From: Mesorhizobium sp. SARCC-RB16n
GTDB lineage: Bacteria; Pseudomonadota; Alphaproteobacteria; Rhizobiales; Rhizobiaceae
NCBI RefSeq assembly: GCF_008520305.1
Contig: NZ_ML703256.1
Location: forward strand, 244,815 to 308,814
Reading direction: 5' to 3'
DNA: 64,000 nt
Shown here: positions 1-64,000 of the stretch, piece after piece
Position numbering within the stretch: the first letter of the stretch is position 1
Layout: every line of letters begins with the position of its first letter
Translations under genes and position numbers: made by a program
Notes under the pieces: generated by a model
Database searches by the model: none
Seen by the model: only the letters and a program-made list of their open reading frames with translations
Told to the model about the DNA's origin: nothing

Positions 1-735
1 CGCGACATGGAGTACAAGCGCTACGGCCATGCCGGCCGGCCCGTCGTGGTGTTCCCGACCTCGCAGGGGCGGTTCTATCAGTTCGAGGATTCCGGTGGGG
101 TGGGGGCGCTCGCAGAGTTCATCGACACCGGCCGCATCCAGTTGTTCACCGTCGACGGCATCGATTCGGAATCCTTCTTCGCCAGGCATGTCGATGCCGC
201 GCATCGTATCGCCCGGCACGAGGCCTATTTCCGCTATGTGCGAGAGGAGGCGCTGCCGGAATTTCTGGAAACCGCCGCGCAAGCCAATGGCGGACGGCGG
301 CTGAAGCCGCTGTTTTCAGGCTGTTCGATGGGCGGCTACCATTCCTCGAACTTCGTCTTCCGTTTTCCCGAACTCGCTAGTGGCGTCATCTCGCTGTCGG
401 GGGTCTATTCGGCGCGCGATTTCTTCGGCAAGGCGCTCGACGGCGACATCTTCTACAACTCGCCGCTCGATTATCTGCCAGGGATCGTCGACCCGAAACT
501 GCTGGCGCGGCTGAAGACGCTGAGGCTGATCTTCTGCTGCGGGCAGGGCGCCTGGGAGGAGCGCATGCTGGTCGAGACGCGTCAGCTGGAACAGATCCTG
601 CGCGACAAGTCCATTACCGCCTGGGTCGACTATTGGGGCGGCGACGTCAGCCATGACTGGCCGTGGTGGCACAAGCAACTGGTCTATTTCTTCGGCCGCT
701 GGCTCGATGACGATCTGATGCACAGGCTGGACTAA
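1..735 (+). CDS. Esterase-family alpha/beta hydrolase, 5' partial
   Basis: Likely an alpha/beta hydrolase of the putative esterase (esterase D-like) family; substrate unknown. The reading frame is open to the window edge (Arg-Asp before the first Met at base 7), so the true start probably lies upstream. The nucleophile elbow Gly-Cys-Ser-Met-Gly-Gly is visible, with the serine about residue 107 counted from that Met. A His-Asp pair near the C-terminus (motif DVSHDWPWW) would complete a triad. No signal peptide can be judged because the N-terminus is missing. It ends just before two palindromic repeats that separate it from the convergent transporter gene. Confidence 0.8.
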   Translation, partial: RDMEYKRYGHAGRPVVVFPTSQGRFYQFEDSGGVGALAEFIDTGRIQLFTVDGIDSESFFARHVDAAHRIARHEAYFRYVREEALPEFLETAAQANGGRRLKPLFSGCSMGGYHSSNFVFRFPELASGVISLSGVYSARDFFGKALDGDIFYNSPLDYLPGIVDPKLLARLKTLRLIFCCGQGAWEERMLVETRQLEQILRDKSITAWVDYWGGDVSHDWPWWHKQLVYFFGRWLDDDLMHRLD

Positions 736-780
736 TGCATGTCGCCCGGAAGTGTCCTCGGTTCGGGATCATGACATGCA
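736..780. repeat. Intergenic palindromic repeat
   Basis: Outer arms TGCATGTC (736-743) and GACATGCA (773-780) are perfect reverse complements around a partly paired centre. It sits right behind the esterase stop. Similar short palindromes recur between genes in this window and in rhizobial genomes generally. It may also act as a terminator. Confidence 0.6.
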
Positions 781-790
781 TAAAATCAGA

Positions 791-840
791 AGCTTACAGC
801 AGGTCGGGCGAATCCTGTTCGCCGCGACATGCTGTAAGCT
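791..840. repeat. Second palindromic repeat, hairpin between convergent genes
   Basis: Eleven-base arms AGCTTACAGCA (791-801) and TGCTGTAAGCT (830-840) are perfectly complementary. The interior is also nearly self-complementary apart from one bulge, so the whole 50 bases can fold as one hairpin. There is no T-run on either side. Its position between the converging esterase and exporter genes fits a bidirectional stop or a REP-like repeat. Confidence 0.6.
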
Positions 841-876
841 GCATTGATATCCAGCTGGCCTGCAAATGGCTGATGC

Positions 877-2412
877 CTACCCTTCCTGGCAGGCCGGCAG
901 CGGGACGACCTCGTGTTCCGCCACCGATCCGCGACGCAGGCCGAGGAACACGACGAGGGCGGTGACAATGGTGATTGCCGCCAGCACGATCAGCAGCCTG
1001 TCGAACGCCGTTTCGTAGGCCTCGACCAGAACGGCGGCGCTGCCCGCCGGCAAATGTTGGGCGGTTCCATCGACATTGCCGGTCACCAGCAATTGCGCCG
1101 CGGCGGCCGCATTGCTGGAAGATGCCGCGCCTCGAGCGGCGAGCTGCGCGGCGGTGAAGCCTGACAGGGTCGCCATGACTATGGCCAGCGCCACACCCTC
1201 GCAAGCGACACGGGTGGTGTTGAAGATGCCGACCGCCATGCCGGCGCGCTCCGTCGGCACGACGCTGACGGCGAGCCCATCCATCAATCCCCAGGGCAAG
1301 GCGATGCCGACACCGATCAGGATCAGCGGCGCGACCAGCGCGGCGTCGACCGCTGGCGTCAGGCTCAGCCAGACCAAACCGGCTGCCGCGACGAGCAGGC
1401 CGACGCCGCAGATCGTGGCAGGCGCGATCCAGCGCGCCAACTGGCCGGCGAGCAGGGGCAGGACCAGCAACGGTCCCGAGAGGCAGATCATCAATTGCCC
1501 GGCCTTGATCTCGCTCATCTCTTCGATGCCGATGAAGCGGATTGGCAAAAGCACAAGCAGGACGACGAAGCCATAGGCGGGTGCCGCCGCCAGGAACTGC
1601 ACGCCGACGAAGCGCGGATAGCGAAACAGGGTGAGATCCAGCATCGGCCGGCGCACGCGCCGCTCGACGATGACAAACAGGACAAAGCAAAGGACGGCAA
1701 CGCCGAGAAGCGTTACCACAAGTGGATCGGCCCAGCCGTTCTGCGGCGCCTGCAGCACGCCATAGGTCAGCGAGGCCAGCGCGACGGTGAACGTGCCGGC
1801 GCCCGCCCAGTCGAGGCCGGTCGCATCCGGATCACGCGACTCCCTGATGGTGCGCAGGCCCAGTAGAGCGGCTGCAATTGCGAGCGCGGTGACCAGAAGG
1901 AAGATCGACCGCCAGCCAAAGGCGGAGATGAGCAGGCCGGAGGCGATCGGGCCGAAGGCGAGGCCGACGCCGAAACTGGTGCCGAGAAAGGAGAAGGCGC
2001 GCAGCCGCAGCGGTCCTTCGAATTCCTGGGCAAGTGCCGAGGCGCCGCCGGCGAAGGCCAAGGCACTGCCGAGCCCTTGCGCGGCCCTGAAGATATCGAA
2101 CCAGGCGATGTCGGGCGCCAGCATCGCACCGAGCGAGGCGAGGGTGTAGAGGGCGAGACCGACGAGGAATATCCGCTTGCGGCCATGATTGTCGGCCAGA
2201 GCGCCCGCCGCCATCAGGCTGGCGCCGAAGGTCAGCATGAAAGCGTTGGTCACCCAGTTGAGCGCGATCGGGCTGCCGCCGAGATCGGCCGCGATGCGAG
2301 AGAGCGCGACGGCCGGGCCGGTGAAGGTCAGGGGCATCGTCATGGCGGCAAGGCATACGGACAAGAGCACGAGCCATCTCTCGGCCGGGCCGATGGTGAT
2401 CTTCAAGGTCAT
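877..2412 (-). CDS. MFS drug-exporter-type transporter (DHA2-like, about 14 TM)
   Basis: A 511-residue major facilitator with many hydrophobic segments, the length of the 14-helix DHA2 (EmrB/QacA) group of proton-driven exporters. The motif A region GALADNHGRKRIF follows helix 2, and the motif C-like GTSFGVGLAFGPIASG lies in helix 5. The ATG at 2412 has a weak upstream GGA. It is transcribed away from the LysR gene at 2561, the classic arrangement of an efflux gene with its regulator, so inducible efflux of an unknown compound is inferred. Confidence 0.85.
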   Translation of the reverse strand: MTLKITIGPAERWLVLLSVCLAAMTMPLTFTGPAVALSRIAADLGGSPIALNWVTNAFMLTFGASLMAAGALADNHGRKRIFLVGLALYTLASLGAMLAPDIAWFDIFRAAQGLGSALAFAGGASALAQEFEGPLRLRAFSFLGTSFGVGLAFGPIASGLLISAFGWRSIFLLVTALAIAAALLGLRTIRESRDPDATGLDWAGAGTFTVALASLTYGVLQAPQNGWADPLVVTLLGVAVLCFVLFVIVERRVRRPMLDLTLFRYPRFVGVQFLAAAPAYGFVVLLVLLPIRFIGIEEMSEIKAGQLMICLSGPLLVLPLLAGQLARWIAPATICGVGLLVAAAGLVWLSLTPAVDAALVAPLILIGVGIALPWGLMDGLAVSVVPTERAGMAVGIFNTTRVACEGVALAIVMATLSGFTAAQLAARGAASSSNAAAAAQLLVTGNVDGTAQHLPAGSAAVLVEAYETAFDRLLIVLAAITIVTALVVFLGLRRGSVAEHEVVPLPACQEG

Positions 2413-2472
2413 GGATTTTCCTATCTGGGCAGTTTGGGCCGGCGTGCCGCGCTATCGCGGCGCCCGGTCATA

Positions 2473-2490
2473 CGGACCAAGATAGGTCCG
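2473..2490. promoter_or_regulatory. Candidate LysR operator palindrome
   Basis: CGGACC and GGTCCG form perfect six-base arms separated by six bases in the divergent intergenic region (2413-2560). The AT-rich stretch that follows (about 2503-2530) probably carries promoter elements. Binding by the neighbouring LysR protein is inferred from position only. Confidence 0.4.
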
Positions 2491-2560
2491 CGACGGCTCC
2501 GGAAAAATAGTATTAAATATCTGGACATAACGGACTAAAACGCTCGAATGGAGCAGTTTG

Positions 2561-3445
2561 ATGGATCGCCTCAACGGCCTTCTGGCCTTCGCCCGCACCG
2601 CCGAATTCGGCAGCTTCGTCGCCGCCGGCCGGGCGCTCGGCATCTCCGCTTCCGCGGTCGGCAAAAGCGTCGCGCGGCTCGAACAGGAGCTCGGCGTGCG
2701 GCTGCTGCAGCGCTCCACGCGGCGGATCGGCCTGACGGAGGAGGGCAAGCTGTTCAACGAGCGCGTGCGGCGTATCCTCGATGACATCGACGATGCCGAG
2801 GCGATGCTGTCGCGGACACGGGAGACGCCGCGTGGGCGGCTGCGCGTCTCGACCCCGATCGTCACCTATCACCTCTTGCTGCCGGTGCTGTCGGAGTTCA
2901 TGACGCGCTATCCCGAGATCGAGCTCGATATCGATTTCAACGACCGGATCGTCGACGTCATCGAGGAAGGCATCGACGTCGCGATCCGCAGTGGCGAGCT
3001 GCCCGATTCACGATTGGTGTCCAGACCCATTGCGCCCTTTCGCATGCTGCTGTGCGCGGCGTCTTCCTATCTCGAGCGCCATGGCATACCCGGTGCGCCA
3101 GCGGATCTCATCAGGCATTTCGGCATAAACTTCCGCTATCTCAACAGCGGCAGGCTGCTGGACTGGCCATTCATTACCGGAAGCGCCCAGCCGCAGATCC
3201 GTTCGATGCTGACCTGCAACAACATGGAAGCCTTGAAGGGCGCCACGATCGCCGGTCTCGGCATAAGCTGCATGCCCGATTTCCTGGTGCGCGAGGCGCT
3301 ACGCGAAGGAAAATTGCGCACGGTGCTCGACGAGCATGTCGACGGCCGCGGCCAGTTCCGGATGCTGTGGCCCTCCAATCGCCATCTGTCGCCAAAGGTG
3401 CGCGTTTTCGTCGATTTCCTTCCTGAACGCCTTGCGGCACGGTAG
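2561..3445 (+). CDS. LysR-family transcriptional regulator
   Basis: A 294-residue LysR-type regulator, normal length for the family. The N-terminal winged helix-turn-helix covers roughly residues 1-60, with FVAAGRALGISASAVGKSVA as helix-turn-helix core. The rest is a type 2 periplasmic-binding-like effector domain. I chose the ATG at 2561; a TTG immediately in front is in frame but less likely. It is divergent from the DHA2 exporter and probably controls it and itself; the effector is unknown. Confidence 0.9.
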   Translation: MDRLNGLLAFARTAEFGSFVAAGRALGISASAVGKSVARLEQELGVRLLQRSTRRIGLTEEGKLFNERVRRILDDIDDAEAMLSRTRETPRGRLRVSTPIVTYHLLLPVLSEFMTRYPEIELDIDFNDRIVDVIEEGIDVAIRSGELPDSRLVSRPIAPFRMLLCAASSYLERHGIPGAPADLIRHFGINFRYLNSGRLLDWPFITGSAQPQIRSMLTCNNMEALKGATIAGLGISCMPDFLVREALREGKLRTVLDEHVDGRGQFRMLWPSNRHLSPKVRVFVDFLPERLAAR

Positions 3446-3540
3446 GGCCAGCCAGGCACGCCCTCCGGCCGGATCGGTGTCACGGCCTCCGGCCAGCCAG
3501 GGGTCACGGACTTGCGATTTCCAGATGTGAAGATAAGCTT

Positions 3541-3555
3541 TGAAGTTTAACTTCA
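3541..3555. promoter_or_regulatory. Candidate MarR operator
   Basis: TGAAGTT-T-AACTTCA is a perfect seven-base inverted repeat with a one-base centre, ending 10 bases before the MarR start codon. MarR proteins usually bind such 13-20 bp palindromes and repress their own operons. Autoregulation is inferred from position. Confidence 0.55.
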
Positions 3556-3565
3556 TATCTGCCAT

Positions 3566-4036
3566 ATGGTTTCCATGAAAGACCAGTTGGTTCCGCGGAA
3601 CGACCCCCAAGCCGCACGAGCGCTGGCTCTGGCTGCCGAGCTTCGGGTTGTCGCCGGCAGGCTCATCCGGCGCCTGCGTGAACAGGCGGATGCCGGCGAC
3701 CTGACCCCGTCGCAGAAATCGGTGCTGCTGCATCTGGAACGTGAAGGCCCGGCAACGGTCACGGTGCTGGCGCGCGCCCAGAACATGCGCCCGCAATCCA
3801 TGGGCGCCATCGTCTCGGCGCTGGAAGCGGCTGGTCTGGTGAATGGAGCACCCGATCCGGACGACGGCCGGCAAACCATGCTGTCGCTCACCGCAGCCTG
3901 CCGGGAGATGATCGCGACAGGGCGCGCCGCCCGACAGGACTGGTTGTTCCGTGCCATCCAGGCCAGCCTTGATCCGAAGGAGCAGGAGCGACTGGCTGAG
4001 GCCGTCGAATTGCTGAAGCGACTCGCCGATTCCTGA
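3566..4036 (+). CDS. MarR-family transcriptional regulator
   Basis: A 156-residue protein with the winged-helix fold of MarR repressors. The DNA-reading part spans about residues 45-110 (LTPSQKSVLLHLEREGPATV, then the wing with DPDDGRQTMLSLT). A second in-frame ATG nine bases downstream (MKDQ) is possible, and neither has a good ribosome site. It is the first gene of a rightward unit with the isochorismatase-like gene, a small membrane protein and an MFS exporter, and probably represses that unit through the palindrome at 3541-3555. Confidence 0.88.
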   Translation: MVSMKDQLVPRNDPQAARALALAAELRVVAGRLIRRLREQADAGDLTPSQKSVLLHLEREGPATVTVLARAQNMRPQSMGAIVSALEAAGLVNGAPDPDDGRQTMLSLTAACREMIATGRAARQDWLFRAIQASLDPKEQERLAEAVELLKRLADS

Positions 4037-4084
4037 ACGTCGTTTCTTGTCCGCGAGCCATTCCAAATCTCGAAAGGAAGCATC

Positions 4085-4648
4085 ATGGCAGTGACCATGC
4101 TCGATCAAAGAACGGCGCTCGTCGTCATCGACCTGCAGAAAGGCATCGTTTCCTTGCCCACGGCCCATCCTGCCGGCGAGGTCGTGAAACAGGCCGCAAT
4201 CCTGGCGGAGGCATTCCGCGACCATGGCCTGCCGGTCGTGCTCGTCAATGTCGACGGGCTGCCGCCCGGCCGAACGGAACAGCCCTCCCGTGTCAGGGAA
4301 TTTCCCGCCGGCTGGACCGATTTCGTCGACGAGCTGCAGCCAAGGCCGCAAGATCACATCGTGACGAAGCGAACAGCCGGCGCCTTCGTCAATACCGATC
4401 TCGAAACCCATCTTAAGAGCGTGGGCGTCACCCACGTGGTGATCGCCGGCGTCGCCACCAGCATGGGCGTAGAAGCGACCGCGCGCCATGCCCGCGATCT
4501 CGGCTTCAACGTCACGCTCGCCCTCGACGCCATGACCGACACGAAACTCGATGCCCACACCAACAGCCTGGCGCATGTCTTCCCGAGGCTGGGCGAAACC
4601 GGCACGACACGGGAGATCATCGATCTGCTCGACAAGAGGAGTGCCTGA
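4085..4648 (+). CDS. Isochorismatase-like hydrolase lacking the active-site cysteine
   Basis: A 187-residue isochorismatase-superfamily protein. The aspartate in ALVVIDLQKG and the lysine in TKRTAGAF are present. At the place where cysteine hydrolases carry the nucleophile this protein reads GVATSMGVEATARHA, with Gly instead of Cys. This resembles the YecD-like branch and the true isochorismatases, so amide hydrolysis by a Cys mechanism is unlikely. A strong AAGGAAG site precedes the ATG. It sits between the MarR gene and a membrane protein in one operon; the substrate is unknown. Confidence 0.8.
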   Translation: MAVTMLDQRTALVVIDLQKGIVSLPTAHPAGEVVKQAAILAEAFRDHGLPVVLVNVDGLPPGRTEQPSRVREFPAGWTDFVDELQPRPQDHIVTKRTAGAFVNTDLETHLKSVGVTHVVIAGVATSMGVEATARHARDLGFNVTLALDAMTDTKLDAHTNSLAHVFPRLGETGTTREIIDLLDKRSA

Positions 4649-4650
4649 CG

Positions 4651-4980
4651 ATGCAATGGATCGACTATGCGTCCTATCTGTTTGGCGGCGCAGTGCTGAC
4701 CAATGCCGTGCCGCATTTCGTCAGCGGCGTCATGGGGCGGCCTTTTCAAAGCCCCTTCGCAAAGCCGCGCGGCCAGGGACAATCCTCCTCGACCGTGAAC
4801 GTGCTGTGGGGATTTCTGAACCTGGCAATCGGCTATCTCCTGGTGCTCCGCGTCGGCGACTTCGACCTGCGCTCCACGGCTGATGTCGTCGCGCTGGGGC
4901 TGGGTGCTCTCCTGATCGGACTGTTCACGGCGCGCCACTTCGGCCGCTTCAACGGCGGCAATTCTCCGGCCGACGGATGA
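4651..4980 (+). CDS. Small membrane protein of unknown function
   Basis: A 109-residue protein with about three hydrophobic segments (near residues 5-25, 48-68 and 75-95) and a polar tail. It starts two bases after the preceding stop with GAGGAG upstream, and its own stop overlaps the start of the MFS gene. The tight coupling suggests it works with the adjacent exporter. I do not recognise the family. Confidence 0.75.
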   Translation: MQWIDYASYLFGGAVLTNAVPHFVSGVMGRPFQSPFAKPRGQGQSSSTVNVLWGFLNLAIGYLLVLRVGDFDLRSTADVVALGLGALLIGLFTARHFGRFNGGNSPADG

Positions 4981-6254
4981 GCGGCCCGGCGAAAGGCACC
5001 TTCCGCTCGCTGGCCAATTTCAACTACCGGATCTGGGCTGTCGGCGCGATCGTGTCCAATGTCGGAACATGGATGCAGCGCACCGCGCAGGACTGGGTGG
5101 TGCTGACCCAACTGACCCATAACAACGCGACCGCCATGGGCGTGGTGATGGCGTTGCAGTTCGCGCCGCAAATCCTGCTGCTGCCATGGACCGGTTTTGC
5201 CGCCGACCATCTCGACCGGCGCAAGCTGCTGTTGGCCACGCAGGGCGCCATGGGCTTGCTCGCACTCGGCCTTGGCCTCCTCACCGTCGCCGGGCTCGTG
5301 CAATTGTGGCACGTCTACGTGTTCGCCTTCCTGCTTGGTTGCACGACCGCGTTCGACGCGCCGGCGCGGCAGACATTCGTCTCGGATCTGGTCGGCGAGG
5401 CCGACCTGTCGAACGCCGTGGCGCTCAACTCCACCTCATTCAATGTCGCGCGGATGATCGGCCCGGCCGTCGCCGGCGCCCTTATCGCTTCCGTCGGCTC
5501 CGGCTGGGTTTTCCTGATCAACGCTGCGTCATTTGCAGCCGTCCTTGCCTCGCTTGGCCTTCTGCGTCCCGGCGAGCTCCACAAGGACAGGGCGCGGCGC
5601 AGTGGCGGCGGCCTTGCCGATGGGTTCGCCTATGTATGGAAGCGTCCCGATCTCAAAACCATCCTGATGATGCTTCTCCTGATCGGCACGTTCGGGCTCA
5701 ATTTTCCGATCTTCATCTCGACCATGTCGGTCTCCGTCTTTCACGCGGGCGCCGGCGAATACGGGTTGTTGACATCAACCATGGCGATCGGATCGGTCAT
5801 CGGCGCGCTGTTGGCCGCCCGGCGCGAACAACCCCGCCTGGCTTTCCTCCTTGCCGGCGCCGCGATACTTGGCCTCGGCTTCGGCCTGGCCGCGATCACG
5901 CCCAACTATTGGCTGTTCGGCCTCGCGCTTGTGGTTATCGGCGTCTCGGCCCAGACGATGACGACTTCGACCATCAGCCTTGTGCAGCTCTCCACCGAAC
6001 CGGCCATGCGCGGGCGCGTGATGGCGATCCTGCTGGCCGTGACGCTGGGCGGCACGGCGCTCGGCGCGCCGGTGGTCGGTTGGGTGGCCGACGATGTTGG
6101 CCCACGTTGGGCGCTCGTCGTGGGCGCTGCCGCCGGATTCGGGGCGGCGGTCGTCGGGGTTTGCTACCTCGCGATCTATCGCCGCCTGCGCGTACGCGTC
6201 GAGGCCGGACGTCTCCGCTTCGACTTCGATGATGGCAAGGCCGGGCAGGCATAG
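4977..6254 (+). CDS. MFS transporter, DHA3 (EntS-like) type
   Basis: A 425-residue, roughly 12-helix major facilitator. The N-terminal helices and the motif FDAPARQTFVSDLVG are characteristic of the MFS_3/EntS branch, which exports siderophores and drugs. The start ATG overlaps the previous stop (ATGA), so translation is probably coupled. It ends the MarR-controlled unit, suggesting that the operon expels a compound sensed by MarR. The substrate is unknown. Confidence 0.85.
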   Translation: MSGPAKGTFRSLANFNYRIWAVGAIVSNVGTWMQRTAQDWVVLTQLTHNNATAMGVVMALQFAPQILLLPWTGFAADHLDRRKLLLATQGAMGLLALGLGLLTVAGLVQLWHVYVFAFLLGCTTAFDAPARQTFVSDLVGEADLSNAVALNSTSFNVARMIGPAVAGALIASVGSGWVFLINAASFAAVLASLGLLRPGELHKDRARRSGGGLADGFAYVWKRPDLKTILMMLLLIGTFGLNFPIFISTMSVSVFHAGAGEYGLLTSTMAIGSVIGALLAARREQPRLAFLLAGAAILGLGFGLAAITPNYWLFGLALVVIGVSAQTMTTSTISLVQLSTEPAMRGRVMAILLAVTLGGTALGAPVVGWVADDVGPRWALVVGAAAGFGAAVVGVCYLAIYRRLRVRVEAGRLRFDFDDGKAGQA

Positions 6255-6345
6255 GCCAGCATGTCCCCCGGATCGGTGCCGGGCGTTCAGTCCATCGTTC
6301 GATCCAACAGCCGGATTGTAAGTCCCCCCGGGGGTGCGGCTTTGC

Positions 6346-7449
6346 CTATTCCCTGATGCTTCTGGCCACCAGCCGGGCGACGCTCGGGCCGACCAGCAGC
6401 ACGACCAGGAAACGCGCCGACTGCAGCGCCATGACGAAGGAGATGTCGACGTTTCGCGCCGCGGCGGCGATGATGGCGACGCTGTCCATACCACCGGGGC
6501 TGGTCGCGAGGTAGGCGGTCAGCGGGTCGACGCCGGCGAGATGGCTGAGGAGGAACGCAAGGCCGCCGCAAAAGGCGATCAGCGCGACGATCGAAGCGAT
6601 GATCTGCGGCAGGGCGCGTGCCGCATGGCGCAGGATCGGCCTGGTGAAGTTCAGGCCAATCGACCAGCCGACCATGGCGTAACTGACCGCCAGCAGCCAT
6701 TGCGGCAATTGCATCGGCACCCCGAGGCCAAGATGGATCACGGTGCCGAAGATGAAGCTGCCAAGGAAGAAGGGCGAGGGCAGCCGGCAAAGCCGGCCCG
6801 CCAGGCCGCCGACGAGTGCCATGCCGATGGTGGCGGCGAAGGGCTGCGGATCGATCGCCGGGAACCAGACGATGGGCGGGACCTCGATGCCCGAGGTGTC
6901 GACCCACATCTTGGCGACAAGGGCTGCCGTCATCGAAACGAAGATGACGCGCAGATACTGCATGAAGGCGACAAGGCGCTGGTCGGCGCCAAAGGCGCCG
7001 GCCATCAGCACCATGGCGGTGGCGGCGCCCGGCGAAGAGCCCCAGACGGCAGTGGTGCCGGGCAGGATGCGCCAGCGGCTGATCAGCCAGCCAAGCAGGC
7101 TGGAGGCCGCGACAGTGGCAATCACCACGCCGAGGAAAAGCGGCCATTCCTTGTAGAACACCGCAAAGATATCGGCCGAGATCGAAGCCGCGACGAGGCA
7201 GCCCACGACAGCCTGGGCGGAGCCGAACAGAAGGCGCGGCACGCGCACGGTGGCGCCATTGGTGCCGGCGATGATGGCTGCCAGCATCGGTCCGATCAGC
7301 AGCGCAGCCGGCAGAGCGGCGAGTTCGAGCGCGCCGGCGAAGAGCGCGGAGATGATCAGCAGGATCAACCATTGCCATGGCTTGCTCAGCCGCACCATGC
7401 GCTCGATGGCGGGCTGTTCAGGAGATGGCTGCTCGGTCTCTGAATCCAT
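6346..7449 (-). CDS. AbrB-family integral membrane protein
   Basis: A 367-residue polytopic protein with about ten hydrophobic segments and two related halves, matching the AbrB duplication family (PF05145), whose members are often mislabelled as ammonia monooxygenase or transcriptional regulators. Repeated Gly-rich segments such as ATSPGGMDSVAII fit that family. Function is unknown; transport is plausible. The ATG at 7449 has no strong ribosome site. It appears to stand alone between convergent and downstream neighbours. Confidence 0.75.
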   Translation of the reverse strand: MDSETEQPSPEQPAIERMVRLSKPWQWLILLIISALFAGALELAALPAALLIGPMLAAIIAGTNGATVRVPRLLFGSAQAVVGCLVAASISADIFAVFYKEWPLFLGVVIATVAASSLLGWLISRWRILPGTTAVWGSSPGAATAMVLMAGAFGADQRLVAFMQYLRVIFVSMTAALVAKMWVDTSGIEVPPIVWFPAIDPQPFAATIGMALVGGLAGRLCRLPSPFFLGSFIFGTVIHLGLGVPMQLPQWLLAVSYAMVGWSIGLNFTRPILRHAARALPQIIASIVALIAFCGGLAFLLSHLAGVDPLTAYLATSPGGMDSVAIIAAAARNVDISFVMALQSARFLVVLLVGPSVARLVARSIRE

Positions 7450-7559
7450 GGTCTGGTCTTAGACCGAGATGTGAAAAATGCGAACCCCAGCGTGGCCGAA
7501 ATGCAGGTTTCCGGCGCCTCGATAAGGTTTCCTGACGGCCGAATTTGCGTGGTTGGGGA

Positions 7560-7868
7560 TCAGCCGGTTTTGGCCTCAGCCAACCCAAAGCCTCCGACGG
7601 GATGCGTTTCCACCTGGAATTCGAAGCCGCCGATGAAGGGCCGCGCCTTGGCGATGGCGGCCTGGACTTCCGGAAGCTGCAAGGAGGCCTTGTGGCTTGC
7701 CTGATCGGTCCACACTTCGGTCACCCAGATCGCATCGGCGTCGGCCGGGTCGGTGGCGATAACATAGCTCAAGCAGCCGGGCAGGGCGCCGGTGCTCTCG
7801 CGCAGCACAGTCATGACAGCGTCGCGCTGGCCGCGCGCCGCCCGCATCTTGCCGATCAGTCCGTACAT
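7560..7868 (-). CDS. Antibiotic biosynthesis monooxygenase (ABM) domain protein
   Basis: A 102-residue single-domain protein of the ABM ferredoxin-like fold (YgiN/LsrG relatives). The pattern of GCLSYVIATDPADADAIWV followed by EVWTDQASHKASL is typical. Such proteins are small cofactor-free monooxygenases or isomerases. GGACGAGGAC precedes the ATG. It lies 55 bases downstream of the SDR gene on the same strand, so the two may be co-transcribed and act on one small metabolite (inferred). Confidence 0.82.
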   Translation of the reverse strand: MYGLIGKMRAARGQRDAVMTVLRESTGALPGCLSYVIATDPADADAIWVTEVWTDQASHKASLQLPEVQAAIAKARPFIGGFEFQVETHPVGGFGLAEAKTG

Positions 7869-7923
7869 GTCCTCGTCCCCTGGGTTGGCGCGAAAGGAGT
7901 GTGTTTAGTATGCCGATCGCCGA

Positions 7924-8709
7924 TCAAGGCATCAACTGGCCGCCATTGACCTCGATCACCTGGCCGGTGATGTAGCCGCTCAACAGGTCGGATGAGAGGA
8001 ACAGGTAGGCGCCGACGCAATCTTGTGCCGTGCCGGCGCGGCCCTGCGGAATGGTGGCGACCATGCCCTTCATCTGCTCGTCGGTCGAATAGCGTTCGTG
8101 GAAGGGGGTGAGGATGGTGCCAGGCGCCACGGCATTGACGCGGATACCGAAGCCGATCAGTTCCTTGGCCATGCCGCGCGTGACATTGGAGACGAAGGCC
8201 TTGGCGGAGCCATAGAGACCGGCGCCGCCACCCGCACCATTGCGCGCGGCGATCGACGAGGTGTTGACGATGAAGCCGCCCTGTTTCTTCAGCCATGGGA
8301 TCGCCTTGCGCGAAGCGGTCAGCACCGAGCGTGCGTTGAGGTCCATCACCGCGTCGTAATGCGTCTCGGTCTGCTCGGCATAGGGCACGCGGCCAAGCAT
8401 GCCACCGGCATTGTTGACGAGCCCATCGAGGCGGCCGAAATGTCGCGCGCTGTCCTCGACGACGCGTTCGACATCGGCGGGGAGGGAAAAATCACCCTGG
8501 ACGAGGAAGACCTCGCCGCCGCCGTCGCGAATGGTCCGGCCGAGTTTCTCGGCGGCGTCGCGGCTGGAATTATAGTGCAGCGCCACCTTGCATTTCTGCT
8601 CGGCGTAGCCGAGCGCGAGTGCCGCGCCGATGCCGGTCGAGGCGCCGGTGACCAACACCGCCTTGCCGGCGAGATCGGGGATGACAAGACCAAGGGCTGT
8701 CTCTGGCAC
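7924..8709 (-). CDS. Short-chain dehydrogenase/reductase (SDR)
   Basis: A 261-residue classical SDR: nucleotide-binding VTGASTGIGAAL near residues 18-29, an NNAG motif, a catalytic serine region NTSSIAARNG, and the Tyr-x3-Lys pair in YGSAKAFV. It would be an NAD(P)-dependent oxidoreductase of unknown substrate. I placed the start at GTG 8709 because GGAGGA lies six bases before it. A longer in-frame reading from TTG 8766 lacks such a site. It precedes the ABM gene. Confidence 0.88.
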   Translation of the reverse strand: MPETALGLVIPDLAGKAVLVTGASTGIGAALALGYAEQKCKVALHYNSSRDAAEKLGRTIRDGGGEVFLVQGDFSLPADVERVVEDSARHFGRLDGLVNNAGGMLGRVPYAEQTETHYDAVMDLNARSVLTASRKAIPWLKKQGGFIVNTSSIAARNGAGGGAGLYGSAKAFVSNVTRGMAKELIGFGIRVNAVAPGTILTPFHERYSTDEQMKGMVATIPQGRAGTAQDCVGAYLFLSSDLLSGYITGQVIEVNGGQLMP

Positions 8710-8778
8710 TGCTGTTCCTCCGGGGATTTCCGATATCTTGGCGGGTCTTGACACCCTTGCATTCAAGTCAGTGCCGCT

Positions 8779-9216
8779 TCAAGGCCTGAGATAGACATAG
8801 CCCTGGCTTTGCAATTCGGCGAGCTTGACGACGCCGCCCTTCTCGGCGGCATGGAAGCCGTCGAGCAGATCGGCGAGCGTAATGTCCATGCCGTGCATGG
8901 TGTTGCCGCAGGCATGCGGGTCGAGCCCTTGCTGGACAAGACCGGTAAAGCGACCGGAAATCGCCGCCGATATGCCCTTCGACTTGAAGCCGGCAAGGGC
9001 CGGGCCATGCACGACCAGCGCGATCTCCACGTTGCCGCCGGTGCCCTCATAGTGGTTCTTGATGTTGCCGAGCACGAAATTGACCTTCTCGAGGTCGCTG
9101 AAGTGATAGGCAACCTTCAGCCTGGCGGGCTCGGTTGTTGCTGCCTGGACCGCCCGCAGGCCGAGAAGCGTTCCGGCTCCGGCGAGAACCGCGTGGAACA
9201 TGTCACGTCGGCGCAT
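8779..9216 (-). CDS. Exported DsrE-family protein
   Basis: A 145-residue protein with an N-terminal export signal (MRRRDMFHAVLAGAG, two arginines then a hydrophobic stretch ending near AVQA-A) followed by a DsrE/DsrF-like domain. A cysteine in DPHACGNTMHGM is the only obvious reactive residue. Family members handle persulfide sulfur, but many exported copies are uncharacterised. It is upstream of the SDR gene with a 69-base gap, so co-transcription is possible. Confidence 0.75.
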   Translation of the reverse strand: MRRRDMFHAVLAGAGTLLGLRAVQAATTEPARLKVAYHFSDLEKVNFVLGNIKNHYEGTGGNVEIALVVHGPALAGFKSKGISAAISGRFTGLVQQGLDPHACGNTMHGMDITLADLLDGFHAAEKGGVVKLAELQSQGYVYLRP

Positions 9217-9323
9217 GGCGTCCCATCCCTGGCTTGCCGGCTCACCGCGATTTTGCGTGGCCGCGGCCGCGATACTAGCATAAATTGACGTTACGTCCCG
9301 TCGATGCGGAGGAGGGGGGTCAC

Positions 9324-10421
9324 ATGGCGTTCAGGGAATGGAAGACGCTCGTCGGCGCCGGATTCGGCGCCGCACTGCTTGGCGGACTTGTGGGTTCTGC
9401 TTTTGCCGATGATGCGCTCAAACTCACAGAACTCAGCCCGAACGGGGCGGATGCCTGTTTCGGTCGCGTCTATGACGCGGCGCACCTCGAGGCGCACCCG
9501 AAGCAGAAAGTGGCGCGGATTTTCTTCTACTATGGCCATGACCCGGTCAGCCGGCCGAACGAGGAACCGACCGCGAATTCCGATACGTCCTACAATGGCT
9601 TCGTCACCACCACGGTGCGCGGTGCCAAGGCACCGCAATGGGCAAGCGGCTGGTGCAATCACGAGTCCGAGGACGCCAAATCAGGTCCGATCCACTGCGG
9701 CATGGATTGCGACCGCACGCTGGCGTCGCTGAAGGTCGACGACAAGGGCCGGCTGATCCTGTCCGATCTGTCGCCTGATATCTACCTCGATGCCGGTTCG
9801 GAAGAGGAACTCGGCACGGCTGAATACGAGAGGCAGGCGCTGGGCAAGGAAGACGACAATTTCCGTCTCGACCCGATGCCGGCTGCCACCTGCAAGGCCG
9901 AGTTCGCACGCATCGATCCGATCGATCCGGCGCTCGGGCCGCCTCTGCGCGAGCGATTCAAACCCGACCAGGCTTTCTGCTACGGGCGCGACTATGATGC
10001 GGCGCATATGGGTTCCCATCCCGACCAACTGACGCAGTCGATCCGGGTGTTCCGCGGGCCGGTGGAACTGGCGTCCTTCGCCTCCGGGGGCGATGCCGCG
10101 AACTGGCCCGATGGCGCCGACATCGCGGTCTCGATCACCACACGGCAGAAGGGAGCCAAGGTCACGCAGACCTATTCGTGCCAGGGCGAGGCCGATCAGT
10201 GGCGCTGCGCGGCGAGTGCGAAGATGAGCAATTTTTCATGCGACATCGCGCAAAAGGAAATCTTCCTCAAGCGCGGCGCCAACGGCACCATCATGCTGGC
10301 AAACCCCAATAGTAGCTTGGCGGTTGTCGATCTCTGCTCGAAAGCGGCCGACGGCAAAACCAAGTCGGACGACAAGGTCAATCGGCTGGAGGCAATGCCG
10401 CAATCGGCCTGCGCGCCTTGA
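9324..10421 (+). CDS. Exported protein with an internal duplication, unknown function
   Basis: A 365-residue secreted protein. The start at 9324 follows GGAGGGGGG and gives a clear signal peptide (MAFREWKTLVGAGFGAALLG, cleavage near SAFA). The mature part has two repeats: one begins CFGRVYDAAHLEAHP (about residue 40) and the other CYGRDYDAAHMGSHP (about residue 218). Each is followed by a basic/hydrophobic strand, a Trp-rich segment and several cysteines. Disulfide-stabilised tandem domains in the periplasm are inferred. I do not recognise the family. Confidence 0.8.
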   Translation: MAFREWKTLVGAGFGAALLGGLVGSAFADDALKLTELSPNGADACFGRVYDAAHLEAHPKQKVARIFFYYGHDPVSRPNEEPTANSDTSYNGFVTTTVRGAKAPQWASGWCNHESEDAKSGPIHCGMDCDRTLASLKVDDKGRLILSDLSPDIYLDAGSEEELGTAEYERQALGKEDDNFRLDPMPAATCKAEFARIDPIDPALGPPLRERFKPDQAFCYGRDYDAAHMGSHPDQLTQSIRVFRGPVELASFASGGDAANWPDGADIAVSITTRQKGAKVTQTYSCQGEADQWRCAASAKMSNFSCDIAQKEIFLKRGANGTIMLANPNSSLAVVDLCSKAADGKTKSDDKVNRLEAMPQSACAP

Positions 10422-10422
10422 C

Positions 10423-10465
10423 ACCGGTTCGAAGGAGGAAGGGCTTCGGCCAACCTTCGAACGGT
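10423..10465. terminator. Hairpin between convergent genes
   Basis: GTTCGAAGG (427-435 of this kilobase) pairs perfectly with CCTTCGAAC (454-462), extended by ACC/GGT after a one-base bulge. It begins two bases after the stop of the duplicated-domain gene and ends before the stop of the convergent CDF gene. A bidirectional stop is likely although no T-run follows. Confidence 0.5.
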
Positions 10466-10475
10466 GCTAACCGCC

Positions 10476-11420
10476 TCATGCAAACGGCACGGCGGTCGTG
10501 CCCTTCGGAAGCTTGGCCTCGTCGTCGGGCTCGACATGGATTGTCACCCGCACAGAGGGGAGCTCGGCCTTCAGCGCGTCCTCGATGCGGTCGCAGATGA
10601 CGTGGCTGGCGCCGACCGACATGTCGGCATCGACGACCAGATGGAACTCGATGAAGGTGGCGCGGCCGGCGATGCGGGTCTTGAGGTCGTGCACCTCCAT
10701 GGCGCCCTTGCAATTGGCCGAGATGATGTCGCGGATGCGCATGTGCTCCGCCGTGTCGACGGCGCGGTCCATCAGCCCGTTCATCGACGAGCCGATGACG
10801 TGCCAGCCCTGCCACAGGATATTGAGCGCGACGATGACGGCCAATGCCGGGTCGAGGATCTGCCAGCCGGTCAGGATAGCTCCGACCAGGCCGCCGAAGA
10901 CGCCGACCGAGGTCACCACATCGGTCATGATGTGGTTGCCGTCGGCAACCAGCGCCGGCGATTTCTCGGCCCGGCCTGTGCGGATCAGCATCCAGGCCCA
11001 GAAGGCGTTGATCACGGTGGCGACGCCGTTGACAGCAAGGCCGCTCCAAGGCTTCTCGAGCGGCGCCGACGTCTGCCAGGAGCGCCAGACCTCGCTCAGG
11101 ATCAACAAGGCGGCGACGACGATCAGCACGCCTTCGAGCACGGCCGAGAAATACTCGGCCTTGTGATGGCCGAACGGGTGATCCTGGTCGGCCGGCTTGT
11201 AGCTGACCTGGATCGCCCAGAAGGCGGCCATCGAGGCAATGACGTTGACGATCGATTCCAGCGCGTCCGAATAGAGCGCGACCGAGCCGGTGACGTACCA
11301 GGCGGCGGCTTTGAGCGCGAGCACGACAAAGGCGACCACGATCGACCAGAAGGCGAGCCTGGCGACCTTTTGCTTGGCGGCAGCTTTTGCCGCGATCGCC
11401 ATGTTCCCGGCTTCGGCCAT
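10476..11420 (-). CDS. Cation diffusion facilitator (CDF) metal transporter
   Basis: A 314-residue inner-membrane divalent-cation/proton antiporter. Metal-site residues are visible in TM2 (SDALES, Asp52) and TM5 (ADGNHIMTD: Asp160, His163, Asp167), plus the HPFGHHKAEY loop. The cytoplasmic C-terminal domain ends the protein. The D/HxxxD site composition fits Zn, Fe or Mn export, and I cannot choose between them. The start at 11420 lies 5 bases after the trpE(G) stop. An alternative ATG is at 11402. Confidence 0.9.
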   Translation of the reverse strand: MAEAGNMAIAAKAAAKQKVARLAFWSIVVAFVVLALKAAAWYVTGSVALYSDALESIVNVIASMAAFWAIQVSYKPADQDHPFGHHKAEYFSAVLEGVLIVVAALLILSEVWRSWQTSAPLEKPWSGLAVNGVATVINAFWAWMLIRTGRAEKSPALVADGNHIMTDVVTSVGVFGGLVGAILTGWQILDPALAVIVALNILWQGWHVIGSSMNGLMDRAVDTAEHMRIRDIISANCKGAMEVHDLKTRIAGRATFIEFHLVVDADMSVGASHVICDRIEDALKAELPSVRVTIHVEPDDEAKLPKGTTAVPFA

Positions 11421-11425
11421 ACTGG

Positions 11426-13615
11426 TCAGGCGGCCTTTTCCTTGGCCTTGCGCGGCAGGTGGGCGACGATGTTCTCGATGATGCGCATGCCGGCATTGTG
11501 GCCGAGCGTCATGATCGATTCCGGGTGGAACTGTACCGCGGCGATCGGCTCCTTGCGGTGCTCGAAGGCCATGATGACGCCGTCCTCGGTCTCGGCGGTC
11601 ACCATGAAATCGTCCGGCAGGCGCACCGGATCGGCGAAGATCGAGTGGTAGCGGCCGACGGTGACTTCCTTGGGCAGGCCGGAGAAGATGATGCCCGGTT
11701 TCGAGACACGGATGCGCGACGGCTTGCCGTGCATGGGAATGTGCAGCTGCCTGAGTTCGCCGCCATAGGCTTCGGCCAGTGCCTGCAGGCCAAGGCAGAC
11801 GCCGAAGATCGGCAGGTCGCGGGCGCGCGCTCGTCTGATGGTGGCCGCGCAATCGAAATCCTTGGGTGTGCCGGGTCCGGGCGACAACACGACAAGGTCG
11901 GGCTTCAGCCGCTCGAAGACTTCCTCCGGCACCGGCGTGCGCACGGTCGAGACATTGGCGCCGGTCTGGCGGAAGTAGTTGGCCAGCGTATGGACGAAGC
12001 TGTCCTCATGGTCGACCAGCAGGATGTTGACGCCGTCGCCGACGCGCGCCGTGGTGCGCTCGGTGCTGGTCGAATTTCCCATCTTGGCGTCGCGGATGGC
12101 GGAGAGCATGGCGGATGCCTTCAGTTCGGTTTCGGCTTCTTCTTCCTCGGGAATGCTGTCGAAGAGCAATGTTGCGCCGGCGCGCACCTCGGCGATGCCG
12201 TCCTTGATGCGGATGGTGCGCAAGGTCAGGCCGGTATTCATGTCGCCGTTGAAGTTGACCATGCCGATGGCGCCCCCATACCAGGCGCGCGGGCTCTTCT
12301 CGTTCTGCTCGATGAAGCGCATGGCCCACAGTTTCGGCGCGCCGGTGACGGTGACCGCCCAGGCGTGCGAGAGAAACGCGTCGAAAGCGTCCATGCCCTC
12401 GCGCAACCGCCCCTCTATGTGATCGACCGTATGGATCAGGCGCGAATACATCTCGATCTGGCGACGTCCGATGACGCGCACCGAACCTGGATCGCAGACC
12501 CGCGACTTGTCGTTTCGGTCGACGTCCGAGCACATTGTGAGTTCGGATTCGTCCTTTTTGGAGTTGAGCAGCTTGATGATCTGCTCAGAGTCCGAAATGG
12601 CATCGTCGCCGCGCTTGATCGTGCCCGAGATCGGGCAGGTTTCGACGCGGCGGCCGTTGACGCGCACGAACATCTCCGGCGACGCGCCGATCAGATATTC
12701 GTTCTCGCCCAGATTGATGAAGAAGGAATAGGGCGAGGGGTTGATGGACTTCAGCTTGCGTGAAATCTCGGATGGCTGCGTCTCGCAGCGCTCGTAGAAC
12801 ATCTGGCCGGGCACGACCTCGAACAGGTCGCCGCGCTTGAAGCTGTCCATCGCACGGCGGACCAGATTGGCGTATTCGCCGGGCTCATGGTCGCCGCGCG
12901 GCGGGATGCGGTCGGCGGTCCTGAACGGCTCGGCGATTTGGTCGCGCGGCAGGCCTTCGGTCGAAAAACCCTCGCCCGCATAATCGTAACGATCAGTCCA
13001 AGCCTTGGCCGAATAGTGGTCGACGACCAGGATCTCGTCGGGCAGGAACAGCACCAGGTCGCGCTGGCTCTCCTTGCGAACGAGCGTGTGGTCGACCGGG
13101 TCGAACTGGAAGGCGAGGTCGTAGCCGAAGGCGCCGTAGAGGCCGAGATTGGCGTCTTCGGCCGTCTTGAACAGAGCGGTGATGGCGCGCAGCACGGTGA
13201 AGACGGAGGGAACGCGGCTGCGCTCCTCCTCGGTGAAGACACGGCCGGGCTTGGCGACGTCGAGGCGGAGCAGCCTTTTTGTGGTCTCGGCGATCGTAAC
13301 CTCGGCGAGACCGCGCAGCGTCCTGCCGATGACCGGCAACAGCGCCTCGCCACGGCCGTTCAGCGCCTCGATGCGCATGGCGCGGCCTCGCGCGGACATG
13401 ACCAGCGGCGGATCGATGATGGCCGTATCCCAGCGCGTGTAGCGGCCTGGATATTCGTAATTCGAGGAAAACACCGCGCCTCGGCGCGAATTCAGCCCGT
13501 CGACATAAGCGTCGATCGCGCCTTCATACGGCCGGTCGTGACGCTCGCGGGTGATGGTGATGCCACCCGCCGTCACGAAGCTTTCGGCGCCGTTTTCCAG
13601 AACCTTCATCGTCAT
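11426..13615 (-). CDS. trpE(G): Fused anthranilate synthase TrpE(G)
   Basis: A 729-residue fusion of the chorismate-using component I and the glutamine amidotransferase component II, the rhizobial form of anthranilate synthase (first step of tryptophan synthesis). The TrpE part (about 1-515) shows [17 protein letters not shown] and the [14 protein letters not shown] block. The amidotransferase part (about 527-729) carries the nucleophile in [15 protein letters not shown] (Cys607) and HPES (His697, Glu699). I chose ATG 13615, eight bases after GGAG; an in-frame GTG at 13627 lacks spacing. It is controlled by the trpL attenuator upstream. Confidence 0.97.
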
Positions 13616-13660
13616 TGCCGTCTCCACCAGCTACTTGGGCAACGGACCCGGGAATGGCTT

Positions 13661-13699
13661 TAAAAAACAAATGGCCGCCCGGACATTCCGTTGCGGCCA
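13661..13699 (-). terminator. trp attenuator terminator
   Basis: Reading leftward, TGGCCGC (13699-13693) pairs with GCGGCCA (13678-13672), with an inner CGGA/TCCG stem, followed by TTTGTTTTTT. This is an intrinsic terminator 46 bases before the trpE(G) start. A copy of the 3' arm, GCGGCC at 13736-13731 just after trpL, can instead pair with the 5' arm and form an antiterminator. Confidence 0.9.
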
Positions 13700-13738
13700 C
13701 CCTCTATTTTCACGCGCACGCGTTCGAACAGGCCGCTG

Positions 13739-13783
13739 TCAGCAGGCCCACCACCAAATGGTCTTGGTCGAACGCATGTTCAT
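13739..13783 (-). CDS. trpL: trp leader peptide with three tandem Trp codons
   Basis: A 14-codon leader, MNMRSTKTIWWWAC, ending at TGA 13739. It could also start at the second Met (13777). The three consecutive Trp codons match the layout of the Sinorhizobium meliloti trpL peptide. Ribosome stalling at these codons when charged tRNA-Trp is scarce would favour the antiterminator and let transcription enter trpE(G). It lies 123 bases upstream of the trpE(G) start. Confidence 0.93.
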   Translation of the reverse strand: MNMRSTKTIWWWAC

Positions 13784-13933
13784 GGGCGAAATCCATAGCG
13801 GCGAAAAGCGGGATACGCAACTGGTTTGAAAGTCTGTCCAGTGGCCGCTGCTTATGCACCCCATGGCACATCGCCAGAGCCGGCGCCCGCGACTAGCTTG
13901 AACATTCATCGCAGCAAGATGGGAGGAACACCA

Positions 13934-14704
13934 ATGACCGAGCAGATCGACCGCGCACGCGCTTTCCACGCCCTGCATGTGAAGGGAAATCCTGTCGTGC
14001 TCTATAACGCCTGGGATCCGGGCAGCGCCAAGATCGTCGAGAAAGCTGGCGCCAAGGCAATCGCCACCGGAAGCTGGCCGGTCGCGGCAGCTTTCGGCTA
14101 CGCCGATGGCGAGAAAATCCCGCTGGAACTTGCGCTCGACAACATCAGGCGCATCGTGGCCGCCGTCGAGCTGCCGGTGACCATGGACCTCGAGGGTGGC
14201 TATGGCGTCGACCCGGAAATCGTTGCCCGTACCGTCACGCTGGCACTACGCGCCGGCGCCATCGGGTTCAACTTCGAAGACCAGATCGTCGGCGGCACCG
14301 GCTTGCACGACATTTCCGTTCAGGTGAAGCGCATCGAAGCCGCCGCCAGCGCGGTCAAGGCCTCCGGCATCCCAGCCTTCATCAACGCCCGCACCGACAT
14401 CTTCCTTAAGGCGAAGCCGGAGGCGCATGACGGCGTGCTGCTCGACCAGGCCATCGAGCGGGCGGAGGCTTATGAAAAGGCCGGCGCCAGCGGTTTTTTT
14501 GCTCCGGGCCTTGGTGATGAAGGCCTGATCGAAACGGTCTGCAAATCGACCACGCTGCCGGTCAACATCATCGCGCTTGCGCATGTGCCGCCGCGCCAGC
14601 GGCTGGCCGAACTGGGCGTCGCCCGCGTCAGCCATGGGCCCGTGCCATACCGGCAAATGGCGGAATGGCTTGAGGCGAAGGCGCGGCAGGCGATTTCCGG
14701 TTAA
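13934..14704 (+). CDS. Isocitrate lyase / PEP mutase-family protein
   Basis: A 256-residue TIM-barrel member of the isocitrate lyase/phosphoenolpyruvate mutase superfamily. Mg-site and substrate-site motifs are visible: DLEGGYGVDP, GFNFEDQ and NARTDIF. The classic lyase KKCGH loop is absent, so it is more like an oxaloacetate decarboxylase, carboxy-PEP mutase or 2-methylisocitrate lyase-like enzyme; the substrate is unknown. The ATG at 13934 follows GGGAGGA. Its stop is one base from the stop of the convergent hydrolase. Confidence 0.85.
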   Translation: MTEQIDRARAFHALHVKGNPVVLYNAWDPGSAKIVEKAGAKAIATGSWPVAAAFGYADGEKIPLELALDNIRRIVAAVELPVTMDLEGGYGVDPEIVARTVTLALRAGAIGFNFEDQIVGGTGLHDISVQVKRIEAAASAVKASGIPAFINARTDIFLKAKPEAHDGVLLDQAIERAEAYEKAGASGFFAPGLGDEGLIETVCKSTTLPVNIIALAHVPPRQRLAELGVARVSHGPVPYRQMAEWLEAKARQAISG

Positions 14705-14705
14705 T

Positions 14706-15761
14706 TCAGTCCTCGAGCGTCCCCGACCTGGCGTCGGCGCTCTTCCTGTCGCCGACCAGTTTCAACAGGTCTTCGCCGGTGCGGATGATGCGGCGCGAGC
14801 GGCGGGTCAGGATGATGCCGTCCTGCGGCGCGAAGACTTCGGTGCGGCCATCGGCTTGGCCCGGCGCGTGGACGATGGTGGCGAGGCGTGCGCCCCTGGT
14901 GACGCGGTCGCCGGGCCTCACGTCGTAGAGCACCGCACCGCCACGGGGCGCCGGCATCATGTCGATGTTCTCCAGAGGCGCCGCGACACCCTTGAACGGG
15001 CCGGGTGCGGGCAAGGCGGTGTCGGATATCACGCCGCGCGCCGCCAGCAGCCGGTAGAGGCCTTCGGCGTCGGAAGCGGCAAGTGCGCCATCGACATCGA
15101 GGAGGCCGCGATACTCGACCGTGGTGGCGACGCGCCTGTCGAACTTCGCCACATCGGCTGATACGTTCTGGTAGGGCATGATCGAGGCACCCTCGAAGGT
15201 GCCGTCGGTGTCCTCGCTCCACAGCACCACGGCATCGACGCCCATGGCGGCGGCGCAATCGGCCATTGCAGGCCACAGGCTGGTGTGGACGTAGAGATAG
15301 GCAAGGCCCTCGTCGTCGCAGTGCAGGTCGAGCACGATGTCGTGGCCGAGCGAAAGCTGCACCAGGCGCGACTTCAGCCGCTGGTCGGCGCCGCCAAACG
15401 TGACGTCCGGCAAAAGCCTGGTGTCGGGCGCCGCAAGCAGCGGAAAGCCGCGATTGAAGTTGGTGCGGGTGCCCAGATGAAAGCGGCCTTGGTGCTCGCC
15501 GAAATGATATTGCGCGCGGCCGATCGGGTTGGCCCAGGGCACGATGGTGATGTTGCCCCTGATACGACCTTCGGCCTCAGCCTTGTTGAGAGCCGGCATC
15601 AATGCATCGATGGCGACGACACCAGGCAATTCGCCGGCGTGGAGTGCCGCCTGCAGATAGGCCGAAGGTGCCGCCTTGTCGGCACCGGCGAAGCGGAACA
15701 CCGGGAATTCGTAGGAAACGCCTTCGCTGTCCCCGGCGATGTGTTCGATCGATTTCTGCAT
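14706..15761 (-). CDS. Succinylglutamate desuccinylase / aspartoacylase-family hydrolase
   Basis: A 351-residue zinc carboxypeptidase-like deacylase. Predicted zinc ligands are His41 and Glu44 (HAGELPG) and His147 (DLHCDD). A C-terminal beta domain (about 270-340) resembles a lipoyl-like fold seen in the family. I chose ATG 15761 because GGAGGAAG lies directly before it; a longer reading to ATG 15773 is possible. It probably removes an acyl group from an amino-acid-like substrate. It follows the MFS gene on the same strand, so transport and hydrolysis may be linked. Confidence 0.85.
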   Translation of the reverse strand: MQKSIEHIAGDSEGVSYEFPVFRFAGADKAAPSAYLQAALHAGELPGVVAIDALMPALNKAEAEGRIRGNITIVPWANPIGRAQYHFGEHQGRFHLGTRTNFNRGFPLLAAPDTRLLPDVTFGGADQRLKSRLVQLSLGHDIVLDLHCDDEGLAYLYVHTSLWPAMADCAAAMGVDAVVLWSEDTDGTFEGASIMPYQNVSADVAKFDRRVATTVEYRGLLDVDGALAASDAEGLYRLLAARGVISDTALPAPGPFKGVAAPLENIDMMPAPRGGAVLYDVRPGDRVTRGARLATIVHAPGQADGRTEVFAPQDGIILTRRSRRIIRTGEDLLKLVGDRKSADARSGTLED

Positions 15762-15849
15762 GACTTCCTCCATCAAGAACAAGAAGACATGCCCATTCGA
15801 AGGTGCCGATGTCGATTGGTCCAGCCCGCCGCGCCATGGGCGCAAGCGG

Positions 15850-17028
15850 TTACTCTGCGGCAGGCTGGAGGGCGGCGACCGGCGCGCGCCGATCCAGCGC
15901 CTGCGACAGCACCGCCACAGTGACCGCCAGCAAAGCGAGCACCGCTCCGACCAGCGGCAAATTGGCATAGGAAACACCTGCGGACAGCGCCACGCCGCCG
16001 ATCCAGGCGCCACCGGCATTGCCGACATTGAAGGCACCCTGATTAAGTGTAGCGGCGAGGTTAGGGCCTTCGGAAGCCGCCTCGACGACACGGATCTGCA
16101 GCGGCGGCACGACGACGAAGATGAGCAGGCCCCATAAGAAGACGATGCCGACGGCAACGCTGGCGATGGCGCCGAATTGCATGAAGCCGACGAACAGCAG
16201 GGCCATCAACAGCAAGGTGGCGATCACTGTCGGCATCAGTTTCCAGTCGGCCAGCCTGCCGCCGATGATGTTGCCGATGGTCATGCCGGCGCCGAACAGC
16301 AAAAGCACCCAGGTGACCGCCGCGGTCGACAGCCCGGACACGTCGGTGAGGTAGGGCTTTATGTATGTGAAAACGGCGAACAGGCTGGCCGAGGTCAGCG
16401 CCGCGATCAGCATCGCCAGCCACACCTGCAGCTTGCCGAGCACGCGGACTTCGGCGCGCAGGCCGCCGCCGCTCGGCTCCGTGACCTCGGACGGTACCAG
16501 CCAGGCGATGGCCGCGACCGAGATCAGGCCGATACCGACCACGGCGAGGAAGGTGGCCCGCCAGCCGAAGGCTTCGCCGAGTGCCGTGCCGGCCGGAACG
16601 CCGAGGATGTTGGCGAGCGTCAGGCCCGCGAACATCAGCGCGATGGCGCTGGCACGCTTGTTGCGCGGCACCAGGCTCGCCGCGACGACCGAACCGATGC
16701 CGAAGAAGGCGCCGTGGCCGAAGGCGGTGAAGACGCGCGCAGCCATCAGGAGCCAGTAATTGGGCGCGATGGCGCAGAAGAGATTGCCGACGACGAAGAG
16801 CGCGGCCAGTCCGATCAGCACCGGCTTGCGGGGCAAATGCGCGGTGGCCATGGCCACGACAGGCGCGCCGAAGACGACGCCCAGCGCATAACCGGTGACC
16901 AGCAGGCCGGCGGCGGGGATCGTCACGCCGAGATCTGCGGCGACCTCCGGCAGCAGGCCCATGATGACGAATTCGGTGGTGCCGATGCAGAAGGACGCAA
17001 TGGCAAGCGCAAGGATCGGCAAAGGCAT
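15850..17028 (-). CDS. MFS efflux transporter (AraJ/Cml-like, 12 TM)
   Basis: A 392-residue major facilitator beginning MPLPILALAIASFCIGTTEF, the hallmark N-terminus of the DHA1 subgroup of sugar and drug exporters (motif FCIGTTEFVIMGLLPE). Twelve hydrophobic segments can be counted. The start at 17028 gives the expected family N-terminus; an upstream in-frame start at 17103 would add an unlikely polar stretch. Substrate unknown. The downstream aspartoacylase-like gene may be in the same unit. Confidence 0.87.
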   Translation of the reverse strand: MPLPILALAIASFCIGTTEFVIMGLLPEVAADLGVTIPAAGLLVTGYALGVVFGAPVVAMATAHLPRKPVLIGLAALFVVGNLFCAIAPNYWLLMAARVFTAFGHGAFFGIGSVVAASLVPRNKRASAIALMFAGLTLANILGVPAGTALGEAFGWRATFLAVVGIGLISVAAIAWLVPSEVTEPSGGGLRAEVRVLGKLQVWLAMLIAALTSASLFAVFTYIKPYLTDVSGLSTAAVTWVLLLFGAGMTIGNIIGGRLADWKLMPTVIATLLLMALLFVGFMQFGAIASVAVGIVFLWGLLIFVVVPPLQIRVVEAASEGPNLAATLNQGAFNVGNAGGAWIGGVALSAGVSYANLPLVGAVLALLAVTVAVLSQALDRRAPVAALQPAAE

Positions 17029-17201
17029 GGGAGGTCCAGACTGAATCGGTTCAATTTCAGACTGCGCGAGGATCCCTGCCGGGCACAACAGACATTGCCG
17101 CAATGCAGCAATGCAGAAAGCGTGGAGCGGATTGAAACGGGGCGCCGAGACGCCTCGCAGAGCGGCCCGGCGATTCTAACAAACGCTGAACCGCTCCAGT
17201 C

Positions 17202-18593
17202 TCAGGCCAGAGGCTTCAGCTCCTGGGCGATGGTGGGCAGCAGTTCCGAGACATTTGGGTGGATGTGAACCGCGCGCGCCAGCGTATCGACCGGCGCCTT
17301 GGCGTACATCAGGTCAAGCACGCAATGCACCGCCTCGTCGCCGCCGGGGCCGAGCACCGAGCAGCCGAGGATTTCCCTGGTGTCGGCATCGACGAGGATC
17401 TTCATGAAACCCTGCGTCTCGCCCTTTTCGACGGCCCGGCCGACGCGGGTCATAGGCCGCTGGCCGACCAGCGCGCGGCGGCCGGATTTCTTTACTGCCG
17501 CTTCGGTCATGCCGCAGCGGCCGAGCGGCGGGTCGATGTAGAGCGCATAGGCCTCGATGCGGTCGCTGACCTTGCGCGGGTCGTCGTCGAGCAGATTGGC
17601 GGCGACGATCTCGTAGTCGTTGTAGGAGGTATGGGTAAAGGCGCCTTTGCCGTTGCAGTCGCCCATCGCCCAGATGCCTGGCACGCTGGTGCGCAGCTGG
17701 TCGTCGACGACAATCGCGCCGCGTCCGTCGACCTCGACGCCCGCCTTGTCGAGACCGAGATCGTCGGTATTGAGCGTTCGGCCCAGCGCAAGCAGCACAT
17801 GCGATCCGATCGCGGGCGGCTTGCCGGCGGAGAAGGTCACGGCAATATCCCCACCATGTTTGGCGAAGCCGATGTTGTCGGCGCCGACATGGACCGCGAT
17901 GCCTTCGTTTTCAAGGATCGACAGGATGGCGGCCGAGACGTCCTCGTCCTCGCGGCCGGTCAGGCGCGGGCTCTTTTCGATGACGGTCACTTCCGAGCCG
18001 AAGCGGCGGAACATCTGCGCGAATTCGAGCGAGATGTAGCTGCCGCCGACGACGATCAGGTGGCGCGGCAAAACGTCGAGATCCATCATCGAGGAGTTGG
18101 TCAGATAGTCGATGTCGTGGATGCCGGGCAGGTCCGGCACCGAGGCGCGGCCACCCGTATTGAGGAAGATCTTTTCGGCGGTCAAAAGGTCGTCGCCGAC
18201 ACGCACCGTGTTGGCGGATTCGAAGCGGGCATGGCCGCGATAGAGCGTGCAGCCCTTCATGCCGGCGATCCAAGTCTCCAGATTGCCACGGGCGTCGTTG
18301 GTGACCTTGTCCTTGCGCGCCTTGATCCTTTGATAGTCGACGCCGACAGGACCGCCGAGCGTGACGCCATAGTCGGCGGCGCGCCGCGCCAGATGCGCGG
18401 CATAGGCGCTGGCGACCATGGTCTTGGTCGGCATGCAGCCGGTGTTGACGCAGGTGCCACCGACCAGCTTGCGCTCGATCAGCGCCACGCTCATGCCCGC
18501 GGCCGTCATGCGGCCCGCCAAGGGCGACCCCGCCTGGCCAGCGCCGATGATGATGGCGTCGAAGGTCTTTGTGTTTAAGGTCTGGGCCGTCAT
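17202..18593 (-). CDS. FAD-dependent pyridine nucleotide-disulfide oxidoreductase
   Basis: A 463-residue class I disulfide oxidoreductase. It has the dinucleotide fold FDAIIIGAGQAG (residues 11-22), the redox pair Cys48/Cys53 in GGTCVNTGCMPTK, a second nucleotide fold (IVVGGSYISLEFAQ), FAD-contacting MGDCNGKG, and the C-terminal base HIHPNVSELLP. Genes like this are often called mercuric reductase, but there is no N-terminal metal-binding domain and no C-terminal cysteine pair. It overlaps the DUF4126-like gene by four bases, indicating coupling. The substrate is unknown. Confidence 0.88.
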   Translation of the reverse strand: MTAQTLNTKTFDAIIIGAGQAGSPLAGRMTAAGMSVALIERKLVGGTCVNTGCMPTKTMVASAYAAHLARRAADYGVTLGGPVGVDYQRIKARKDKVTNDARGNLETWIAGMKGCTLYRGHARFESANTVRVGDDLLTAEKIFLNTGGRASVPDLPGIHDIDYLTNSSMMDLDVLPRHLIVVGGSYISLEFAQMFRRFGSEVTVIEKSPRLTGREDEDVSAAILSILENEGIAVHVGADNIGFAKHGGDIAVTFSAGKPPAIGSHVLLALGRTLNTDDLGLDKAGVEVDGRGAIVVDDQLRTSVPGIWAMGDCNGKGAFTHTSYNDYEIVAANLLDDDPRKVSDRIEAYALYIDPPLGRCGMTEAAVKKSGRRALVGQRPMTRVGRAVEKGETQGFMKILVDADTREILGCSVLGPGGDEAVHCVLDLMYAKAPVDTLARAVHIHPNVSELLPTIAQELKPLA

Positions 18594-19048
18594 GCCGCCG
18601 CCACGATCAGCAGGCCGCCGATGATCGCCACCGCGTCCTCGATGAAGGCAGCGGGCGGGTCCTTGCCGAAAGCGGCCGCCAGCCGGCCGCGCGCTTCGGC
18701 ACCACCCAGCGTGCCGATGACCGCGCCGATGGCGCCGGCGATCAGGCAGACGATGGTGGCACCGCCGGCCGCGCCGAGCACCGCGCCAGAAAAGGCGCCG
18801 AGCAGGATGCGGGCGCCGAACTGCTGCGGCACTTTACGGCTCGGCGTCGACGGCAGCTGGTCGGTGACCAGTTCGACGATGGCCAGGATGGTGAAGATGC
18901 CGACAGCCGCCCAATGGCCCATGAAGCTCGCCCAGGTGCCGGCAACCGGCAGCCAGCCGAGATAGGCGCCCCAGGCGACGGCGGCAGGTGCCGTCATGGC
19001 GCGCAGGCCGGCAATGACGCCGATCAGAAGTGCAAGAATATAGAGCAT
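18590..19048 (-). CDS. DUF4126-like membrane protein
   Basis: A 152-residue membrane protein starting MLYILALLIGVIAGLRAMTA, a signature beginning of DUF4126 proteins, with about four to five hydrophobic segments and a Gly/Ala-rich core (GAFSGAVLGAAGGATI). GGGGGA precedes ATG 19048. Its TGA overlaps the ATG of the flavin oxidoreductase, so the two are probably translated together. Function unknown. Confidence 0.8.
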   Translation of the reverse strand: MLYILALLIGVIAGLRAMTAPAAVAWGAYLGWLPVAGTWASFMGHWAAVGIFTILAIVELVTDQLPSTPSRKVPQQFGARILLGAFSGAVLGAAGGATIVCLIAGAIGAVIGTLGGAEARGRLAAAFGKDPPAAFIEDAVAIIGGLLIVAAA

Positions 19049-19162
19049 GGTCGATCCCCCTCGATCCCAGGCCGGAACGGCCTTGAAACGGCAGGCTACC
19101 ATAGGTCGGATATTTGGCTAGACCGCAGCCTCACAAGCGCAGCCACAGCGGATTGAGGCGGG

Positions 19163-19810
19163 TCAGTTGGCTGGTGGAGCATTGACCGCAAATTGCGCGG
19201 CGAAAGCCCTGACATAAGCGGGTCGAGCTTCGCCGCGCGCCACATAGGCGGCCAGGTTTTGATATTCGTCCAAAATGCCTGACATTCTCAGTCGCAGCAG
19301 CACTGACACCATCAACAAGTCGCCCGCGCTGAACGCATCATCGAGCCAATCGGCGACGCCAAGATGAGCCGAGAGCTTGTCCAGCCGGGCGCGAACACGG
19401 TCCTTTACCAGCGGCAAGCGCGCCTCGCTCCAAGGCTTGTCGGCTTCGAAAATTCTTGCCGTCGTCAATTCGAGGATCGGCGGCTCGACGGTGTTCAGGG
19501 CGGCAAACATCCACGTGATCGCGCGGGCGCGGGCATCGCGATCCTTCGGCAGCAGGCCTGCATGCTGCTCGGCAAGATGAAAGATGATCGAACCGGTCTC
19601 GAACAGCGAGAGAGAACCGTCCTCATAGGTGGGGATCTGGCCGAAGGGATGGATGGCCAGATGGTCGGGCGCCTTCATCTCCGCGAAGGAAACAAGACGA
19701 ACCTCATAAGGCTGCCCCACTTCTTCCAGCGCCCAGCGAACGCGGGTATCGCGCGCCAGTCCCTTGCCTCCATCGGGCGATCGTTCAAACGCTGTGATCG
19801 TGATTGTCAT
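19163..19810 (-). CDS. Glutathione S-transferase family protein
   Basis: A 215-residue GST-like protein. The N-terminal thioredoxin fold (about 1-85) contains RDTRVRWALEEVGQPYEVRL and the cis-Pro region GQIPTYEDG, then ETGSIIFHLAE; the helical C-domain follows. The start at ATG 19810 (MTITITAFERS) matches family N-termini and has AAGGA 13 bases upstream, while a longer reading to 20056 is mostly repeat-like and unlikely. It is divergent from the acetyltransferase gene across 244 bases. A detoxification role is inferred. Confidence 0.88.
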   Translation of the reverse strand: MTITITAFERSPDGGKGLARDTRVRWALEEVGQPYEVRLVSFAEMKAPDHLAIHPFGQIPTYEDGSLSLFETGSIIFHLAEQHAGLLPKDRDARARAITWMFAALNTVEPPILELTTARIFEADKPWSEARLPLVKDRVRARLDKLSAHLGVADWLDDAFSAGDLLMVSVLLRLRMSGILDEYQNLAAYVARGEARPAYVRAFAAQFAVNAPPAN

Positions 19811-20054
19811 CGCAGTCGGATCCTTGCTCAGGCGAATTTCTTCGGCTTCCTTTCGAGGACGAATGAGCTTCCTGGAAATCGACACCGGTCTTGAACTATT
19901 TTCATTGCCGGTGCGGATCGCGAATGGCCGCTTGCCATCAAAGCCGTGATAGCACGCTGGCCAATTCCGCAAGGCCGCGTATCCTGGGTTATGGGTTCGG
20001 GTCCTAGTCGTTGCCCCGGCGCTGTTCGCAATGATGTCAAACGGAGGCACTGCC

Positions 20055-20612
20055 ATGGTTCAGAGCGAACGTGCGAAAATGGCGGCCGGCGAATGGTATA
20101 TGTGCCTGGATGACGATCTTGGCGCGTTGCGCGCCGTGGCCGCGGATGCCGTGTTCGAACACAATACGCTCCCGCCTCGTCAACGCGGGAACCTCGGGCC
20201 GGCCCTGCGGACACTGCTGGGCGGCGTGGGCGAGGGCGCCCGCATCGAGGCGCCGTTTCATTGCGCCTACGGCTTCAATCTCTTTCTCGGCGACGGCGTC
20301 TTTCTCAATGCCGGCTGCACCATTCTCGACACCGCGCCGGTGCGCATCGGCAAAGGGACGCTGCTTGGCCCCAATGTGCAGATTTATTGCGCCGAGCATC
20401 ACAAGGAGCCGGCAGGGCGGCAGGCGGGACTGGAGATCGCCAGGCCGGTCACGATCGGCGACAATGCCTGGATCGGCGGCAGCGCGGTCATCCTTGGCGG
20501 CGTCAGCATCGGCGAAGGCGCCATCGTAGGCGCCGGGGCCGTGGTGACCCGCGACGTGGCGGCGAACACCACCGTGGTTGGCAATCCGGCGCGGGTGGTC
20601 AGTCGGGGCTGA
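20055..20612 (+). CDS. Maltose/galactoside O-acetyltransferase-type protein
   Basis: A 185-residue left-handed beta-helix acetyltransferase of the maltose acetyltransferase (LbH-MAT) group. An N-terminal Mac domain (RAKMAAGEWYMCLDDDL) precedes hexapeptide repeats (VTIGDNAWIGGSAVILGGVS), and a catalytic histidine lies in CAEHHKEP. It would transfer acetyl from acetyl-CoA to a sugar hydroxyl. The ATG at 20055 lies seven bases after GGAGG. Its end overlaps the end of the convergent GlxA-type gene by 14 bases. Confidence 0.92.
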   Translation: MVQSERAKMAAGEWYMCLDDDLGALRAVAADAVFEHNTLPPRQRGNLGPALRTLLGGVGEGARIEAPFHCAYGFNLFLGDGVFLNAGCTILDTAPVRIGKGTLLGPNVQIYCAEHHKEPAGRQAGLEIARPVTIGDNAWIGGSAVILGGVSIGEGAIVGAGAVVTRDVAANTTVVGNPARVVSRG

Positions 20613-21627
20613 GCGCACTTCCCACAGGCTGTCGATACGACAGGGCGGACGCCATGCGCTCGTCCTGGTCAATCCGCCTTGAGAATTCGCGCCTATACTG
20701 CGCCGGCGACGTTTTCAGTCTCGCGGAAAAGTGCTGGCGCAGCGAGGTGGCGCTGCCGAAGCCGGCCTCGAAGGCGACGATGTCCATCGATTTCTCCGTC
20801 GCTTCCAGCAACCGCTGCGCCAGTTCGATGCGCTGGCTTGTCAGCCAATCGCCAAAACTGGTGCCGATCGATTTCTGGAAGCGGCGGGTGAAGGTGCGCC
20901 GTGTCAGGCCGGCGGTCTCGGCGACGCTGTCGAGGCTGTGCGTTTCGCCAAGCGTAGCGCGAACCGTGTCGAGCGCCCGGGTGAAACGGTCGGCATTGGC
21001 GCTTTTTGCCACGGGGCGCTCGATGAACTGCGCCTGTCCGCCCTGCCGGTGCGGCGAAAGCACGACGTGCCGGGCGAGCCTCAGTGCCGCCTCCGCGCCA
21101 TAGCGGGCGCGTACGATGTGCAGACAGCAGTCGAGCCCGGCGGCGACGCCGGCGGAGGTTACGATGTCGCCATCGTCGACGTAGAGCACGTCGGGATCGA
21201 CTGAAATGTCGGGATGAAGGGCCTGCAACTGGTCAGTATAGGCCCAATGCGTGGTCGCCTTCCGTGCCGAGAGCAGGCCGGCGGCGGCGAGGGCAAAGGT
21301 GCCGAGACACAGGCCCACGATCAGCGCGCCGCGCCGGTGAGCACGGCCGAGCGCTTCCTCGATCGGTTTCGCCAGCGGCGCCTCGAGATCCTTCCAACTC
21401 GGGATGATGACGATATCGGCGTCTTCGAGCGCGGCAAGCCCGTGCGGGACCAGGATGCTCAGCCCCGCATCGGTCCGGATCAGACCTTCCTCGATCCCGC
21501 AGACGCGGAAATCGAAGCGTGGCAGGCCAAGGCTGGTGCGGTCCGCGCCGAACACCAGGCAAGGCACCGAGAGATGGAACGGGCTGATGCCGTCGAAGGC
21601 AAGCACGGCAATGATAGGAGCGGTCAT
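20599..21627 (-). CDS. GlxA-type AraC regulator with DJ-1/PfpI domain
   Basis: A 342-residue regulator: an N-terminal DJ-1/PfpI amidotransferase-like sensor domain (about 1-190, with GLCLGTFALAAAG at the nucleophile elbow) and a C-terminal AraC pair of helix-turn-helices (about 240-335, DSVAETAGLTRRTFTRRFQK and SMDIVAFEAGFGSATSLRQH). The start at 21627 (MTAPIIAVLAF) is the usual family N-terminus. It is divergent from the cysteine hydrolase gene and probably regulates it; the ligand is unknown. Confidence 0.92.
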   Translation of the reverse strand: MTAPIIAVLAFDGISPFHLSVPCLVFGADRTSLGLPRFDFRVCGIEEGLIRTDAGLSILVPHGLAALEDADIVIIPSWKDLEAPLAKPIEEALGRAHRRGALIVGLCLGTFALAAAGLLSARKATTHWAYTDQLQALHPDISVDPDVLYVDDGDIVTSAGVAAGLDCCLHIVRARYGAEAALRLARHVVLSPHRQGGQAQFIERPVAKSANADRFTRALDTVRATLGETHSLDSVAETAGLTRRTFTRRFQKSIGTSFGDWLTSQRIELAQRLLEATEKSMDIVAFEAGFGSATSLRQHFSARLKTSPAQYRREFSRRIDQDERMASALSYRQPVGSALSPD

Positions 21628-21753
21628 GGGGCGATTTTCCAGTGGGAATGCGGATTGTCCCAATTCTTTCGAATGATGTCAATCGGGTCACTTTTGCCAG
21701 ATTGCAGAGAGCCTATCCTTGGCTGGTCGCATCCAGCCCGAAAGGAAAACACC

Positions 21754-22398
21754 ATGTCCGAGCCAGCCAACACCGCGCCGCGCCGCGCGCTCGTCGTCAT
21801 CGACGTCCAGAACGACTATGACGGCGGCAATCTGGCTATCCAGCATCCGCCGTTCCGCGACAGCGTGGTCAACGTGGCGCGCGCCATGGATGCCGCCGCC
21901 GCTGCCGGCATCAAGGTGGTGGTCGTCAAGCAGATGGCGCCCGAGACCTCACCGATCTTCGCCAAGGGCAGCCATGGCGGCGAACTGCATCCGGAGATCG
22001 CCAAGCGTCGTCGCGATCACTATGTCGAGAAGAATTTGCCGAGCGCCTTCACCGGCACCGACCTCGAGGCCTGGCTGCGCGCCAACGCCATCGATACGAT
22101 CACGGTAGTCGGCTACATGACGCACAATTGCGACCTGTCGACCATCATCCATGCCGTGCATATGGGCTTTGCGGTCGAGTTTCTGTCCGACGCGACCGGC
22201 TCGGTGCCTTACGCCAACAGCGCCGGCTACGCCTCGGCCGAGGAGATCCACCGCGTGGTCACGATCATCTTGCAGTCGCGCTTCGCGGCCGTGCTGAAGA
22301 CCGCCGAATGGGTCGAATGCCTGAGGACAGGCACTCTGCCTGAACGCGATACGATCTATTCATCCAACCAGCGGGCGCTGGCGCGCAGCGCGGCGTAG
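21754..22398 (+). CDS. Cysteine hydrolase, isochorismatase superfamily
   Basis: A 214-residue amidohydrolase of the nicotinamidase/isochorismatase fold with a complete triad: Asp in LVVIDVQNDY, Lys in VEKNLPSAF and Cys in GYMTHNCDLSTI. AAAGGA precedes the ATG. It would cleave a small amide; no substrate can be named. It is divergently paired with the GlxA-type regulator and followed by a strong terminator, so it looks like a single-gene transcript. Unlike the isochorismatase-like protein at 4085, it keeps the nucleophile. Confidence 0.9.
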   Translation: MSEPANTAPRRALVVIDVQNDYDGGNLAIQHPPFRDSVVNVARAMDAAAAAGIKVVVVKQMAPETSPIFAKGSHGGELHPEIAKRRRDHYVEKNLPSAFTGTDLEAWLRANAIDTITVVGYMTHNCDLSTIIHAVHMGFAVEFLSDATGSVPYANSAGYASAEEIHRVVTIILQSRFAAVLKTAEWVECLRTGTLPERDTIYSSNQRALARSAA

Positions 22399-22413
22399 AA
22401 CGATCCGCAAACA

Positions 22414-22445
22414 AAAAGGGCGCCGCATCGTCGCGGCGCCCTTTT
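22414..22445. terminator. Strong bidirectional intrinsic terminator
   Basis: AAAAGGGCGCCGC (22414-22426) pairs perfectly with GCGGCGCCCTTTT (22433-22445) around the loop ATCGTC. The A- and T-rich ends serve as a U-run in both directions. It separates the convergent cysteine hydrolase and fhs genes. Confidence 0.93.
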
Positions 22446-22463
22446 GATTGTCGGGACGAAGGA

Positions 22464-24143
22464 TCAGAACAGGCCTTCGATCTGGCCGGCCTCGTTGAGG
22501 AAGATCTTTTCCGACGATGGCGCCTTGGGCAGGCCGGGCATGGTCATGACCTCGCCGCAGATGATGACGACGAAGCCGGCGCCAGCCGAAAGCCTGACCT
22601 CACGCACCGGCACGGTGTGGCCGGTCGGTGCGCCGCGCAGGTTCGGATCGGTCGAGAAGGAGTACTGGGTCTTGGCCATGCACACCGGTAGGTTGCCGTA
22701 GCCGGCCTGCTCCCAGGCGTGCAACTGGTCACGCACCGACTTGTCGGCGATCGCCTCCGAGCCGCGATAGATGCGCTGGACGATGGTATTGATCTTCTCG
22801 AACAGCGGCATCGCGTCGGGATAGAGCGGAGCGAACTGCGAGGCGCCGGATTCGGCCAGCGCCACCACCTTGTTGGCGAGCTCCTCGATGCCGGCCGAGC
22901 CCTTGGCCCAGTGCTTGCACAGGATCGCCTCTTCGCCCATCGAGGCGACATAGTCCTTCATCGCCTGGATTTCGGCGTCGGTGTCGGAATAGAAATGGTT
23001 GATGGCAACCACCGCCGGCACGCCGAACTGCCTGATGTTCTCGATGTGGCGGCCGAGGTTGGCGCATCCCTTCTTCACCGCTTCGATGTTTTCCTTGCCG
23101 AGGTCTTCCTTCTTGACGCCGCCATTCATCTTCATGGCGCGCACAGTGGCGACGATGACGGCTGCCGCCGGCTTCAGGCCCGCCTTGCGGCACTTGATGT
23201 CGAAGAATTTCTCGGCGCCAAGGTCGGCGCCGAAGCCGGCTTCGGTGACGACGTAGTCGGCGAGCTTCAACGCCGTGGTGGTGGCGACGACCGAGTTGCA
23301 GCCATGCGCGATGTTGGCGAACGGGCCGCCATGCACGAAGGCGGGGTTGTTCTCCAGCGTCTGCACCAGATTGGGCTGCATGGCGTCCTTCAACAGCACC
23401 GCCATGGCGCCGTCGGCCTTGAGGTCGCGGGCATAGACCGGCGATTTGTCACGGCGATAGGCGACGATGATGTCGCCGAGGCGCTTTTCCAGGTCCTTCA
23501 GGTCGGTGGACAGACACAGGATGGCCATCACTTCCGAGGCGACGGTGATGTCGAAGCCGGCCTCGCGTGGAAAACCGTTGGCGACGCCGCCGAGCGAGCA
23601 GATGATTTCGCGCAGCGCCCGGTCGTTCATGTCCATGACGCGGCGCCACACGACGCGGCGGGTGTCGATGCCGAGCTCGTTGCCCCAATAGATGTGGTTG
23701 TCGATCAGCGCCGAAAGCAGGTTATGTGCCGTGGTGATGGCGTGGAAGTCGCCGGTGAAATGGAGGTTCATGTCCTCCATCGGCACGACCTGCGCGTAAC
23801 CGCCACCGGCGGCACCGCCCTTGACGCCGAAATTCGGGCCAAGCGAAGCTTCGCGAATGCAGACGATCGCCTTCTTGCCGATGCGGTTGAGACCGTCGCC
23901 GAGGCCGACAGTGGTGGTGGTCTTGCCTTCGCCGGCCGGGGTCGGGTTGATGGCGGTGACCAGGATCAGCTTGCCGTCCTTGTTGCCCTTCACCGATTTG
24001 ATGAACTCGGCTGAGATCTTGGCCTTGTCATGGCCGTAGGGCAGCAGATGTTCGGTCGGGATGCCGATCTTCTGGCCGATCTCCTGGATCTGTTTTTTCT
24101 TGGCGCCACGCGCGATCTCGATGTCGGACTTCACTTCGGCCAT
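22464..24143 (-). CDS. fhs: Formate--tetrahydrofolate ligase
   Basis: A 559-residue enzyme, standard length, that makes 10-formyltetrahydrofolate from formate, tetrahydrofolate and ATP in one-carbon metabolism. The nucleotide-binding segment [18 protein letters not shown] starts at about residue 68, and conserved blocks such as [13 protein letters not shown] and [13 protein letters not shown]-like segments follow. GAGGAAA lies before ATG 24143. It is a monocistronic-looking gene ended by the strong terminator and read from the promoter proposed at 24224-24252. Confidence 0.97.
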
Positions 24144-24455
24144 GACGGCTTTCCTCTGGATTGGACGGTGGAGGGGACGGTGTTGATGTCATTCGCAAGA
24201 AGGCTGGAACCGGACGCGCGGGCATCTAACCCTGTCGCTGCGGTTGCGTCAACTTTCATGCAACTATGTTTCCTATAGAGAAAATTCCTCTGCGGCGGGC
24301 CGACCTATTCCCGGTTCTTTATGGCTCCGCTTGCCGCGCCGTATAGAAGCCAGAGCAGCGGCGCTTCCGCCGTCTCAAAACAGCCGCACAATGCACGGAA
24401 TGCGACAGACGCGACGACGCAAATCCGCCATCGCTTGGGTTGCCACAGAACAGCG
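24144..24455. other. 312-base gene-free region upstream of fhs
   Basis: No credible gene on either strand. The part near fhs carries the promoter candidate at 24224-24252. The rest separates the DUF2333 stop from fhs and contains an AT-richer patch around 24255-24290. No hairpin with a T-run is evident for the operon that ends at 24456. Confidence 0.6.
24224..24252 (-). promoter_or_regulatory. Candidate sigma-70-type promoter of fhs
   Basis: Reading leftward, TTGACG (24252-24247) and TTAGAT (24229-24224) are separated by 17 bases. The -35 is close to consensus and the -10 is weaker. It would give a 5' leader of about 70 bases to the fhs ATG. Confidence 0.4.
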
Positions 24456-25574
24456 CTACTGCGTCAGCACGTTGCTGATTTCGACCATGTTGGAGCGTAC
24501 CCGAAGCACGTAAAAGCCCATCGTCGTCAGGTGCGTCGGCAGCAGCCAGCCGTCCTCGCGGCCGTTGGCGATGATGAAGGGCTGGATGCGCAGGGCCGAC
24601 ACGAATTGCGCGTCCATCGTATCCCAAAGGCTCTGCAGGTGCTTTTCCTTGAGGACGTCCTCGAAGTCGGCTTGGGCGCCCTTCATCAGGCCGTAATAGC
24701 CATAGAGCTGGCCATAGGCGAACCAGTAGCGGTCGTCGGCACGGAAGTCGAACCAGCCATTGTTATGGTTTTCGGCGCGTTCCTTGAGGATGGCCGAGGT
24801 CGAACCGATGTCGCTGGCGATGCGATCGATATATTGCTTCAGATTGTCCGCGCGCGCATCGAAAGTCGCCTGGCAGGTGGCGAGGCGAGCGTTGAAAGAG
24901 CGCAGATTGCTCATCGCGCGCCGATACATGCTGGGCGTCGTCGCGGTCATGCCGTTGCGGCTGATATACCAGATGGACTCGTCGTACTGCAGCTGGCCAC
25001 GAGCATCCTGGAGATTGGTATCGATCTGCGAGGTGGTGCGCACACGGCCGAGGTTGTCGGCAAGCTCGGTGGCTGTGCGCCGCACCGCCTGATTGATGCC
25101 GCGCTGGAACGAAGCCTTGTTGTCCATCCATGGCGTGTCGTCCCAGTCGATGCCGAACAGGCCGAGCTTGTAAAGGACCATCGACGAGACCCAGGCGTTC
25201 TGGTTGACGTTGAAATCGATCAGGTCTGCAGCAATCTGGGCGATACCGGAGTTGCCGCAGGTCCTGGCCGTGTCGGTGCCGGCGCCCGCGGCGACCTGCT
25301 CGCCCGCGGAGATGTTGCGCTTTTCGAAGCTGTATGTGTCGGGATAGCTCGGGTTGAAATTGCTCCACCACTGGGTGGCGTAGAAGAAATTGGCGTAAAG
25401 GCCGATAAGCACCAGCAAAGCCAGGCCAACCACCGCCTTCAGGATCCAGCCGCGCTGCGTGTACCAGCGCCCGGCCCACATGAACGGCCACAGGATGACG
25501 CCGATCACAAGGCCGATGCCGCGGCCGATCCACTGGAAAATGCGGGTGAAGAAGTTCACGATCGGATCGAGCAT
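24456..25574 (-). CDS. DUF2333-family membrane protein
   Basis: A 372-residue protein matching DUF2333 by its N-terminus and Trp/Tyr-rich body. Two hydrophobic segments (about 16-36 and 45-66) anchor it in the inner membrane, and the remaining 300 residues, with helical stretches and motifs such as YWFAYGQLYGYYGLMKGA, likely lie in the periplasm. GAGGGGG precedes ATG 25574. It is the last gene of the leftward operon with the AAA+ ATPase and coiled-coil genes, separated from the previous gene by two hairpins. Function unknown; it may anchor the system to the envelope. Confidence 0.8.
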   Translation of the reverse strand: MLDPIVNFFTRIFQWIGRGIGLVIGVILWPFMWAGRWYTQRGWILKAVVGLALLVLIGLYANFFYATQWWSNFNPSYPDTYSFEKRNISAGEQVAAGAGTDTARTCGNSGIAQIAADLIDFNVNQNAWVSSMVLYKLGLFGIDWDDTPWMDNKASFQRGINQAVRRTATELADNLGRVRTTSQIDTNLQDARGQLQYDESIWYISRNGMTATTPSMYRRAMSNLRSFNARLATCQATFDARADNLKQYIDRIASDIGSTSAILKERAENHNNGWFDFRADDRYWFAYGQLYGYYGLMKGAQADFEDVLKEKHLQSLWDTMDAQFVSALRIQPFIIANGREDGWLLPTHLTTMGFYVLRVRSNMVEISNVLTQ

Positions 25575-25593
25575 GGCGATGTCACCCCCTCAA

Positions 25594-25634
25594 CATGATG
25601 CCAAAAAGTTGCGGACTTTTTGGATAACATCATG
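25594..25634. repeat. Palindromic repeat before the DUF2333 gene
   Basis: CATGATG/CATCATG outer arms and CCAAAAAGT/ACTTTTTGG inner arms pair, with a four-base bulge (ATAA), to form a long hairpin. It resembles palindromes found between genes elsewhere in this window (for example 54628-54674). It may reduce expression of DUF2333 relative to upstream genes. Confidence 0.65.
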
Positions 25635-25650
25635 CACCAAAACAACAAAT

Positions 25651-25680
25651 TAGAACGGAATGACGGTTCATTTCGTTCTA
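25651..25680. repeat. Hairpin overlapping the stop of the DUF6638-like gene
   Basis: TAGAACGGAATGA (25651-25663) pairs with TCATTTCGTTCTA (25668-25680), 13 positions with a single G-T pair and a four-base loop. Its outer edge contains the TAG stop of the upstream gene. Confidence 0.6.
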
Positions 25681-26979
25681 GTCGGTCAGGCCATAGAGGC
25701 GTGTGCGAAACGCCACCTTGTCCTTCAGATATGTGGTTTTCAGAACGTCCACAACATGCGATCGCCAGGCGTCGCTGAAGCCGTCATAGTCCTTGTAGAA
25801 GCCGTCCTTGTTGAAGATGTAGCGCGAGACGAAGTCCGACGGCACGAAATCCGAGATCAGCCGGTTGGTCAGCCAGGCGTCGGGATGATCCGGCCTGGCG
25901 CGTATCACCAGGAAGCGCTGCCGCGGCAAGACATCCTCGATCTTGAGGTGGCCGAGCTGGGCGATCTCGCGCTTGGCGGCGTTGAGGAAGGGGAAATTGC
26001 CGTCCTTCGTAATCAGGTCGGCATGGCTCTGGATCCAGGTCTGCAGCCAGACCTTGTCGACATCGGTCAAATTGCGGTTCGGCTCTGCGTCGCGGATCAG
26101 CGCGCGCACCACCATTTCGGCGCGGTGCTCGAGATAGCCAGAGGCCTCGATCCAGGAGGCGCGCGGCAGTTCGATGCGGCCGGTGGCGGCCAGGAATTTG
26201 AACACCTTGTCGGCGTCCTTGATCGAGAGATAGCTCACCTGCCAGGGTCGCGAGCGGCGGAAGCCGGGGGCGGCCGGATCGCTGATCACCGTCGTCATGT
26301 CGGGATCGACGAACACGTAGAGCCCGCCGAAATGGCTGGTCCAGTAGGCGTTGTGACGGAAGATCACCTGGTCCGGCACCAGCGCGTTCTCGCGGATATC
26401 GCCGCAGACCTTGGCGAGCTCGACCATGCGGGTCAGCATGGCATTGTCGCGCCAGGCGTCAGGCTCCTGCTTCAGGCGGTCGACGAGCTTGCCGAGTTCA
26501 GCGGCCTTGCCCAGCACGTCCTCCGCCGACAGCACCTTGAACTCGACCTGGCTGATCGACAGCAGGTCCTCGATGTCGTTGACCTTGGGAACGGAGTCCT
26601 CGATCTCGCCGTAGATGACGTCCTTGATGGTCAGCGCGTCGATGGCGCGCTGGTTCCTGGTCATGAACTCGAACATAAGCTGCGAGGTGTTGGAGAAGGC
26701 GGTGTGCACCACCGGCAGGTCGATCTGCGACGGTGTCAGGATGATGAAACGGCGGTTGACCTCGTTGGGATCGAGATAGTCGTAGTCGCCACACTCCTCG
26801 GCCACTTCGGGCGAAAAACCGGTACGGTCGATCTGGAAGGTCGTCAGTTTGGTGGGCTTCTTGCCGAAAGCGGCCAGCGCCTTGTTGTAGCGCTGGATGA
26901 GATGCGGCTCATCGATCGTCAGCAGCCGGCCATAGATGAGTTCGTTGTCGCGCAGGAGGTCGGGTTTGCGGGCGGTCAT
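25678..26979 (-). CDS. Conserved protein, tentatively DUF6638 family
   Basis: A 433-residue, mostly soluble protein with no signal peptide or membrane segment. I recall this family accompanying the AAA+ ATPase in rhizobia (tentatively DUF6638), but that is from memory. The start at ATG 26979 (MTARKPDLLRDNELIYG) excludes an upstream reading through the 56-bp repeat that would add low-complexity Pro/Arg/Glu residues. It is part of the leftward AAA+ operon, directly downstream of the DUF559 cassette. Function unknown. Confidence 0.72.
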   Translation of the reverse strand: MTARKPDLLRDNELIYGRLLTIDEPHLIQRYNKALAAFGKKPTKLTTFQIDRTGFSPEVAEECGDYDYLDPNEVNRRFIILTPSQIDLPVVHTAFSNTSQLMFEFMTRNQRAIDALTIKDVIYGEIEDSVPKVNDIEDLLSISQVEFKVLSAEDVLGKAAELGKLVDRLKQEPDAWRDNAMLTRMVELAKVCGDIRENALVPDQVIFRHNAYWTSHFGGLYVFVDPDMTTVISDPAAPGFRRSRPWQVSYLSIKDADKVFKFLAATGRIELPRASWIEASGYLEHRAEMVVRALIRDAEPNRNLTDVDKVWLQTWIQSHADLITKDGNFPFLNAAKREIAQLGHLKIEDVLPRQRFLVIRARPDHPDAWLTNRLISDFVPSDFVSRYIFNKDGFYKDYDGFSDAWRSHVVDVLKTTYLKDKVAFRTRLYGLTD

Positions 26980-27021
26980 GTCGAAGAGTCCGAAGGGTTT
27001 TGCCTGACAAGGCGAAGCGCT

Positions 27022-27077
27022 AACGCTGACGCCCCCCTCTCCCCGTTCTTCACGGGGAGAGGGTAAGGGTGAGGGGC
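27022..27077. repeat. Left copy of 56-bp inverted repeat flanking the DUF559 gene
   Basis: This 56-base unit contains an inner palindrome (CTCTCCCCGT..ACGGGGAGAG). Its reverse complement matches 27511-27566 with about two differences. The two copies face each other around the DUF559 gene, leaving 11 bases between this copy and the gene's stop. Confidence 0.9.
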
Positions 27078-27088
27078 GGCGCTGACGG

Positions 27089-27505
27089 TCAAGAATACGT
27101 CTCCCCATAGCCTTCGGCGGCGAGAAATCGAAGATCATTCGTTTCGACATGGCGATCGAGACGCCGCTCGATAGCCGCCAATATTGTTTCGAGCACCGCG
27201 TCCCGTTCCTTTAATACGTCGACGTTCCAAAAGCGGAGCACAGACCAACCACTTGAAATCATGAATTGATCACGGACCTGATCATATTTGTTGCCTGCGT
27301 GTTGACTCCCGTCCACTTCGACAACCAGGCGGCATTCCCTGCAGGCAAAATCAGCAAAGTAGCTGCCTATCGGAACCTGTCGAACGAATTTGTGGCCATT
27401 TAGTCTGCGGTCGCGCAATTCCATCCAAAGTGCGCCTTCGGCATCATTATCCGATTGCCGCAGACGTCTTGCCCTTTTGGTCGTCGTGATTTCCGGTCCA
27501 CGCAT
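27089..27505 (-). CDS. DUF559 endonuclease-like protein
   Basis: A 138-residue protein of the DUF559 group, whose fold is related to Vsr-type and restriction endonucleases. Visible motifs are MRGPEITTTKRARRLRQSDN, AEGALWMELRDRRLNGHKF, a core acidic segment YFADFACRECRLVVEVDGSQH, and GWSVLRFWNVDVL. The Glu/Asp-x-Asp-Gly block (EVDGSQH) is the likely metal site. The ATG at 27505 is served by GAGGGG that belongs to the flanking repeat. The gene sits between two inverted repeats inside an otherwise colinear operon, so it looks inserted. DNA cleavage activity is inferred. Confidence 0.85.
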   Translation of the reverse strand: MRGPEITTTKRARRLRQSDNDAEGALWMELRDRRLNGHKFVRQVPIGSYFADFACRECRLVVEVDGSQHAGNKYDQVRDQFMISSGWSVLRFWNVDVLKERDAVLETILAAIERRLDRHVETNDLRFLAAEGYGETYS

Positions 27506-27510
27506 GCGCT

Positions 27511-27566
27511 GCCCCTCACCCTTACCCTCTCCCCGTGAAGGACGGGGAGAGGGGGGCGTCAGCGTT
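27511..27566. repeat. Right copy of 56-bp inverted repeat flanking the DUF559 gene
   Basis: Near-perfect inverted partner of 27022-27077. It lies in the gap between the AAA+ ATPase stop and the DUF559 start, and it supplies the latter's Shine-Dalgarno sequence (GAGGGG, 27512-27517). Together the two copies bound about 545 bases. Confidence 0.9.
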
Positions 27567-27606
27567 GGAGCCACACTTTTCAACACCCGCGGGCAACGAA
27601 GGAAAT

Positions 27607-29517
27607 TCACGCATTCCACAGGCCCTTCTTCTTCATCTCCTCCATCTCGCGCGTTGCCCTCTCGCGCAGCCTGGCGTCACGGAGCAGCTTCTCCACCGCC
27701 GCATCATCTGATTTGTCGGAATAGCGGAACTCGGAATCGGCGTAGCGATTGATCTCCTGCATGACCATGTCCATCGAAAACGGGCCGCGCAATTCCTCGA
27801 TCATCGCTTTCTTGTCGTCGTAGCTCTTGTGCATGAAGGCTTCCGGCTTTTCGAACCAATCGTCGGGAAGCTCGATGTCCATGGCGCGCATCTTGATGGC
27901 GTCGGTGACGTTCTTGATGGCGCGGCCGGTGAAGCGCGGTTCGGCGTCCTTGATCAAGTGCAGGTAGGTGCCGATGTCGGCCATGGTCTTGGGCGCGCCA
28001 TTCTCCTTCATGTAGCGCTCATAGACCCGCATCAGCCCGTCCTCTTGCGGCTTTTCATGCTCCTCATAGGCTTCGGTCACGGCGCGCTGGATTTCCTGCG
28101 CGGCGTAGAGTTCGTGCTTGCCCAGAGGGATCTCGTGGTTCTTGCCGGCAAGCAGCACGAAAATGTCGATATAGTCGTCTCGCGTCTGCGGCCCGTCGAC
28201 CAGCCAGCGGGCGCCGGCGCGCTGGCGCAGCGCGTCGTCGACATTCTCGGGATAGTTGGAAAACATGCCGAACGAGCAATTGCCGCGCACCACGGTGGCG
28301 GCACCGGCAAAGGCATCCATCAGGACGCCGGTGATCTCCTGCTGGCCGGCCGAGGCGCGGTCGTCGGAGCGCCGCGCCGCCACCTGGTCGATGTCGTCGA
28401 TGGTGCCGAAGCCGATGACGCGCGGATTCAAGACATTGTTGATGAACTGGCGGCAGTTCTGGCCCGACTTGCCCTGGTAGGAAGAAATCTGGTCGACGCC
28501 GAAATTCTCATAGGCGAAGGGATAGCCGGCGACCTGGCAATAGCCGTTGACGAGGCCGGCGATCATCTGGATCAGCGTCGTCTTGCCGGTACCGGGCGCA
28601 CCGTCGCCGATGAAGGTGAACAGGAAGCCGCCAAGTTCGACGAACGGGTTCAGCTCGCGCTCGAAGTCGTAGGCCATCAGCATCTTGGCGAGCTTGACCG
28701 ACTGGTATTTGGCGATGTGGTTGCCAACGACCTCTTCCGGCGTCTTGAAGGTCATCACCAGCGGCTTCGAGCGCTTGCCCGGCGCGACATCGAAGCCGTC
28801 GAGGGTGAAGTCGTCGGCATCGATGCGGATATGGGCGTTCTCGAACGGGCCGATGCCGTCGAAGCGATCCTTGCGCGCGAGCAGGCCGTCGATGGCGACG
28901 CGGGCAAAGGCGCGGGCGCGGGTCATTAGGTCGGCGTCATCCGAAGCACCGGCAATTGCCTTGTCCAGGCCGGCAAGGATCGACTTCACCGCGTCCTGCG
29001 GCGTGTCGAACAGGAAATCGGGCTCGGGTGTATCGTTGGGCGCCTCGCCATCGCTGTCGATCAGCTGGAAGAGATAGGACGACAGGCTGAAGGCGGAAAT
29101 GTAAGCGGAGGCTGACAGAAGCTTCTTGAAGGTGGCGGCATCGTCGCCTTCGAGCGGGGCGCGGGCGTTGCGCGCCTGCAGGCTTTCGAGGTCGGAGCCT
29201 TCGGCAAAGACATCCGATACGGCCAGCGCAATCGCCGTGCCGCGCCGGGCGCGGAACAGAAGCATGTGCTGCGGGATGGTGAGCAACTGGTCGTCGGGAT
29301 GGACGGCGCCGACGGTCTTCGTCAACTCGACCTCGCGGGTGCGGCGCACTGAGCCGACCGAGACGGTGGAGACGAAGCGGCGGTTGGTGCCGGCCAAGGT
29401 CGTGCCGGATTCCCGCGACGGATCCTCCAGCACGACGATGCGGGTGATAAAACTCTGCGCGGTGGCGCGGTGCTTCTCGATCGCCGCTTCCGGGATGGTG
29501 GTCAGGCCGGTGTCCAT
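27607..29517 (-). CDS. AAA+ ATPase of an uncharacterised operon
   Basis: A 636-residue protein with one AAA+ module. Walker A is GAPGTGKT at 306-313, the Walker B position reads FGTIDDIDQVA (about 370-380, Asp where Glu is usual after the first Asp), a sensor-1-like Asn is in FGMFSNYPENV, and candidate arginine fingers lie in ALRQRAGARW (431-437). The N-terminal 250 residues are unrecognised and the C-terminus is charged and helical. No membrane segment. GGAG precedes ATG 29517. It lies in a leftward operon with coiled-coil, unknown and DUF2333 proteins; remodelling of a membrane-linked complex is a guess. Confidence 0.85.
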   Translation of the reverse strand: MDTGLTTIPEAAIEKHRATAQSFITRIVVLEDPSRESGTTLAGTNRRFVSTVSVGSVRRTREVELTKTVGAVHPDDQLLTIPQHMLLFRARRGTAIALAVSDVFAEGSDLESLQARNARAPLEGDDAATFKKLLSASAYISAFSLSSYLFQLIDSDGEAPNDTPEPDFLFDTPQDAVKSILAGLDKAIAGASDDADLMTRARAFARVAIDGLLARKDRFDGIGPFENAHIRIDADDFTLDGFDVAPGKRSKPLVMTFKTPEEVVGNHIAKYQSVKLAKMLMAYDFERELNPFVELGGFLFTFIGDGAPGTGKTTLIQMIAGLVNGYCQVAGYPFAYENFGVDQISSYQGKSGQNCRQFINNVLNPRVIGFGTIDDIDQVAARRSDDRASAGQQEITGVLMDAFAGAATVVRGNCSFGMFSNYPENVDDALRQRAGARWLVDGPQTRDDYIDIFVLLAGKNHEIPLGKHELYAAQEIQRAVTEAYEEHEKPQEDGLMRVYERYMKENGAPKTMADIGTYLHLIKDAEPRFTGRAIKNVTDAIKMRAMDIELPDDWFEKPEAFMHKSYDDKKAMIEELRGPFSMDMVMQEINRYADSEFRYSDKSDDAAVEKLLRDARLRERATREMEEMKKKGLWNA

Positions 29518-29541
29518 GAAGGATGCTCCGTGGTGTGACGG

Positions 29542-30684
29542 TCAGACGTCCGAGATGACCTGTCCGTTGGACAGGACGTGAACCTTGTAGCCGGCGAATA
29601 TCTTTTGCGCCTCGCCGGCGGCGTAGAGGGCCTGGTAGGCTTCGTGCGGAATGAGCGCGTGATTCTCGTAGCTCGACACGCCCTGTCGCGCGGCTTCCAG
29701 GTCGTCGGTATTGATGAAGAATTCCTCCGACGACGGTTCGCTCGACCACAGGCCCTTGCGACCGGGTTTTTCGCCCTTCGAATAGACCTCCTGGATGGTC
29801 CAGGTCAAAAGCCAGGCGTTTTCGGGCTTGCGCACCTTGGCCAGCACCTCGGCGACAACGGAATTGTTTTCTGTGATGCCTGCCGAATAGAAGGGACCGA
29901 GCACCACGCGGCGCAGCTGCTTGGGGTGAAGGTCGGGGAAATCCTTGTCGACGTTGACGGCGATCGTCGCCGGCGAGAGCGTGTAGGCCGAGTTCTTCTC
30001 GGTGAAATCGTCGAAACGGTGGGCGAGCTCGGGATTGAGCAGGCCGTTGACGGGCAGGGGAATGTCGACCTTGTCGTTCAGTCTGCCATTGTCGACAAGC
30101 TGCCGGATCATGCTTTCCGAGGAATCCTCCACCGTCACCATGTAGACCAGGGGCAGGTTGGCGCTGCCGTCGAAGGTTGCCCAGTGAACGAGGTAGTAGG
30201 GCCGCGCCGTGTTCGGATTGACCGACACCTTGGCGGTCTGCGCCAGTGTGAACGGACCGAAGGTCTGCTCGCTCTTGACGTCCTCGAGATAGAGCCGCTC
30301 GGCCATCGATTTCTGCAGCGCCTCGGGAAACTCCTTGTGGCGCAGGATGAAGTCGGCCATCTCCTCGCGCAGTTCGCCGGCCTGGGGAATGTTGGCGAGC
30401 CGGCTGTCGGCCTGGCGGCGGTCGTTTTCCAGTTCGAGCAGGTTCTGGAACACCGGGTAGCCGCTTTCGGCGCGCGAAATGCGGAACGTGTCCATGAAGC
30501 CCAGCCGGTTGCGCCAGCAGGAAAAGGACTTGTCGAGCCGGGCGATGTATTCGGCAACGATCTTGGCGACGATGCCGTGCCGGTAAAGCGGCGAGCGGTC
30601 GTCGCGCATGAACACTTCGAGGCCGCTGAGCGCGGCCGTGATTGCCGAGAAATACCGCGCCGCCGCGTCGTTTTCGGGGGTCAT
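29542..30684 (-). CDS. Unknown protein of the AAA+ operon
   Basis: A 380-residue soluble-looking protein without signal peptide, membrane helix or recognisable catalytic motif. The N-terminal third is helical and charged (segments such as LLELENDRRQADSRL); the remainder mixes strands and helices (PYYLVHWATFDGSANLPLVY). I chose ATG 30684 (MTPENDAAARYF); an upstream in-frame start would add 14 residues. It is 42 bases after the coiled-coil gene and 24 bases before the ATPase gene, so it is firmly within the operon. Possibly an adaptor or substrate of the ATPase. Confidence 0.72.
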   Translation of the reverse strand: MTPENDAAARYFSAITAALSGLEVFMRDDRSPLYRHGIVAKIVAEYIARLDKSFSCWRNRLGFMDTFRISRAESGYPVFQNLLELENDRRQADSRLANIPQAGELREEMADFILRHKEFPEALQKSMAERLYLEDVKSEQTFGPFTLAQTAKVSVNPNTARPYYLVHWATFDGSANLPLVYMVTVEDSSESMIRQLVDNGRLNDKVDIPLPVNGLLNPELAHRFDDFTEKNSAYTLSPATIAVNVDKDFPDLHPKQLRRVVLGPFYSAGITENNSVVAEVLAKVRKPENAWLLTWTIQEVYSKGEKPGRKGLWSSEPSSEEFFINTDDLEAARQGVSSYENHALIPHEAYQALYAAGEAQKIFAGYKVHVLSNGQVISDV

Positions 30685-30726
30685 GCTGTCAGCCCTGGGA
30701 TTGCCGCACCGGTCCGTGCGGCCCAA

Positions 30727-31815
30727 TTATGACTGCACGTAGTTGGCTGAATTGTGCTTCTTCAGCACCTCGTCGAAACGGCGGGCGAAGGCGTCGTCGG
30801 CCAGCTTCTTGCGGCGCTGGATGTCGGCGCTGGCCACCATGTTCTTCTCGTGCATCTCCAAGAGGTCGCCGATGTGCTTCTGCGAGGCGGCGCCGATGCC
30901 GGCCATGGTTTCCTCGGCCGTGTTGTCGACTTGGCTGCCCAGCGTGTTGATCTTGTGGGCGACGTCCTGCTGCGCGGCGGTCTTCAAGGAATCTTCCAAA
31001 GCCTTGTAGAGCACGATGCGCTGTTCGGTATCGATGGTCAGCTTGTTGATCAGCGTCGACTGGGCGGCGATCTGGTTGTTGAGTGAATCGACGAAGGTCT
31101 GGAACATCGAGGTGTAGCGTTCCAGCGTCTGGCTCTCGGCCAGCAATTCCTGTTCCTTGGCCTGCTTTTCATTGTATTCCGTGGCGAGCTTGGAGCGCTC
31201 GCCTTCGAGCTGCGTGCGGTCCTTCTGGCTGGTCGAGGCGGCGATCTTGTTCTCGATGTCGAGCAGCATCGGATTGAGCTCCTCGATGCGCTTCTGCACG
31301 GTTTCGAGGTTGGTCATGGTGGTCTTGCGGCGTTCGATAACCTGCGACAGGCTGGCCTCGGAGGTCTTGTAGCGCTGGTCGAGAACTTCCTTCTGCGCCT
31401 TCAATATGCCGACGATGGTGTCGGACTTGGCCAGCAGTTCCTGCAAATTGCCGGCGAGCGACATGTTGCGCACGCGGTCGGTGCGCATGCGCTGCTTGCG
31501 CTGCGCCGAAAAAACGCCGACGAAGTTTTCCCAGCCTGTGTAGTTTTTCATGCTCTCGAACTCGGCGCCGAAGACATTGGTGGCGTCCTCGAGGCCGATG
31601 ATCAGGTCGGCGATGTTGCCTTCCATCACCTTCTGCTGCTTCAGCACATCCTCGATGCGGGCGTTCTCGATGTCGAAATTGGCGTCGCCGATCTTCTTGT
31701 CGGCGGTGGCGAGTGTGTCGAGCACCGTGCCGGATTGCTCGATCCTGGTGCGCATGTCCTGCACGACCTGCTTGGTCTTGGCAATTTCGGCATCGAAATT
31801 CTGCAATGTCGCCAT
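30727..31815 (-). CDS. Long coiled-coil protein, first gene of the AAA+ operon
   Basis: A 362-residue protein that is almost entirely charged heptad-type helix (for example segments around residues 130-290, rich in Glu, Lys, Gln and Leu), with no signal peptide or membrane segment. Length and all-helical makeup resemble TelA/toxic-anion-resistance proteins, but I see no decisive motif. The start at ATG 31815 follows GGGAGG; an in-frame ATG at 31836 lies upstream of that site. It leads the operon. A scaffold role for the ATPase is inferred. Confidence 0.75.
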   Translation of the reverse strand: MATLQNFDAEIAKTKQVVQDMRTRIEQSGTVLDTLATADKKIGDANFDIENARIEDVLKQQKVMEGNIADLIIGLEDATNVFGAEFESMKNYTGWENFVGVFSAQRKQRMRTDRVRNMSLAGNLQELLAKSDTIVGILKAQKEVLDQRYKTSEASLSQVIERRKTTMTNLETVQKRIEELNPMLLDIENKIAASTSQKDRTQLEGERSKLATEYNEKQAKEQELLAESQTLERYTSMFQTFVDSLNNQIAAQSTLINKLTIDTEQRIVLYKALEDSLKTAAQQDVAHKINTLGSQVDNTAEETMAGIGAASQKHIGDLLEMHEKNMVASADIQRRKKLADDAFARRFDEVLKKHNSANYVQS

Positions 31816-32133
31816 AAGGGCCTCCCGCTTCGACATCAGGTCGCTGATCGCGAACAGCGGCGAATATATGTGGGGTATCAGGGGATTGAAAGACGTGAAG
31901 ACAAGGACAGCGCGAAAACAAATATCCGGCCGAAACCCTTGAAAGGCAATGCAGCCGTGGTCATGGCGTGATCAATTGGCCGGCCAAGCCTGGTTCAGCT
32001 GATTTTGAACTTTCATGCCGGCAAAGCAATCAGTCCACGCCGAAGCGGATGGCTCTGAAAGCCGACAACAACTGACCATTTGCAGCCCCGACAGGGTGCG
32101 CAAACTGGCTGTCTTTCGACGAACGGCGTCTGC
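31816..32133. other. 318-base gene-free region upstream of the AAA+ operon
   Basis: No gene is supported here. Reading leftward, TTGTCT (31904-31899) and CTGATA (31881-31876), 17 bases apart, are a plausible promoter for the operon with a leader of about 55-60 bases. A 12-base perfect palindrome TTGGCCGGCCAA sits at 31976-31987 and could be an operator. The remainder is the 3' flank of the cytochrome c gene. Confidence 0.4.
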
Positions 32134-32523
32134 TCAAGGCTTGGGATCGGCCTTGAGATAGGCGATGACATTGGCGATGTCGTCGTCATTGCCAAGGCCG
32201 CCAAAGGCCATCCTGTTGCCGGGCACCTTCAGCTTGGGCGATCTGAGGTATTCGGCAAGATTTGCCTCGTCCCAGACGAGACCGGCAGCCCCCGCGCTCT
32301 TCATGGCGTCCGAATAATAGCCGAGGAAGCTCTCGGCCGTCCCCGCCGTGCGGCCGACGACGCCCATCAGATGCGGGCCGACCTTGTCGCGGTCGGTCGC
32401 CGCCTCATGGCAGGCCGTGCAACGGTTGAAAACATGTTTGCCTAGCACAGGATCGCCCCCGGCTTGGGTGGCAACGGAAGTGGCAAGCAAAAGAAGGCTG
32501 GCGGACAAGACGGCTCGAAGCAT
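32134..32523 (-). CDS. Small class I cytochrome c
   Basis: A 129-residue exported c-type cytochrome. The start at ATG 32523 gives a signal peptide (MLRAVLSASLLLLATSVATQ). Heme attachment is CTACH near residue 37, and the sixth ligand is likely the Met in GNRMAFGG. The layout is that of soluble cytochrome c2/c550-like electron carriers in the periplasm. It could serve the bc1 complex or an oxidase; its partner is unknown. It reads toward the AAA+ operon but is separated from it by 318 bases. Confidence 0.9.
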   Translation of the reverse strand: MLRAVLSASLLLLATSVATQAGGDPVLGKHVFNRCTACHEAATDRDKVGPHLMGVVGRTAGTAESFLGYYSDAMKSAGAAGLVWDEANLAEYLRSPKLKVPGNRMAFGGLGNDDDIANVIAYLKADPKP

Positions 32524-32652
32524 GGCTGACTCCGGAAAAGCACTGGCTGAGGGCGGAAAATAGGGCGCTGACCTTGACAAAGGCAACTTGGAATGGCGTG
32601 ACGGCAAGAGGTGGCAGCGGCTCCCCGATGCCGACGTTCAGCGGCCTTCGTT

Positions 32653-33264
32653 TCAACCGCTGACAAAGCCGATGAAGTCGTCGGGTGCCGCGCGCCCCAT
32701 TTCCTCTTCCCAATGACGGCGGCAGAGCGAGACATAGACGTCCTTGCCGATCGCCACCTGTTCGCCCTGCCGGGCCACCTTGCCGTCGGGACCGAGACGC
32801 ACGACCATGGTTGCCTTGCGGCCGCAGCGACAGATGGTGCGCACCTCGCGCAAATCGTCGGCGATCGCCAGCAGGGCCTGTGAGCCGGGAAACAGCTTGC
32901 CCTGGAAATCGGTGCGCAGCCCGTAGCACATCACCGGGATGTTGAGCCGGTCGGCGATACGGGCAAGCTGCCAGACCTGTTCCTCTTCCAGGAACTGCGC
33001 CTCGTCGACGAAGATGCAATGTACCGCCGTATGCTGGTGATGCTCGGCAACGCGGGCGAACAGGTCGTCGCCGTCGCGGAACATCTCGGCCTCGGCTTCG
33101 AGCCCGATGCGCGACGAGATCAAACCGCTGTCGCCCTTGCGATAGTGGCCGGCGACGAACAGCATCGTCTCCATGCCGCGCTCCCGGTAATTGTAGGACG
33201 CCTGCAACAGCATGGTCGTCTTGCCGGCGTTCATCGTCGCATAGTGGAAGTAAAGCTTGGCCAT
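32653..33264 (-). CDS. tdk: Thymidine kinase
   Basis: A 203-residue type II thymidine kinase that phosphorylates thymidine with ATP in the salvage pathway. The P-loop MNAGKTTM is at residues 11-18, the catalytic Glu88 lies in FVDEAQFLE, and zinc-binding cysteines are seen in ICRCGRKA and near CRRHW. The length is normal. The ATG at 33264 has no strong ribosome site. It appears monocistronic. Confidence 0.95.
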   Translation of the reverse strand: MAKLYFHYATMNAGKTTMLLQASYNYRERGMETMLFVAGHYRKGDSGLISSRIGLEAEAEMFRDGDDLFARVAEHHQHTAVHCIFVDEAQFLEEEQVWQLARIADRLNIPVMCYGLRTDFQGKLFPGSQALLAIADDLREVRTICRCGRKATMVVRLGPDGKVARQGEQVAIGKDVYVSLCRRHWEEEMGRAAPDDFIGFVSG

Positions 33265-33526
33265 GCCGCCCTTTTAAGCCGACTTGCCGCCGCGCGGGGA
33301 GGGGGCGCCGCCGCATTCCCCTGAAAAAGCCGCCATTGCCGAGGCAGATTGCGCTCAGGCGCGGCACGGAAAGCGCCGGCGGTGTCGCTGATTGGCCACC
33401 CAGCGCCGTTGATCGTGATTGCCTTAGCGCTTGAAACCACTCCAGAATGGTGTTTGGCTGACGAAACAAGGCGGGCACAAAAACCGTAACTTCGCTCCGC
33501 CAAAGAATCGAAATGGGAGAATACAG

Positions 33527-34462
33527 ATGTCGCGTATGAATTCCTTCGTCGCCGGCCTAGGCTTGGCGGCTTTCCTGTCTACGAGTGTCGCCTTCGCCGG
33601 CGATCCGGCAAGCTGCAAGGCGGTACGCCTCTCCGATGTCGGCTGGACCGACATCCAGGCCACCACCGGGCTGGCCTCGGTGCTGCTCACCGCCCTCGGC
33701 TACGAGCCGCAGGTGATCCAGCTCTCGGTCCCGGTGACCTATGCGTCGCTGAAGAACAAGGACCTAGACGTCTTCCTCGGCAACTGGATGCCGTCGATGA
33801 CCAACGACATCAAGGATTACACGGCCGACGGTTCGGTCGAGACCGTCAGCCAGAACCTGACCGGCGCCGGTTACGGCATCGTCGTGCCGACCTATGTCGC
33901 GGATGCCGGCGTCAAGTCGCTGACCGACCTCGGCAAGTTCAAGGACAAGTTCAACGGCAAGATCTACGGCATCGAGGCCGGCAATGACGGCAATCGCATC
34001 ATCCTCGACATGATCAAGAACCCGAAGGACAATCTCGACGGGTTCGAGCTGGTCGAATCCTCGGAGGCCGGCATGCTGACGCAGGCCGAGCAGTCGATGA
34101 AGAGCAATGAGTGGATCGCCTTCCTCGGCTGGACGCCGCATCCGGTGATGGGCGCCATGAAGATCACCTATCTCGACGGCATGGGCGACAGCGGTTTCGG
34201 CGCGGCCACCGTCTCGACCAATGTGCGCAAGGGCTACATGACCGAGTGCCCGAATGTCGGCAAGTTCATCGCCAACCTGAAGTTCAATCTGGACATGGAA
34301 GGCCAGATGATGGACGCCATCCTGAAGGGCAGCGATGCCAATAAGGTGGCGACCGACTGGCTGAAGAAAAACCCGGACGCGGTCAAGCCCTGGATCGCCG
34401 GCGTGACCACCTTCGACGGCGGCGACGCGGCGGCGGCGGTCAAGACCGCGCTCGGAGGCTAA
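33527..34462 (+). CDS. choX: Choline ABC transporter, substrate-binding protein
   Basis: A 311-residue periplasmic binding protein with a signal peptide (MSRMNSFVAGLGLAAFLSTS, cleavage near AFA-G). The mature sequence matches rhizobial ChoX, with aromatic residues for the quaternary ammonium cage (VGWTDIQ, GNWMPSM, GWTPHPVM). GGGAGA precedes ATG 33527. It is followed by a hairpin and then choW and choV, the standard choXWV order for high-affinity choline uptake used for glycine betaine synthesis and nutrition. Confidence 0.95.
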   Translation: MSRMNSFVAGLGLAAFLSTSVAFAGDPASCKAVRLSDVGWTDIQATTGLASVLLTALGYEPQVIQLSVPVTYASLKNKDLDVFLGNWMPSMTNDIKDYTADGSVETVSQNLTGAGYGIVVPTYVADAGVKSLTDLGKFKDKFNGKIYGIEAGNDGNRIILDMIKNPKDNLDGFELVESSEAGMLTQAEQSMKSNEWIAFLGWTPHPVMGAMKITYLDGMGDSGFGAATVSTNVRKGYMTECPNVGKFIANLKFNLDMEGQMMDAILKGSDANKVATDWLKKNPDAVKPWIAGVTTFDGGDAAAAVKTALGG

Positions 34463-34493
34463 GCCGGCTTTGATTTCGGCATGACCGAAAGAG

Positions 34494-34525
34494 GGGCAGC
34501 CATTGTGGAAAAGGCTGCCCTTTTT
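34494..34525 (+). terminator. Stem-loop between choX and choW
   Basis: GGGCAGCC (34494-34501) pairs perfectly with GGCTGCCC (34513-34520), followed by TTTTT. It is an intrinsic-terminator-type structure inside the operon. Such elements after binding-protein genes let the binding protein be made in excess over permease and ATPase. Confidence 0.8.
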
Positions 34526-34595
34526 CGTATCCTGTGACAAGATGACGTTGCGACAATACGGGGCCGAAGGCAGAGCTCTGCAAACGAGGGGTGAG

Positions 34596-35450
34596 ATGGA
34601 TCCGATTTCCAAATTCATGGTCGATCACAAAATCCCGATCGGCGCCTGGGGAAAGGCGTTCTTCGGCTTCCTCACCGACAATTTCGACACCATCTTCAGG
34701 GCTTTTTCCAACGGCCTCAATTTCCTGCTCGACGGGCTGGTCAACATCCTGCTTGTGGTGCCGCCGGTGCTGCTCGCCCTGGTCATAGCGGTCATCGCCT
34801 GGCTGCTGCAGCGCTCGCGACCGCTCGCCATCGGCGTCTTCCTCGGCCTGATCTTCATCATCAACCAGAACCTGTGGAAACAGACGGTGCAGACGCTGGT
34901 GCTGGTCGTCGCGGCCGCCGCCATGGCGATGGCCATCGGCGTGCCGCTCGGCATCTGGGCGGCGCACAAGCCGAAGGTCTACCGCATCATGCTGCCGGTG
35001 CTCGACCTGATGCAGACGCTGCCGACCTTCGTCTACCTGATCCCGGTGCTGACGCTGTTCGGCCTCGGCAACGCGCCCGGCCTGATCGTCACCATCATCT
35101 TCGTCATCCCGACCGCGGTCAGGCTCACCCATCTCGGCGTCGTCTCGGTGCCGAAGTCGATCATCGAGGCCGGCGAGGCCTTCGGCGCCACCAAGAGCCA
35201 GCTGTTGTGGAAGGTCGAGCTGCCCTCGGCGCTGCCCACCATCATGGCGGGCCTGACGCAGTCGATCATGCTGTCGCTGTCGATGGTGGTGTTCGCTGCC
35301 CTGATCGGCGCCGGCGGGCTCGGCACGGAAATCAACCGGGCGCTGGGCTCGCGCCGCATCGACCTTGGACTTGAGGCCGGTCTCGCCATCGTCGTGCTCG
35401 CCATCGTGCTCGACCGGATGACCCGCATTGGCGTTGGAGGCAAGAAATGA
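34596..35450 (+). CDS. choW: Choline ABC transporter, permease
   Basis: A 284-residue inner-membrane permease of the OpuA/ProW/ChoW type with about six to seven hydrophobic segments. The coupling (EAA) loop is visible as GEAFGATKSQLLWKVELPSALP. GAGGGGTGAG precedes the ATG at 34596; an upstream in-frame start at 34503 would run through the terminator region. Its stop overlaps the choV start by four bases. It forms the channel for choline delivered by ChoX. Confidence 0.95.
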   Translation: MDPISKFMVDHKIPIGAWGKAFFGFLTDNFDTIFRAFSNGLNFLLDGLVNILLVVPPVLLALVIAVIAWLLQRSRPLAIGVFLGLIFIINQNLWKQTVQTLVLVVAAAAMAMAIGVPLGIWAAHKPKVYRIMLPVLDLMQTLPTFVYLIPVLTLFGLGNAPGLIVTIIFVIPTAVRLTHLGVVSVPKSIIEAGEAFGATKSQLLWKVELPSALPTIMAGLTQSIMLSLSMVVFAALIGAGGLGTEINRALGSRRIDLGLEAGLAIVVLAIVLDRMTRIGVGGKK

Positions 35451-36628
35451 CCGTCGCCGTCGATTTCAGGAATGTCGATATCGTCTTCGGCGCCGACCAG
35501 GCCGGCTCGCTGGCGATGATCGACAAGGGCGCTACCCGGGCCGAAATCCTCGAGAAGACCGGCAATGTTCTAGGCTGCGCCGGCGCCAGCCTCACCGTTA
35601 ATGAAGGCGAAATCTCGGTGCTGATGGGCCTGTCGGGGTCCGGCAAGTCGACTCTGCTTCGGGCGGTCAACCGGCTCAACGTCGTGTCGCGCGGCCAGGT
35701 GCTGGTCAAGGACGGCGACCGCACGGTCGATGTCGTCACTTGCGATGAGCCGACCCTGCGGCGTCTGCGCCAGAAGCAGGTGGCGATGGTGTTCCAGCAG
35801 TTCGGCCTGCTGCCGTGGCGCACGGTGGAGGAGAATGTCGGCCTCGGCCTCGAACTCGCCGGCGTGCCGGATGCCGAGCGCAAGGAACGGGTGCATAGGC
35901 AGCTCAAGCTGGTCAATCTCGACCAATGGTCGAACAAATACGCGCATGAGCTCTCGGGCGGGATGCAGCAGCGCGTCGGCCTGGCGCGTGCCTTCGCCAC
36001 CGAGGCGCCCATCCTGTTGATGGACGAGCCGTTCTCGGCCCTCGACCCGCTGATCCGCACCAAGCTGCAGGACGAGCTTCTGCAGCTGCAGGCGGAGCTG
36101 AAGAAGACCATCATCTTCGTCAGCCACGACCTCGAGGAAGCACTGAAGATCGGCAGCCATATCACCATCATGGAGGGCGGCCGCATCGTCCAGACCGGCG
36201 CCCCGGAAGACATCGTGCTGCGGCCCGCCAACGACTATGTCCGCGACTTCATCGCCAATGTGAATCCGCTGTCGGTGCTGACCGCGTGGAACGTGATGCG
36301 CGACCGCCGCGATCTCGAACAAGGCAAGGACGGCTGGGTGTGGCTCGACCGGCGCAAGACGACGCGCTTCAAGATCGACGAGCACGGGCTGGTGGCGGCG
36401 GCCGAGCGCGACGGCAAGCCGGCCGTGTGGGTGTCCTGCGCCGATGTCGAGGGTCAGCCGGAGGAATTGGCGCAGGTGTTCTGGGCCAATCCCGGCACGT
36501 CGCTCAAGACGGTGATGCTGGCCATGCACCGGTCGCAGACCGCACCCGTGGCGCTGTTCGACGACCAGTCGCGCTTCGTCGGCGCGATCGGCATCAGGGA
36601 TGTGCTGTCGGCGGTGCTGCGGCGGTAG
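35447..36628 (+). CDS. choV: Choline ABC transporter, ATP-binding protein
   Basis: A 393-residue ATPase of the ProV/OpuAA type. Walker A is GLSGSGKST at 61-69, the Q-loop is QQFGLLPWRT, the signature LSGGMQQRV, Walker B ILLMDEPFSALD and the switch His in FVSHDLEE. The C-terminal 110 residues form a regulatory, CBS-like tail. The start overlaps choW by four bases, so subunit synthesis is coupled. Confidence 0.95.
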   Translation: MTVAVDFRNVDIVFGADQAGSLAMIDKGATRAEILEKTGNVLGCAGASLTVNEGEISVLMGLSGSGKSTLLRAVNRLNVVSRGQVLVKDGDRTVDVVTCDEPTLRRLRQKQVAMVFQQFGLLPWRTVEENVGLGLELAGVPDAERKERVHRQLKLVNLDQWSNKYAHELSGGMQQRVGLARAFATEAPILLMDEPFSALDPLIRTKLQDELLQLQAELKKTIIFVSHDLEEALKIGSHITIMEGGRIVQTGAPEDIVLRPANDYVRDFIANVNPLSVLTAWNVMRDRRDLEQGKDGWVWLDRRKTTRFKIDEHGLVAAAERDGKPAVWVSCADVEGQPEELAQVFWANPGTSLKTVMLAMHRSQTAPVALFDDQSRFVGAIGIRDVLSAVLRR

Positions 36629-36674
36629 GCAGGCAACGTCAACCGAGGGCTTTCGGGTCGCATCGGGAGGCGCT

Positions 36675-36965
36675 TTGAAAAGGATCTTGAACCGGCTGTC
36701 GACAGCGCGCGCCGCGCAAGTGGCGCTCGGGTTGCTGATCGTGATCGCGATCCGGTCGATCGCGGAGTTCTTCCGTGTCGGGGGCGCAAGCGGCGGACCG
36801 GTCGGCGACGGACAGCTCTTCTATGTCGAAGGGGCTCTCGCCGCATCGATCGCGGCACTGGCCGTTCTCGTCCTGCATGTATTCGGGCGGCACCGCTGGG
36901 CCACGCTGCTCACGGCGGCAGTCATCATCGCTCTGCTGGCCTGGAAAATCATTGCAATTGGCTGA
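36675..36965 (+). CDS. Small membrane protein with TTG start
   Basis: A 96-residue protein with about three hydrophobic segments and no recognised domain. The best start is TTG 36675 (KRILNRLSTARA follows), because GGGAGG sits four bases before it; the only in-frame ATG upstream lies inside choV without a ribosome site. It is 46 bases after choV and may be read through from the cho operon. Function unknown. Confidence 0.6.
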   Translation: MKRILNRLSTARAAQVALGLLIVIAIRSIAEFFRVGGASGGPVGDGQLFYVEGALAASIAALAVLVLHVFGRHRWATLLTAAVIIALLAWKIIAIG

Positions 36966-36988
36966 CGTGCGGGACCGCCTGATCAGCC

Positions 36989-38398
36989 TCAAGCTGCCAG
37001 CGGCAGGCGCAATTCCGTCAGCAGGCCGCCGTCCGAATGATTGGATAGGCGGACTTCGCCGCCCGCCGCACGCGCGATGTTGCGGGCGATGGTCAGCCCA
37101 AGCCCGAGCCCACCGGTCTGGCGGTTGCGGGAGTGTTCGAGGCGCACGAAGGAGCCGAACACGGCGTCGATCTGGGCCTGGGGTATGCCCGGCCCCTCGT
37201 CGCGGATGGCGAGCGTGATCGTGTCGTCCGAGCGGCTGAGGCTGAGATGCGCCTTCTTGCCGTAGGTGACGGCGTTCTGCACCAGATTGGTGACGCAGCG
37301 CTTGAGCGCTACCGGACGCGCCATGCAGATCAGGCCGCGCGGGCGGATGTCGTCATTGTCGAAGGAGACGGTCTCGTAGCTGTCGGCGACCGATTCCACG
37401 AGGGACCAGAAATCGATCCGCTCGGCCTTCTCTTCCGTGACCTCGAATTTGGCGAAGTCTATCACGGAGCTCGCGATGCTTTCGATGTCGGCGAGATCGT
37501 GGGCGAGCGCCTGGCGCGCCGGCGATCTGCGCAACAGCTCCAGGCGCAGGCGCATCCTGGTCATCGGCGTGCGCAGGTCGTGCGCCAGGGCTGCCGCCAG
37601 GTGCTCGCGATCCTCGACATATTCGCGCAGCCTCGCCTGCATGGCGTTGATCGCCTTGGCGGCGGCGCGCACCTCCCGGCTACCGCTCTCGGCGATGGGC
37701 GGGCTCTTGAGGTCATTGCCGATCCGGTTGACGGCGGTTTCCATCATCCGGTAGGGCGCGGTCAGCCGGCGCAGCGACCAGATCGACATGATGACCACCA
37801 GCCCGGCGATCAGCGAATAGAGCGGCAGGCTGTCGACGCTCAGGATCGGGCCGACGGGGGTGATCGGCTCGGTGAAGTTCAGCCATTGGCCGTCGGCGAA
37901 GCGCAGCGAGGCCGTCAGCTTGTCGCTCTGGGCGAAGTCGGCGGCGAGCACCAGAAGGTCGCGCTCGACCTGGCCGATATCGGGACCGGACACGGTACCG
38001 CTGGCGTCGTCGGCCTCGCGCGTCGCCGGATCGCGCCGCACGCGCGCGTCGGTGATGCCGAATTTGGACAGCCGGCCGACAAGGATGTCCTCGAGCTCGG
38101 CCAGTTCGTCGTCGCCGGCTATCGAGGAGGTGACGGCGGGCGTGTCCGAGACCGTGAGCGCGTATGTCGAGTTGAACAGGCCCGCCGCGGTCGCCTTGCG
38201 CTCTTCCGGCGTGGCGCCACTCATCAACTGCACCAGCGCGAAGGCGCGGTCGTTGAGGCGGTAGAGGTCGACCACGTCATTGGCGGCGGCTCGGTCGCGC
38301 GACACGATGTAAAGCGTCGCGACCTGGCTGATCAGCAGGCCGGCAATGACGATCAGCAGCACCCAGACAGGCAAGGTCTGCGGCAGGAAACGTCTCAT
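36989..38398 (-). CDS. Sensor histidine kinase
   Basis: A 469-residue membrane histidine kinase. TM helices lie at about 11-31 and 191-209 with a periplasmic sensor domain between. A HAMP-like linker (about 210-262) follows, then the HisKA phospho-acceptor His273 in LAHDLRTPMTRMRLRLELL. The HATPase has an N-box (LVQNAVTYG), DEGPGIP and GLGLGLTIA. Its start overlaps the response-regulator stop by four bases. It would phosphorylate that regulator; the stimulus is unknown. Confidence 0.93.
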   Translation of the reverse strand: MRRFLPQTLPVWVLLIVIAGLLISQVATLYIVSRDRAAANDVVDLYRLNDRAFALVQLMSGATPEERKATAAGLFNSTYALTVSDTPAVTSSIAGDDELAELEDILVGRLSKFGITDARVRRDPATREADDASGTVSGPDIGQVERDLLVLAADFAQSDKLTASLRFADGQWLNFTEPITPVGPILSVDSLPLYSLIAGLVVIMSIWSLRRLTAPYRMMETAVNRIGNDLKSPPIAESGSREVRAAAKAINAMQARLREYVEDREHLAAALAHDLRTPMTRMRLRLELLRRSPARQALAHDLADIESIASSVIDFAKFEVTEEKAERIDFWSLVESVADSYETVSFDNDDIRPRGLICMARPVALKRCVTNLVQNAVTYGKKAHLSLSRSDDTITLAIRDEGPGIPQAQIDAVFGSFVRLEHSRNRQTGGLGLGLTIARNIARAAGGEVRLSNHSDGGLLTELRLPLAA

Positions 38399-39111
38399 TC
38401 GGAGGTCGTCTCTGGCAGGAACTGGTAGCCGCCGCTGCGCACGGTGAGGATCAGTTTGGGTGTCTTGGGATCGTCTTCCATCTTGCGCCGCAGCCGGCTG
38501 ACCAGGATGTCGATGCTGCGGTCGAAGGAATAGTCGCTGTCGCCGCCGGACAGTTCGATGAGCTGGTCACGGGTCAGCACGCGCTGGGCGCTCTTGACGA
38601 AGGTCTGCAGGAGGTTGAACTCGGCCATGGTCAGCTCGACCCGGACGTCGTCGGGCGCGGTCAGCCGGCGCCGCGAGCAGTCCATCGTCCAGCCGGCGAA
38701 GTGGTAAATCTGCTTGGTGGTGGCCCGCTTCGGCTCGGCGGCACCATTGCGCCGCAGCACGGCGCGGATGCGGGCCAGCAATTCGCGCGGGTCGAAGGGT
38801 TTGGGCACATAATCGTCGGCGCCCATCTCGAGGCCGACGACACGATCCGTCGTCTCGGTGACGGCGGTCAGCATGATGATAGGCGTCGTATACTGGGCGC
38901 GCAGATCGCGGCACAGTTCCAGTCCGCTCCTGCCGGGTAGCATCACGTCGAGGACGATGAGGTCCACCTGCGAACGGCGCAGGATGGCTTCCATCTCGGT
39001 GCCATCGGCGGCAACCGAGGTGTGCAGGCCCCGCTTCTGGAAGAACTCCTGAAGCAGGTCGCGGATGCCCTTGTCGTCGTCGACGATCAGTATATGCGCA
39101 TCGGATTTCAC
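38395..39111 (-). CDS. OmpR-family response regulator
   Basis: A 238-residue two-domain regulator. The receiver has the acidic pair in LIVDDDKG and phospho-acceptor Asp55 in LIVLDVMLPG; the C-terminal winged helix (about 140-235) includes LTMAEFNLLQTFVKSAQ and RSIDILVSRLRRKME. I chose GTG 39111 (SDAHILIVDDDKG follows), preceded by AGGGCAG; an in-frame ATG at 39162 would add 17 residues. It is the first gene of the two-component operon. Confidence 0.92.
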   Translation of the reverse strand: MKSDAHILIVDDDKGIRDLLQEFFQKRGLHTSVAADGTEMEAILRRSQVDLIVLDVMLPGRSGLELCRDLRAQYTTPIIMLTAVTETTDRVVGLEMGADDYVPKPFDPRELLARIRAVLRRNGAAEPKRATTKQIYHFAGWTMDCSRRRLTAPDDVRVELTMAEFNLLQTFVKSAQRVLTRDQLIELSGGDSDYSFDRSIDILVSRLRRKMEDDPKTPKLILTVRSGGYQFLPETTSE

Positions 39112-39392
39112 AGCTGCCCTGTCTGTTTGCCGGCCAAGCCATTCTTGGCTGGTGAGCCACACGATAGAATTCGGGCCATATGTTGGCCAGTGCCTTGCTT
39201 TTCAAGGGAGAATGAATTCGGCTTTCTCCACATGGAAAGCCACGGCCAGCCTGGCCTCGGCATGGCCAGACACAATCCAGAAACAAAATTCTACAATCGG
39301 GAAAAACTCCTGAAAAGGTAGGCCGTCATAACGGTGCCGTGGCGGTCAGGTTATCGGCTGCGACGCTAGTCTCCGGGTTCACGGATAAACCA

Positions 39393-39692
39393 ATGCCAAG
39401 ATTGTCGATCAGCTTGTTGGGAGTTTTGCTGGGCCTTGGCCTGCTCACTGCCGCTGTCGACCAATCGGATGCAAAGGCGCCGCTCACCCGGAGCGAACGG
39501 TGCGCCAATCTTAGCCACCAATTTGATGAAGCCCTCGAAACCCATGCCACGGCAACGCAGGTCACCGCGGCAAAGGCACTTCAGAGAAAGGGCAACCGGT
39601 ACTGCGCCGCTAAGAAACAGGCGCAGGGCATCCGGATGCTCGCCAACGCTTTGAAGCTGCTTGGAGTGACACCGAACGACCCGGTTCAGTGA
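39393..39692 (+). CDS. Small exported protein, unknown
   Basis: A 99-residue protein with a signal peptide or membrane anchor (MPRLSISLLGVLLGLGLLTA) and a charged, helical mature part with two cysteines (RSERCAN and RYCAAKK). The ATG at 39393 has a weak upstream ribosome site. It lies 36 bases before the Ala/Lys/Pro-rich gene, so the pair may be co-transcribed. I do not recognise the family. Confidence 0.6.
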   Translation: MPRLSISLLGVLLGLGLLTAAVDQSDAKAPLTRSERCANLSHQFDEALETHATATQVTAAKALQRKGNRYCAAKKQAQGIRMLANALKLLGVTPNDPVQ

Positions 39693-39728
39693 CACTCAAA
39701 ACGACCCGCATAAAAAGGAAATGAAGCC

Positions 39729-40022
39729 ATGAACAAGTCCATCCTGTCCGCCCTTGGTCTCGCCGTCGCTCTCGCCTTCTCGATGCCGGTTCTCGGCAAC
39801 GCAGCCACCACCACGACCGCTGCCCCGGCTGCTGCCACCACGACCACCGCTCCGGCTGCTGCCGCGACGACCACCGCTCCGGCCAAGGCTGCTCCGAAGA
39901 AGGTCGCCAAGAAGACCGTCTGCAAGGTGACCAAGAAGCACAAGTGCCCGGTCAAGAAGGCCCCCGCGAAGATGGCTCCCGCGAAAATGGCCCCCGCGAA
40001 GGCCGCTCCGAAGAAGCCCTGA
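39729..40022 (+). CDS. Small exported Ala/Thr/Lys/Pro-rich repeat protein
   Basis: A 97-residue protein: a clean signal peptide (MNKSILSALGLAVALAFSMP), then low-complexity Thr/Ala blocks (TTTTAAPAAATTTTAPAAAA) and a very basic tail with repeats of the type APAKMAP and two cysteines. AAGGAAATGAAGCC precedes the ATG. It is followed by an 18-pair hairpin. It could bind nucleic acid, polysaccharide or membrane through its charge; no function can be assigned. Confidence 0.75.
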   Translation: MNKSILSALGLAVALAFSMPVLGNAATTTTAAPAAATTTTAPAAAATTTAPAKAAPKKVAKKTVCKVTKKHKCPVKKAPAKMAPAKMAPAKAAPKKP

Positions 40023-40042
40023 TCAGCTTCGAGGTAAGTTCC

Positions 40043-40083
40043 AGAAGGCCGCTCCAGCCGCAAACCGGCTGGGGCGGCCTTCT
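40043..40083 (+). terminator. 18-base-pair hairpin after the repeat protein gene
   Basis: AGAAGGCCGCTCCAGCCG (40043-40060) pairs with CGGCTGGGGCGGCCTTCT (40066-40083), all pairs canonical except one G-T. It starts 20 bases after the stop codon. The missing T-run makes RNA stabilisation or rho-assisted termination possible. Confidence 0.7.
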
Positions 40084-40184
40084 GCCAACTGCATGATCGA
40101 TGAGCTGAACACCGGCGGCTTTTCAGCCACTCATCTCGATCGTGCTTAACCCGTTTGCAATGCCGGCCCTGTAGGACAATCCGC

Positions 40185-40499
40185 ATGAAGAAGCGGCTTT
40201 CGTCCATTTTTCGCTCCATGGTGATCGGCGGCCTGGTTGCCACCGGCGTCGCCAGGGTGCTGATTCTGCTCACCGCCAGCCCCGTGCCGGACCCCGCAAG
40301 CGGGCGCACCGAGCCCTCGCTGTTCGCGCCGGTGATTTCCAGCAACTGGGATTACATCACGCCGGTTCAGGCCTGGCTTTTGATCGTGCTCGCCGGCGTG
40401 ACGCTGATCTGCGTTGCCGGATGGCCGATCGCGGCATGGCTGGAACGCCGGGCGGATGCCGACACAACTCGCCGCATCTTCGGCCGCCAGGGCCGTTGA
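40185..40499 (+). CDS. Small two-helix membrane protein
   Basis: A 104-residue protein with hydrophobic segments near residues 12-34 and 62-84, separated by a Pro/Ser-rich loop (ASPVPDPASGR). The start at ATG 40185 has AGGA upstream; a longer reading to 40155 is less likely. It lies 130 bases upstream of clpS. Function unknown. Confidence 0.65.
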   Translation: MKKRLSSIFRSMVIGGLVATGVARVLILLTASPVPDPASGRTEPSLFAPVISSNWDYITPVQAWLLIVLAGVTLICVAGWPIAAWLERRADADTTRRIFGRQGR

Positions 40500-40629
40500 A
40501 CCGCGACCGACCATTTCCCACATGATTGTGAAGGACCGGGCCTGGCCGCCGACGGGTCCGCAAATGGACGATCGCTGCCGCCCGTGGCAAAATGCGGACT
40601 TGAGTTTGATCGCGAAACTGTCGGTTCGA

Positions 40630-40935
40630 ATGCCTGAAACCACCACAAAACCGCGCGTAAAAGTCAAGCCGCAGACCGAGCGGCCGAAGCTTTACAAGGT
40701 CATCCTCGTCAACGACGATTTCACGCCCCGCGAATTCGTGGTGACGGTGCTGAAGGGCGAGTTCAACCTCAGCGAGGACCAGGCGCACCGGGTCATGATC
40801 ACCGCGCACCAACGTGGTGTCTGCGTGGTCGCGGTCTTCACCAGGGATGTCGCCGAGACCAAGGCGACGCGGGCCACCGATGCCGGCAAGGCCAAGGGCT
40901 ACCCGCTGCTGTTCACGACGGAACCGGAGGAGTGA
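40630..40935 (+). CDS. clpS2: ClpS2-type ATP-dependent Clp protease adaptor
   Basis: A 101-residue N-recognin that hands N-degron substrates to ClpAP. The core VILVNDDFTPREFVVTVL, then the HxxG-like AHQRGVCVVAVF and a C-terminal TRATDAGKAKGYPLLFTTEP block, match the second alphaproteobacterial paralogue (ClpS2) rather than the copy encoded beside clpA. I see no clpA here, which fits. The ATG at 40630 gives the family N-terminus. Two palindromes follow the stop. Confidence 0.88.
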   Translation: MPETTTKPRVKVKPQTERPKLYKVILVNDDFTPREFVVTVLKGEFNLSEDQAHRVMITAHQRGVCVVAVFTRDVAETKATRATDAGKAKGYPLLFTTEPEE

Positions 40936-40957
40936 GGAGCGGTCGCCCGCAGGGCGA

Positions 40958-40983
40958 TTAATCGACAACGATTTGTCGATTAA
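40958..40983. promoter_or_regulatory. AT-rich inverted repeat after clpS2
   Basis: TTAATCGACAA (40958-40968) and TTGTCGATTAA (40973-40983) are perfect 11-base arms with a CGAT centre. It is just downstream of clpS2 and could be its terminator stem or a protein-binding site. Confidence 0.5.
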
Positions 40984-41022
40984 AGCGACGAACGCCCGGA
41001 GCCATAGCGAAGGGCAGGGCCG

Positions 41023-41064
41023 GACGCTCTTGCCTTCTCCCCTTGTGGAGAAGGCAAGAGCGTC
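41023..41064. repeat. Perfect 18-bp palindrome, rhizobial intergenic type
   Basis: GACGCTCTTGCCTTCTCC (41023-41040) and GGAGAAGGCAAGAGCGTC (41047-41064) are perfect complements with a six-base loop. The CTTCTCC..GGAGAAG core is shared with common rhizobial intergenic palindromes and related to the repeats flanking the DUF559 gene. It lies six bases from the stop of the leftward gene and likely ends transcription there. Confidence 0.75.
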
Positions 41065-41069
41065 CCGCT

Positions 41070-43142
41070 CTACCGTCCCTCGCGGTACCACATCGAGCCC
41101 ATTGCCAGAAGCAGCAGGCCGAGGCCGAGGAAGCCGCCGAAAAGCGGTACGCGTGACACGGCCTTCAGCACGCTGTCGTTGGTGGTGCGCAGGCCGATCC
41201 AGTCGCTGCCCGACGCTTCGCCGGACGAACGCACCGGCACGATGGAAGGCAGCGTCACGTCGCTGGCCGTGGACGAGGCCAGCCGGCGCACGCTGCCGCC
41301 GGTGGCTTCAGCCGGTGCCTTCAACCGCTCCTGCGTGGAGACGACGTCGGCGAATTCCGGCGCGTTGACCGGTCCGACGTGGGCAAGCGCGGTGAGATCG
41401 CCATTGGCGACCTGGAAGAGGCCGATCTCGCTGGTCTGGACGCTGCCGAGGAAGACGCCGGGTTCGGATTTGTCGAGCTTGACGGTGAGCGTCTTGCCGG
41501 ACGGTGTGATGATCTGCGCCGTGCCGGGATCGTCGGCCATCGTCTGGCGACGGATCTCCAGCACCATACCGCGTCCCTCGGCGGTCAGCCGCTCTTCCTC
41601 GAGCTCGGGCTCCTTCATCAGCCAGTGGGCGATGCGCCGGTAGAGCTGGACATGCGGGCCGCCGCCCTCGAAGCCGCGCGCCCACAGCCAGCCCTGGTCG
41701 GACAGAAGCATGCCGACGCGGCCTTCGCCCTTGCGGTCGAGCAGCAGCAGCGGCCGGTTGTCAGCGCCCTTCATCACCACTTCGCCTTGCGGGTTCTGCA
41801 CGCCGATGGTGCGGAACCAGCGGCTCCAGTGCGGTGGCTCGGTGGCCGAACCGTCGAGGCCGCGCGTCACCGGATGACGCTGGCCGAGTTCGGTGAGGCG
41901 GGGAAAGAATGCCTTGTCGACCACTTCGCCGGTCGGCATGGCCGGCAGGGCCGACATCAGCGGCGTGCGCGCGATCGAAGCCTCGCCGGCATATTCGGGG
42001 CCGGCGGCGATCAGCAGCGCGCCGCCCTTTTCGACATACTCGGAGATGTAGTCGTAATAGAGGATCGGCAGCACGTCGCGGTGCTGGTAGCGGTCGAAGA
42101 TGATGAGGTCGAAATCCTTGATCTTCTCGACGAACAACTCACGGGTCGGGAAGGCGATCAGCGACAATTCGTTGATCGGCGTGCCGTCCTGCTTCTCCGG
42201 CGGCCGCAGGATGGTGAAATGGACGAGATCGACCGAGGCGTCGGATTTCAACAGATTGCGCCAGGTGCGCTCGCCCGCATGCGGTTCGCCCGACACGAGC
42301 AGCACGCGCAGGTTCTCGCGGATGCCGTCGACCAGCGCGATGGCGCGGTTGTTGGTGTCGGTCAGTTCGCCCGGCTCGCGGTCGATGGCGAGTTCGATGA
42401 TGTTGCGGCCAGCACCCGGGATGGTCACTTGCAGCGGCATGGCCTGGCCGACGGTGGCATGCTCGACCGCGACTTGCTCGCCATTGACCGAGACCCTGAC
42501 ATCGACCGGTCCAGCCTCGTTTTCGGTCGAGATGACACGGTAAGTCATATCGAGCGGCTTGCCGACAAGGCCGAAACGCGGCGCGTTCTCGAAGCGGATG
42601 CGGCGGTCCTTCTCGTGGTCGTTGCCGGTGATCAGGGCATGCAGCGGAGCGTTGAAATCGGGCGCGCCCGAGGGCGTGTCATGCACCTCGCCATCGGTGA
42701 TCATGATGGCGCCGCCAATGCGCGTGGGCGGCACGTCGCGGAAGGCGCCTTCCAGCGCGCCGAACAGCCGCGTTTCGGTACGCTCCTCGGCGGCGTCGGA
42801 CTTGCCGGCCTCGACGACGCGGACGTCGAACTGCTTGAAGCGGCCAAGACGCTGCTGCAGTCCGGCCACGGCCTCGTCGGTCTGCCTGGTGCGGTCGCCA
42901 ATGTCCTGGCTCTGGCTGCGGTCGACGATCAGGGCAACGACGCTCTTCAGCGGCTCGCGCTCCTCGTTGAGGAACACCGGATTGAAGAGCGCGGCGGCGA
43001 GCGCCAGCAGGGCGACGAAGCGCAGGACCGCGCCGCGCTGGCGAAACCACAGGCCGACGAGTGCCAGCAATGCCAACGGCACCAGAACCAGGACCAGAAA
43101 CGGCCAGGAGATCAGCGGTTCGAAGGAGATCGACCAGTTCAT
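41070..43142 (-). CDS. Membrane protein of the MoxR operon (glutamine amidotransferase-like)
   Basis: A 690-residue protein with two N-terminal membrane helices (within residues 10-60, MNWSISFEPLISWPFLVLVL) and one at the C-terminus (FLGLGLLLLAMGSMWY), with a large domain between that is predicted soluble. ALIVDRSQSQDIGDRT resembles the metal-site segment of a von Willebrand A fold, and the middle looks like a degenerate amidotransferase fold. GGGGAGGAT precedes ATG 43142. It is the last gene of the MoxR / DUF58 / DUF4159 unit and probably works in the same envelope-linked complex; function unknown. Confidence 0.75.
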   Translation of the reverse strand: MNWSISFEPLISWPFLVLVLVPLALLALVGLWFRQRGAVLRFVALLALAAALFNPVFLNEEREPLKSVVALIVDRSQSQDIGDRTRQTDEAVAGLQQRLGRFKQFDVRVVEAGKSDAAEERTETRLFGALEGAFRDVPPTRIGGAIMITDGEVHDTPSGAPDFNAPLHALITGNDHEKDRRIRFENAPRFGLVGKPLDMTYRVISTENEAGPVDVRVSVNGEQVAVEHATVGQAMPLQVTIPGAGRNIIELAIDREPGELTDTNNRAIALVDGIRENLRVLLVSGEPHAGERTWRNLLKSDASVDLVHFTILRPPEKQDGTPINELSLIAFPTRELFVEKIKDFDLIIFDRYQHRDVLPILYYDYISEYVEKGGALLIAAGPEYAGEASIARTPLMSALPAMPTGEVVDKAFFPRLTELGQRHPVTRGLDGSATEPPHWSRWFRTIGVQNPQGEVVMKGADNRPLLLLDRKGEGRVGMLLSDQGWLWARGFEGGGPHVQLYRRIAHWLMKEPELEEERLTAEGRGMVLEIRRQTMADDPGTAQIITPSGKTLTVKLDKSEPGVFLGSVQTSEIGLFQVANGDLTALAHVGPVNAPEFADVVSTQERLKAPAEATGGSVRRLASSTASDVTLPSIVPVRSSGEASGSDWIGLRTTNDSVLKAVSRVPLFGGFLGLGLLLLAMGSMWYREGR

Positions 43143-43199
43143 GCCTTATCCTCCCCGTTGTGGAGAGGGTCGACCGCCGTGGGGAGTGAGAACGTCATC

Positions 43200-46022
43200 C
43201 TACTGCCCCAACCGTTCGAGCAGGATGGGAACATGCACCTGGTCGGATTTGTAGTTGCCGGTCAGCATGTACATCATGATGTTGACACCGGCGCGCAGTG
43301 CGTAGACCCGCTGCATCGGATCGTTCGGCACGGTCGGCAATAGCGGGTCGCCATTCTCGTCGACGGCCCATGCGCCGGCGAAATCATTGGCGGTGATCAT
43401 GATCGGCGAAACGCCGTCGCCGGTGCGCACCGGACGGTTGTCGGCGTTGCTGGCTTCGAGCGATGCCTCGACCCAGAGCGGACTGCCGGCGAAGCGGCCG
43501 GGAAATTCGGGCAGGATGAAGAAGGACTTGGTCAGCACGTGGTCCGACGGCACCGGCTCCAGCGGCGGCACGTTGAGGTTGCCGAGGATGTCGCGCAGCC
43601 GCTCGGTCGCTGGGCTGGTGGAATCGGCGCCGATGCCGTTGGCGAACTGGTCGCGCGTGTCGAACAGCACGGTGCCGCCCTGCTGCATATAGGCGTCGAT
43701 GCGGGCGATCGCGGCTTGGCTCGGCATGGGGGCCGCCGGGTCGATCGGCCAGTAGATCAGGGGATAGAAGGACAGCTCGTCCTTCGAAATGTCGACGCCG
43801 GCGGGCGCGCCCGGTTCGAGCGCCGTCTTCTCGATCAGGAAGCGGGTCAGGCCCTCGAGCCCGGCGCGGCTGATCGAATCGACACCCGGCACGCCGGTCA
43901 GCACATAGGCGATGCGGGTTTTCGAGATCGCCTCGATGGCGACCTGGTCACCCGGCTTGGCATCGTCGGCGCGCGCGACATCGGCATGGCCGAACAGTGC
44001 GCCAAGCGCGATCAGCATGGCGGCGGTGGTTGCCGCGGCACCGGCCCGGCGCGGCCGGCGCGAAAACAGGCCGCCCATCCACAACACCGCCAGCGTGTCG
44101 AGCAGCATCAGCAACAGAGCCGCCGCGACCAGCGAACCCTTCAGGTTGCGCGATTCATCTAAGGCATACTGGACCGTGGTGACCGGCACTGTCACTTGCG
44201 GGCGCGCCAGCGGCTCGAACGTGCTTGCGGCGTCGAGCAGATTGTGAGCGAAGACGCCTGTCTCCGAGCCATACAGGCCTGGCGGGTTCTCGAAGGTCAC
44301 CGGCAATGCGCCTGCGCCGGGCACCAGCGGCCGTGCATCCGGTGTCGGCGGCACCAGCGAGCCGTCGGCCGCGATCATGCGATAGGGTGCCAGCGACGTG
44401 GCGGCGGCTTCGGCATTGGCGATCGCCGCGCCCTGGTTACGCGACAGCTGCACGATGCGGCGCAGCATCTCGACGAAGCTGCCCGAGATCGGCAGGTTCG
44501 ACCATGTCGCCTCGGGCGTGACGTGGAACAGCACCAGCGTGCCCTTGCCCTTCTTCAGCCCGGTGACCAGCGGCGTGCCGTCGGCAAGGGCTGCCCAGGT
44601 GCGCTCGACGATGTCGGGTGTCGGTTCGGCCAGCACCTGCCTGGTCACCGTGACCTCGGTTGGCGGCGCCAGGTCGGCGAACGGGCCGGCCTTGGGAAAT
44701 TCGGTGACCGGCTGCGGCGATGTCCATGACAGCGCGCCGCCGAGCGAACGTTCGCCGGTGCGCAGGCGAACCGGCAGCAGGTCGTCATCATTACCGGCAG
44801 CGGCCAGCCGCGAGCCGGCGAAACGCACCAGCGTGCCGCCATTGTCGACCCAGTCGACCAGCCTTTGCCGAACTTGCGCAGGAATGGTGCCGATATCGGC
44901 CATGACGATCATCGCCGGCTTCTGGTCCAGGATCTGCGGGATGGCGTTGGCGAGATCGGCGCTGGAGGGTTCGACCAGATCGGCGAAGGGCTGCAGGGCG
45001 CGCCTGATATAGTAGAGCGGCGACAGGAGCGGCTGCGCCTGGTCGGCCTCGGCTTGCGACAACAGCCCGACGCGGCGGCGCTTGGAGCTTTCGTCGAGCA
45101 CGCGCACCGCCCCCGCGTGCCGTTCGCCGTCGAGCGCGATCGAGGCGAAGTCGTTGCGCAATTCGAACGGCACCGCCATGGTGCCGGTGGCAGTGGCCTC
45201 GCCTGGCGCGAAGGTCAGGGTCGCATCGGCGATGCGGCGGCCCTTGTCGTCGAAGGCGCCGGCGGTGACCTGCGCCGGAGCGGGATCGCCGGGCGCGCGG
45301 ATGGCGGTCAGGGCAAAGCCGTCAACCTGATTGTCGGCTGATGTCAGGCCGGTCAGGGAAAGTCGGTCGGCCACCGCCCAGACGACGCGGGCGGCATTTT
45401 TCGACAACAGCGTGTTGAAGGCGGCCTCGTCGCCCCTGGCTGCCAGACCATCGGCCAGCACGGCGACGCTGGTGCCGGGCAGGCTCTCCAGAACGCCGGC
45501 GACGCGGGCATAGACGGCGGGCCGGTCGGTCGGGATAGGCCGTGGCTTGGCGGCGCGCAGCCGGTCGAGTGCGGCGGCGGCATCGAAGGGGCCGATCTCC
45601 GCATTGGGCTTTTCGGCGGTGAAGGCGATGACCACCGGCACGCCGTTCGAACCCGCGTCGTTGATCAGCCGCTCCGCGGTGGCGACGCGCTTGTTCCAGT
45701 CGGCGGCGCTGGCCCAGTCATTGTCGATGACCAGCGCAAGGGCCGCACCCTCGGCCGGCAGCTTCTCGCGCGGGTTGAAGACCGGTTCGGCCAATGCCGC
45801 GACGACGAGAGCGGCCATCAGCAGCCTGAGCAGCGTCAGCCACCACGGGCTGCGCTGCGGGGTTTCCTCACGCCTCAGCACAAGGGCCAGGATCTTCAGC
45901 GGTGGGAATATTTCGGTCTGCGGCTTGGGCGGCGTCAACCTCAGCAGCCACCAGATCACCGGCAGCGCCAGCAGGCCCCACAGCACCATCGGGGCGCCGA
46001 AGGAGAGCGGCAGCCAGCTCAT
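43200..46022 (-). CDS. DUF4159 / BatA-like N-terminal membrane protein
   Basis: A 940-residue protein. The N-terminus (MSWLPLSFGAPMVLWGLLAL) and the second helix near residue 65 match the BatA/aerotolerance N-terminal region. A VWA-like region follows, a further helix lies near residue 640, and the last 230 residues are DUF4159 (SFYPLIYWPIDPAAPMPSQA, GTVLFDTRDQ). Such proteins occur behind MoxR and DUF58 in rhizobia. The start overlaps the DUF58 stop by four bases. A role in assembling or protecting envelope proteins with MoxR is inferred from the family context. Confidence 0.85.
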   Translation of the reverse strand: MSWLPLSFGAPMVLWGLLALPVIWWLLRLTPPKPQTEIFPPLKILALVLRREETPQRSPWWLTLLRLLMAALVVAALAEPVFNPREKLPAEGAALALVIDNDWASAADWNKRVATAERLINDAGSNGVPVVIAFTAEKPNAEIGPFDAAAALDRLRAAKPRPIPTDRPAVYARVAGVLESLPGTSVAVLADGLAARGDEAAFNTLLSKNAARVVWAVADRLSLTGLTSADNQVDGFALTAIRAPGDPAPAQVTAGAFDDKGRRIADATLTFAPGEATATGTMAVPFELRNDFASIALDGERHAGAVRVLDESSKRRRVGLLSQAEADQAQPLLSPLYYIRRALQPFADLVEPSSADLANAIPQILDQKPAMIVMADIGTIPAQVRQRLVDWVDNGGTLVRFAGSRLAAAGNDDDLLPVRLRTGERSLGGALSWTSPQPVTEFPKAGPFADLAPPTEVTVTRQVLAEPTPDIVERTWAALADGTPLVTGLKKGKGTLVLFHVTPEATWSNLPISGSFVEMLRRIVQLSRNQGAAIANAEAAATSLAPYRMIAADGSLVPPTPDARPLVPGAGALPVTFENPPGLYGSETGVFAHNLLDAASTFEPLARPQVTVPVTTVQYALDESRNLKGSLVAAALLLMLLDTLAVLWMGGLFSRRPRRAGAAATTAAMLIALGALFGHADVARADDAKPGDQVAIEAISKTRIAYVLTGVPGVDSISRAGLEGLTRFLIEKTALEPGAPAGVDISKDELSFYPLIYWPIDPAAPMPSQAAIARIDAYMQQGGTVLFDTRDQFANGIGADSTSPATERLRDILGNLNVPPLEPVPSDHVLTKSFFILPEFPGRFAGSPLWVEASLEASNADNRPVRTGDGVSPIMITANDFAGAWAVDENGDPLLPTVPNDPMQRVYALRAGVNIMMYMLTGNYKSDQVHVPILLERLGQ

Positions 46023-47028
46023 GCGACGGCCTTTCCAGGCTTACCGCCACTGGCAGTGGCGGTCGGCCCGGCATGATTAGAGGTCAGCCCGGCATGACCA
46101 GAGGTCAGCCCGGCATGACCAGAGGTCAGCCCGGCATACGAGCCATCAGCGGTCATCGCCATGTGCAGGCGCACCAGCGCGTCGGAAGCGAGCCGGTCGG
46201 TGTGGTTGACGGTAAAACTCCAGCCGAGCCGCTTGCACCAACGGGCCAGTTCCTGGCGGCGGGCGGTGTAGAGCAGACGGTATTCATCGGCCAGCATCTC
46301 GGCGCGGCCGGCGGTCAGCTTGTCGCCGGTCTCGGGATCGGTGAACTCGGTGCGGCCGGCGTAGGGGAAGGTTTCCTCGGCCGGGTCGGCGACCTCGATC
46401 AGATGGGCGCGCACGCCGTGACGGGCGAGTACGTCGAGCCAGGCCATGGTTTCCTCGACGGGATCGAGGAAATCGCTGGCGATGACGATGTCGCAGAAGC
46501 GCCTGATATCGGAGAGATCGGGTTTTGCCGGCAGATCGCCGACATGCATGAGTTGGGCGGCGATGCGCTCGGCGCCGTTGCGGGCGGTGAACGGATCGGT
46601 CAGCCCCGGCCAGGCGATGCGCTCGCCGCTGCGCGACAGAAGCTCGGCCATGGCCAGTGTCAGCACCAGCGCGCGCGATTGCTTGGAAACACCGGCACCT
46701 GTCGATTTGTAGAGCATGGACGGCGAGGGGTCGGCCCACAGCCAGACCGTATGGGCGGCTTCCCATTCACGGTCGCGCACATAGGTATGGTCGTCGCGGG
46801 CCGAGCGGCGCCAGTCGATGCGCGAGGCATCGCCTTCGACATAGGGTCGGAACTGCCAGAAATTCTCGCCGATGCCGCGCTTGCGGCGGCCATGCCAGCC
46901 GGCGATCACGGTGTTCACGATACGGCGTGCTTCGACCAGCAGGTCGGGCACAAGCGAAGCCCGCAACCGGCCGCGGGCGAGCGCGTCACGCGTCGCTGCC
47001 GGAGCCTGGACTTCGCCGATACGCACCA

Positions 47029-47029
<1 letters not shown>
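46019..47029 (-). CDS. DUF58 protein of the MoxR operon
   Basis: A 336-residue protein with the DUF58 signature (VEGDASRIDWRRSARDDHTY, then VRDREWEAAHTVWLWADPSP) and a VWA-like domain. No membrane helix is obvious. The start ATG 47029 shares one base with the MoxR stop. The C-terminus is unusual: a seven-residue unit (GLTSGHA) repeats about three times, encoded by the minisatellite at 46066-46137. DUF58 proteins partner MoxR ATPases; the exact role is unknown. Confidence 0.9.
46066..46137. repeat. 21-bp minisatellite inside the DUF58 gene
   Basis: About 3.4 head-to-tail copies of a 21-base unit (GCCCGGCATGACCAGAGGTC plus A), the copies starting at 46066, 46087, 46108 and 46129. Because the period is a multiple of three, copy-number change would keep frame and only alter tail length. 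Confidence 0.9.
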
Positions 47030-48033
<1,004 letters not shown>

Positions 48034-48190
48034 GCCGCATCGATCCCTTTGGTTGGAATGCCATGGTTTGGAAATGCTGGCTCGCACCATACCATAGACT
48101 GCCGCGATTCGGCCTCGCGGAGCGCCTATGGTTGAACTTAAATCACAGACTTAGGCTGACAAGCGGAACAACAGTGACTATTTCGTGACG

Positions 48191-48820
48191 ATGACGGAAC
48201 ACCACGAACATCGCCAACAAAGCCTTACGCAAGCCACCGAGGCTCGAGGCCTCGAGGCGTTGATCTCGCGCGCGGCCCGTGCCGGCAAGGGCGCGGCGCC
48301 GGTCGAACGCTGGAATCCCGACTTTTGCGGTGATCTCGACATGGAGATCAAGGCCGACGGCACCTGGTTCTACCTGGGCACGCCGATCGGCCGCATGCCG
48401 CTGGTGCAGCTTTTCTCGTCCGTGCTGCGCAAGGACGCAGACGGCAGGACCTATCTGGTGACGCCGGTGGAAAAGGTCGGCATCCGCGTTGCCGATGCGC
48501 CGTTCGTCGCCGTCGAGATGGATGTTTCGGGCGAAGGCGAGGATCAGGTCATCACCTTCCGCACCAATGTGGGCGACGTGGTCGAGGCCGGACCGGAGCG
48601 GCCGCTGCGCTTCGTCGACGAAAACGAGACCGGCGGCCTGAAGCCCTATCTGCTGGTGCGCGGCAGGCTGGAGGCGCTGGTGGCGCGGCCGGTCATGTAC
48701 GAACTGGTCGGGCACGGCGAGGAGATCGAGATCGACGGCAGGACGATGTTTTCGGTGCGCTCGAAGAATGCCGTGTTTCCGATCATGCCGGCGGATCAGT
48801 TGAAGCGGTCGAGCGCATGA
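48191..48820 (+). CDS. DUF1285 family protein
   Basis: A 209-residue soluble protein of the DUF1285 family, recognised by WNPDFCGDLDMEIKADGTWF and GTPIGRMPLVQLFSSVLRKD. Function unknown. Start ATG 48191 is used (a GTG six bases earlier is in frame); no clear ribosome site is seen. Its stop overlaps the start of the NUDIX gene, so it leads a three-gene operon with the CoA pyrophosphatase and the CCA-adding enzyme. Confidence 0.9.
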   Translation: MTEHHEHRQQSLTQATEARGLEALISRAARAGKGAAPVERWNPDFCGDLDMEIKADGTWFYLGTPIGRMPLVQLFSSVLRKDADGRTYLVTPVEKVGIRVADAPFVAVEMDVSGEGEDQVITFRTNVGDVVEAGPERPLRFVDENETGGLKPYLLVRGRLEALVARPVMYELVGHGEEIEIDGRTMFSVRSKNAVFPIMPADQLKRSSA

Positions 48821-49452
48821 TGGACCATGTGTCGCCGGCGCCGTTCTCATCGGCGGACTTTCGCGCGCGCTTTGCCGCGCAGCCGGATGCGCATGCCGGC
48901 GACGACTATGGCGATCACCGCTTCAATCCCGTCCATCCGCGCCTCAATCCGGGCAAGCCGCTGCGCAATGCGGCGGTGCTGATCCCGGTGGTCGACCATG
49001 ACGGTGAGGCGACGGTTCTCCTGACCAAACGGGCCGAGAAACTGCGCAACCACTCGGGGCAGGTAGCCTTTCCCGGTGGCACCATCGATCCGACCGACGC
49101 AACCCCCGAGGCGGCGGCGCTGCGCGAGACTTTCGAGGAGATCGGCCTTGCCCCTGATCACATCGAGATCATCGGCCGCATGCCCGATTACGTCGCCGGC
49201 AGCGGCTACCGCATCGCGCCGGTGCTGGGCATCGTGCGGCCACAATTCCAGCTGACCCTGAACGCCGATGAGGTCGATGCCGCCTTCGAAGTGCCGCTGC
49301 GCTTCCTGATGGATCCGGTGAACCATAGGCGCGACAGCCGCATGTGGAACGATCTCGAGTGGTTCTTCTACGACATGCCTTATGGCGACCGGCGCATCTG
49401 GGGCGTCACCGCCGGCATCATCCGTACGCTCTATGAAAGGCTCTATGCGTGA
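48817..49452 (+). CDS. NUDIX hydrolase, CoA pyrophosphatase-like
   Basis: A 211-residue NUDIX protein with the NUDIX box GGTIDPTDATPEAAALRETF followed by EEIGL, and the preceding LLTKRAEKLRNHSGQVAFPG block of the YeaB/NudL CoA pyrophosphatase branch. It would split CoA or related dinucleotides to phosphopantetheine and 3',5'-ADP. It overlaps the DUF1285 stop and its own stop overlaps the next start. Confidence 0.92.
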   Translation: MMDHVSPAPFSSADFRARFAAQPDAHAGDDYGDHRFNPVHPRLNPGKPLRNAAVLIPVVDHDGEATVLLTKRAEKLRNHSGQVAFPGGTIDPTDATPEAAALRETFEEIGLAPDHIEIIGRMPDYVAGSGYRIAPVLGIVRPQFQLTLNADEVDAAFEVPLRFLMDPVNHRRDSRMWNDLEWFFYDMPYGDRRIWGVTAGIIRTLYERLYA

Positions 49453-50711
49453 GTGTTTCGATCGCGGGCAGGGCGGACTGGCTCTTCGACAATCATCTTC
49501 AGCGCCTGCTTGCCGTGCTCACCGAAGGCGGTGAGGCGGCGCGTATCGCCGGCGGCGCGGTGCGCAACGTGTTGATGGGCCAGCCCGTCACCGACATCGA
49601 TATCGCCACCTCTTGCCTGCCGCAGGAAACCATCCGCCGCGCCGAGGCGGAAGGCTTCAAGGCGGTGCCGACCGGAATCGAGCATGGCACCATCACGGTG
49701 GTCGCCGATGGCAAGCCCTATGAAATCACCACCTTGCGCGCCGATGTCGAGACCGATGGCCGCCGCGCCAAAGTGTCGTTCGGGCGCGACTGGAAGCTTG
49801 ACGCGGAGCGGCGCGACTTCACCATCAACGCGCTCTATGCGGAGGCCGACGGACGGGTTGTCGACCTTGTCGGCGGCATCGCCGACATCGAGGCGCGCCG
49901 GCTACGCTTCATCGGCGATCCGGAGGCGCGCATCCGCGAGGATTATCTGCGCATCCTGCGCTTCTTCCGCTTCTTCGCCTGGTACGGCGAGGGCCGGCCC
50001 GACGCGGAGGGGCTGAAGGCCTGCGCCCGGTTGAAGGAAGGGCTCGCCCAGCTCTCCGCCGAGCGCGTCTGGTCCGAATTGAAGAAGCTTCTATCGGCGC
50101 CCGACCCTTCGCGCGCCTTGCTCTGGATGCGCCAGGCCGGTGTCCTGACCGCCGCGCTGCCGGAAAGCGAGAAATGGGGCATCGATGCGATCCATGGGTT
50201 GACCAGGGCCGAGAAGGATTTGGGCTGGGCGGTGGATCCGATGCTGCGGCTGGAGGCGATCGTGCCGCCGGATGCCGCGCGCATGAAGACCCTGGCCGAG
50301 AGGCTCAGGTTCTCGACCGCTGAAGCCGACCGCATGCTCCACTGGGCGCTCACCACGACCGTCGAGCCGAAGACGACCGAGGGCGAACTGGCGAAACGGC
50401 TCTATCGCGGCCACCGGCAAGGGTTTGTCGACCGCCTGCGGCTTTCGCTTGCCGCGGCGCGGGTGCGCGCTGTCGAGGACAATGATGCATTGCTTCAAGC
50501 GGGTGGCTTTTCGCGCCTGCTTGCCTTTGCGCTCAAATGGGAAAAACCGGTGTTTCCTCTGAAAGGCGCCGATCTTACGGCGCTCGGCGCAACGCCGGGG
50601 CCGAAGCTCGGCGAAATCCTCAAGAACCTCGAGGCGGAATGGATCGATGCGGGTTTTGCGCCCGATCGCGACGCGCTGATCAAGCGCGCCGCGGAGGCCC
50701 TTGAAACGTAG
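49449..50711 (+). CDS. CCA tRNA nucleotidyltransferase-type enzyme
   Basis: A 420-residue class II poly(A) polymerase/CCA-adding enzyme. The nucleotidyltransferase core GGAVRNVLMGQPVTDIDIAT (about 31-50) carries the metal-binding Asp pair, DFTINALYAE and the IREDYLRILRFFRFFAWYG helix follow. It adds or repairs the tRNA 3' CCA; a poly(A) polymerase role cannot be excluded from sequence alone. The GTG start at 49449 overlaps the NUDIX stop (GTGA). Confidence 0.9.
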   Translation: MSVSIAGRADWLFDNHLQRLLAVLTEGGEAARIAGGAVRNVLMGQPVTDIDIATSCLPQETIRRAEAEGFKAVPTGIEHGTITVVADGKPYEITTLRADVETDGRRAKVSFGRDWKLDAERRDFTINALYAEADGRVVDLVGGIADIEARRLRFIGDPEARIREDYLRILRFFRFFAWYGEGRPDAEGLKACARLKEGLAQLSAERVWSELKKLLSAPDPSRALLWMRQAGVLTAALPESEKWGIDAIHGLTRAEKDLGWAVDPMLRLEAIVPPDAARMKTLAERLRFSTAEADRMLHWALTTTVEPKTTEGELAKRLYRGHRQGFVDRLRLSLAAARVRAVEDNDALLQAGGFSRLLAFALKWEKPVFPLKGADLTALGATPGPKLGEILKNLEAEWIDAGFAPDRDALIKRAAEALET

Positions 50712-50749
50712 GCCAGAACCGCTGTGTCTGCCCCTGCGCTTCCGTGCCG

Positions 50750-51736
50750 CTACTTGATCGACAGCGGAGCGAGGGCACGCGAAAGGCTTGCCTCGCCCTT
50801 GCCATAGACGGAGGCGCTATAGTTGGCCAGCGTGTCGGTACGGGCCGTATTCAGCAACTGGTTGGTGATCTGGGTCGGCGTTGCCTTGCTGAACTTGCTG
50901 CCCACGATGGCGGCGTAGCCGGCAACGATCGGCGCGGCGAAAGAGGTGCCGTAAAGGCCGGTCTTGTCCCCGGTGACACCCACGACCAGGAAATGGCTCT
51001 GCACAGCCGTGTTGGAGCCGGCGGTGTTGGAGTACCAGGCCATGCTGGCCTTGTTCGACGTCGTGCCGTTGCTGTTGAGCGCGCCGACGAAAATCGCGGA
51101 TGCCTTTCCGACCAGGGCGAGGTCTAGGTAGTCCTGCTGGCCGCTGGTGACGCCGCCCACGGCAACCGCGTCGTTGCCGGCAGCCTTCGAAACCACGGCC
51201 GTTCCCCTGGTGGCATAGGAGATGATGGAGGCTTCCTCGGCGCTCCATCCGATCTGGCTGGGGCTATAACCCGCTTTGGCGTACATGCCATAGCTCAGAT
51301 TGAGCACGTTCAGGCCCGGCGACAGCGCGACCGATGAACTGGTGGAAAAGTCTTTCGACCTGATGGTTGCCAACGGCGCAACCATGCTGGCTTCTTCGCG
51401 GGTCCATTCGCCGTGGCGCTGGGTCTGCGTGCCGATGCCGAAATTGCCGCTGAACTTCGATGTGCTGGAGAAATCGTCGACGATCGTGATGGTGACGCCT
51501 TGGCCCTTGTAACCGGAACGCCATGCGGCTCCGACATCCGGGCTCATCCAGCCTTGCAAGGTCTGCGATGTGGCCGTCGGCAAGGTTGCGCTCAAGCATA
51601 TGGAAGCGTTCGACTGGCCGCCCACGCAGAGCGCGGATAGCGGATCCGGACCGCCAGCTTCTTGAGCCGCCGCCATGGAAGCCGGCAGAAGGGCGAGGGC
51701 CGTGGCGATACCGAACTTCCAACGCGCATTTGACAT
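50750..51736 (-). CDS. Secreted subtilisin-like (S8) serine protease
   Basis: A 328-residue exported protease, short for a subtilase. The signal peptide is MSNARWKFGIATALALLPAS, ending near AAA-Q. Catalytic residues are visible: Asp in GVTITIVDDF, His in TQTQRHGEWT, the oxyanion Asn region SKAAGND, and Ser in YGTSFAAPIVAG. Substrate unknown. The start at ATG 51736 is preferred over a TTG at 51754. It follows the outer-membrane-like gene on the same strand by 87 bases. Confidence 0.88.
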   Translation of the reverse strand: MSNARWKFGIATALALLPASMAAAQEAGGPDPLSALCVGGQSNASICLSATLPTATSQTLQGWMSPDVGAAWRSGYKGQGVTITIVDDFSSTSKFSGNFGIGTQTQRHGEWTREEASMVAPLATIRSKDFSTSSSVALSPGLNVLNLSYGMYAKAGYSPSQIGWSAEEASIISYATRGTAVVSKAAGNDAVAVGGVTSGQQDYLDLALVGKASAIFVGALNSNGTTSNKASMAWYSNTAGSNTAVQSHFLVVGVTGDKTGLYGTSFAAPIVAGYAAIVGSKFSKATPTQITNQLLNTARTDTLANYSASVYGKGEASLSRALAPLSIK

Positions 51737-51823
51737 GATCTTACCCCGGTTCAAACAGAAGCTAGGATGGACGACCGCGAATCTCCGGCGGCTATGCCAT
51801 ATCTCGTGCCTGGCCGCCCGCGA

Positions 51824-52402
51824 TCAGAAAGTAACACGGTAATTCAGCCAGAGATGCTGGCTCTCCGGTTTAGCGTTAACCAGATATTTCAACGTTTCCT
51901 CGGGCGCGACCTCGCCGGCGGCGAGCCGGCAATTGACGCTGTAGGTGCCCAGATCGCCATAATCGGCCTGGCAGGGCTTTTCGGTGAGCTTACCGCCGAA
52001 GGTCGTGGTGAACGACAAGGACAGTATGCTGTTCGCACTCGGATGCAGCTGTGTGAGGAAACCAAGCTTGAGGCTGGGCTCGATCCGATACTTCTCGCCA
52101 TGTTCCCCGGTGCCAAACCCCCAAAGGATACCGGTGTCCTCCGTAATCTGCGTCATCAGGTCCACATGCATGTCGACCCAGTTTGTCTGGTACCACTGGT
52201 TGAACGATACCCGGCTTCCGGACTGCAACTCATACCCGCCGTCACCCAGGCCTCTCGCCTTATCGCTGAGCGGCGAGCCCTGGTGGATGTCGATGAGCGA
52301 TGTCGTCAATTCCTGGGCAACCGCCGGTGGCGCGCCGAGGAGCGCCCACGGCAGGAGCGCCGTTGCGCACAAACTCGCACGATTGCCGGATTTTTCGCGC
52401 AT
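51824..52402 (-). CDS. Outer-membrane-like protein next to the subtilase
   Basis: A 192-residue exported protein. ATG 52402 gives a signal peptide (CATALLPWALLGAPPAVAQ). The mature part alternates polar and hydrophobic residues (RIEPSLKLGFLTQLHP, SILSLSFTTTF) and ends in LNYRVTF, a terminal Phe typical of beta-barrel outer-membrane proteins. The family is not recognised. It may share a transcript with the S8 protease, and the two could act together at the cell surface. Confidence 0.68.
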   Translation of the reverse strand: MREKSGNRASLCATALLPWALLGAPPAVAQELTTSLIDIHQGSPLSDKARGLGDGGYELQSGSRVSFNQWYQTNWVDMHVDLMTQITEDTGILWGFGTGEHGEKYRIEPSLKLGFLTQLHPSANSILSLSFTTTFGGKLTEKPCQADYGDLGTYSVNCRLAAGEVAPEETLKYLVNAKPESQHLWLNYRVTF

Positions 52403-52649
52403 CCGCGAAACACCTCGCCCCACTGATTCCGGACCAGTGCCTGACGGCGACGGGCTTCTCTGGCAGCCCCCTGTAGTCTGGATATCAGTCTGACGATCGC
52501 ACGGGTTTGGTTACCGCACGGTTTATTTTAGCTGGAGCAAATATGATTTTTTGAGGCGCGGGCCATGTGTCGAAATAAACCGGTGCGACGCGCGTTACCC
52601 GAGCGCCACCACGGTTCTTTTGCTCATATCGACAGTCCCCGCCCGCGCC

Positions 52650-52835
52650 CTACGCCGCGTCACGGACCTTCTCAATCCGGGAGCGGATAGCCTCGATCAT
52701 CGTCTCGCGGATGATCGTCTCGCCATGCGTCTCGCGCATATGCTCGACGGCACGGCGCATGACCTCGGCTTCCTCGTCGGCACGGGTGTGCCAGTCGCAG
52801 CCGGGAACCAGCGAGCCGCAATGGAACTGTTTCAT
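52650..52835 (-). CDS. Small DUF1059 protein
   Basis: A 61-residue protein with the DUF1059 pattern: MKQFHCGSLVPGCDWHTRAD, a second Cys, then a helical His-containing part (AVEHMRETHGE). The Cys/His set suggests metal binding. Function unknown. GGAGAGATCCC lies before the ATG at 52835. Confidence 0.88.
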   Translation of the reverse strand: MKQFHCGSLVPGCDWHTRADEEAEVMRRAVEHMRETHGETIIRETMIEAIRSRIEKVRDAA

Positions 52836-53048
52836 GGGATCTCTCCTCTTCCTCCATGGAGCCGGATCGACTGCCCTGCAAGGACAGGCCGGAGCTCCGC
52901 ATCTTCTTGGCCCGCTATCCGGCCTTGGAACCGAACCACGGGCAGGGGTGAAGACCGTAACACAGATGGGGTGGTATTGGTTGCGGTCAATGGTGAAAGG
53001 CGGAGCGGCGCTGCTCCGCCCTCTTACGCTAACCCAGCGGGCAGGCCA

Positions 53049-53309
53049 TCACTTCACGATCTTGACTGCCTCGGCAACCTTGTCCTTGCCGCTCATGTCC
53101 CACGAAATTCTGACCTTCTCGCCGGCCTTCAGGCCAGGATCCTTGAAGGTCGCGGGAAGCGTAAAAGACGATCCATTGTCGAGAACCAGGCTCTTGGCCA
53201 TCGCATCGAAGCTCTTGACCGTTCCGGTGGTGTGCTTGACGGCGGCGAACGCCACGGAACCGGAAGCAAGAAGGGCGGCGGCGGCAGCGGAAACGATGAT
53301 CTTTCTCAT
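53049..53309 (-). CDS. Exported DUF1344 protein
   Basis: An 86-residue periplasmic protein with a signal peptide (MRKIIVSAAAAALLASGSVA) and a small beta domain of the DUF1344 type (HTTGTVKSFDAMAKSLVLDN). Such proteins are small secreted beta-barrels of unknown role. CAGGAGTG precedes ATG 53309. Confidence 0.88.
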   Translation of the reverse strand: MRKIIVSAAAAALLASGSVAFAAVKHTTGTVKSFDAMAKSLVLDNGSSFTLPATFKDPGLKAGEKVRISWDMSGKDKVAEAVKIVK

Positions 53310-53611
53310 GCTGATACACTCCTGGAAGAGCGGGCATCCTTTTTGGCGAGGATGATCCGCATCGTCTTTGGGCCGTCCGGTCGCGTCGAGTCGCGGCTAA
53401 CCTTGTTCGGACGCAATTCCGAAGGGAAAGCGGTTGCATTTCCTGGAATTGCCCTTGGGCAAACCACCGGCGCTTCCCGACCCGAATGCGACAAATAACT
53501 CAGTTTTTTCAGATGGATATTAGACGAAAAAGATATTCTCGACGCCACATTCCGCGCCCAGATTCGACAAATGGGACATCAATGCGGCCTCACATCGCGC
53601 TCACCATTTTT
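53310..53611. other. 302-base region between DUF1344 and hemF
   Basis: No gene is supported. A short inverted repeat TTGCCC-TT-GGGCAA lies at 53449-53462, and the stretch 53495-53540 is AT-richer than its surroundings, so it may hold the DUF1344 promoter. The remainder is the 3' flank of hemF. Confidence 0.5.
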
Positions 53612-54526
53612 TTACGGCCAGCGCACCTCCGGCGGGAGGCTGGACAGGATCGCGGCAACATTGCCGCCGGTCTTCAGCCCGAAGATGGTGCCACGATCGT
53701 GAAGAAGGTTGAATTCGACGTAGCGGCCGCGGCGGATCAGCTGTTCGTCGCGGTCGCCATCGGTCCAGTTCTCGTTGAAGTTGGCGCGCACCAGGTGGCC
53801 GTAGACGACGAGGAACGAACGCCCGACGTCCTGGACGAAGTTGAAATTGGCATTCCAGCCGCCCTTCTCCTCTTCCGGATGCAGGTAGTCGAAGAAGATG
53901 CCGCCGGTGCCGCGCGGCTCATTGCGGTGCGGCAGGAAGAAGTACTCGTCGCACCAGGCCTTGAATTTCGGGTAGTCGGCAACCGCCGCGTTCTTCTCGC
54001 AAGCGAACTGCATGGCACGGTGGAAGGCTATCGTGTCGGGATCATCCTGCGTGCGGCGGCGGTCGAGCACCGGCGTCAGGTCGGCGCCGCCGCCGAACCA
54101 TTGCCTGGATGTGACGACCATGCGCGTGTTCATGTGCACGGCCGGAACGTTGGGGTTCCATGGGTGCGCGATCAGCGAAATGCCCGATGCCCAGAAGCGC
54201 GGGTCTTCCTCGGCGCCAGGCATCTGCTTCCTGAATTCGGGCGAGAACTCGCCATAAACGGTCGAAGTGTGGACGCCGACCTTCTCGAAGACGCGGCCAT
54301 GCATCATCGACATGGTGCCGCCGCCGCCCTTGCCCTGGTCGCGTTCCCACGGCGTCTTTTCGAAGCGGCCGGGCGACCATGAGGCGAGTGGACCGCCGAG
54401 GTCCTGCTCGATCTGCTCGAAAGCGCCGCAGATGCGCTCGCGCAGCGCCTCGAACCAAAGCCGGGCCTTCATCTTCATCTCTTCGATGTCGGCGGGCAGC
54501 CCCGCCGGTATTTCAGGTCGTTCCAA
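53612..54526 (-). CDS. hemF: Oxygen-dependent coproporphyrinogen III oxidase
   Basis: A 304-residue heme-synthesis enzyme that converts coproporphyrinogen III to protoporphyrinogen IX with O2. Conserved blocks are [50 protein letters not shown] and [17 protein letters not shown]. The start is TTG 54526: it has GGAG at the right distance and gives the usual rhizobial N-terminus [15 protein letters not shown], whereas the first ATG lies inside that conserved region. It appears monocistronic. Confidence 0.95.
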
Positions 54527-54627
54527 GTGCCGTCTCCGGTTTCGGGGCGGCGAGTCGACAAAAGACTCGTCTTTTCCGGGCGCGATCCCTAATCTCTTAA
54601 GGGACAGGGTCAAGTCACTTTGGTTTT

Positions 54628-54674
54628 GCGCATGGTCCTTTCCGAAACCCGATTCCGATTTCGGGGTCATGCGC
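54628..54674. repeat. Palindromic repeat upstream of a small gene
   Basis: GCGCATG/CATGCGC outer arms (54628-54634, 54668-54674) and CCGAAA/TTTCGG inner arms make a hairpin of the same family as 25594-25634. It lies between the divergent hemF gene and the small gene at 54695. Confidence 0.6.
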
Positions 54675-54694
54675 CAGGTGCAAGGAGTTGTTTC

Positions 54695-54952
54695 GTGCGC
54701 ACCCCGGCAAGACCGCCGCTGGATGGCCTGAAGAAAAGGCTCGACCAAAGCCGAGCCGAACGCGCGCGCATGCCGCGCGACGGTTTCCTGCGTGAGACCT
54801 TCGTCCTGCCGCGCTCCGACGCCCGCCTGAAGGCCAAGGAGTGGTTCGAGCGCTTCCCCAAGCAGGCCTACTGGACCGAGATCGAAAGCTGGTTCGAGCG
54901 CCCGGGCGATCTGATCGAGTTTACGATAAGGCGGTTGCCGGCGGCGGATTAG
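54695..54952 (+). CDS. Small conserved protein with GTG start
   Basis: An 85-residue basic protein ([17 protein letters not shown], then [20 protein letters not shown]). The GTG at 54695 has AAGGAG nine bases upstream; upstream in-frame starts would run through the palindromic repeat. Its stop overlaps the stop of the convergent soxR by four bases. I do not recognise a domain. Confidence 0.65.
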
Positions 54953-55395
54953 CCCCCGACCAGCAGTCGCCGCGCCCCCGTTCCCTCCCTTGCCAGCCGA
55001 TCCCCCTTGTTGCGAAGCGGGCATTTGTCGATCGACATGCAGCCGCAGCCTATGCAGTCGGTCAACCCGTCGCGCAGCTTCTTTAGTTGGCTGATTTTCT
55101 GATCGAGGCTATCGCGCCAAGCCGTTGAAAGCAGATTCCAATCTTCGCGCGTCGGCGTGCGGCCTTCAGGTAATGATTCAAGCGCGGCACCGATTTCCGC
55201 GAGCGAGATACCGACCTCCTGGGCGATCCGGATTATGGCCACCCGGCGCAGCACGTCGCGGCCGTAACGGCGCTGGTTGCCGGAGGTGCGGTGGCTGCGG
55301 ATCAGGCCGCGCGTCTCGTAGAAATGCAGCGCCGACACCGCCACGCCGCTGCGCGCAGCCACCTGGCCGACCGTCAATTCCAATGCTGGTGCCAT
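54949..55395 (-). CDS. soxR: Redox-sensing activator SoxR
   Basis: A 148-residue MerR-family activator with an N-terminal winged helix ([20 protein letters not shown]), a long dimerisation helix and the [2Fe-2S] cluster motif [12 protein letters not shown] (Cys114, 117, 119, 125). It senses redox-cycling compounds by cluster oxidation. A near-consensus SoxR box lies 20 bases upstream of its start. There is no soxS neighbour, as expected outside enteric bacteria. Confidence 0.96.
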
Positions 55396-55410
55396 CTCGC
55401 AATTTTCCGC

Positions 55411-55441
55411 TTGACCTCAAGTTAAGTTGAGCTTGTAGCCA
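55411..55441 (+). promoter_or_regulatory. SoxR box within a SoxR-type promoter
   Basis: CCTCAAGTTAAGTTGAGC (55415-55432) agrees with the classic SoxR box at 16 of 18 positions. On the rightward strand it is placed between a near-perfect -35 (TTGACC, 55411-55416) and a position 19 bases later (TAGCCA, 55436), the spacing typical of MerR/SoxR-activated promoters, although this -10 is poor. Confidence 0.8.
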
Positions 55442-55524
55442 AGAAAGCCTGGATGTGCAAACGAAGGAGAAGGCGGATGTGCGCCTGGGCACAAATCACC
55501 GCGGACCGCGCTGCGGGCGATCCC

Positions 55525-55983
55525 CTAGCCAAGCTGCCGGATGGCTTCACCCGCCACCATGGCGACGGAAAGCGCGACGTTGATGCTGCGCGCCGCGCCT
55601 TGCATCGGGATGGTCAGCCGCGCATCCGCCGCCTGATGGACTGGATCCGGCACGCCCGCGGATTCGCGGCCGAACAGGAGGATGTCGCGGTCGGTGAAGC
55701 TGAAGTCTGTATAGGGGGTGGTAGCCTTGGTCGACAGCAGCACCAGCCGGTCCGCGCGGGCCTTGCGACATTCCTCGAAGGCGTGCCAGTCGACATGCCG
55801 GGTCAGGGCAGCCATTTCGAGGTAGTCCATGCCGGCACGCTTGAGCGCTCTGTCGGAGAGCGGAAAGCCGGCCGGCTCGATGATGTCGACGCCAAGCCCG
55901 AGACACGCGGCGAAGCGCAGGATTGTCCCGGTATTGCCGGCAATGTCAGGCTGGTAGAGCGCGATGCGGAGACCACGGTTCAC
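55525..55983 (-). CDS. trmL: tRNA (cytidine/uridine-34 2'-O)-methyltransferase
   Basis: A 152-residue SPOUT-class methyltransferase that methylates the wobble ribose in certain leucine tRNAs using SAM. Motifs are IALYQPDIAGNTGTILRFAA, LLFGRESAGVP and the knot segment IPMQGAARSINVALSVAMV. The GTG start at 55983 has AAGGA ahead of it and gives the family N-terminus. It reads toward soxR but is separated by the SoxR box region. Confidence 0.95.
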   Translation of the reverse strand: MNRGLRIALYQPDIAGNTGTILRFAACLGLGVDIIEPAGFPLSDRALKRAGMDYLEMAALTRHVDWHAFEECRKARADRLVLLSTKATTPYTDFSFTDRDILLFGRESAGVPDPVHQAADARLTIPMQGAARSINVALSVAMVAGEAIRQLG

Positions 55984-56123
55984 TTCCGCGTCCTTCTAAT
56001 AAGTGGCAGATCGGCCACAGCGGCTTCCTGGTTTTGGAAATTCCTGGACCTGCGGGTGGCCATTTTCTGCGAAGTCGGGTATGTCAACTCCATTGTCAAC
56101 CCGAACCGATGGAGGGGTAATTC

Positions 56124-56201
56124 ATGATGACCATGCACATCCAGCGCCCCACCCGTGGGCTTACTTGCGCCCTGGCGGTTTCGGTACGACGTTTCTCCTG
56201 A
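56124..56201 (+). CDS. 25-codon ORF with a strong ribosome site
   Basis: The ATG at 56124 follows GGAGGGG at good spacing and opens 25 codons (MMTMHIQRPTRGLTC then a short Val/Arg tail) before TGA. It ends 65 bases before the next start. It could be a leader peptide or a small protein; nothing else supports it. Confidence 0.35.
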   Translation: MMTMHIQRPTRGLTCALAVSVRRFS

Positions 56202-56266
56202 TCTTTTAGACACTTCCGCACCGATTTCCGCCGAAACCATTCCCTGGTCTTCGAAGGAATCCTGCG

Positions 56267-56785
56267 ATGTTTTTCAAGCCACCGAAGGGGCCAATGGCCC
56301 CGTCCCAACGCGTTCCGACTGATCCTCCGCAGATTCCGCGGCATGACGTCGATCACCCTTTTTATCTCTATTTCAACACGGAGGACGGACCGATGTTCGA
56401 TCCCTATAGAATACCCGGCTCGAGGAGCCTGCATATCCACCGCATGCCGACCTGGGTGCTGTTGATCGGTGAGACCTATTCTTCGGCGGTTCATGCCGAA
56501 GTCCGTCGCCGGCCGCATCGTGGCATGTTGCCGGATGTCGATTTCTCGCATGCGGTTCCCGATCCGAGCCGGCCGTCGCTGGGTCGCCGGATCATCCGGC
56601 TGATCCGGCCAGGTGCGAAGATCCGGGCTGTCGGCACCGCGCCGTCAGGATCGTCAAAAGAGCCTGTCGGCGAAAAGCCCGCGAACCCCTATATTGCGCG
56701 AAGCAGGGCCGACGGTCCGGATGATTCCGGACCGTCGGCCCTCGGCGCCATGCGTTCCGAGGACCTCGTACGGCGTGCCGCTTGA
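56267..56785 (+). CDS. Hypothetical protein upstream of the ABC exporters
   Basis: A 172-residue Pro- and Arg-rich protein (MFFKPPKGPMAPSQRVPTDP) with no signal peptide or known domain. AAGGA lies nine bases before ATG 56267, and codon choice looks normal in the first 130 codons. The last 35 codons read through a perfect 17-base-pair hairpin, so its real end or status is uncertain. It precedes the ABC gene by 29 bases. Confidence 0.45.
   Translation: MFFKPPKGPMAPSQRVPTDPPQIPRHDVDHPFYLYFNTEDGPMFDPYRIPGSRSLHIHRMPTWVLLIGETYSSAVHAEVRRRPHRGMLPDVDFSHAVPDPSRPSLGRRIIRLIRPGAKIRAVGTAPSGSSKEPVGEKPANPYIARSRADGPDDSGPSALGAMRSEDLVRRAA
56705..56742. terminator. Perfect 17-bp hairpin before the ABC genes
   Basis: AGGGCCGACGGTCCGGA (56705-56721) and TCCGGACCGTCGGCCCT (56726-56742) pair without mismatch around TGAT. 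There is no T-run. It may mark the real end of the upstream transcript or be a rhizobial repeat. Confidence 0.65.
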
Positions 56786-56814
56786 GCGGGAAACAGATTT
56801 CGTGAGCATGACCT

Positions 56815-58701
56815 ATGTTGTTGTTTAGCTGGTTTGAAAGAAGGCTCGATCCGTTCCCTGCCGCGGAACCGGTCGAGCCGCCCAAGACGCTGGTTGCCTT
56901 CTGCCTGCATTATACGCGCGGGGCATGGCCCTATATCCTGGTCGATGCGGTGCTGGTGGCTGCCATCGCCATAGCGGAAGTGTGGATGTTCGGTTTCCTC
57001 GGCCGCATCGTCGACTGGCTGTCGGGGCAGAATCGCGAGACCTTCCTGCAGACGGAGGGCTGGAAGCTCGCCGGCATGGCCTTCATCGTGCTGTTCGCGC
57101 TGCCCGGCACGGTCTGGCTGCATTCGCTGCTCAACCAGCAGACGCTGATGGGCAATTATCCCATGCGCATCCGCTGGCAGGTGCATCGCTACCTGCTCAA
57201 GCAATCGATGAGCTTCTACCAGGACGAGTTCGCCGGCCGCATCGCCACCAAGCTGATGCAGACGGCGCTCGCCGTGCGCGAATGCGTCATCAAGGTGATC
57301 GACGTCCTGAACTACGTCATCGTCTATTTCCTCGGCATGCTGTTGATCGTCGGTTCGGCCGACTGGCGGCTGGCGGCGCCGCTTGGCGTCTGGCTGGTCG
57401 GCTACGTGCTGTTGCTGCGCTTTTTCATCCCGCGCCTGGGCAAGGTCGGCGAGGAGCAGGCCAATGCGCGCTCGACCATGACCGGCCGCGTCGTCGACAG
57501 CTACACCAACATCCAGACGGTCAAGCTGTTTTCCCATTCGCGCCGCGAGGCAGCCTTCGCTAGGGAAGGCATGATGGGCTTCCTCGACACGGTCTACCGG
57601 TCGATGCGGCTGGTGACGGTGCTGTTCGGCTCGCTCTACATACTGAACGCGCTTCTGCTGTTTTCGGTCACCGCCATCTCGTTGTGGCTGTGGATGGGGC
57701 AAGCGGTGACGATCGGCGCGGTCGCCGTAGTCATCGGCCTGGTGCTTCGGATGTGGGGCATGTCGCAGTGGATCATGTGGGAAATGTCGGGCCTGTTCGA
57801 GAATATCGGCACGGTGCAGGACGGCATTGCCTCCATCTCGCTGCCACGCCTCGTGGAGGACAGGCCGGATGCCAAGGAGATCAGCGTTTCCAAAGGCGAT
57901 ATCCGCTTCGAGGACATCCGCTTCCACTACGGCAAGCAGAAGGGCGTCATCGAAAACCTGTCGCTCGCGGTGAAGCCGGGCGAGAAGGTCGGCATTGTCG
58001 GGCGCTCGGGCGCGGGCAAGTCGACGCTGGTCAATCTCCTCTTGCGTTTCTACGACTTGGAGTCCGGCCGGATCCTGATCGACGGCCAGGAGATCGCCGG
58101 CGTGAAGCAGGATTCGCTGCGCGCCCAGATCGGCATGGTCACGCAGGACACCTCGCTGCTGCACCGTTCGGTGCGCGAGAACATTCTCTATGGCCGGCCC
58201 GAAGCCAGCGATGACATGCTTGTCGAGGCGGCGCGGCGGGCTGAGGCGCTGGATTTCATATCGGCGCTTTCGGACCATAGCGGCCGGAAAGGCTTCGACG
58301 CCTATGTCGGCGATCGCGGCGTCAAACTGTCCGGCGGCCAGCGGCAACGCATCGCCATTGCTCGCGTTATGTTGAAGGACGCGCCCATTCTTATCCTTGA
58401 CGAGGCGACGTCGGCGCTCGATTCCGAGGCGGAAGCCGCCATCCAGGAGAATCTCTACAAGCTCATGCAAGGCAAGACCGTCATCGCCATCGCGCACCGG
58501 CTGTCGACTATCGCGGCGATGGACAGGCTCGTCGTGATGGACCAGGGCCGCGTCATCGAGGAGGGTTCGCACGAGGAACTGGTCGCCAGAGGCGGGCTTT
58601 ACGCGCAGCTCTGGCAGCGCCAGTCGGGTGGGTTCCTGCTCGAGGACGGCCCGGTCGGCGCCGCCAACGACGCAATAGCAAAGGGGCAAGCCGCAGAATG
58701 A
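56815..58701 (+). CDS. ABC exporter half-transporter 1
   Basis: A 628-residue fused permease-ATPase (type IV ABC exporter). About six membrane helices lie in residues 35-330. The ATPase has Walker A GRSGAGKST, signature LSGGQRQRIAIARV and Walker B ILILDEATSALD, plus the His switch in AIAHRLSTI. It ends 10 bases before a second, similar transporter, so the two probably form a heterodimer. Substrate unknown. The ATG at 56815 has only a weak ribosome site. Confidence 0.92.
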   Translation: MLLFSWFERRLDPFPAAEPVEPPKTLVAFCLHYTRGAWPYILVDAVLVAAIAIAEVWMFGFLGRIVDWLSGQNRETFLQTEGWKLAGMAFIVLFALPGTVWLHSLLNQQTLMGNYPMRIRWQVHRYLLKQSMSFYQDEFAGRIATKLMQTALAVRECVIKVIDVLNYVIVYFLGMLLIVGSADWRLAAPLGVWLVGYVLLLRFFIPRLGKVGEEQANARSTMTGRVVDSYTNIQTVKLFSHSRREAAFAREGMMGFLDTVYRSMRLVTVLFGSLYILNALLLFSVTAISLWLWMGQAVTIGAVAVVIGLVLRMWGMSQWIMWEMSGLFENIGTVQDGIASISLPRLVEDRPDAKEISVSKGDIRFEDIRFHYGKQKGVIENLSLAVKPGEKVGIVGRSGAGKSTLVNLLLRFYDLESGRILIDGQEIAGVKQDSLRAQIGMVTQDTSLLHRSVRENILYGRPEASDDMLVEAARRAEALDFISALSDHSGRKGFDAYVGDRGVKLSGGQRQRIAIARVMLKDAPILILDEATSALDSEAEAAIQENLYKLMQGKTVIAIAHRLSTIAAMDRLVVMDQGRVIEEGSHEELVARGGLYAQLWQRQSGGFLLEDGPVGAANDAIAKGQAAE

Positions 58702-58711
58702 TGGCCGCCGC

Positions 58712-60595
58712 ATGATGACAGCCATCTACCGCTGGTTCGAGACCTGGGTCTATCCGTTCAGGGAGCCGGCGAATCTTCGGCCACCGGCCAGCGTCGGAGG
58801 CTTCCTGTGGCACTATGTCGGCCAGGCGAAGTTCGCCTTCTTCGCCATGCTGGTCATCGGGGGCATCGCGCCGCTGGTCGAGGCCGGCCTGTTCTATTTC
58901 GTCGGGCGGCTTGTCGATATCCTCGACCAGCTTCCCGGCGAGCGGAGCTGGCACGCGCTGTGGGCCGCCGCCGGCCCCGAACTTGTGTTCATGGTCGCTG
59001 TGGTGCTGGTCATCCGCACCGTGGTCGTCGGGCTGTCGGCGCTGGTCGACGAACAGACGATCACGCCGGGCTTCTACAATCTGGTGCGCTGGCAGGCGCA
59101 CCGGCATGTCTCGCGCCAGTCCTATGCCTTCTTCCAGAACGATTTCGCCGGTCGTATCGCGACAAAGGTCTGGCAGGCCGGGCAGGCGACCGGCGACCTG
59201 ATGGAAAGCTTCATCGAGGTCGTCTGGTTCATGGTCGTCTATACGGTGACGACGCTGGCGCTGGTCGCGGGGCTGGACCTCAGGCTGGCGGCACTGGTGG
59301 TGATCTGGATCACCGCCTTCGGCTTTCTGGCCAGGCGCTATTTGCCGGCGATCCGCAAGCACGCCGAAGCGACCGCCGAGGCGGGCTCGATGATCAATGG
59401 CCGCATCGTCGATTCCTATTCCAACGTGCAGACGCTGAAACTGTTCGCGGCCGACGGCGACGACCGCTACATCAGGAACGGCTTCGATATCTATCTCGAC
59501 GCGCTGCGGCCCTTCACCCGCCGGCTGACCGGCGTTCGCATGGCGCTGACGACGCTGTCGGGCATCATGATCACGGCGATCGGCTGCTTTGCCGTCTATC
59601 TCTGGGTCGAGGGCTCGATCACCGTCGGTGCCGTCGCGTTCACGCTGTCGCTGGTGCTGCGCCTCAACATGCTGCTCGGCCGGCTGATGATGCAGATGAA
59701 CGGCATCTTGCGAAACCTCGGCGTGCTGGAGAACTCCAAGGCGCTGATTTCGCAGCCGCTCGGGCTAACCGACGCGCCCGACGCCAAGGAGTTGGTCGTG
59801 GCCGGAGGCCGTATCGATGTGAAGAACGTCGAGTTCCACTACGGCAAGGGGTTCGGCGTGCTCAACGGCATAGACCTTGTCGTCAGGCCGGGCGAGAAGG
59901 TCGGGCTCGTCGGGCCATCGGGCGCCGGCAAGACGACGTTGGCCAACCTGATCCTGCGCCTCTACGACCTCGAAAGCGGCCGGATCACCATCGATGGCCA
60001 GGACGTCGCCGGTGTGACGCAGAATTCGCTGCGCGCCAATATCGGCGTCGTCAGCCAGGACACGGCCCTGTTCCACCGTTCGCTGCGCGACAACATCAAG
60101 CTCGGCATGCCCGACGCGACCGATGCGGAGGTGATCGCGGCGGCGAAGAAGGCCGAGGCCCACGAGTTCATCCTGACCTTGCGCGACAACCGGGACCGCC
60201 AGGGTTATGAGGCCTTTGTCGGCGAGCGCGGTGTCAAGCTGTCGGGTGGCCAGCGCCAGCGCGTGGCGATCGCCCGCGTCTTCCTCAAGGACGCGCCCAT
60301 CCTGATCCTCGACGAGGCGACCTCGGCGCTCGATTCCGACATCGAGGCGGCGATCCAGGAGAATCTGACGCGGCTGATGGAGAACAAGACCGTGATCGCC
60401 ATCGCCCACCGGCTGTCGACGATCGCGGCACTGGATCGCCTCGTGGTGCTCGACGGCGGCCGCATCGTCGAGCAAGGCACGCATGACGAACTGGTGGCGC
60501 TCGACGGGCTCTATGCCCGGCTGTGGAAGCGCCAGTCCGGTGGCTTCCTCTATCATGAGGAAAGCGTGCTCGAAGAGACGCGGCCGGCGGAGTAG
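58712..60595 (+). CDS. ABC exporter half-transporter 2
   Basis: A 627-residue partner of the preceding gene with the same architecture: six membrane helices, Walker A GPSGAGKTT, signature LSGGQRQRVAIARV and Walker B ILILDEATSALD. Both copies keep intact motifs, so both ATP sites should be active. Two ATGs, at 58712 and 58715, are possible. The GNAT gene starts four bases later. Confidence 0.92.
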   Translation: MMTAIYRWFETWVYPFREPANLRPPASVGGFLWHYVGQAKFAFFAMLVIGGIAPLVEAGLFYFVGRLVDILDQLPGERSWHALWAAAGPELVFMVAVVLVIRTVVVGLSALVDEQTITPGFYNLVRWQAHRHVSRQSYAFFQNDFAGRIATKVWQAGQATGDLMESFIEVVWFMVVYTVTTLALVAGLDLRLAALVVIWITAFGFLARRYLPAIRKHAEATAEAGSMINGRIVDSYSNVQTLKLFAADGDDRYIRNGFDIYLDALRPFTRRLTGVRMALTTLSGIMITAIGCFAVYLWVEGSITVGAVAFTLSLVLRLNMLLGRLMMQMNGILRNLGVLENSKALISQPLGLTDAPDAKELVVAGGRIDVKNVEFHYGKGFGVLNGIDLVVRPGEKVGLVGPSGAGKTTLANLILRLYDLESGRITIDGQDVAGVTQNSLRANIGVVSQDTALFHRSLRDNIKLGMPDATDAEVIAAAKKAEAHEFILTLRDNRDRQGYEAFVGERGVKLSGGQRQRVAIARVFLKDAPILILDEATSALDSDIEAAIQENLTRLMENKTVIAIAHRLSTIAALDRLVVLDGGRIVEQGTHDELVALDGLYARLWKRQSGGFLYHEESVLEETRPAE

Positions 60596-60599
60596 GCGC

Positions 60600-61088
60600 A
60601 TGGGCGCGGCGGATGAAACCGGTTACGTGCTGAAGGGGCTGCGCCCGACGACACCGGCTTTCGATGCTCTGATGCAGGAAAGCCGTCAGGAAGGCTACTG
60701 GATGCTGGTGCGGCTTCGCGACGGCTGGACGAGCGGGCGCAACAAATTCCTGAAAAGGCCCGAAATGCTGCTCGGCGCCTATCATGGCCGGCAACTGATC
60801 GGCGTTGGCGGGCTCAATGTCGATCCCTATTTCGAAGAAGGCGATTTCGGCCGCGTGCGCCACCTCTATGTCAGCGCGGCGCACCGGCGCCTCGGCGTCG
60901 GTCGCATGCTGGTCGGCGCGATCATCGAGCGGGCACGAGCGCATTTTTCATCGCTCAACACACGCGCTCCAGCGGAATCATTTGCCTTTTACGAGAGGCT
61001 TGGCTTCCATCGCGTTTCCGGCGAGGAATTCGTCACCCATCGCATGGCGCTGAGCGATGAGACTGCAAAGCGCAGAAAGGCGAACTGA
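60600..61088 (+). CDS. GNAT-family N-acetyltransferase
   Basis: A 162-residue GCN5-type acetyltransferase with an acetyl-CoA loop near residues 88-104 (VSAAHRRLGVGRMLVGAII) and ESFAFYERLGFHRVSG. The substrate is unknown. The ATG at 60600 follows GGAGTAGG. It lies directly behind the two ABC genes, which suggests modification of the exported or a related compound. Confidence 0.9.
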   Translation: MGAADETGYVLKGLRPTTPAFDALMQESRQEGYWMLVRLRDGWTSGRNKFLKRPEMLLGAYHGRQLIGVGGLNVDPYFEEGDFGRVRHLYVSAAHRRLGVGRMLVGAIIERARAHFSSLNTRAPAESFAFYERLGFHRVSGEEFVTHRMALSDETAKRRKAN

Positions 61089-61400
61089 ATGTCTCTGCGG
61101 CCTCCCTCCGGTTTGACCGGATCTTCCCCCGCCGAGGCCGCCTTTGACGCGCTTGGTCATGAAATCCTCGCCGAGAAGGCTGCCGCGCTCGGTCGTGCCG
61201 GCCAGCGCGTCGAGGTGACGCTGGCGATGCTTCGCGACAACGAAGATGGGGACCGGCGGCCCCAGCTTCTGAAGGAAGCCGCCGAGGCGGTGCACGGCTA
61301 TTTCATCCAGCGCGAACTGTGCGGGCTGCGCAAGCACGATGCGGTGATCCGGGAATACAGCATCCCCAGGGCCGTGCTGGTCAGGCTCGGCGCCAAATAG
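61089..61400 (+). CDS. Small conserved protein (tentatively DUF6665)
   Basis: A 103-residue helical protein (FDALGHEILAEKAAALGRAG, then FIQRELCGLRKHDAVIREYS) that I recall as a rhizobial family of unknown function, possibly DUF6665. Its ATG follows the GNAT stop directly, so it belongs to the ABC operon. It ends before a palindrome that separates it from the convergent cupin gene. Confidence 0.7.
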   Translation: MSLRPPSGLTGSSPAEAAFDALGHEILAEKAAALGRAGQRVEVTLAMLRDNEDGDRRPQLLKEAAEAVHGYFIQRELCGLRKHDAVIREYSIPRAVLVRLGAK

Positions 61401-61412
61401 GGCTTTTTTGTC

Positions 61413-61439
61413 TGACCATCATCCTGAGGATCATGGTCA
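61413..61439. repeat. Palindrome between convergent genes
   Basis: TGACCATCATCCT (61413-61425) pairs with AGGATCATGGTCA (61427-61439) with one mismatch. This CATCATCCTGAGGAT type is a frequent rhizobial intergenic palindrome. It overlaps the end of the cupin gene. A T-run just upstream (61405-61410, GCTTTTTTG) may aid termination of the rightward operon. Confidence 0.65.
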
Positions 61440-61781
61440 CTCGAGCCACTCGGTGATGAAACTGCCGTTCTCGTGGATATCGGTCGTTTCCAGCGGGCCG
61501 GGGCCGAGATTGGTGAATTTGTGCGGTGTGTGGGGCGGCACGATGACGATCTGGCCGGCCGAGGCCTCGATTTCCTGGTCGCCGACGGTGAACAGGCCGG
61601 TGCCCTGGCGGATGATGAAGATCTCCGCATAGGGATGAGCGTGCAGCCGTGGGCCGCCGCCGACATCGGGCAGGTAATTGAAGATCAGGCAGGAGTTGGA
61701 GCCGTAGACGCCGCATTGCAGTTCGCCCTTCCAGTGATTGGAACGAACAGACCATTCCTCGCGATCGATGACATGCACCAT
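61437..61781 (-). CDS. Cupin-domain protein
   Basis: A 114-residue single cupin. Motif 1 is GPRLHAHPYAEIFIIRQGTG (two His and a Glu for metal binding) and motif 2 is PPHTPHKFTNLGPG. It may be a small metal enzyme or a sugar-binding protein; the substrate is unknown. It is convergent with the ABC operon and upstream (oppositely oriented) of the pet operon. Confidence 0.9.
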   Translation of the reverse strand: MVHVIDREEWSVRSNHWKGELQCGVYGSNSCLIFNYLPDVGGGPRLHAHPYAEIFIIRQGTGLFTVGDQEIEASAGQIVIVPPHTPHKFTNLGPGPLETTDIHENGSFITEWLE

Positions 61782-62095
61782 GGCAGGGAAAATAGATCAC
61801 TCGGGCAGCCTATGTCGAGGCAAACAACGATACCGGATTTGCGGTTGTTTCCCGGTTGTTTAGCCGCCTTTTGCGGCCATTCGCCGCCTTGCCGAGCAAT
61901 AGGGGATTTTGTCCCCGCGACAATCTGCCCTTGTGCCTTGACCCGTCTGGACAAAAACGGGCTTCACGCATAAACCGAAGTCCAAATGCCGGAGGAATTC
62001 GCTAGCCTGTTCGCCATGCGCTGTCGGGTTGGCGTGATTGAGCGGGGAACAAGGCTCAGCCACCGGCGCGGAAGAGGCGAAAGGATCAGGCACCC
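61782..62095. other. 314-base region upstream of petA
   Basis: No gene is supported. It must carry promoters for the cupin gene and the pet operon. TTGACC at 61938-61943 could be a -35 for petA, but no good -10 is seen at 16-18 bases. A nine-base direct repeat CGGTTGTTT occurs twice near 61840-61860. Confidence 0.4.
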
Positions 62096-62656
62096 GTGAG
62101 CGCAACCGACATCCACGATCCCAACCGTCGAGATTTTCTCTACGTCGCCACCGGCATGGCCGCCGTGGTTGGCGCCGGTGCCGTCGCCTGGCCGTTCATC
62201 GACCAGATGCGTCCCGACGCCTCGACGCTGGCGCTCGCTTCGGTCGAGGTCGATGTCTCCTCGCTGACGCCCGGCAGTTCGCTGATCGTCAAGTGGCGCG
62301 GTAAGCCGGTCGTGGTGCGCAACCGCACCGAGAAGGAAATGAAGGACGGCGAGGCCGTCAGCCTCTCCGATCTCAAGGATCCGATCGCCCGCAACGCCAA
62401 CCTCGCGTCAGACGCGCCGGCGACCGACGCCAACCGCACCACGCCCGGCAAGGAAGCCTGGATGGTGATGGTTCAGGTCTGCACCCATCTGGGCTGCATC
62501 CCGCTCGGCCAGGAAGGCGATTTCGGCGGCTGGTTCTGCCCGTGCCACGGTTCGCAGTACGACACTGCCGGCCGCATCCGCAAAGGCCCGGCGCCGGAGA
62601 ACATGGCTATTCCGGTATTCAAGTTCATTTCCGATACCAAACTCCTTATCGGTTGA
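62096..62656 (+). CDS. petA: Ubiquinol-cytochrome c reductase, Rieske subunit
   Basis: A 186-residue [2Fe-2S] protein of the cytochrome bc1 complex. The membrane anchor with a twin-arginine-type signal ([20 protein letters not shown]) is at 10-30. Cluster boxes are CTHLGC (129-134) and CPCHGS (148-153). The start is GTG 62096 (AAAGGA about 14 bases before). It is the first gene of petABC, passing electrons from ubiquinol to cytochrome c1. Confidence 0.97.
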
Positions 62657-62672
62657 GGCAGGGGATATTTCG

Positions 62673-63974
62673 ATGAGCGAGGGACACTCGACCTATACGC
62701 CAAAGACCGGTATCGAACGCTGGTTCGACGCCCGCATGCCGCTGCCCAGGATGGTCTATGACAGCTTCGTCGCCTATCCAGTGCCGCGCAACCTGAACTA
62801 TATGTGGACCTTCGGCGGCATCCTGGCCATCATGCTGGTCTCGCAGATACTGACCGGCATCGTGCTGGCGATGCATTATACGTCGGACAGCACTCTCGCC
62901 TTCAATTCGGTCGAGAAGATCATGCGCGACGTCAATTCCGGCTGGCTCCTGCGCTACATGCATGCCAACGGCGCGTCGTTCTTCTTCATCGCGGTCTACC
63001 TGCATATCTTCCGCGGTCTTTATTACGGCTCCTACAAGGCGCCGCGTGAGCTGCTGTGGATTCTGGGCTGCATCATCTACCTCCTGATGATGGCGACCGG
63101 CTTCATGGGCTACGTGCTGCCTTGGGGGCAGATGAGCTTCTGGGGCGCCACCGTCATCACCGGCTTCTTCAGTGCCATTCCGCTGGTCGGCGACTGGATC
63201 CAGCAGCTGCTGCTCGGCGGCTTTGCGGTCGACAACCCGACGCTCAACCGCTTCTTCGCACTGCACTATCTCCTGCCGTTCATGATCGCCGGCGTCGTCG
63301 TGCTGCACGTCTGGGCGCTCCATGTCGTGGGCCAATCGAACCCGACCGGCATCGAGGTCAAGTCGAAGACCGACACCGTCGCCTTCACCCCCTACGCGAC
63401 CATCAAGGACGCGTTCGGCATGATCGTGTTCCTGTTCATCTTCGCCTATTTCGTCTTCTTCCTGCCGAACTATCTCGGCCACGCCGACAATTACATCGTC
63501 GCGAACCCGCTGAAGACGCCGGCCCATATCGTGCCGGAATGGTACTTCCTGCCGTTCTACGCGATCCTGCGCGCCATCACCTTCAATATCGGGCCGATCA
63601 ATTCCAAGCTCGGCGGCGTGCTGTGCATGTTTGGCGCCATCGTCATGCTGTTCCTGGTGCCGTGGCTCGACACCTCCAAGGTGCGCTCGGCGGTCTACCG
63701 GCCCTGGTACAAGCTGTTCTTCTGGCTGTTCGTGGCCGATGCCATCCTGCTTGGCTGGCTGGGCTCGCAGCCGGCGGAAGGCAGCTATGTGTTCATGGCG
63801 CAGATGGCGACGCTGTTCTACTTCGCCTTCTTCCTGATCGCGCTGCCGGTGCTTGGCCTGATCGAGACACCGCGCAGACTGCCCAACTCGATCACCGAAG
63901 CGGTTCTCGAGAAGAACAAGGGTGGCAGCGGGCATCCGGCGGGCGCCACGGCAGCACCTGAGACCAAGGGCTGA
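62673..63974 (+). CDS. petB: Ubiquinol-cytochrome c reductase, cytochrome b
   Basis: A 433-residue cytochrome b with about eight helices. Heme b ligands are predicted at His97, His111, His198 and His212, and the Qo-site motif PEWY is present. A Gly/Thr-rich tail follows. It starts 16 bases after petA with AGGGGA. The cytochrome c1 gene petC is expected right after, beyond the window. Confidence 0.97.
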
Positions 63975-64000
63975 GCGGTAGAGAATCTAAGGGGATTTGG

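Follow-up and report, generated by a model that had tools for sequence, protein, structure and literature searches.

A conserved four-gene AAA ATPase module with alternative inner-membrane partners in alphaproteobacteria

We describe a four-gene ATPase module found widely in two orders of alphaproteobacteria. It can stand beside either of two kinds of membrane gene, and a virus-classified contig also has a copy. The copy described here lies in the window, a stretch of 64,000 nucleotides from Mesorhizobium sp. SARCC-RB16n, and encodes a helical, coiled-coil protein belonging to no family (CC), a second protein (UNK), an AAA ATPase (AAA) and a DUF6638 protein. The module provides a common context for two Pfam families of unknown function, DUF6638 and DUF2333. 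We tentatively read the operon as encoding a single machine that uses ATP for remodelling at the cytoplasmic side of the inner membrane, a plausible reading that builds on the observed conservation, gene order, alternation of membrane partners and intact ATPase and pore motifs, on a CC-DUF2333 pair that occurs without AAA, and on a correlated loss in CC. If true, it would add a bacterial counterpart to membrane remodelling of the ESCRT/Psp type.

Layout and conservation of the operon

An earlier note on this DNA had described five co-oriented genes separated by short gaps. All five are found on the minus strand of the window, together with a sixth gene:

30727..31815, minus strand: CC, 362 amino acids counted from the conserved start (the open reading frame is extendable to 31836)
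29542..30684, minus strand: UNK, 380 amino acids, with a proposed role as adaptor
27607..29517, minus strand: AAA, 636 amino acids, a classical AAA ATPase
27089..27505, minus strand: DUF559 nuclease-like gene (Pfam E=4.8e-38)
25678..26979, minus strand: DUF6638 protein, 433 amino acids (Pfam E=1.7e-71)
24456..25574, minus strand: DUF2333 inner-membrane protein, 372 amino acids (Pfam E=5.6e-22)

Three junctions are indeed short (42, 24 and 103 bp), but the AAA-DUF6638 junction spans 627 bp and houses the DUF559 gene, which is absent from the five-gene account. The predicted two-helix membrane protein is DUF2333, with hydrophobic segments at residues 16-34 and 43-61; the same scan detected no such segments in the other five operon proteins.

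CC, UNK, AAA and DUF6638 keep their order and strand in 89 of 89 loci fetched as long regions, a subset of 124 DUF6638-positive genomes. These loci were picked by DUF6638 alone, and the recurrence of the four-gene order is far beyond chance. The lack of co-conservation that would have refuted the earlier note is therefore not seen. The core is present in 88/148 and 27/150 sampled genomes of two orders, with a patchy distribution across both; the order names used here, Rhodobacterales and Hyphomicrobiales, were deduced from gene content and named relatives. Its chromosomal address is fixed, with thymidine kinase on one side (72 of the 80 loci whose flanking sequence was long enough) and formate-THF ligase on the other (72/74 loci). 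We also found two Vibrio copies and a 359-kb virus-classified IMG/VR contig in which all five genes lie together in an order that differs from the window (DUF2333, E=7.7e-91; DUF6638, E=5.9e-100; CC, UNK and AAA matched by profile).

The ATPase, its neighbours and a conserved segment of CC

The window AAA scores 43.6 bits against PF00004 (gathering cut-off 21.2) and belongs to this family, with motifs kept in 163-175 of 175 homologues. Walker B is intact in 174 and the Arg-finger pattern is present in 163 of them. Two further motifs were located:

28579..28608, minus strand: Walker A, GDGAPGTGKT, AAA residues 304-313, kept in 175/175 homologues
28471..28479, minus strand: aromatic pore-loop-like Y347-Q348-G349 of AAA, YQGKS.Q in 174/175 homologues

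The AAA core (residues 287-435) aligns to classical AAA ATPases, namely VCP-like, i-AAA protease and proteasomal Rpt proteins, across the Walker A/B, pore-loop and sensor regions. The pore-loop region was aligned with the same region of the i-AAA protease and a VCP-like ATPase, and we take the YQG motif to have a pore-loop role. AAA differs from these proteins in an N-terminal region for which no match was found, in lacking a protease domain and in its Walker B motif, where DD replaces DE in 174/175 homologues; it is in this one respect that the earlier description of a non-standard AAA+ protein applies. None of the operon genes encodes a protease partner.

UNK and DUF6638 are two large putative helper proteins that matched no catalytic family. 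The window UNK gave no Pfam, NCBIfam, PADLOC or PHROG match at E<=1, and its fold search returned no PDB match at E<=0.001. The window DUF6638 protein scores 241.8 bits against PF20343 (gathering cut-off 27) and is a member of that family; its C-terminal part from residue 251 is predicted to be helical (pLDDT 80-95 per block of ten). The two predicted protein models are moderately confident, with mean pLDDT of 66 and 75. In the literature searched, DUF6638 is named in no paper and DUF1523, a second membrane family discussed below, gave four papers with unrelated titles; DUF2333 appears in one article, next to a T6SS hcp gene (PMC5256989). Within the literature searched for these three families, the statement that no function has been assigned stands.

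CC contains a segment whose fate follows that of AAA:

30934..30999, minus strand: CC residues 273-294, gap-free in AAA-bearing loci and lost or replaced in AAA-less loci

This segment is among the most conserved of CC. Alignment columns 271-300 contain 0/5250 gap cells in 175 CCs from AAA-bearing loci and 80/120 in the 4 CCs from AAA-less loci, residues 273-294 being deleted in three of the latter and replaced in one. Columns 241-270 and 331-360 have no gaps in these four proteins. They are also gapped elsewhere (columns 1-90 and 181-240), in part because one of them was trimmed to a late Met. Three of the four share 84-89% identity and the fourth is 25-31% identical to them, so the loss amounts to at most two events. 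From this pattern of conservation and loss we predict that residues 273-294 are a docking segment for AAA, UNK or DUF6638, and if the remodelling reading is true they would represent a precise candidate.

Membrane partners of the core

Two unrelated kinds of inner-membrane gene stand beside the core, DUF1523 in 72/89 loci and DUF2333 in 17/89. DUF1523 lies at most 316 bp downstream in its 72 loci, where the core adjoins a membrane pair consisting of a 2-TM protein and DUF1523. DUF2333 accompanies core genes in three ways: in Hyphomicrobiales it lies downstream of DUF6638, in the virus-classified contig it lies upstream of CC, and in 4 loci that have no AAA, UNK or DUF6638 nearby it stands with CC only. 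It is not a universal part, DUF1523 taking its place in most loci. Neither gene is found next door at the two Vibrio copies or at one Rhizobium plasmid copy.

The window protein is a clear member of the DUF2333 family (PF10095; 78.6 bits, gathering cut-off 22). Among 23 DUF2333 loci without DUF6638 nearby, a CC homologue lies immediately upstream in all 4 close ones (>600 bits) and in none of the 19 distant ones (<235 bits); one of the close loci (L356) had been fetched through its CC match, the other three through DUF2333 alone. We propose that DUF2333 is a membrane anchor or receptor of CC. DUF1523 and its 2-TM neighbour persist without the core, DUF1523 being present in 54/60 core-less genomes of one order, so their adjacency to the core need not reflect a dedicated partnership; no CC was found within 5 kb of DUF1523 in 20/20 core-less loci examined.

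Proposed mechanism and alternatives

We propose that CC is a sub-membrane scaffold and a client of AAA, the contacts among the proteins and with the envelope being inferred from gene context. DUF2333 in the membrane would recruit CC, a long helical protein that could assemble into a scaffold. The AAA ring, with its threading pore, would then engage CC through residues 273-294 and their neighbours, UNK and DUF6638 acting as putative adaptors, and would extract CC subunits, taking apart or rearranging the scaffold in answer to some envelope state. The gap between AAA and DUF6638 takes guest genes, DUF559 in Hyphomicrobiales and, in the DUF1523 lineage, chiefly genes for small membrane proteins; these may be optional accessory or regulated partners outside the core.

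Such a machine would be alike in principle to ESCRT-III/Vps4 or to PspA with its cognate AAA, an analogy that does not imply membership in either. Shared features are a helical protein encoded beside a classical AAA and membrane proteins, and intact threading motifs in the ATPase; a published study describes bacterial operons in which PspA/Snf7 is encoded together with a classical AAA+ ATPase (PMC11237479). In a comparison with 26 PspA rows CC showed no detectable similarity to PspA (hhalign E=0.51), and neither Snf7 nor PspA is among the 25 of 54 weak Pfam families listed for CC members. At the sequence level AAA shows no match to MIT, the N-terminal domain of Vps4, which is absent from the 10 families listed at E<=0.1 in a scan of 41 AAA members. 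In the ESCRT-III or PspA systems UNK and DUF6638 have no counterpart known to us. Neither sequence nor fold comparison linked CC, UNK or DUF6638 significantly to a known remodelling system, and neither gave a significant match to PspA, to TelA or to known systems of defence. A bolder formulation, which strikes us as possible but doubtful, is that of an undescribed membrane-scaffold remodeller that arose independently of PspA and ESCRT-III, in which AAA, UNK and DUF6638 disassemble a membrane-anchored helical scaffold of CC, either together with DUF2333 or beside DUF1523. Alphaproteobacteria, Vibrio megaplasmids and a giant phage would have this remodeller in common, one lineage having a resident nuclease between matching palindromes, like a REP element free of RAYT, the tyrosine transposase of REP/RAYT elements.

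A somewhat less likely alternative is that the module acts as a chaperone or assembly factor in building or recycling a particular envelope complex, with CC as an adaptor rather than a polymer. This role would suit an operon that has one classical AAA with threading motifs, no gene for a protease partner and two large helper proteins that matched no catalytic family, and the patchy distribution fits a client limited to some species. The retention of CC with DUF2333 where AAA is missing would, however, be odd for a mere ATPase adaptor.

We consider it unlikely that the operon is an immune or conflict system, in which AAA and CC sense invasion or stress at the membrane and license an exchangeable effector in an operon gap, such as the DUF559 nuclease or a Fic, VapC, AbiJ-like or HEPN-like protein. 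Guests in the gaps do include DUF559, Fic (E=2.5e-18), PIN/VapC, AbiJ_NTD4 (E=3.7e-10) and DUF3825 genes as well as HicB and PhdYefM antitoxins. Two guests match PADLOC candidate families, the Fic protein PDC-S04 (E=5.2e-27) and a P-loop protein of locus L048 PDC-M28C (E=3.9e-5). Guests identified by family are co-oriented with the operon, except for a HicB-like (L084) and a PLD-like gene (L062). The operon-resident DUF559 genes form a single clade (support 96/95) under purifying selection (median dN/dS 0.086 versus 0.068 for AAA), and carriage of the core by the virus-classified contig could likewise be counted for defence. Against this stand the fixed chromosomal address, which is not a defence island, and the PADLOC search, in which the window core returned nothing beyond weak AAA matches (to IetA and TRIP13, best E=4.4e-4) and chance-level coiled-coil matches (CC, E 0.32 or worse), none of them identifying a named system. 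The AAA-DUF6638 gap is at most 300 bp in 58/98 DUF2333-type loci, which leaves little room for an effector there, and of the 56 DUF1523-lineage loci with a same-strand gap ORF, described by hydrophobic-segment counts, 41 encode a product with at least two such segments and not a known toxin.

A toxic-anion (TelA-like) stress system, hinted at in the metal-oxyanion idea of the earlier note, is very improbable. CC resembles TelA (PF05816) in size and helical character, and in a first comparison the best stretch aligned CC 85-141 with TelA 108-152 (hhalign E=0.055); a broader TelA set (21 rows) gave a weaker best match elsewhere (E=0.12), the CC profile match is not significant and the window CC had no PF05816 match at E<=1. 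TelA is moreover a separate gene in 12/16 module genomes and occurs in 146/148 genomes of one order, in those with and those without the module, which speaks against the idea. Chance or selfish co-location, in which regulation keeps the genes side by side although they function separately, is just as hard to credit, since the four genes stand in the same order in all 89 loci, two Vibrio records and the virus-classified contig, even though both membrane-gene types occur elsewhere without the core.

The DUF559 gene of the window is bracketed by two inverted palindromic repeats:

27511..27557, minus strand: type I palindrome, 5' member of the inverted pair flanking DUF559
27031..27077, minus strand: palindromic repeat type I, 3' inverted copy

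Exact inverted repeats of at least 20 bp are found in the 200-bp flanks of 31/39 operon DUF559 copies, compared with a maximum of 15 bp in 200 control placements. REP/RAYT elements likewise have a gene set between inverted copies of one palindrome, which recurs in the genome and whose type agrees with the gene clade. The operon arrangement differs from such elements in that DUF559 is nuclease-like and not a RAYT, and in that the operon copies look, from their sequences, vertically kept. The palindrome type (I or II) tracks the DUF559 clade, and 10 of 11 genomes each contain 3-105 copies of the palindrome core.

The operon and its conserved core

The operon comprises six genes, all on the minus strand, within positions 24456-31836 of the window:

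30727-31815, minus strand, CC, a 362-residue helical/coiled-coil protein; family search returned nothing over a cut-off
29542-30684, minus strand, UNK, a 380-residue protein; family search returned nothing over a cut-off
27607-29517, minus strand, AAA, a 636-residue ATPase (Pfam AAA, E = 5.1e-11)
27089-27505, minus strand, DUF559 nuclease-like gene inside the AAA-DUF6638 gap (Pfam DUF559, E = 4.8e-38)
25678-26979, minus strand, DUF6638 (Pfam, E = 1.7e-71)
24456-25574, minus strand, DUF2333 (Pfam, E = 5.6e-22)

An earlier note made from the sequence alone had called five of these genes, all of them correctly, but overlooked the DUF559 nuclease-like gene, housed in the 627-bp gap between AAA and DUF6638, and the fact that two membrane partners alternate. 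The window AAA shares 97% identity with those of M. qingshengii, M. huakuii and others, the nearest among the matches listed, which places the window in Mesorhizobium.

A genome scan with AAA returned at least 540 relatives, 80 of which were listed. The same 10 plasmid records (six Rhizobiaceae, four Vibrio) contain matches to AAA, DUF6638 and UNK, and CC matches these and one more. So that loci were not chosen by AAA, whole genomes were searched with the DUF6638 family, which is present in 26/398 Pseudomonadota genomes, in 88/148 genomes of one order and in 27/150 of another, 124 different genomes in total. Long regions were compared for 89 of the 124, and all 89 loci contain CC-UNK-AAA-DUF6638 on one strand and in this order. 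This co-conserved core and its membrane partner bear out the earlier proposal of a single uncharacterised unit with an envelope end. In DUF2333-type loci with enough flank, thymidine kinase lies upstream in 72/80 and formate-THF ligase downstream in 72/74; these recurrent flanks mark an old chromosomal address, as opposed to a mobile island. Two Vibrio megaplasmids (L001 and L002; 882 and 925 kb) carry the module within low-GC (0.37) stretches, where the gene directly after it is annotated as mfd, the transcription-repair coupling factor.

Membrane partners

DUF6638 is followed by DUF1523 in 72 and by DUF2333 in 17 of the 89 loci, and by neither in 0. Across the 176 loci used, 98 have DUF2333, 72 have DUF1523 (69 of them with a 2-TM protein as well) and six have neither (three at contig ends, two Vibrio, one R. 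leguminosarum plasmid); no locus contains both. Comparison of the DUF1523, DUF2333 and 2-TM families revealed no convincing relation.

DUF1523 occurs in 142/148 genomes of the first order, that is in 88/88 core-bearing and 54/60 core-less ones. No core gene was found within 5 kb of DUF1523 in 20 core-less loci, and the 2-TM protein still lies beside it in 16 of these (L383-L399 and similar). The persistence of this pair without the AAA module counts against a dedicated role of DUF1523 in it.

DUF2333, present in 98/398 Pseudomonadota genomes, 11 of which also have DUF6638, is tied to the CC module by three observations. First, it lies less than 500 bp from DUF6638 in 95/98 DUF2333-type loci. 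Second, on a 359-kb contig (L355) classed as viral by IMG/VR the genes follow one another as DUF2333 (E = 7.7e-91), CC, UNK, AAA, DUF6638 (E = 5.9e-100), which puts DUF2333 at the CC end of the module, opposite to its place in the other loci. L355 is taken as a putative phage from this label and from the nearby SmpB, a weakly matched spanin-like gene and a member of a DNA polymerase exonuclease subunit family (a DnaJ-like gene lies there too); the ten proteins searched (∼19 kb of 359 kb) gave no capsid or terminase match. Third, CC-DUF2333 pairs exist among 23 loci with DUF2333 and without DUF6638 nearby (20 examined as one set, the plasmid DUF2333 matches L357 and L358, and L356, selected by its CC match). 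Four of them encode a close DUF2333 (>600 bits), directly preceded in every case by a CC homologue (E = 2e-20 to 6e-51), with AAA, UNK and DUF6638 all missing nearby; in the 19 with a distant DUF2333 (<235 bits) we found none of CC, UNK, AAA and DUF6638. R. leguminosarum pSK03 has a CC-DUF2333 pair at the module address, with thymidine kinase on one side and formate-THF ligase further on.

The ATPase and a candidate docking segment in CC

AAA is a classical AAA ATPase that aligns with the i-AAA protease and a VCP-like ATPase. Of 175 homologues, all 175 keep Walker A intact, 174 read Y-Q-G-K-S at the site of the pore loop, 174 have a DD-type Walker B and 163 show the sensor-1/Arg-finger pattern. 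An aromatic pore loop implies that the ATPase threads a protein. No protease gene was found in the operon, which we infer to favour remodelling over degradation. Our best, still tentative, explanation is ATP-driven remodelling, in which AAA would act on a CC scaffold anchored in the inner membrane. The first of two main rivals, a client-specific chaperone, appears rather unlikely.

An alignment of the 175 CCs from AAA-bearing loci reveals several well conserved stretches, with 19 positions conserved at ≥95% in columns 241-270 and 15 in columns 271-300. The four CCs from AAA-less loci are gap-free in columns 241-270, but three of them lack residues 273-294 and the fourth has a different sequence there (gaps fill 80/120 cells of columns 271-300, versus 0/5250 in the AAA-bearing CCs); they also have gaps in columns 1-90 and 181-240. 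Three of the four share 84-89% mutual identity (25-31% to the fourth), so the loss of residues 273-294 represents at most two events. From this alignment, residues 273-294 are a predicted docking segment for AAA or its adaptors, and their loss along with AAA would then be expected.

Guest genes and the DUF559 gene

More than 300 bp separate AAA from DUF6638 in 40/98 DUF2333-type and 57/72 DUF1523-type loci, compared with 9/97 and 6/72 for UNK-AAA, 3/97 and 22/72 for CC-UNK, and 3/98 for DUF6638-DUF2333. Pfam-checked guests include DUF559, Fic, PIN, PhdYefM antitoxin, HicB antitoxin, AbiJ_NTD4, DUF3825, a cold-shock/P-loop protein and a PLD-like protein. Large gaps and varied guests indicate that additional genes, among them some of conflict type, are tolerated at the AAA-DUF6638 junction or recruited to it. 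That the operon itself is a defence system, the second main rival to ATP-driven remodelling, we consider improbable. In the DUF1523 lineage, the biggest gap-ORF cluster spans 33 loci (3-4 hydrophobic segments in 22/34 ORF ends), and 41/56 loci having a same-strand gap ORF contain one with at least two hydrophobic segments; a Pfam scan of the small gap proteins of L114 and L118 returned no family.

Fic-like genes on the operon strand occupy the UNK-AAA gap in L007, L012 (Pfam-checked), L015, L041, L043, L055 (catalytic-loop motif apparently degenerate) and L060. In L058, L060, L061, L066 and L077, VapC-like genes (Pfam-checked for L061 and L066) take the site held elsewhere by DUF559, and at least three of these loci (L060, L061, L066) also have a PhdYefM-like partner gene. 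The DUF1523-lineage AAA-DUF6638 gap holds AbiJ_NTD4 in L116, DUF3825 in L117 and related DUF4145-like genes (match below cut-off), presumably HEPN-like, in L119, L120 and L127.

All 39 DUF559 rows of ≥50 bits in L001-L127 and the window lie inside this operon, at least three duplicating another row's sequence. Exact inverted repeats of ≥20 bp are present in the 200-bp flanks of 31/39, versus a control maximum of 15 bp (200 placements). DUF559 genes lie between inverted palindrome copies in the window (27031-27557) and in loci L008-L126 and L140-L169. The palindromes are of two types, which follow the division into two DUF559 clades; a few flanks were left unclassified. In a tree of 38 operon and 24 other copies (11 genomes), a single branch separates the operon copies from the rest (support 96/95; in 97% of 200 bootstrap trees, the bootstrap being unsettled and some branches long). 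Median dN/dS is 0.086 for DUF559 versus 0.068 for AAA (60 pairs), and their distances correlate (r = 0.39, 32 loci; 0/2000 permutations as high). We read the operon DUF559 as a probable old resident and as part of a wider family of DUF559 genes with palindromes. The arrangement is reminiscent of REP/RAYT but lacks a RAYT, and among DUF559 papers, judged by title, we found no treatment of it. Of 26 copies elsewhere in the 11 genomes, 10 show exact inverted repeats (≥16 bp, up to 66 bp) of palindromes other than the operon types, and 16 do not. In 10/11 genomes we counted 3-105 copies of the palindrome core per genome, against 0 for its reversed control.
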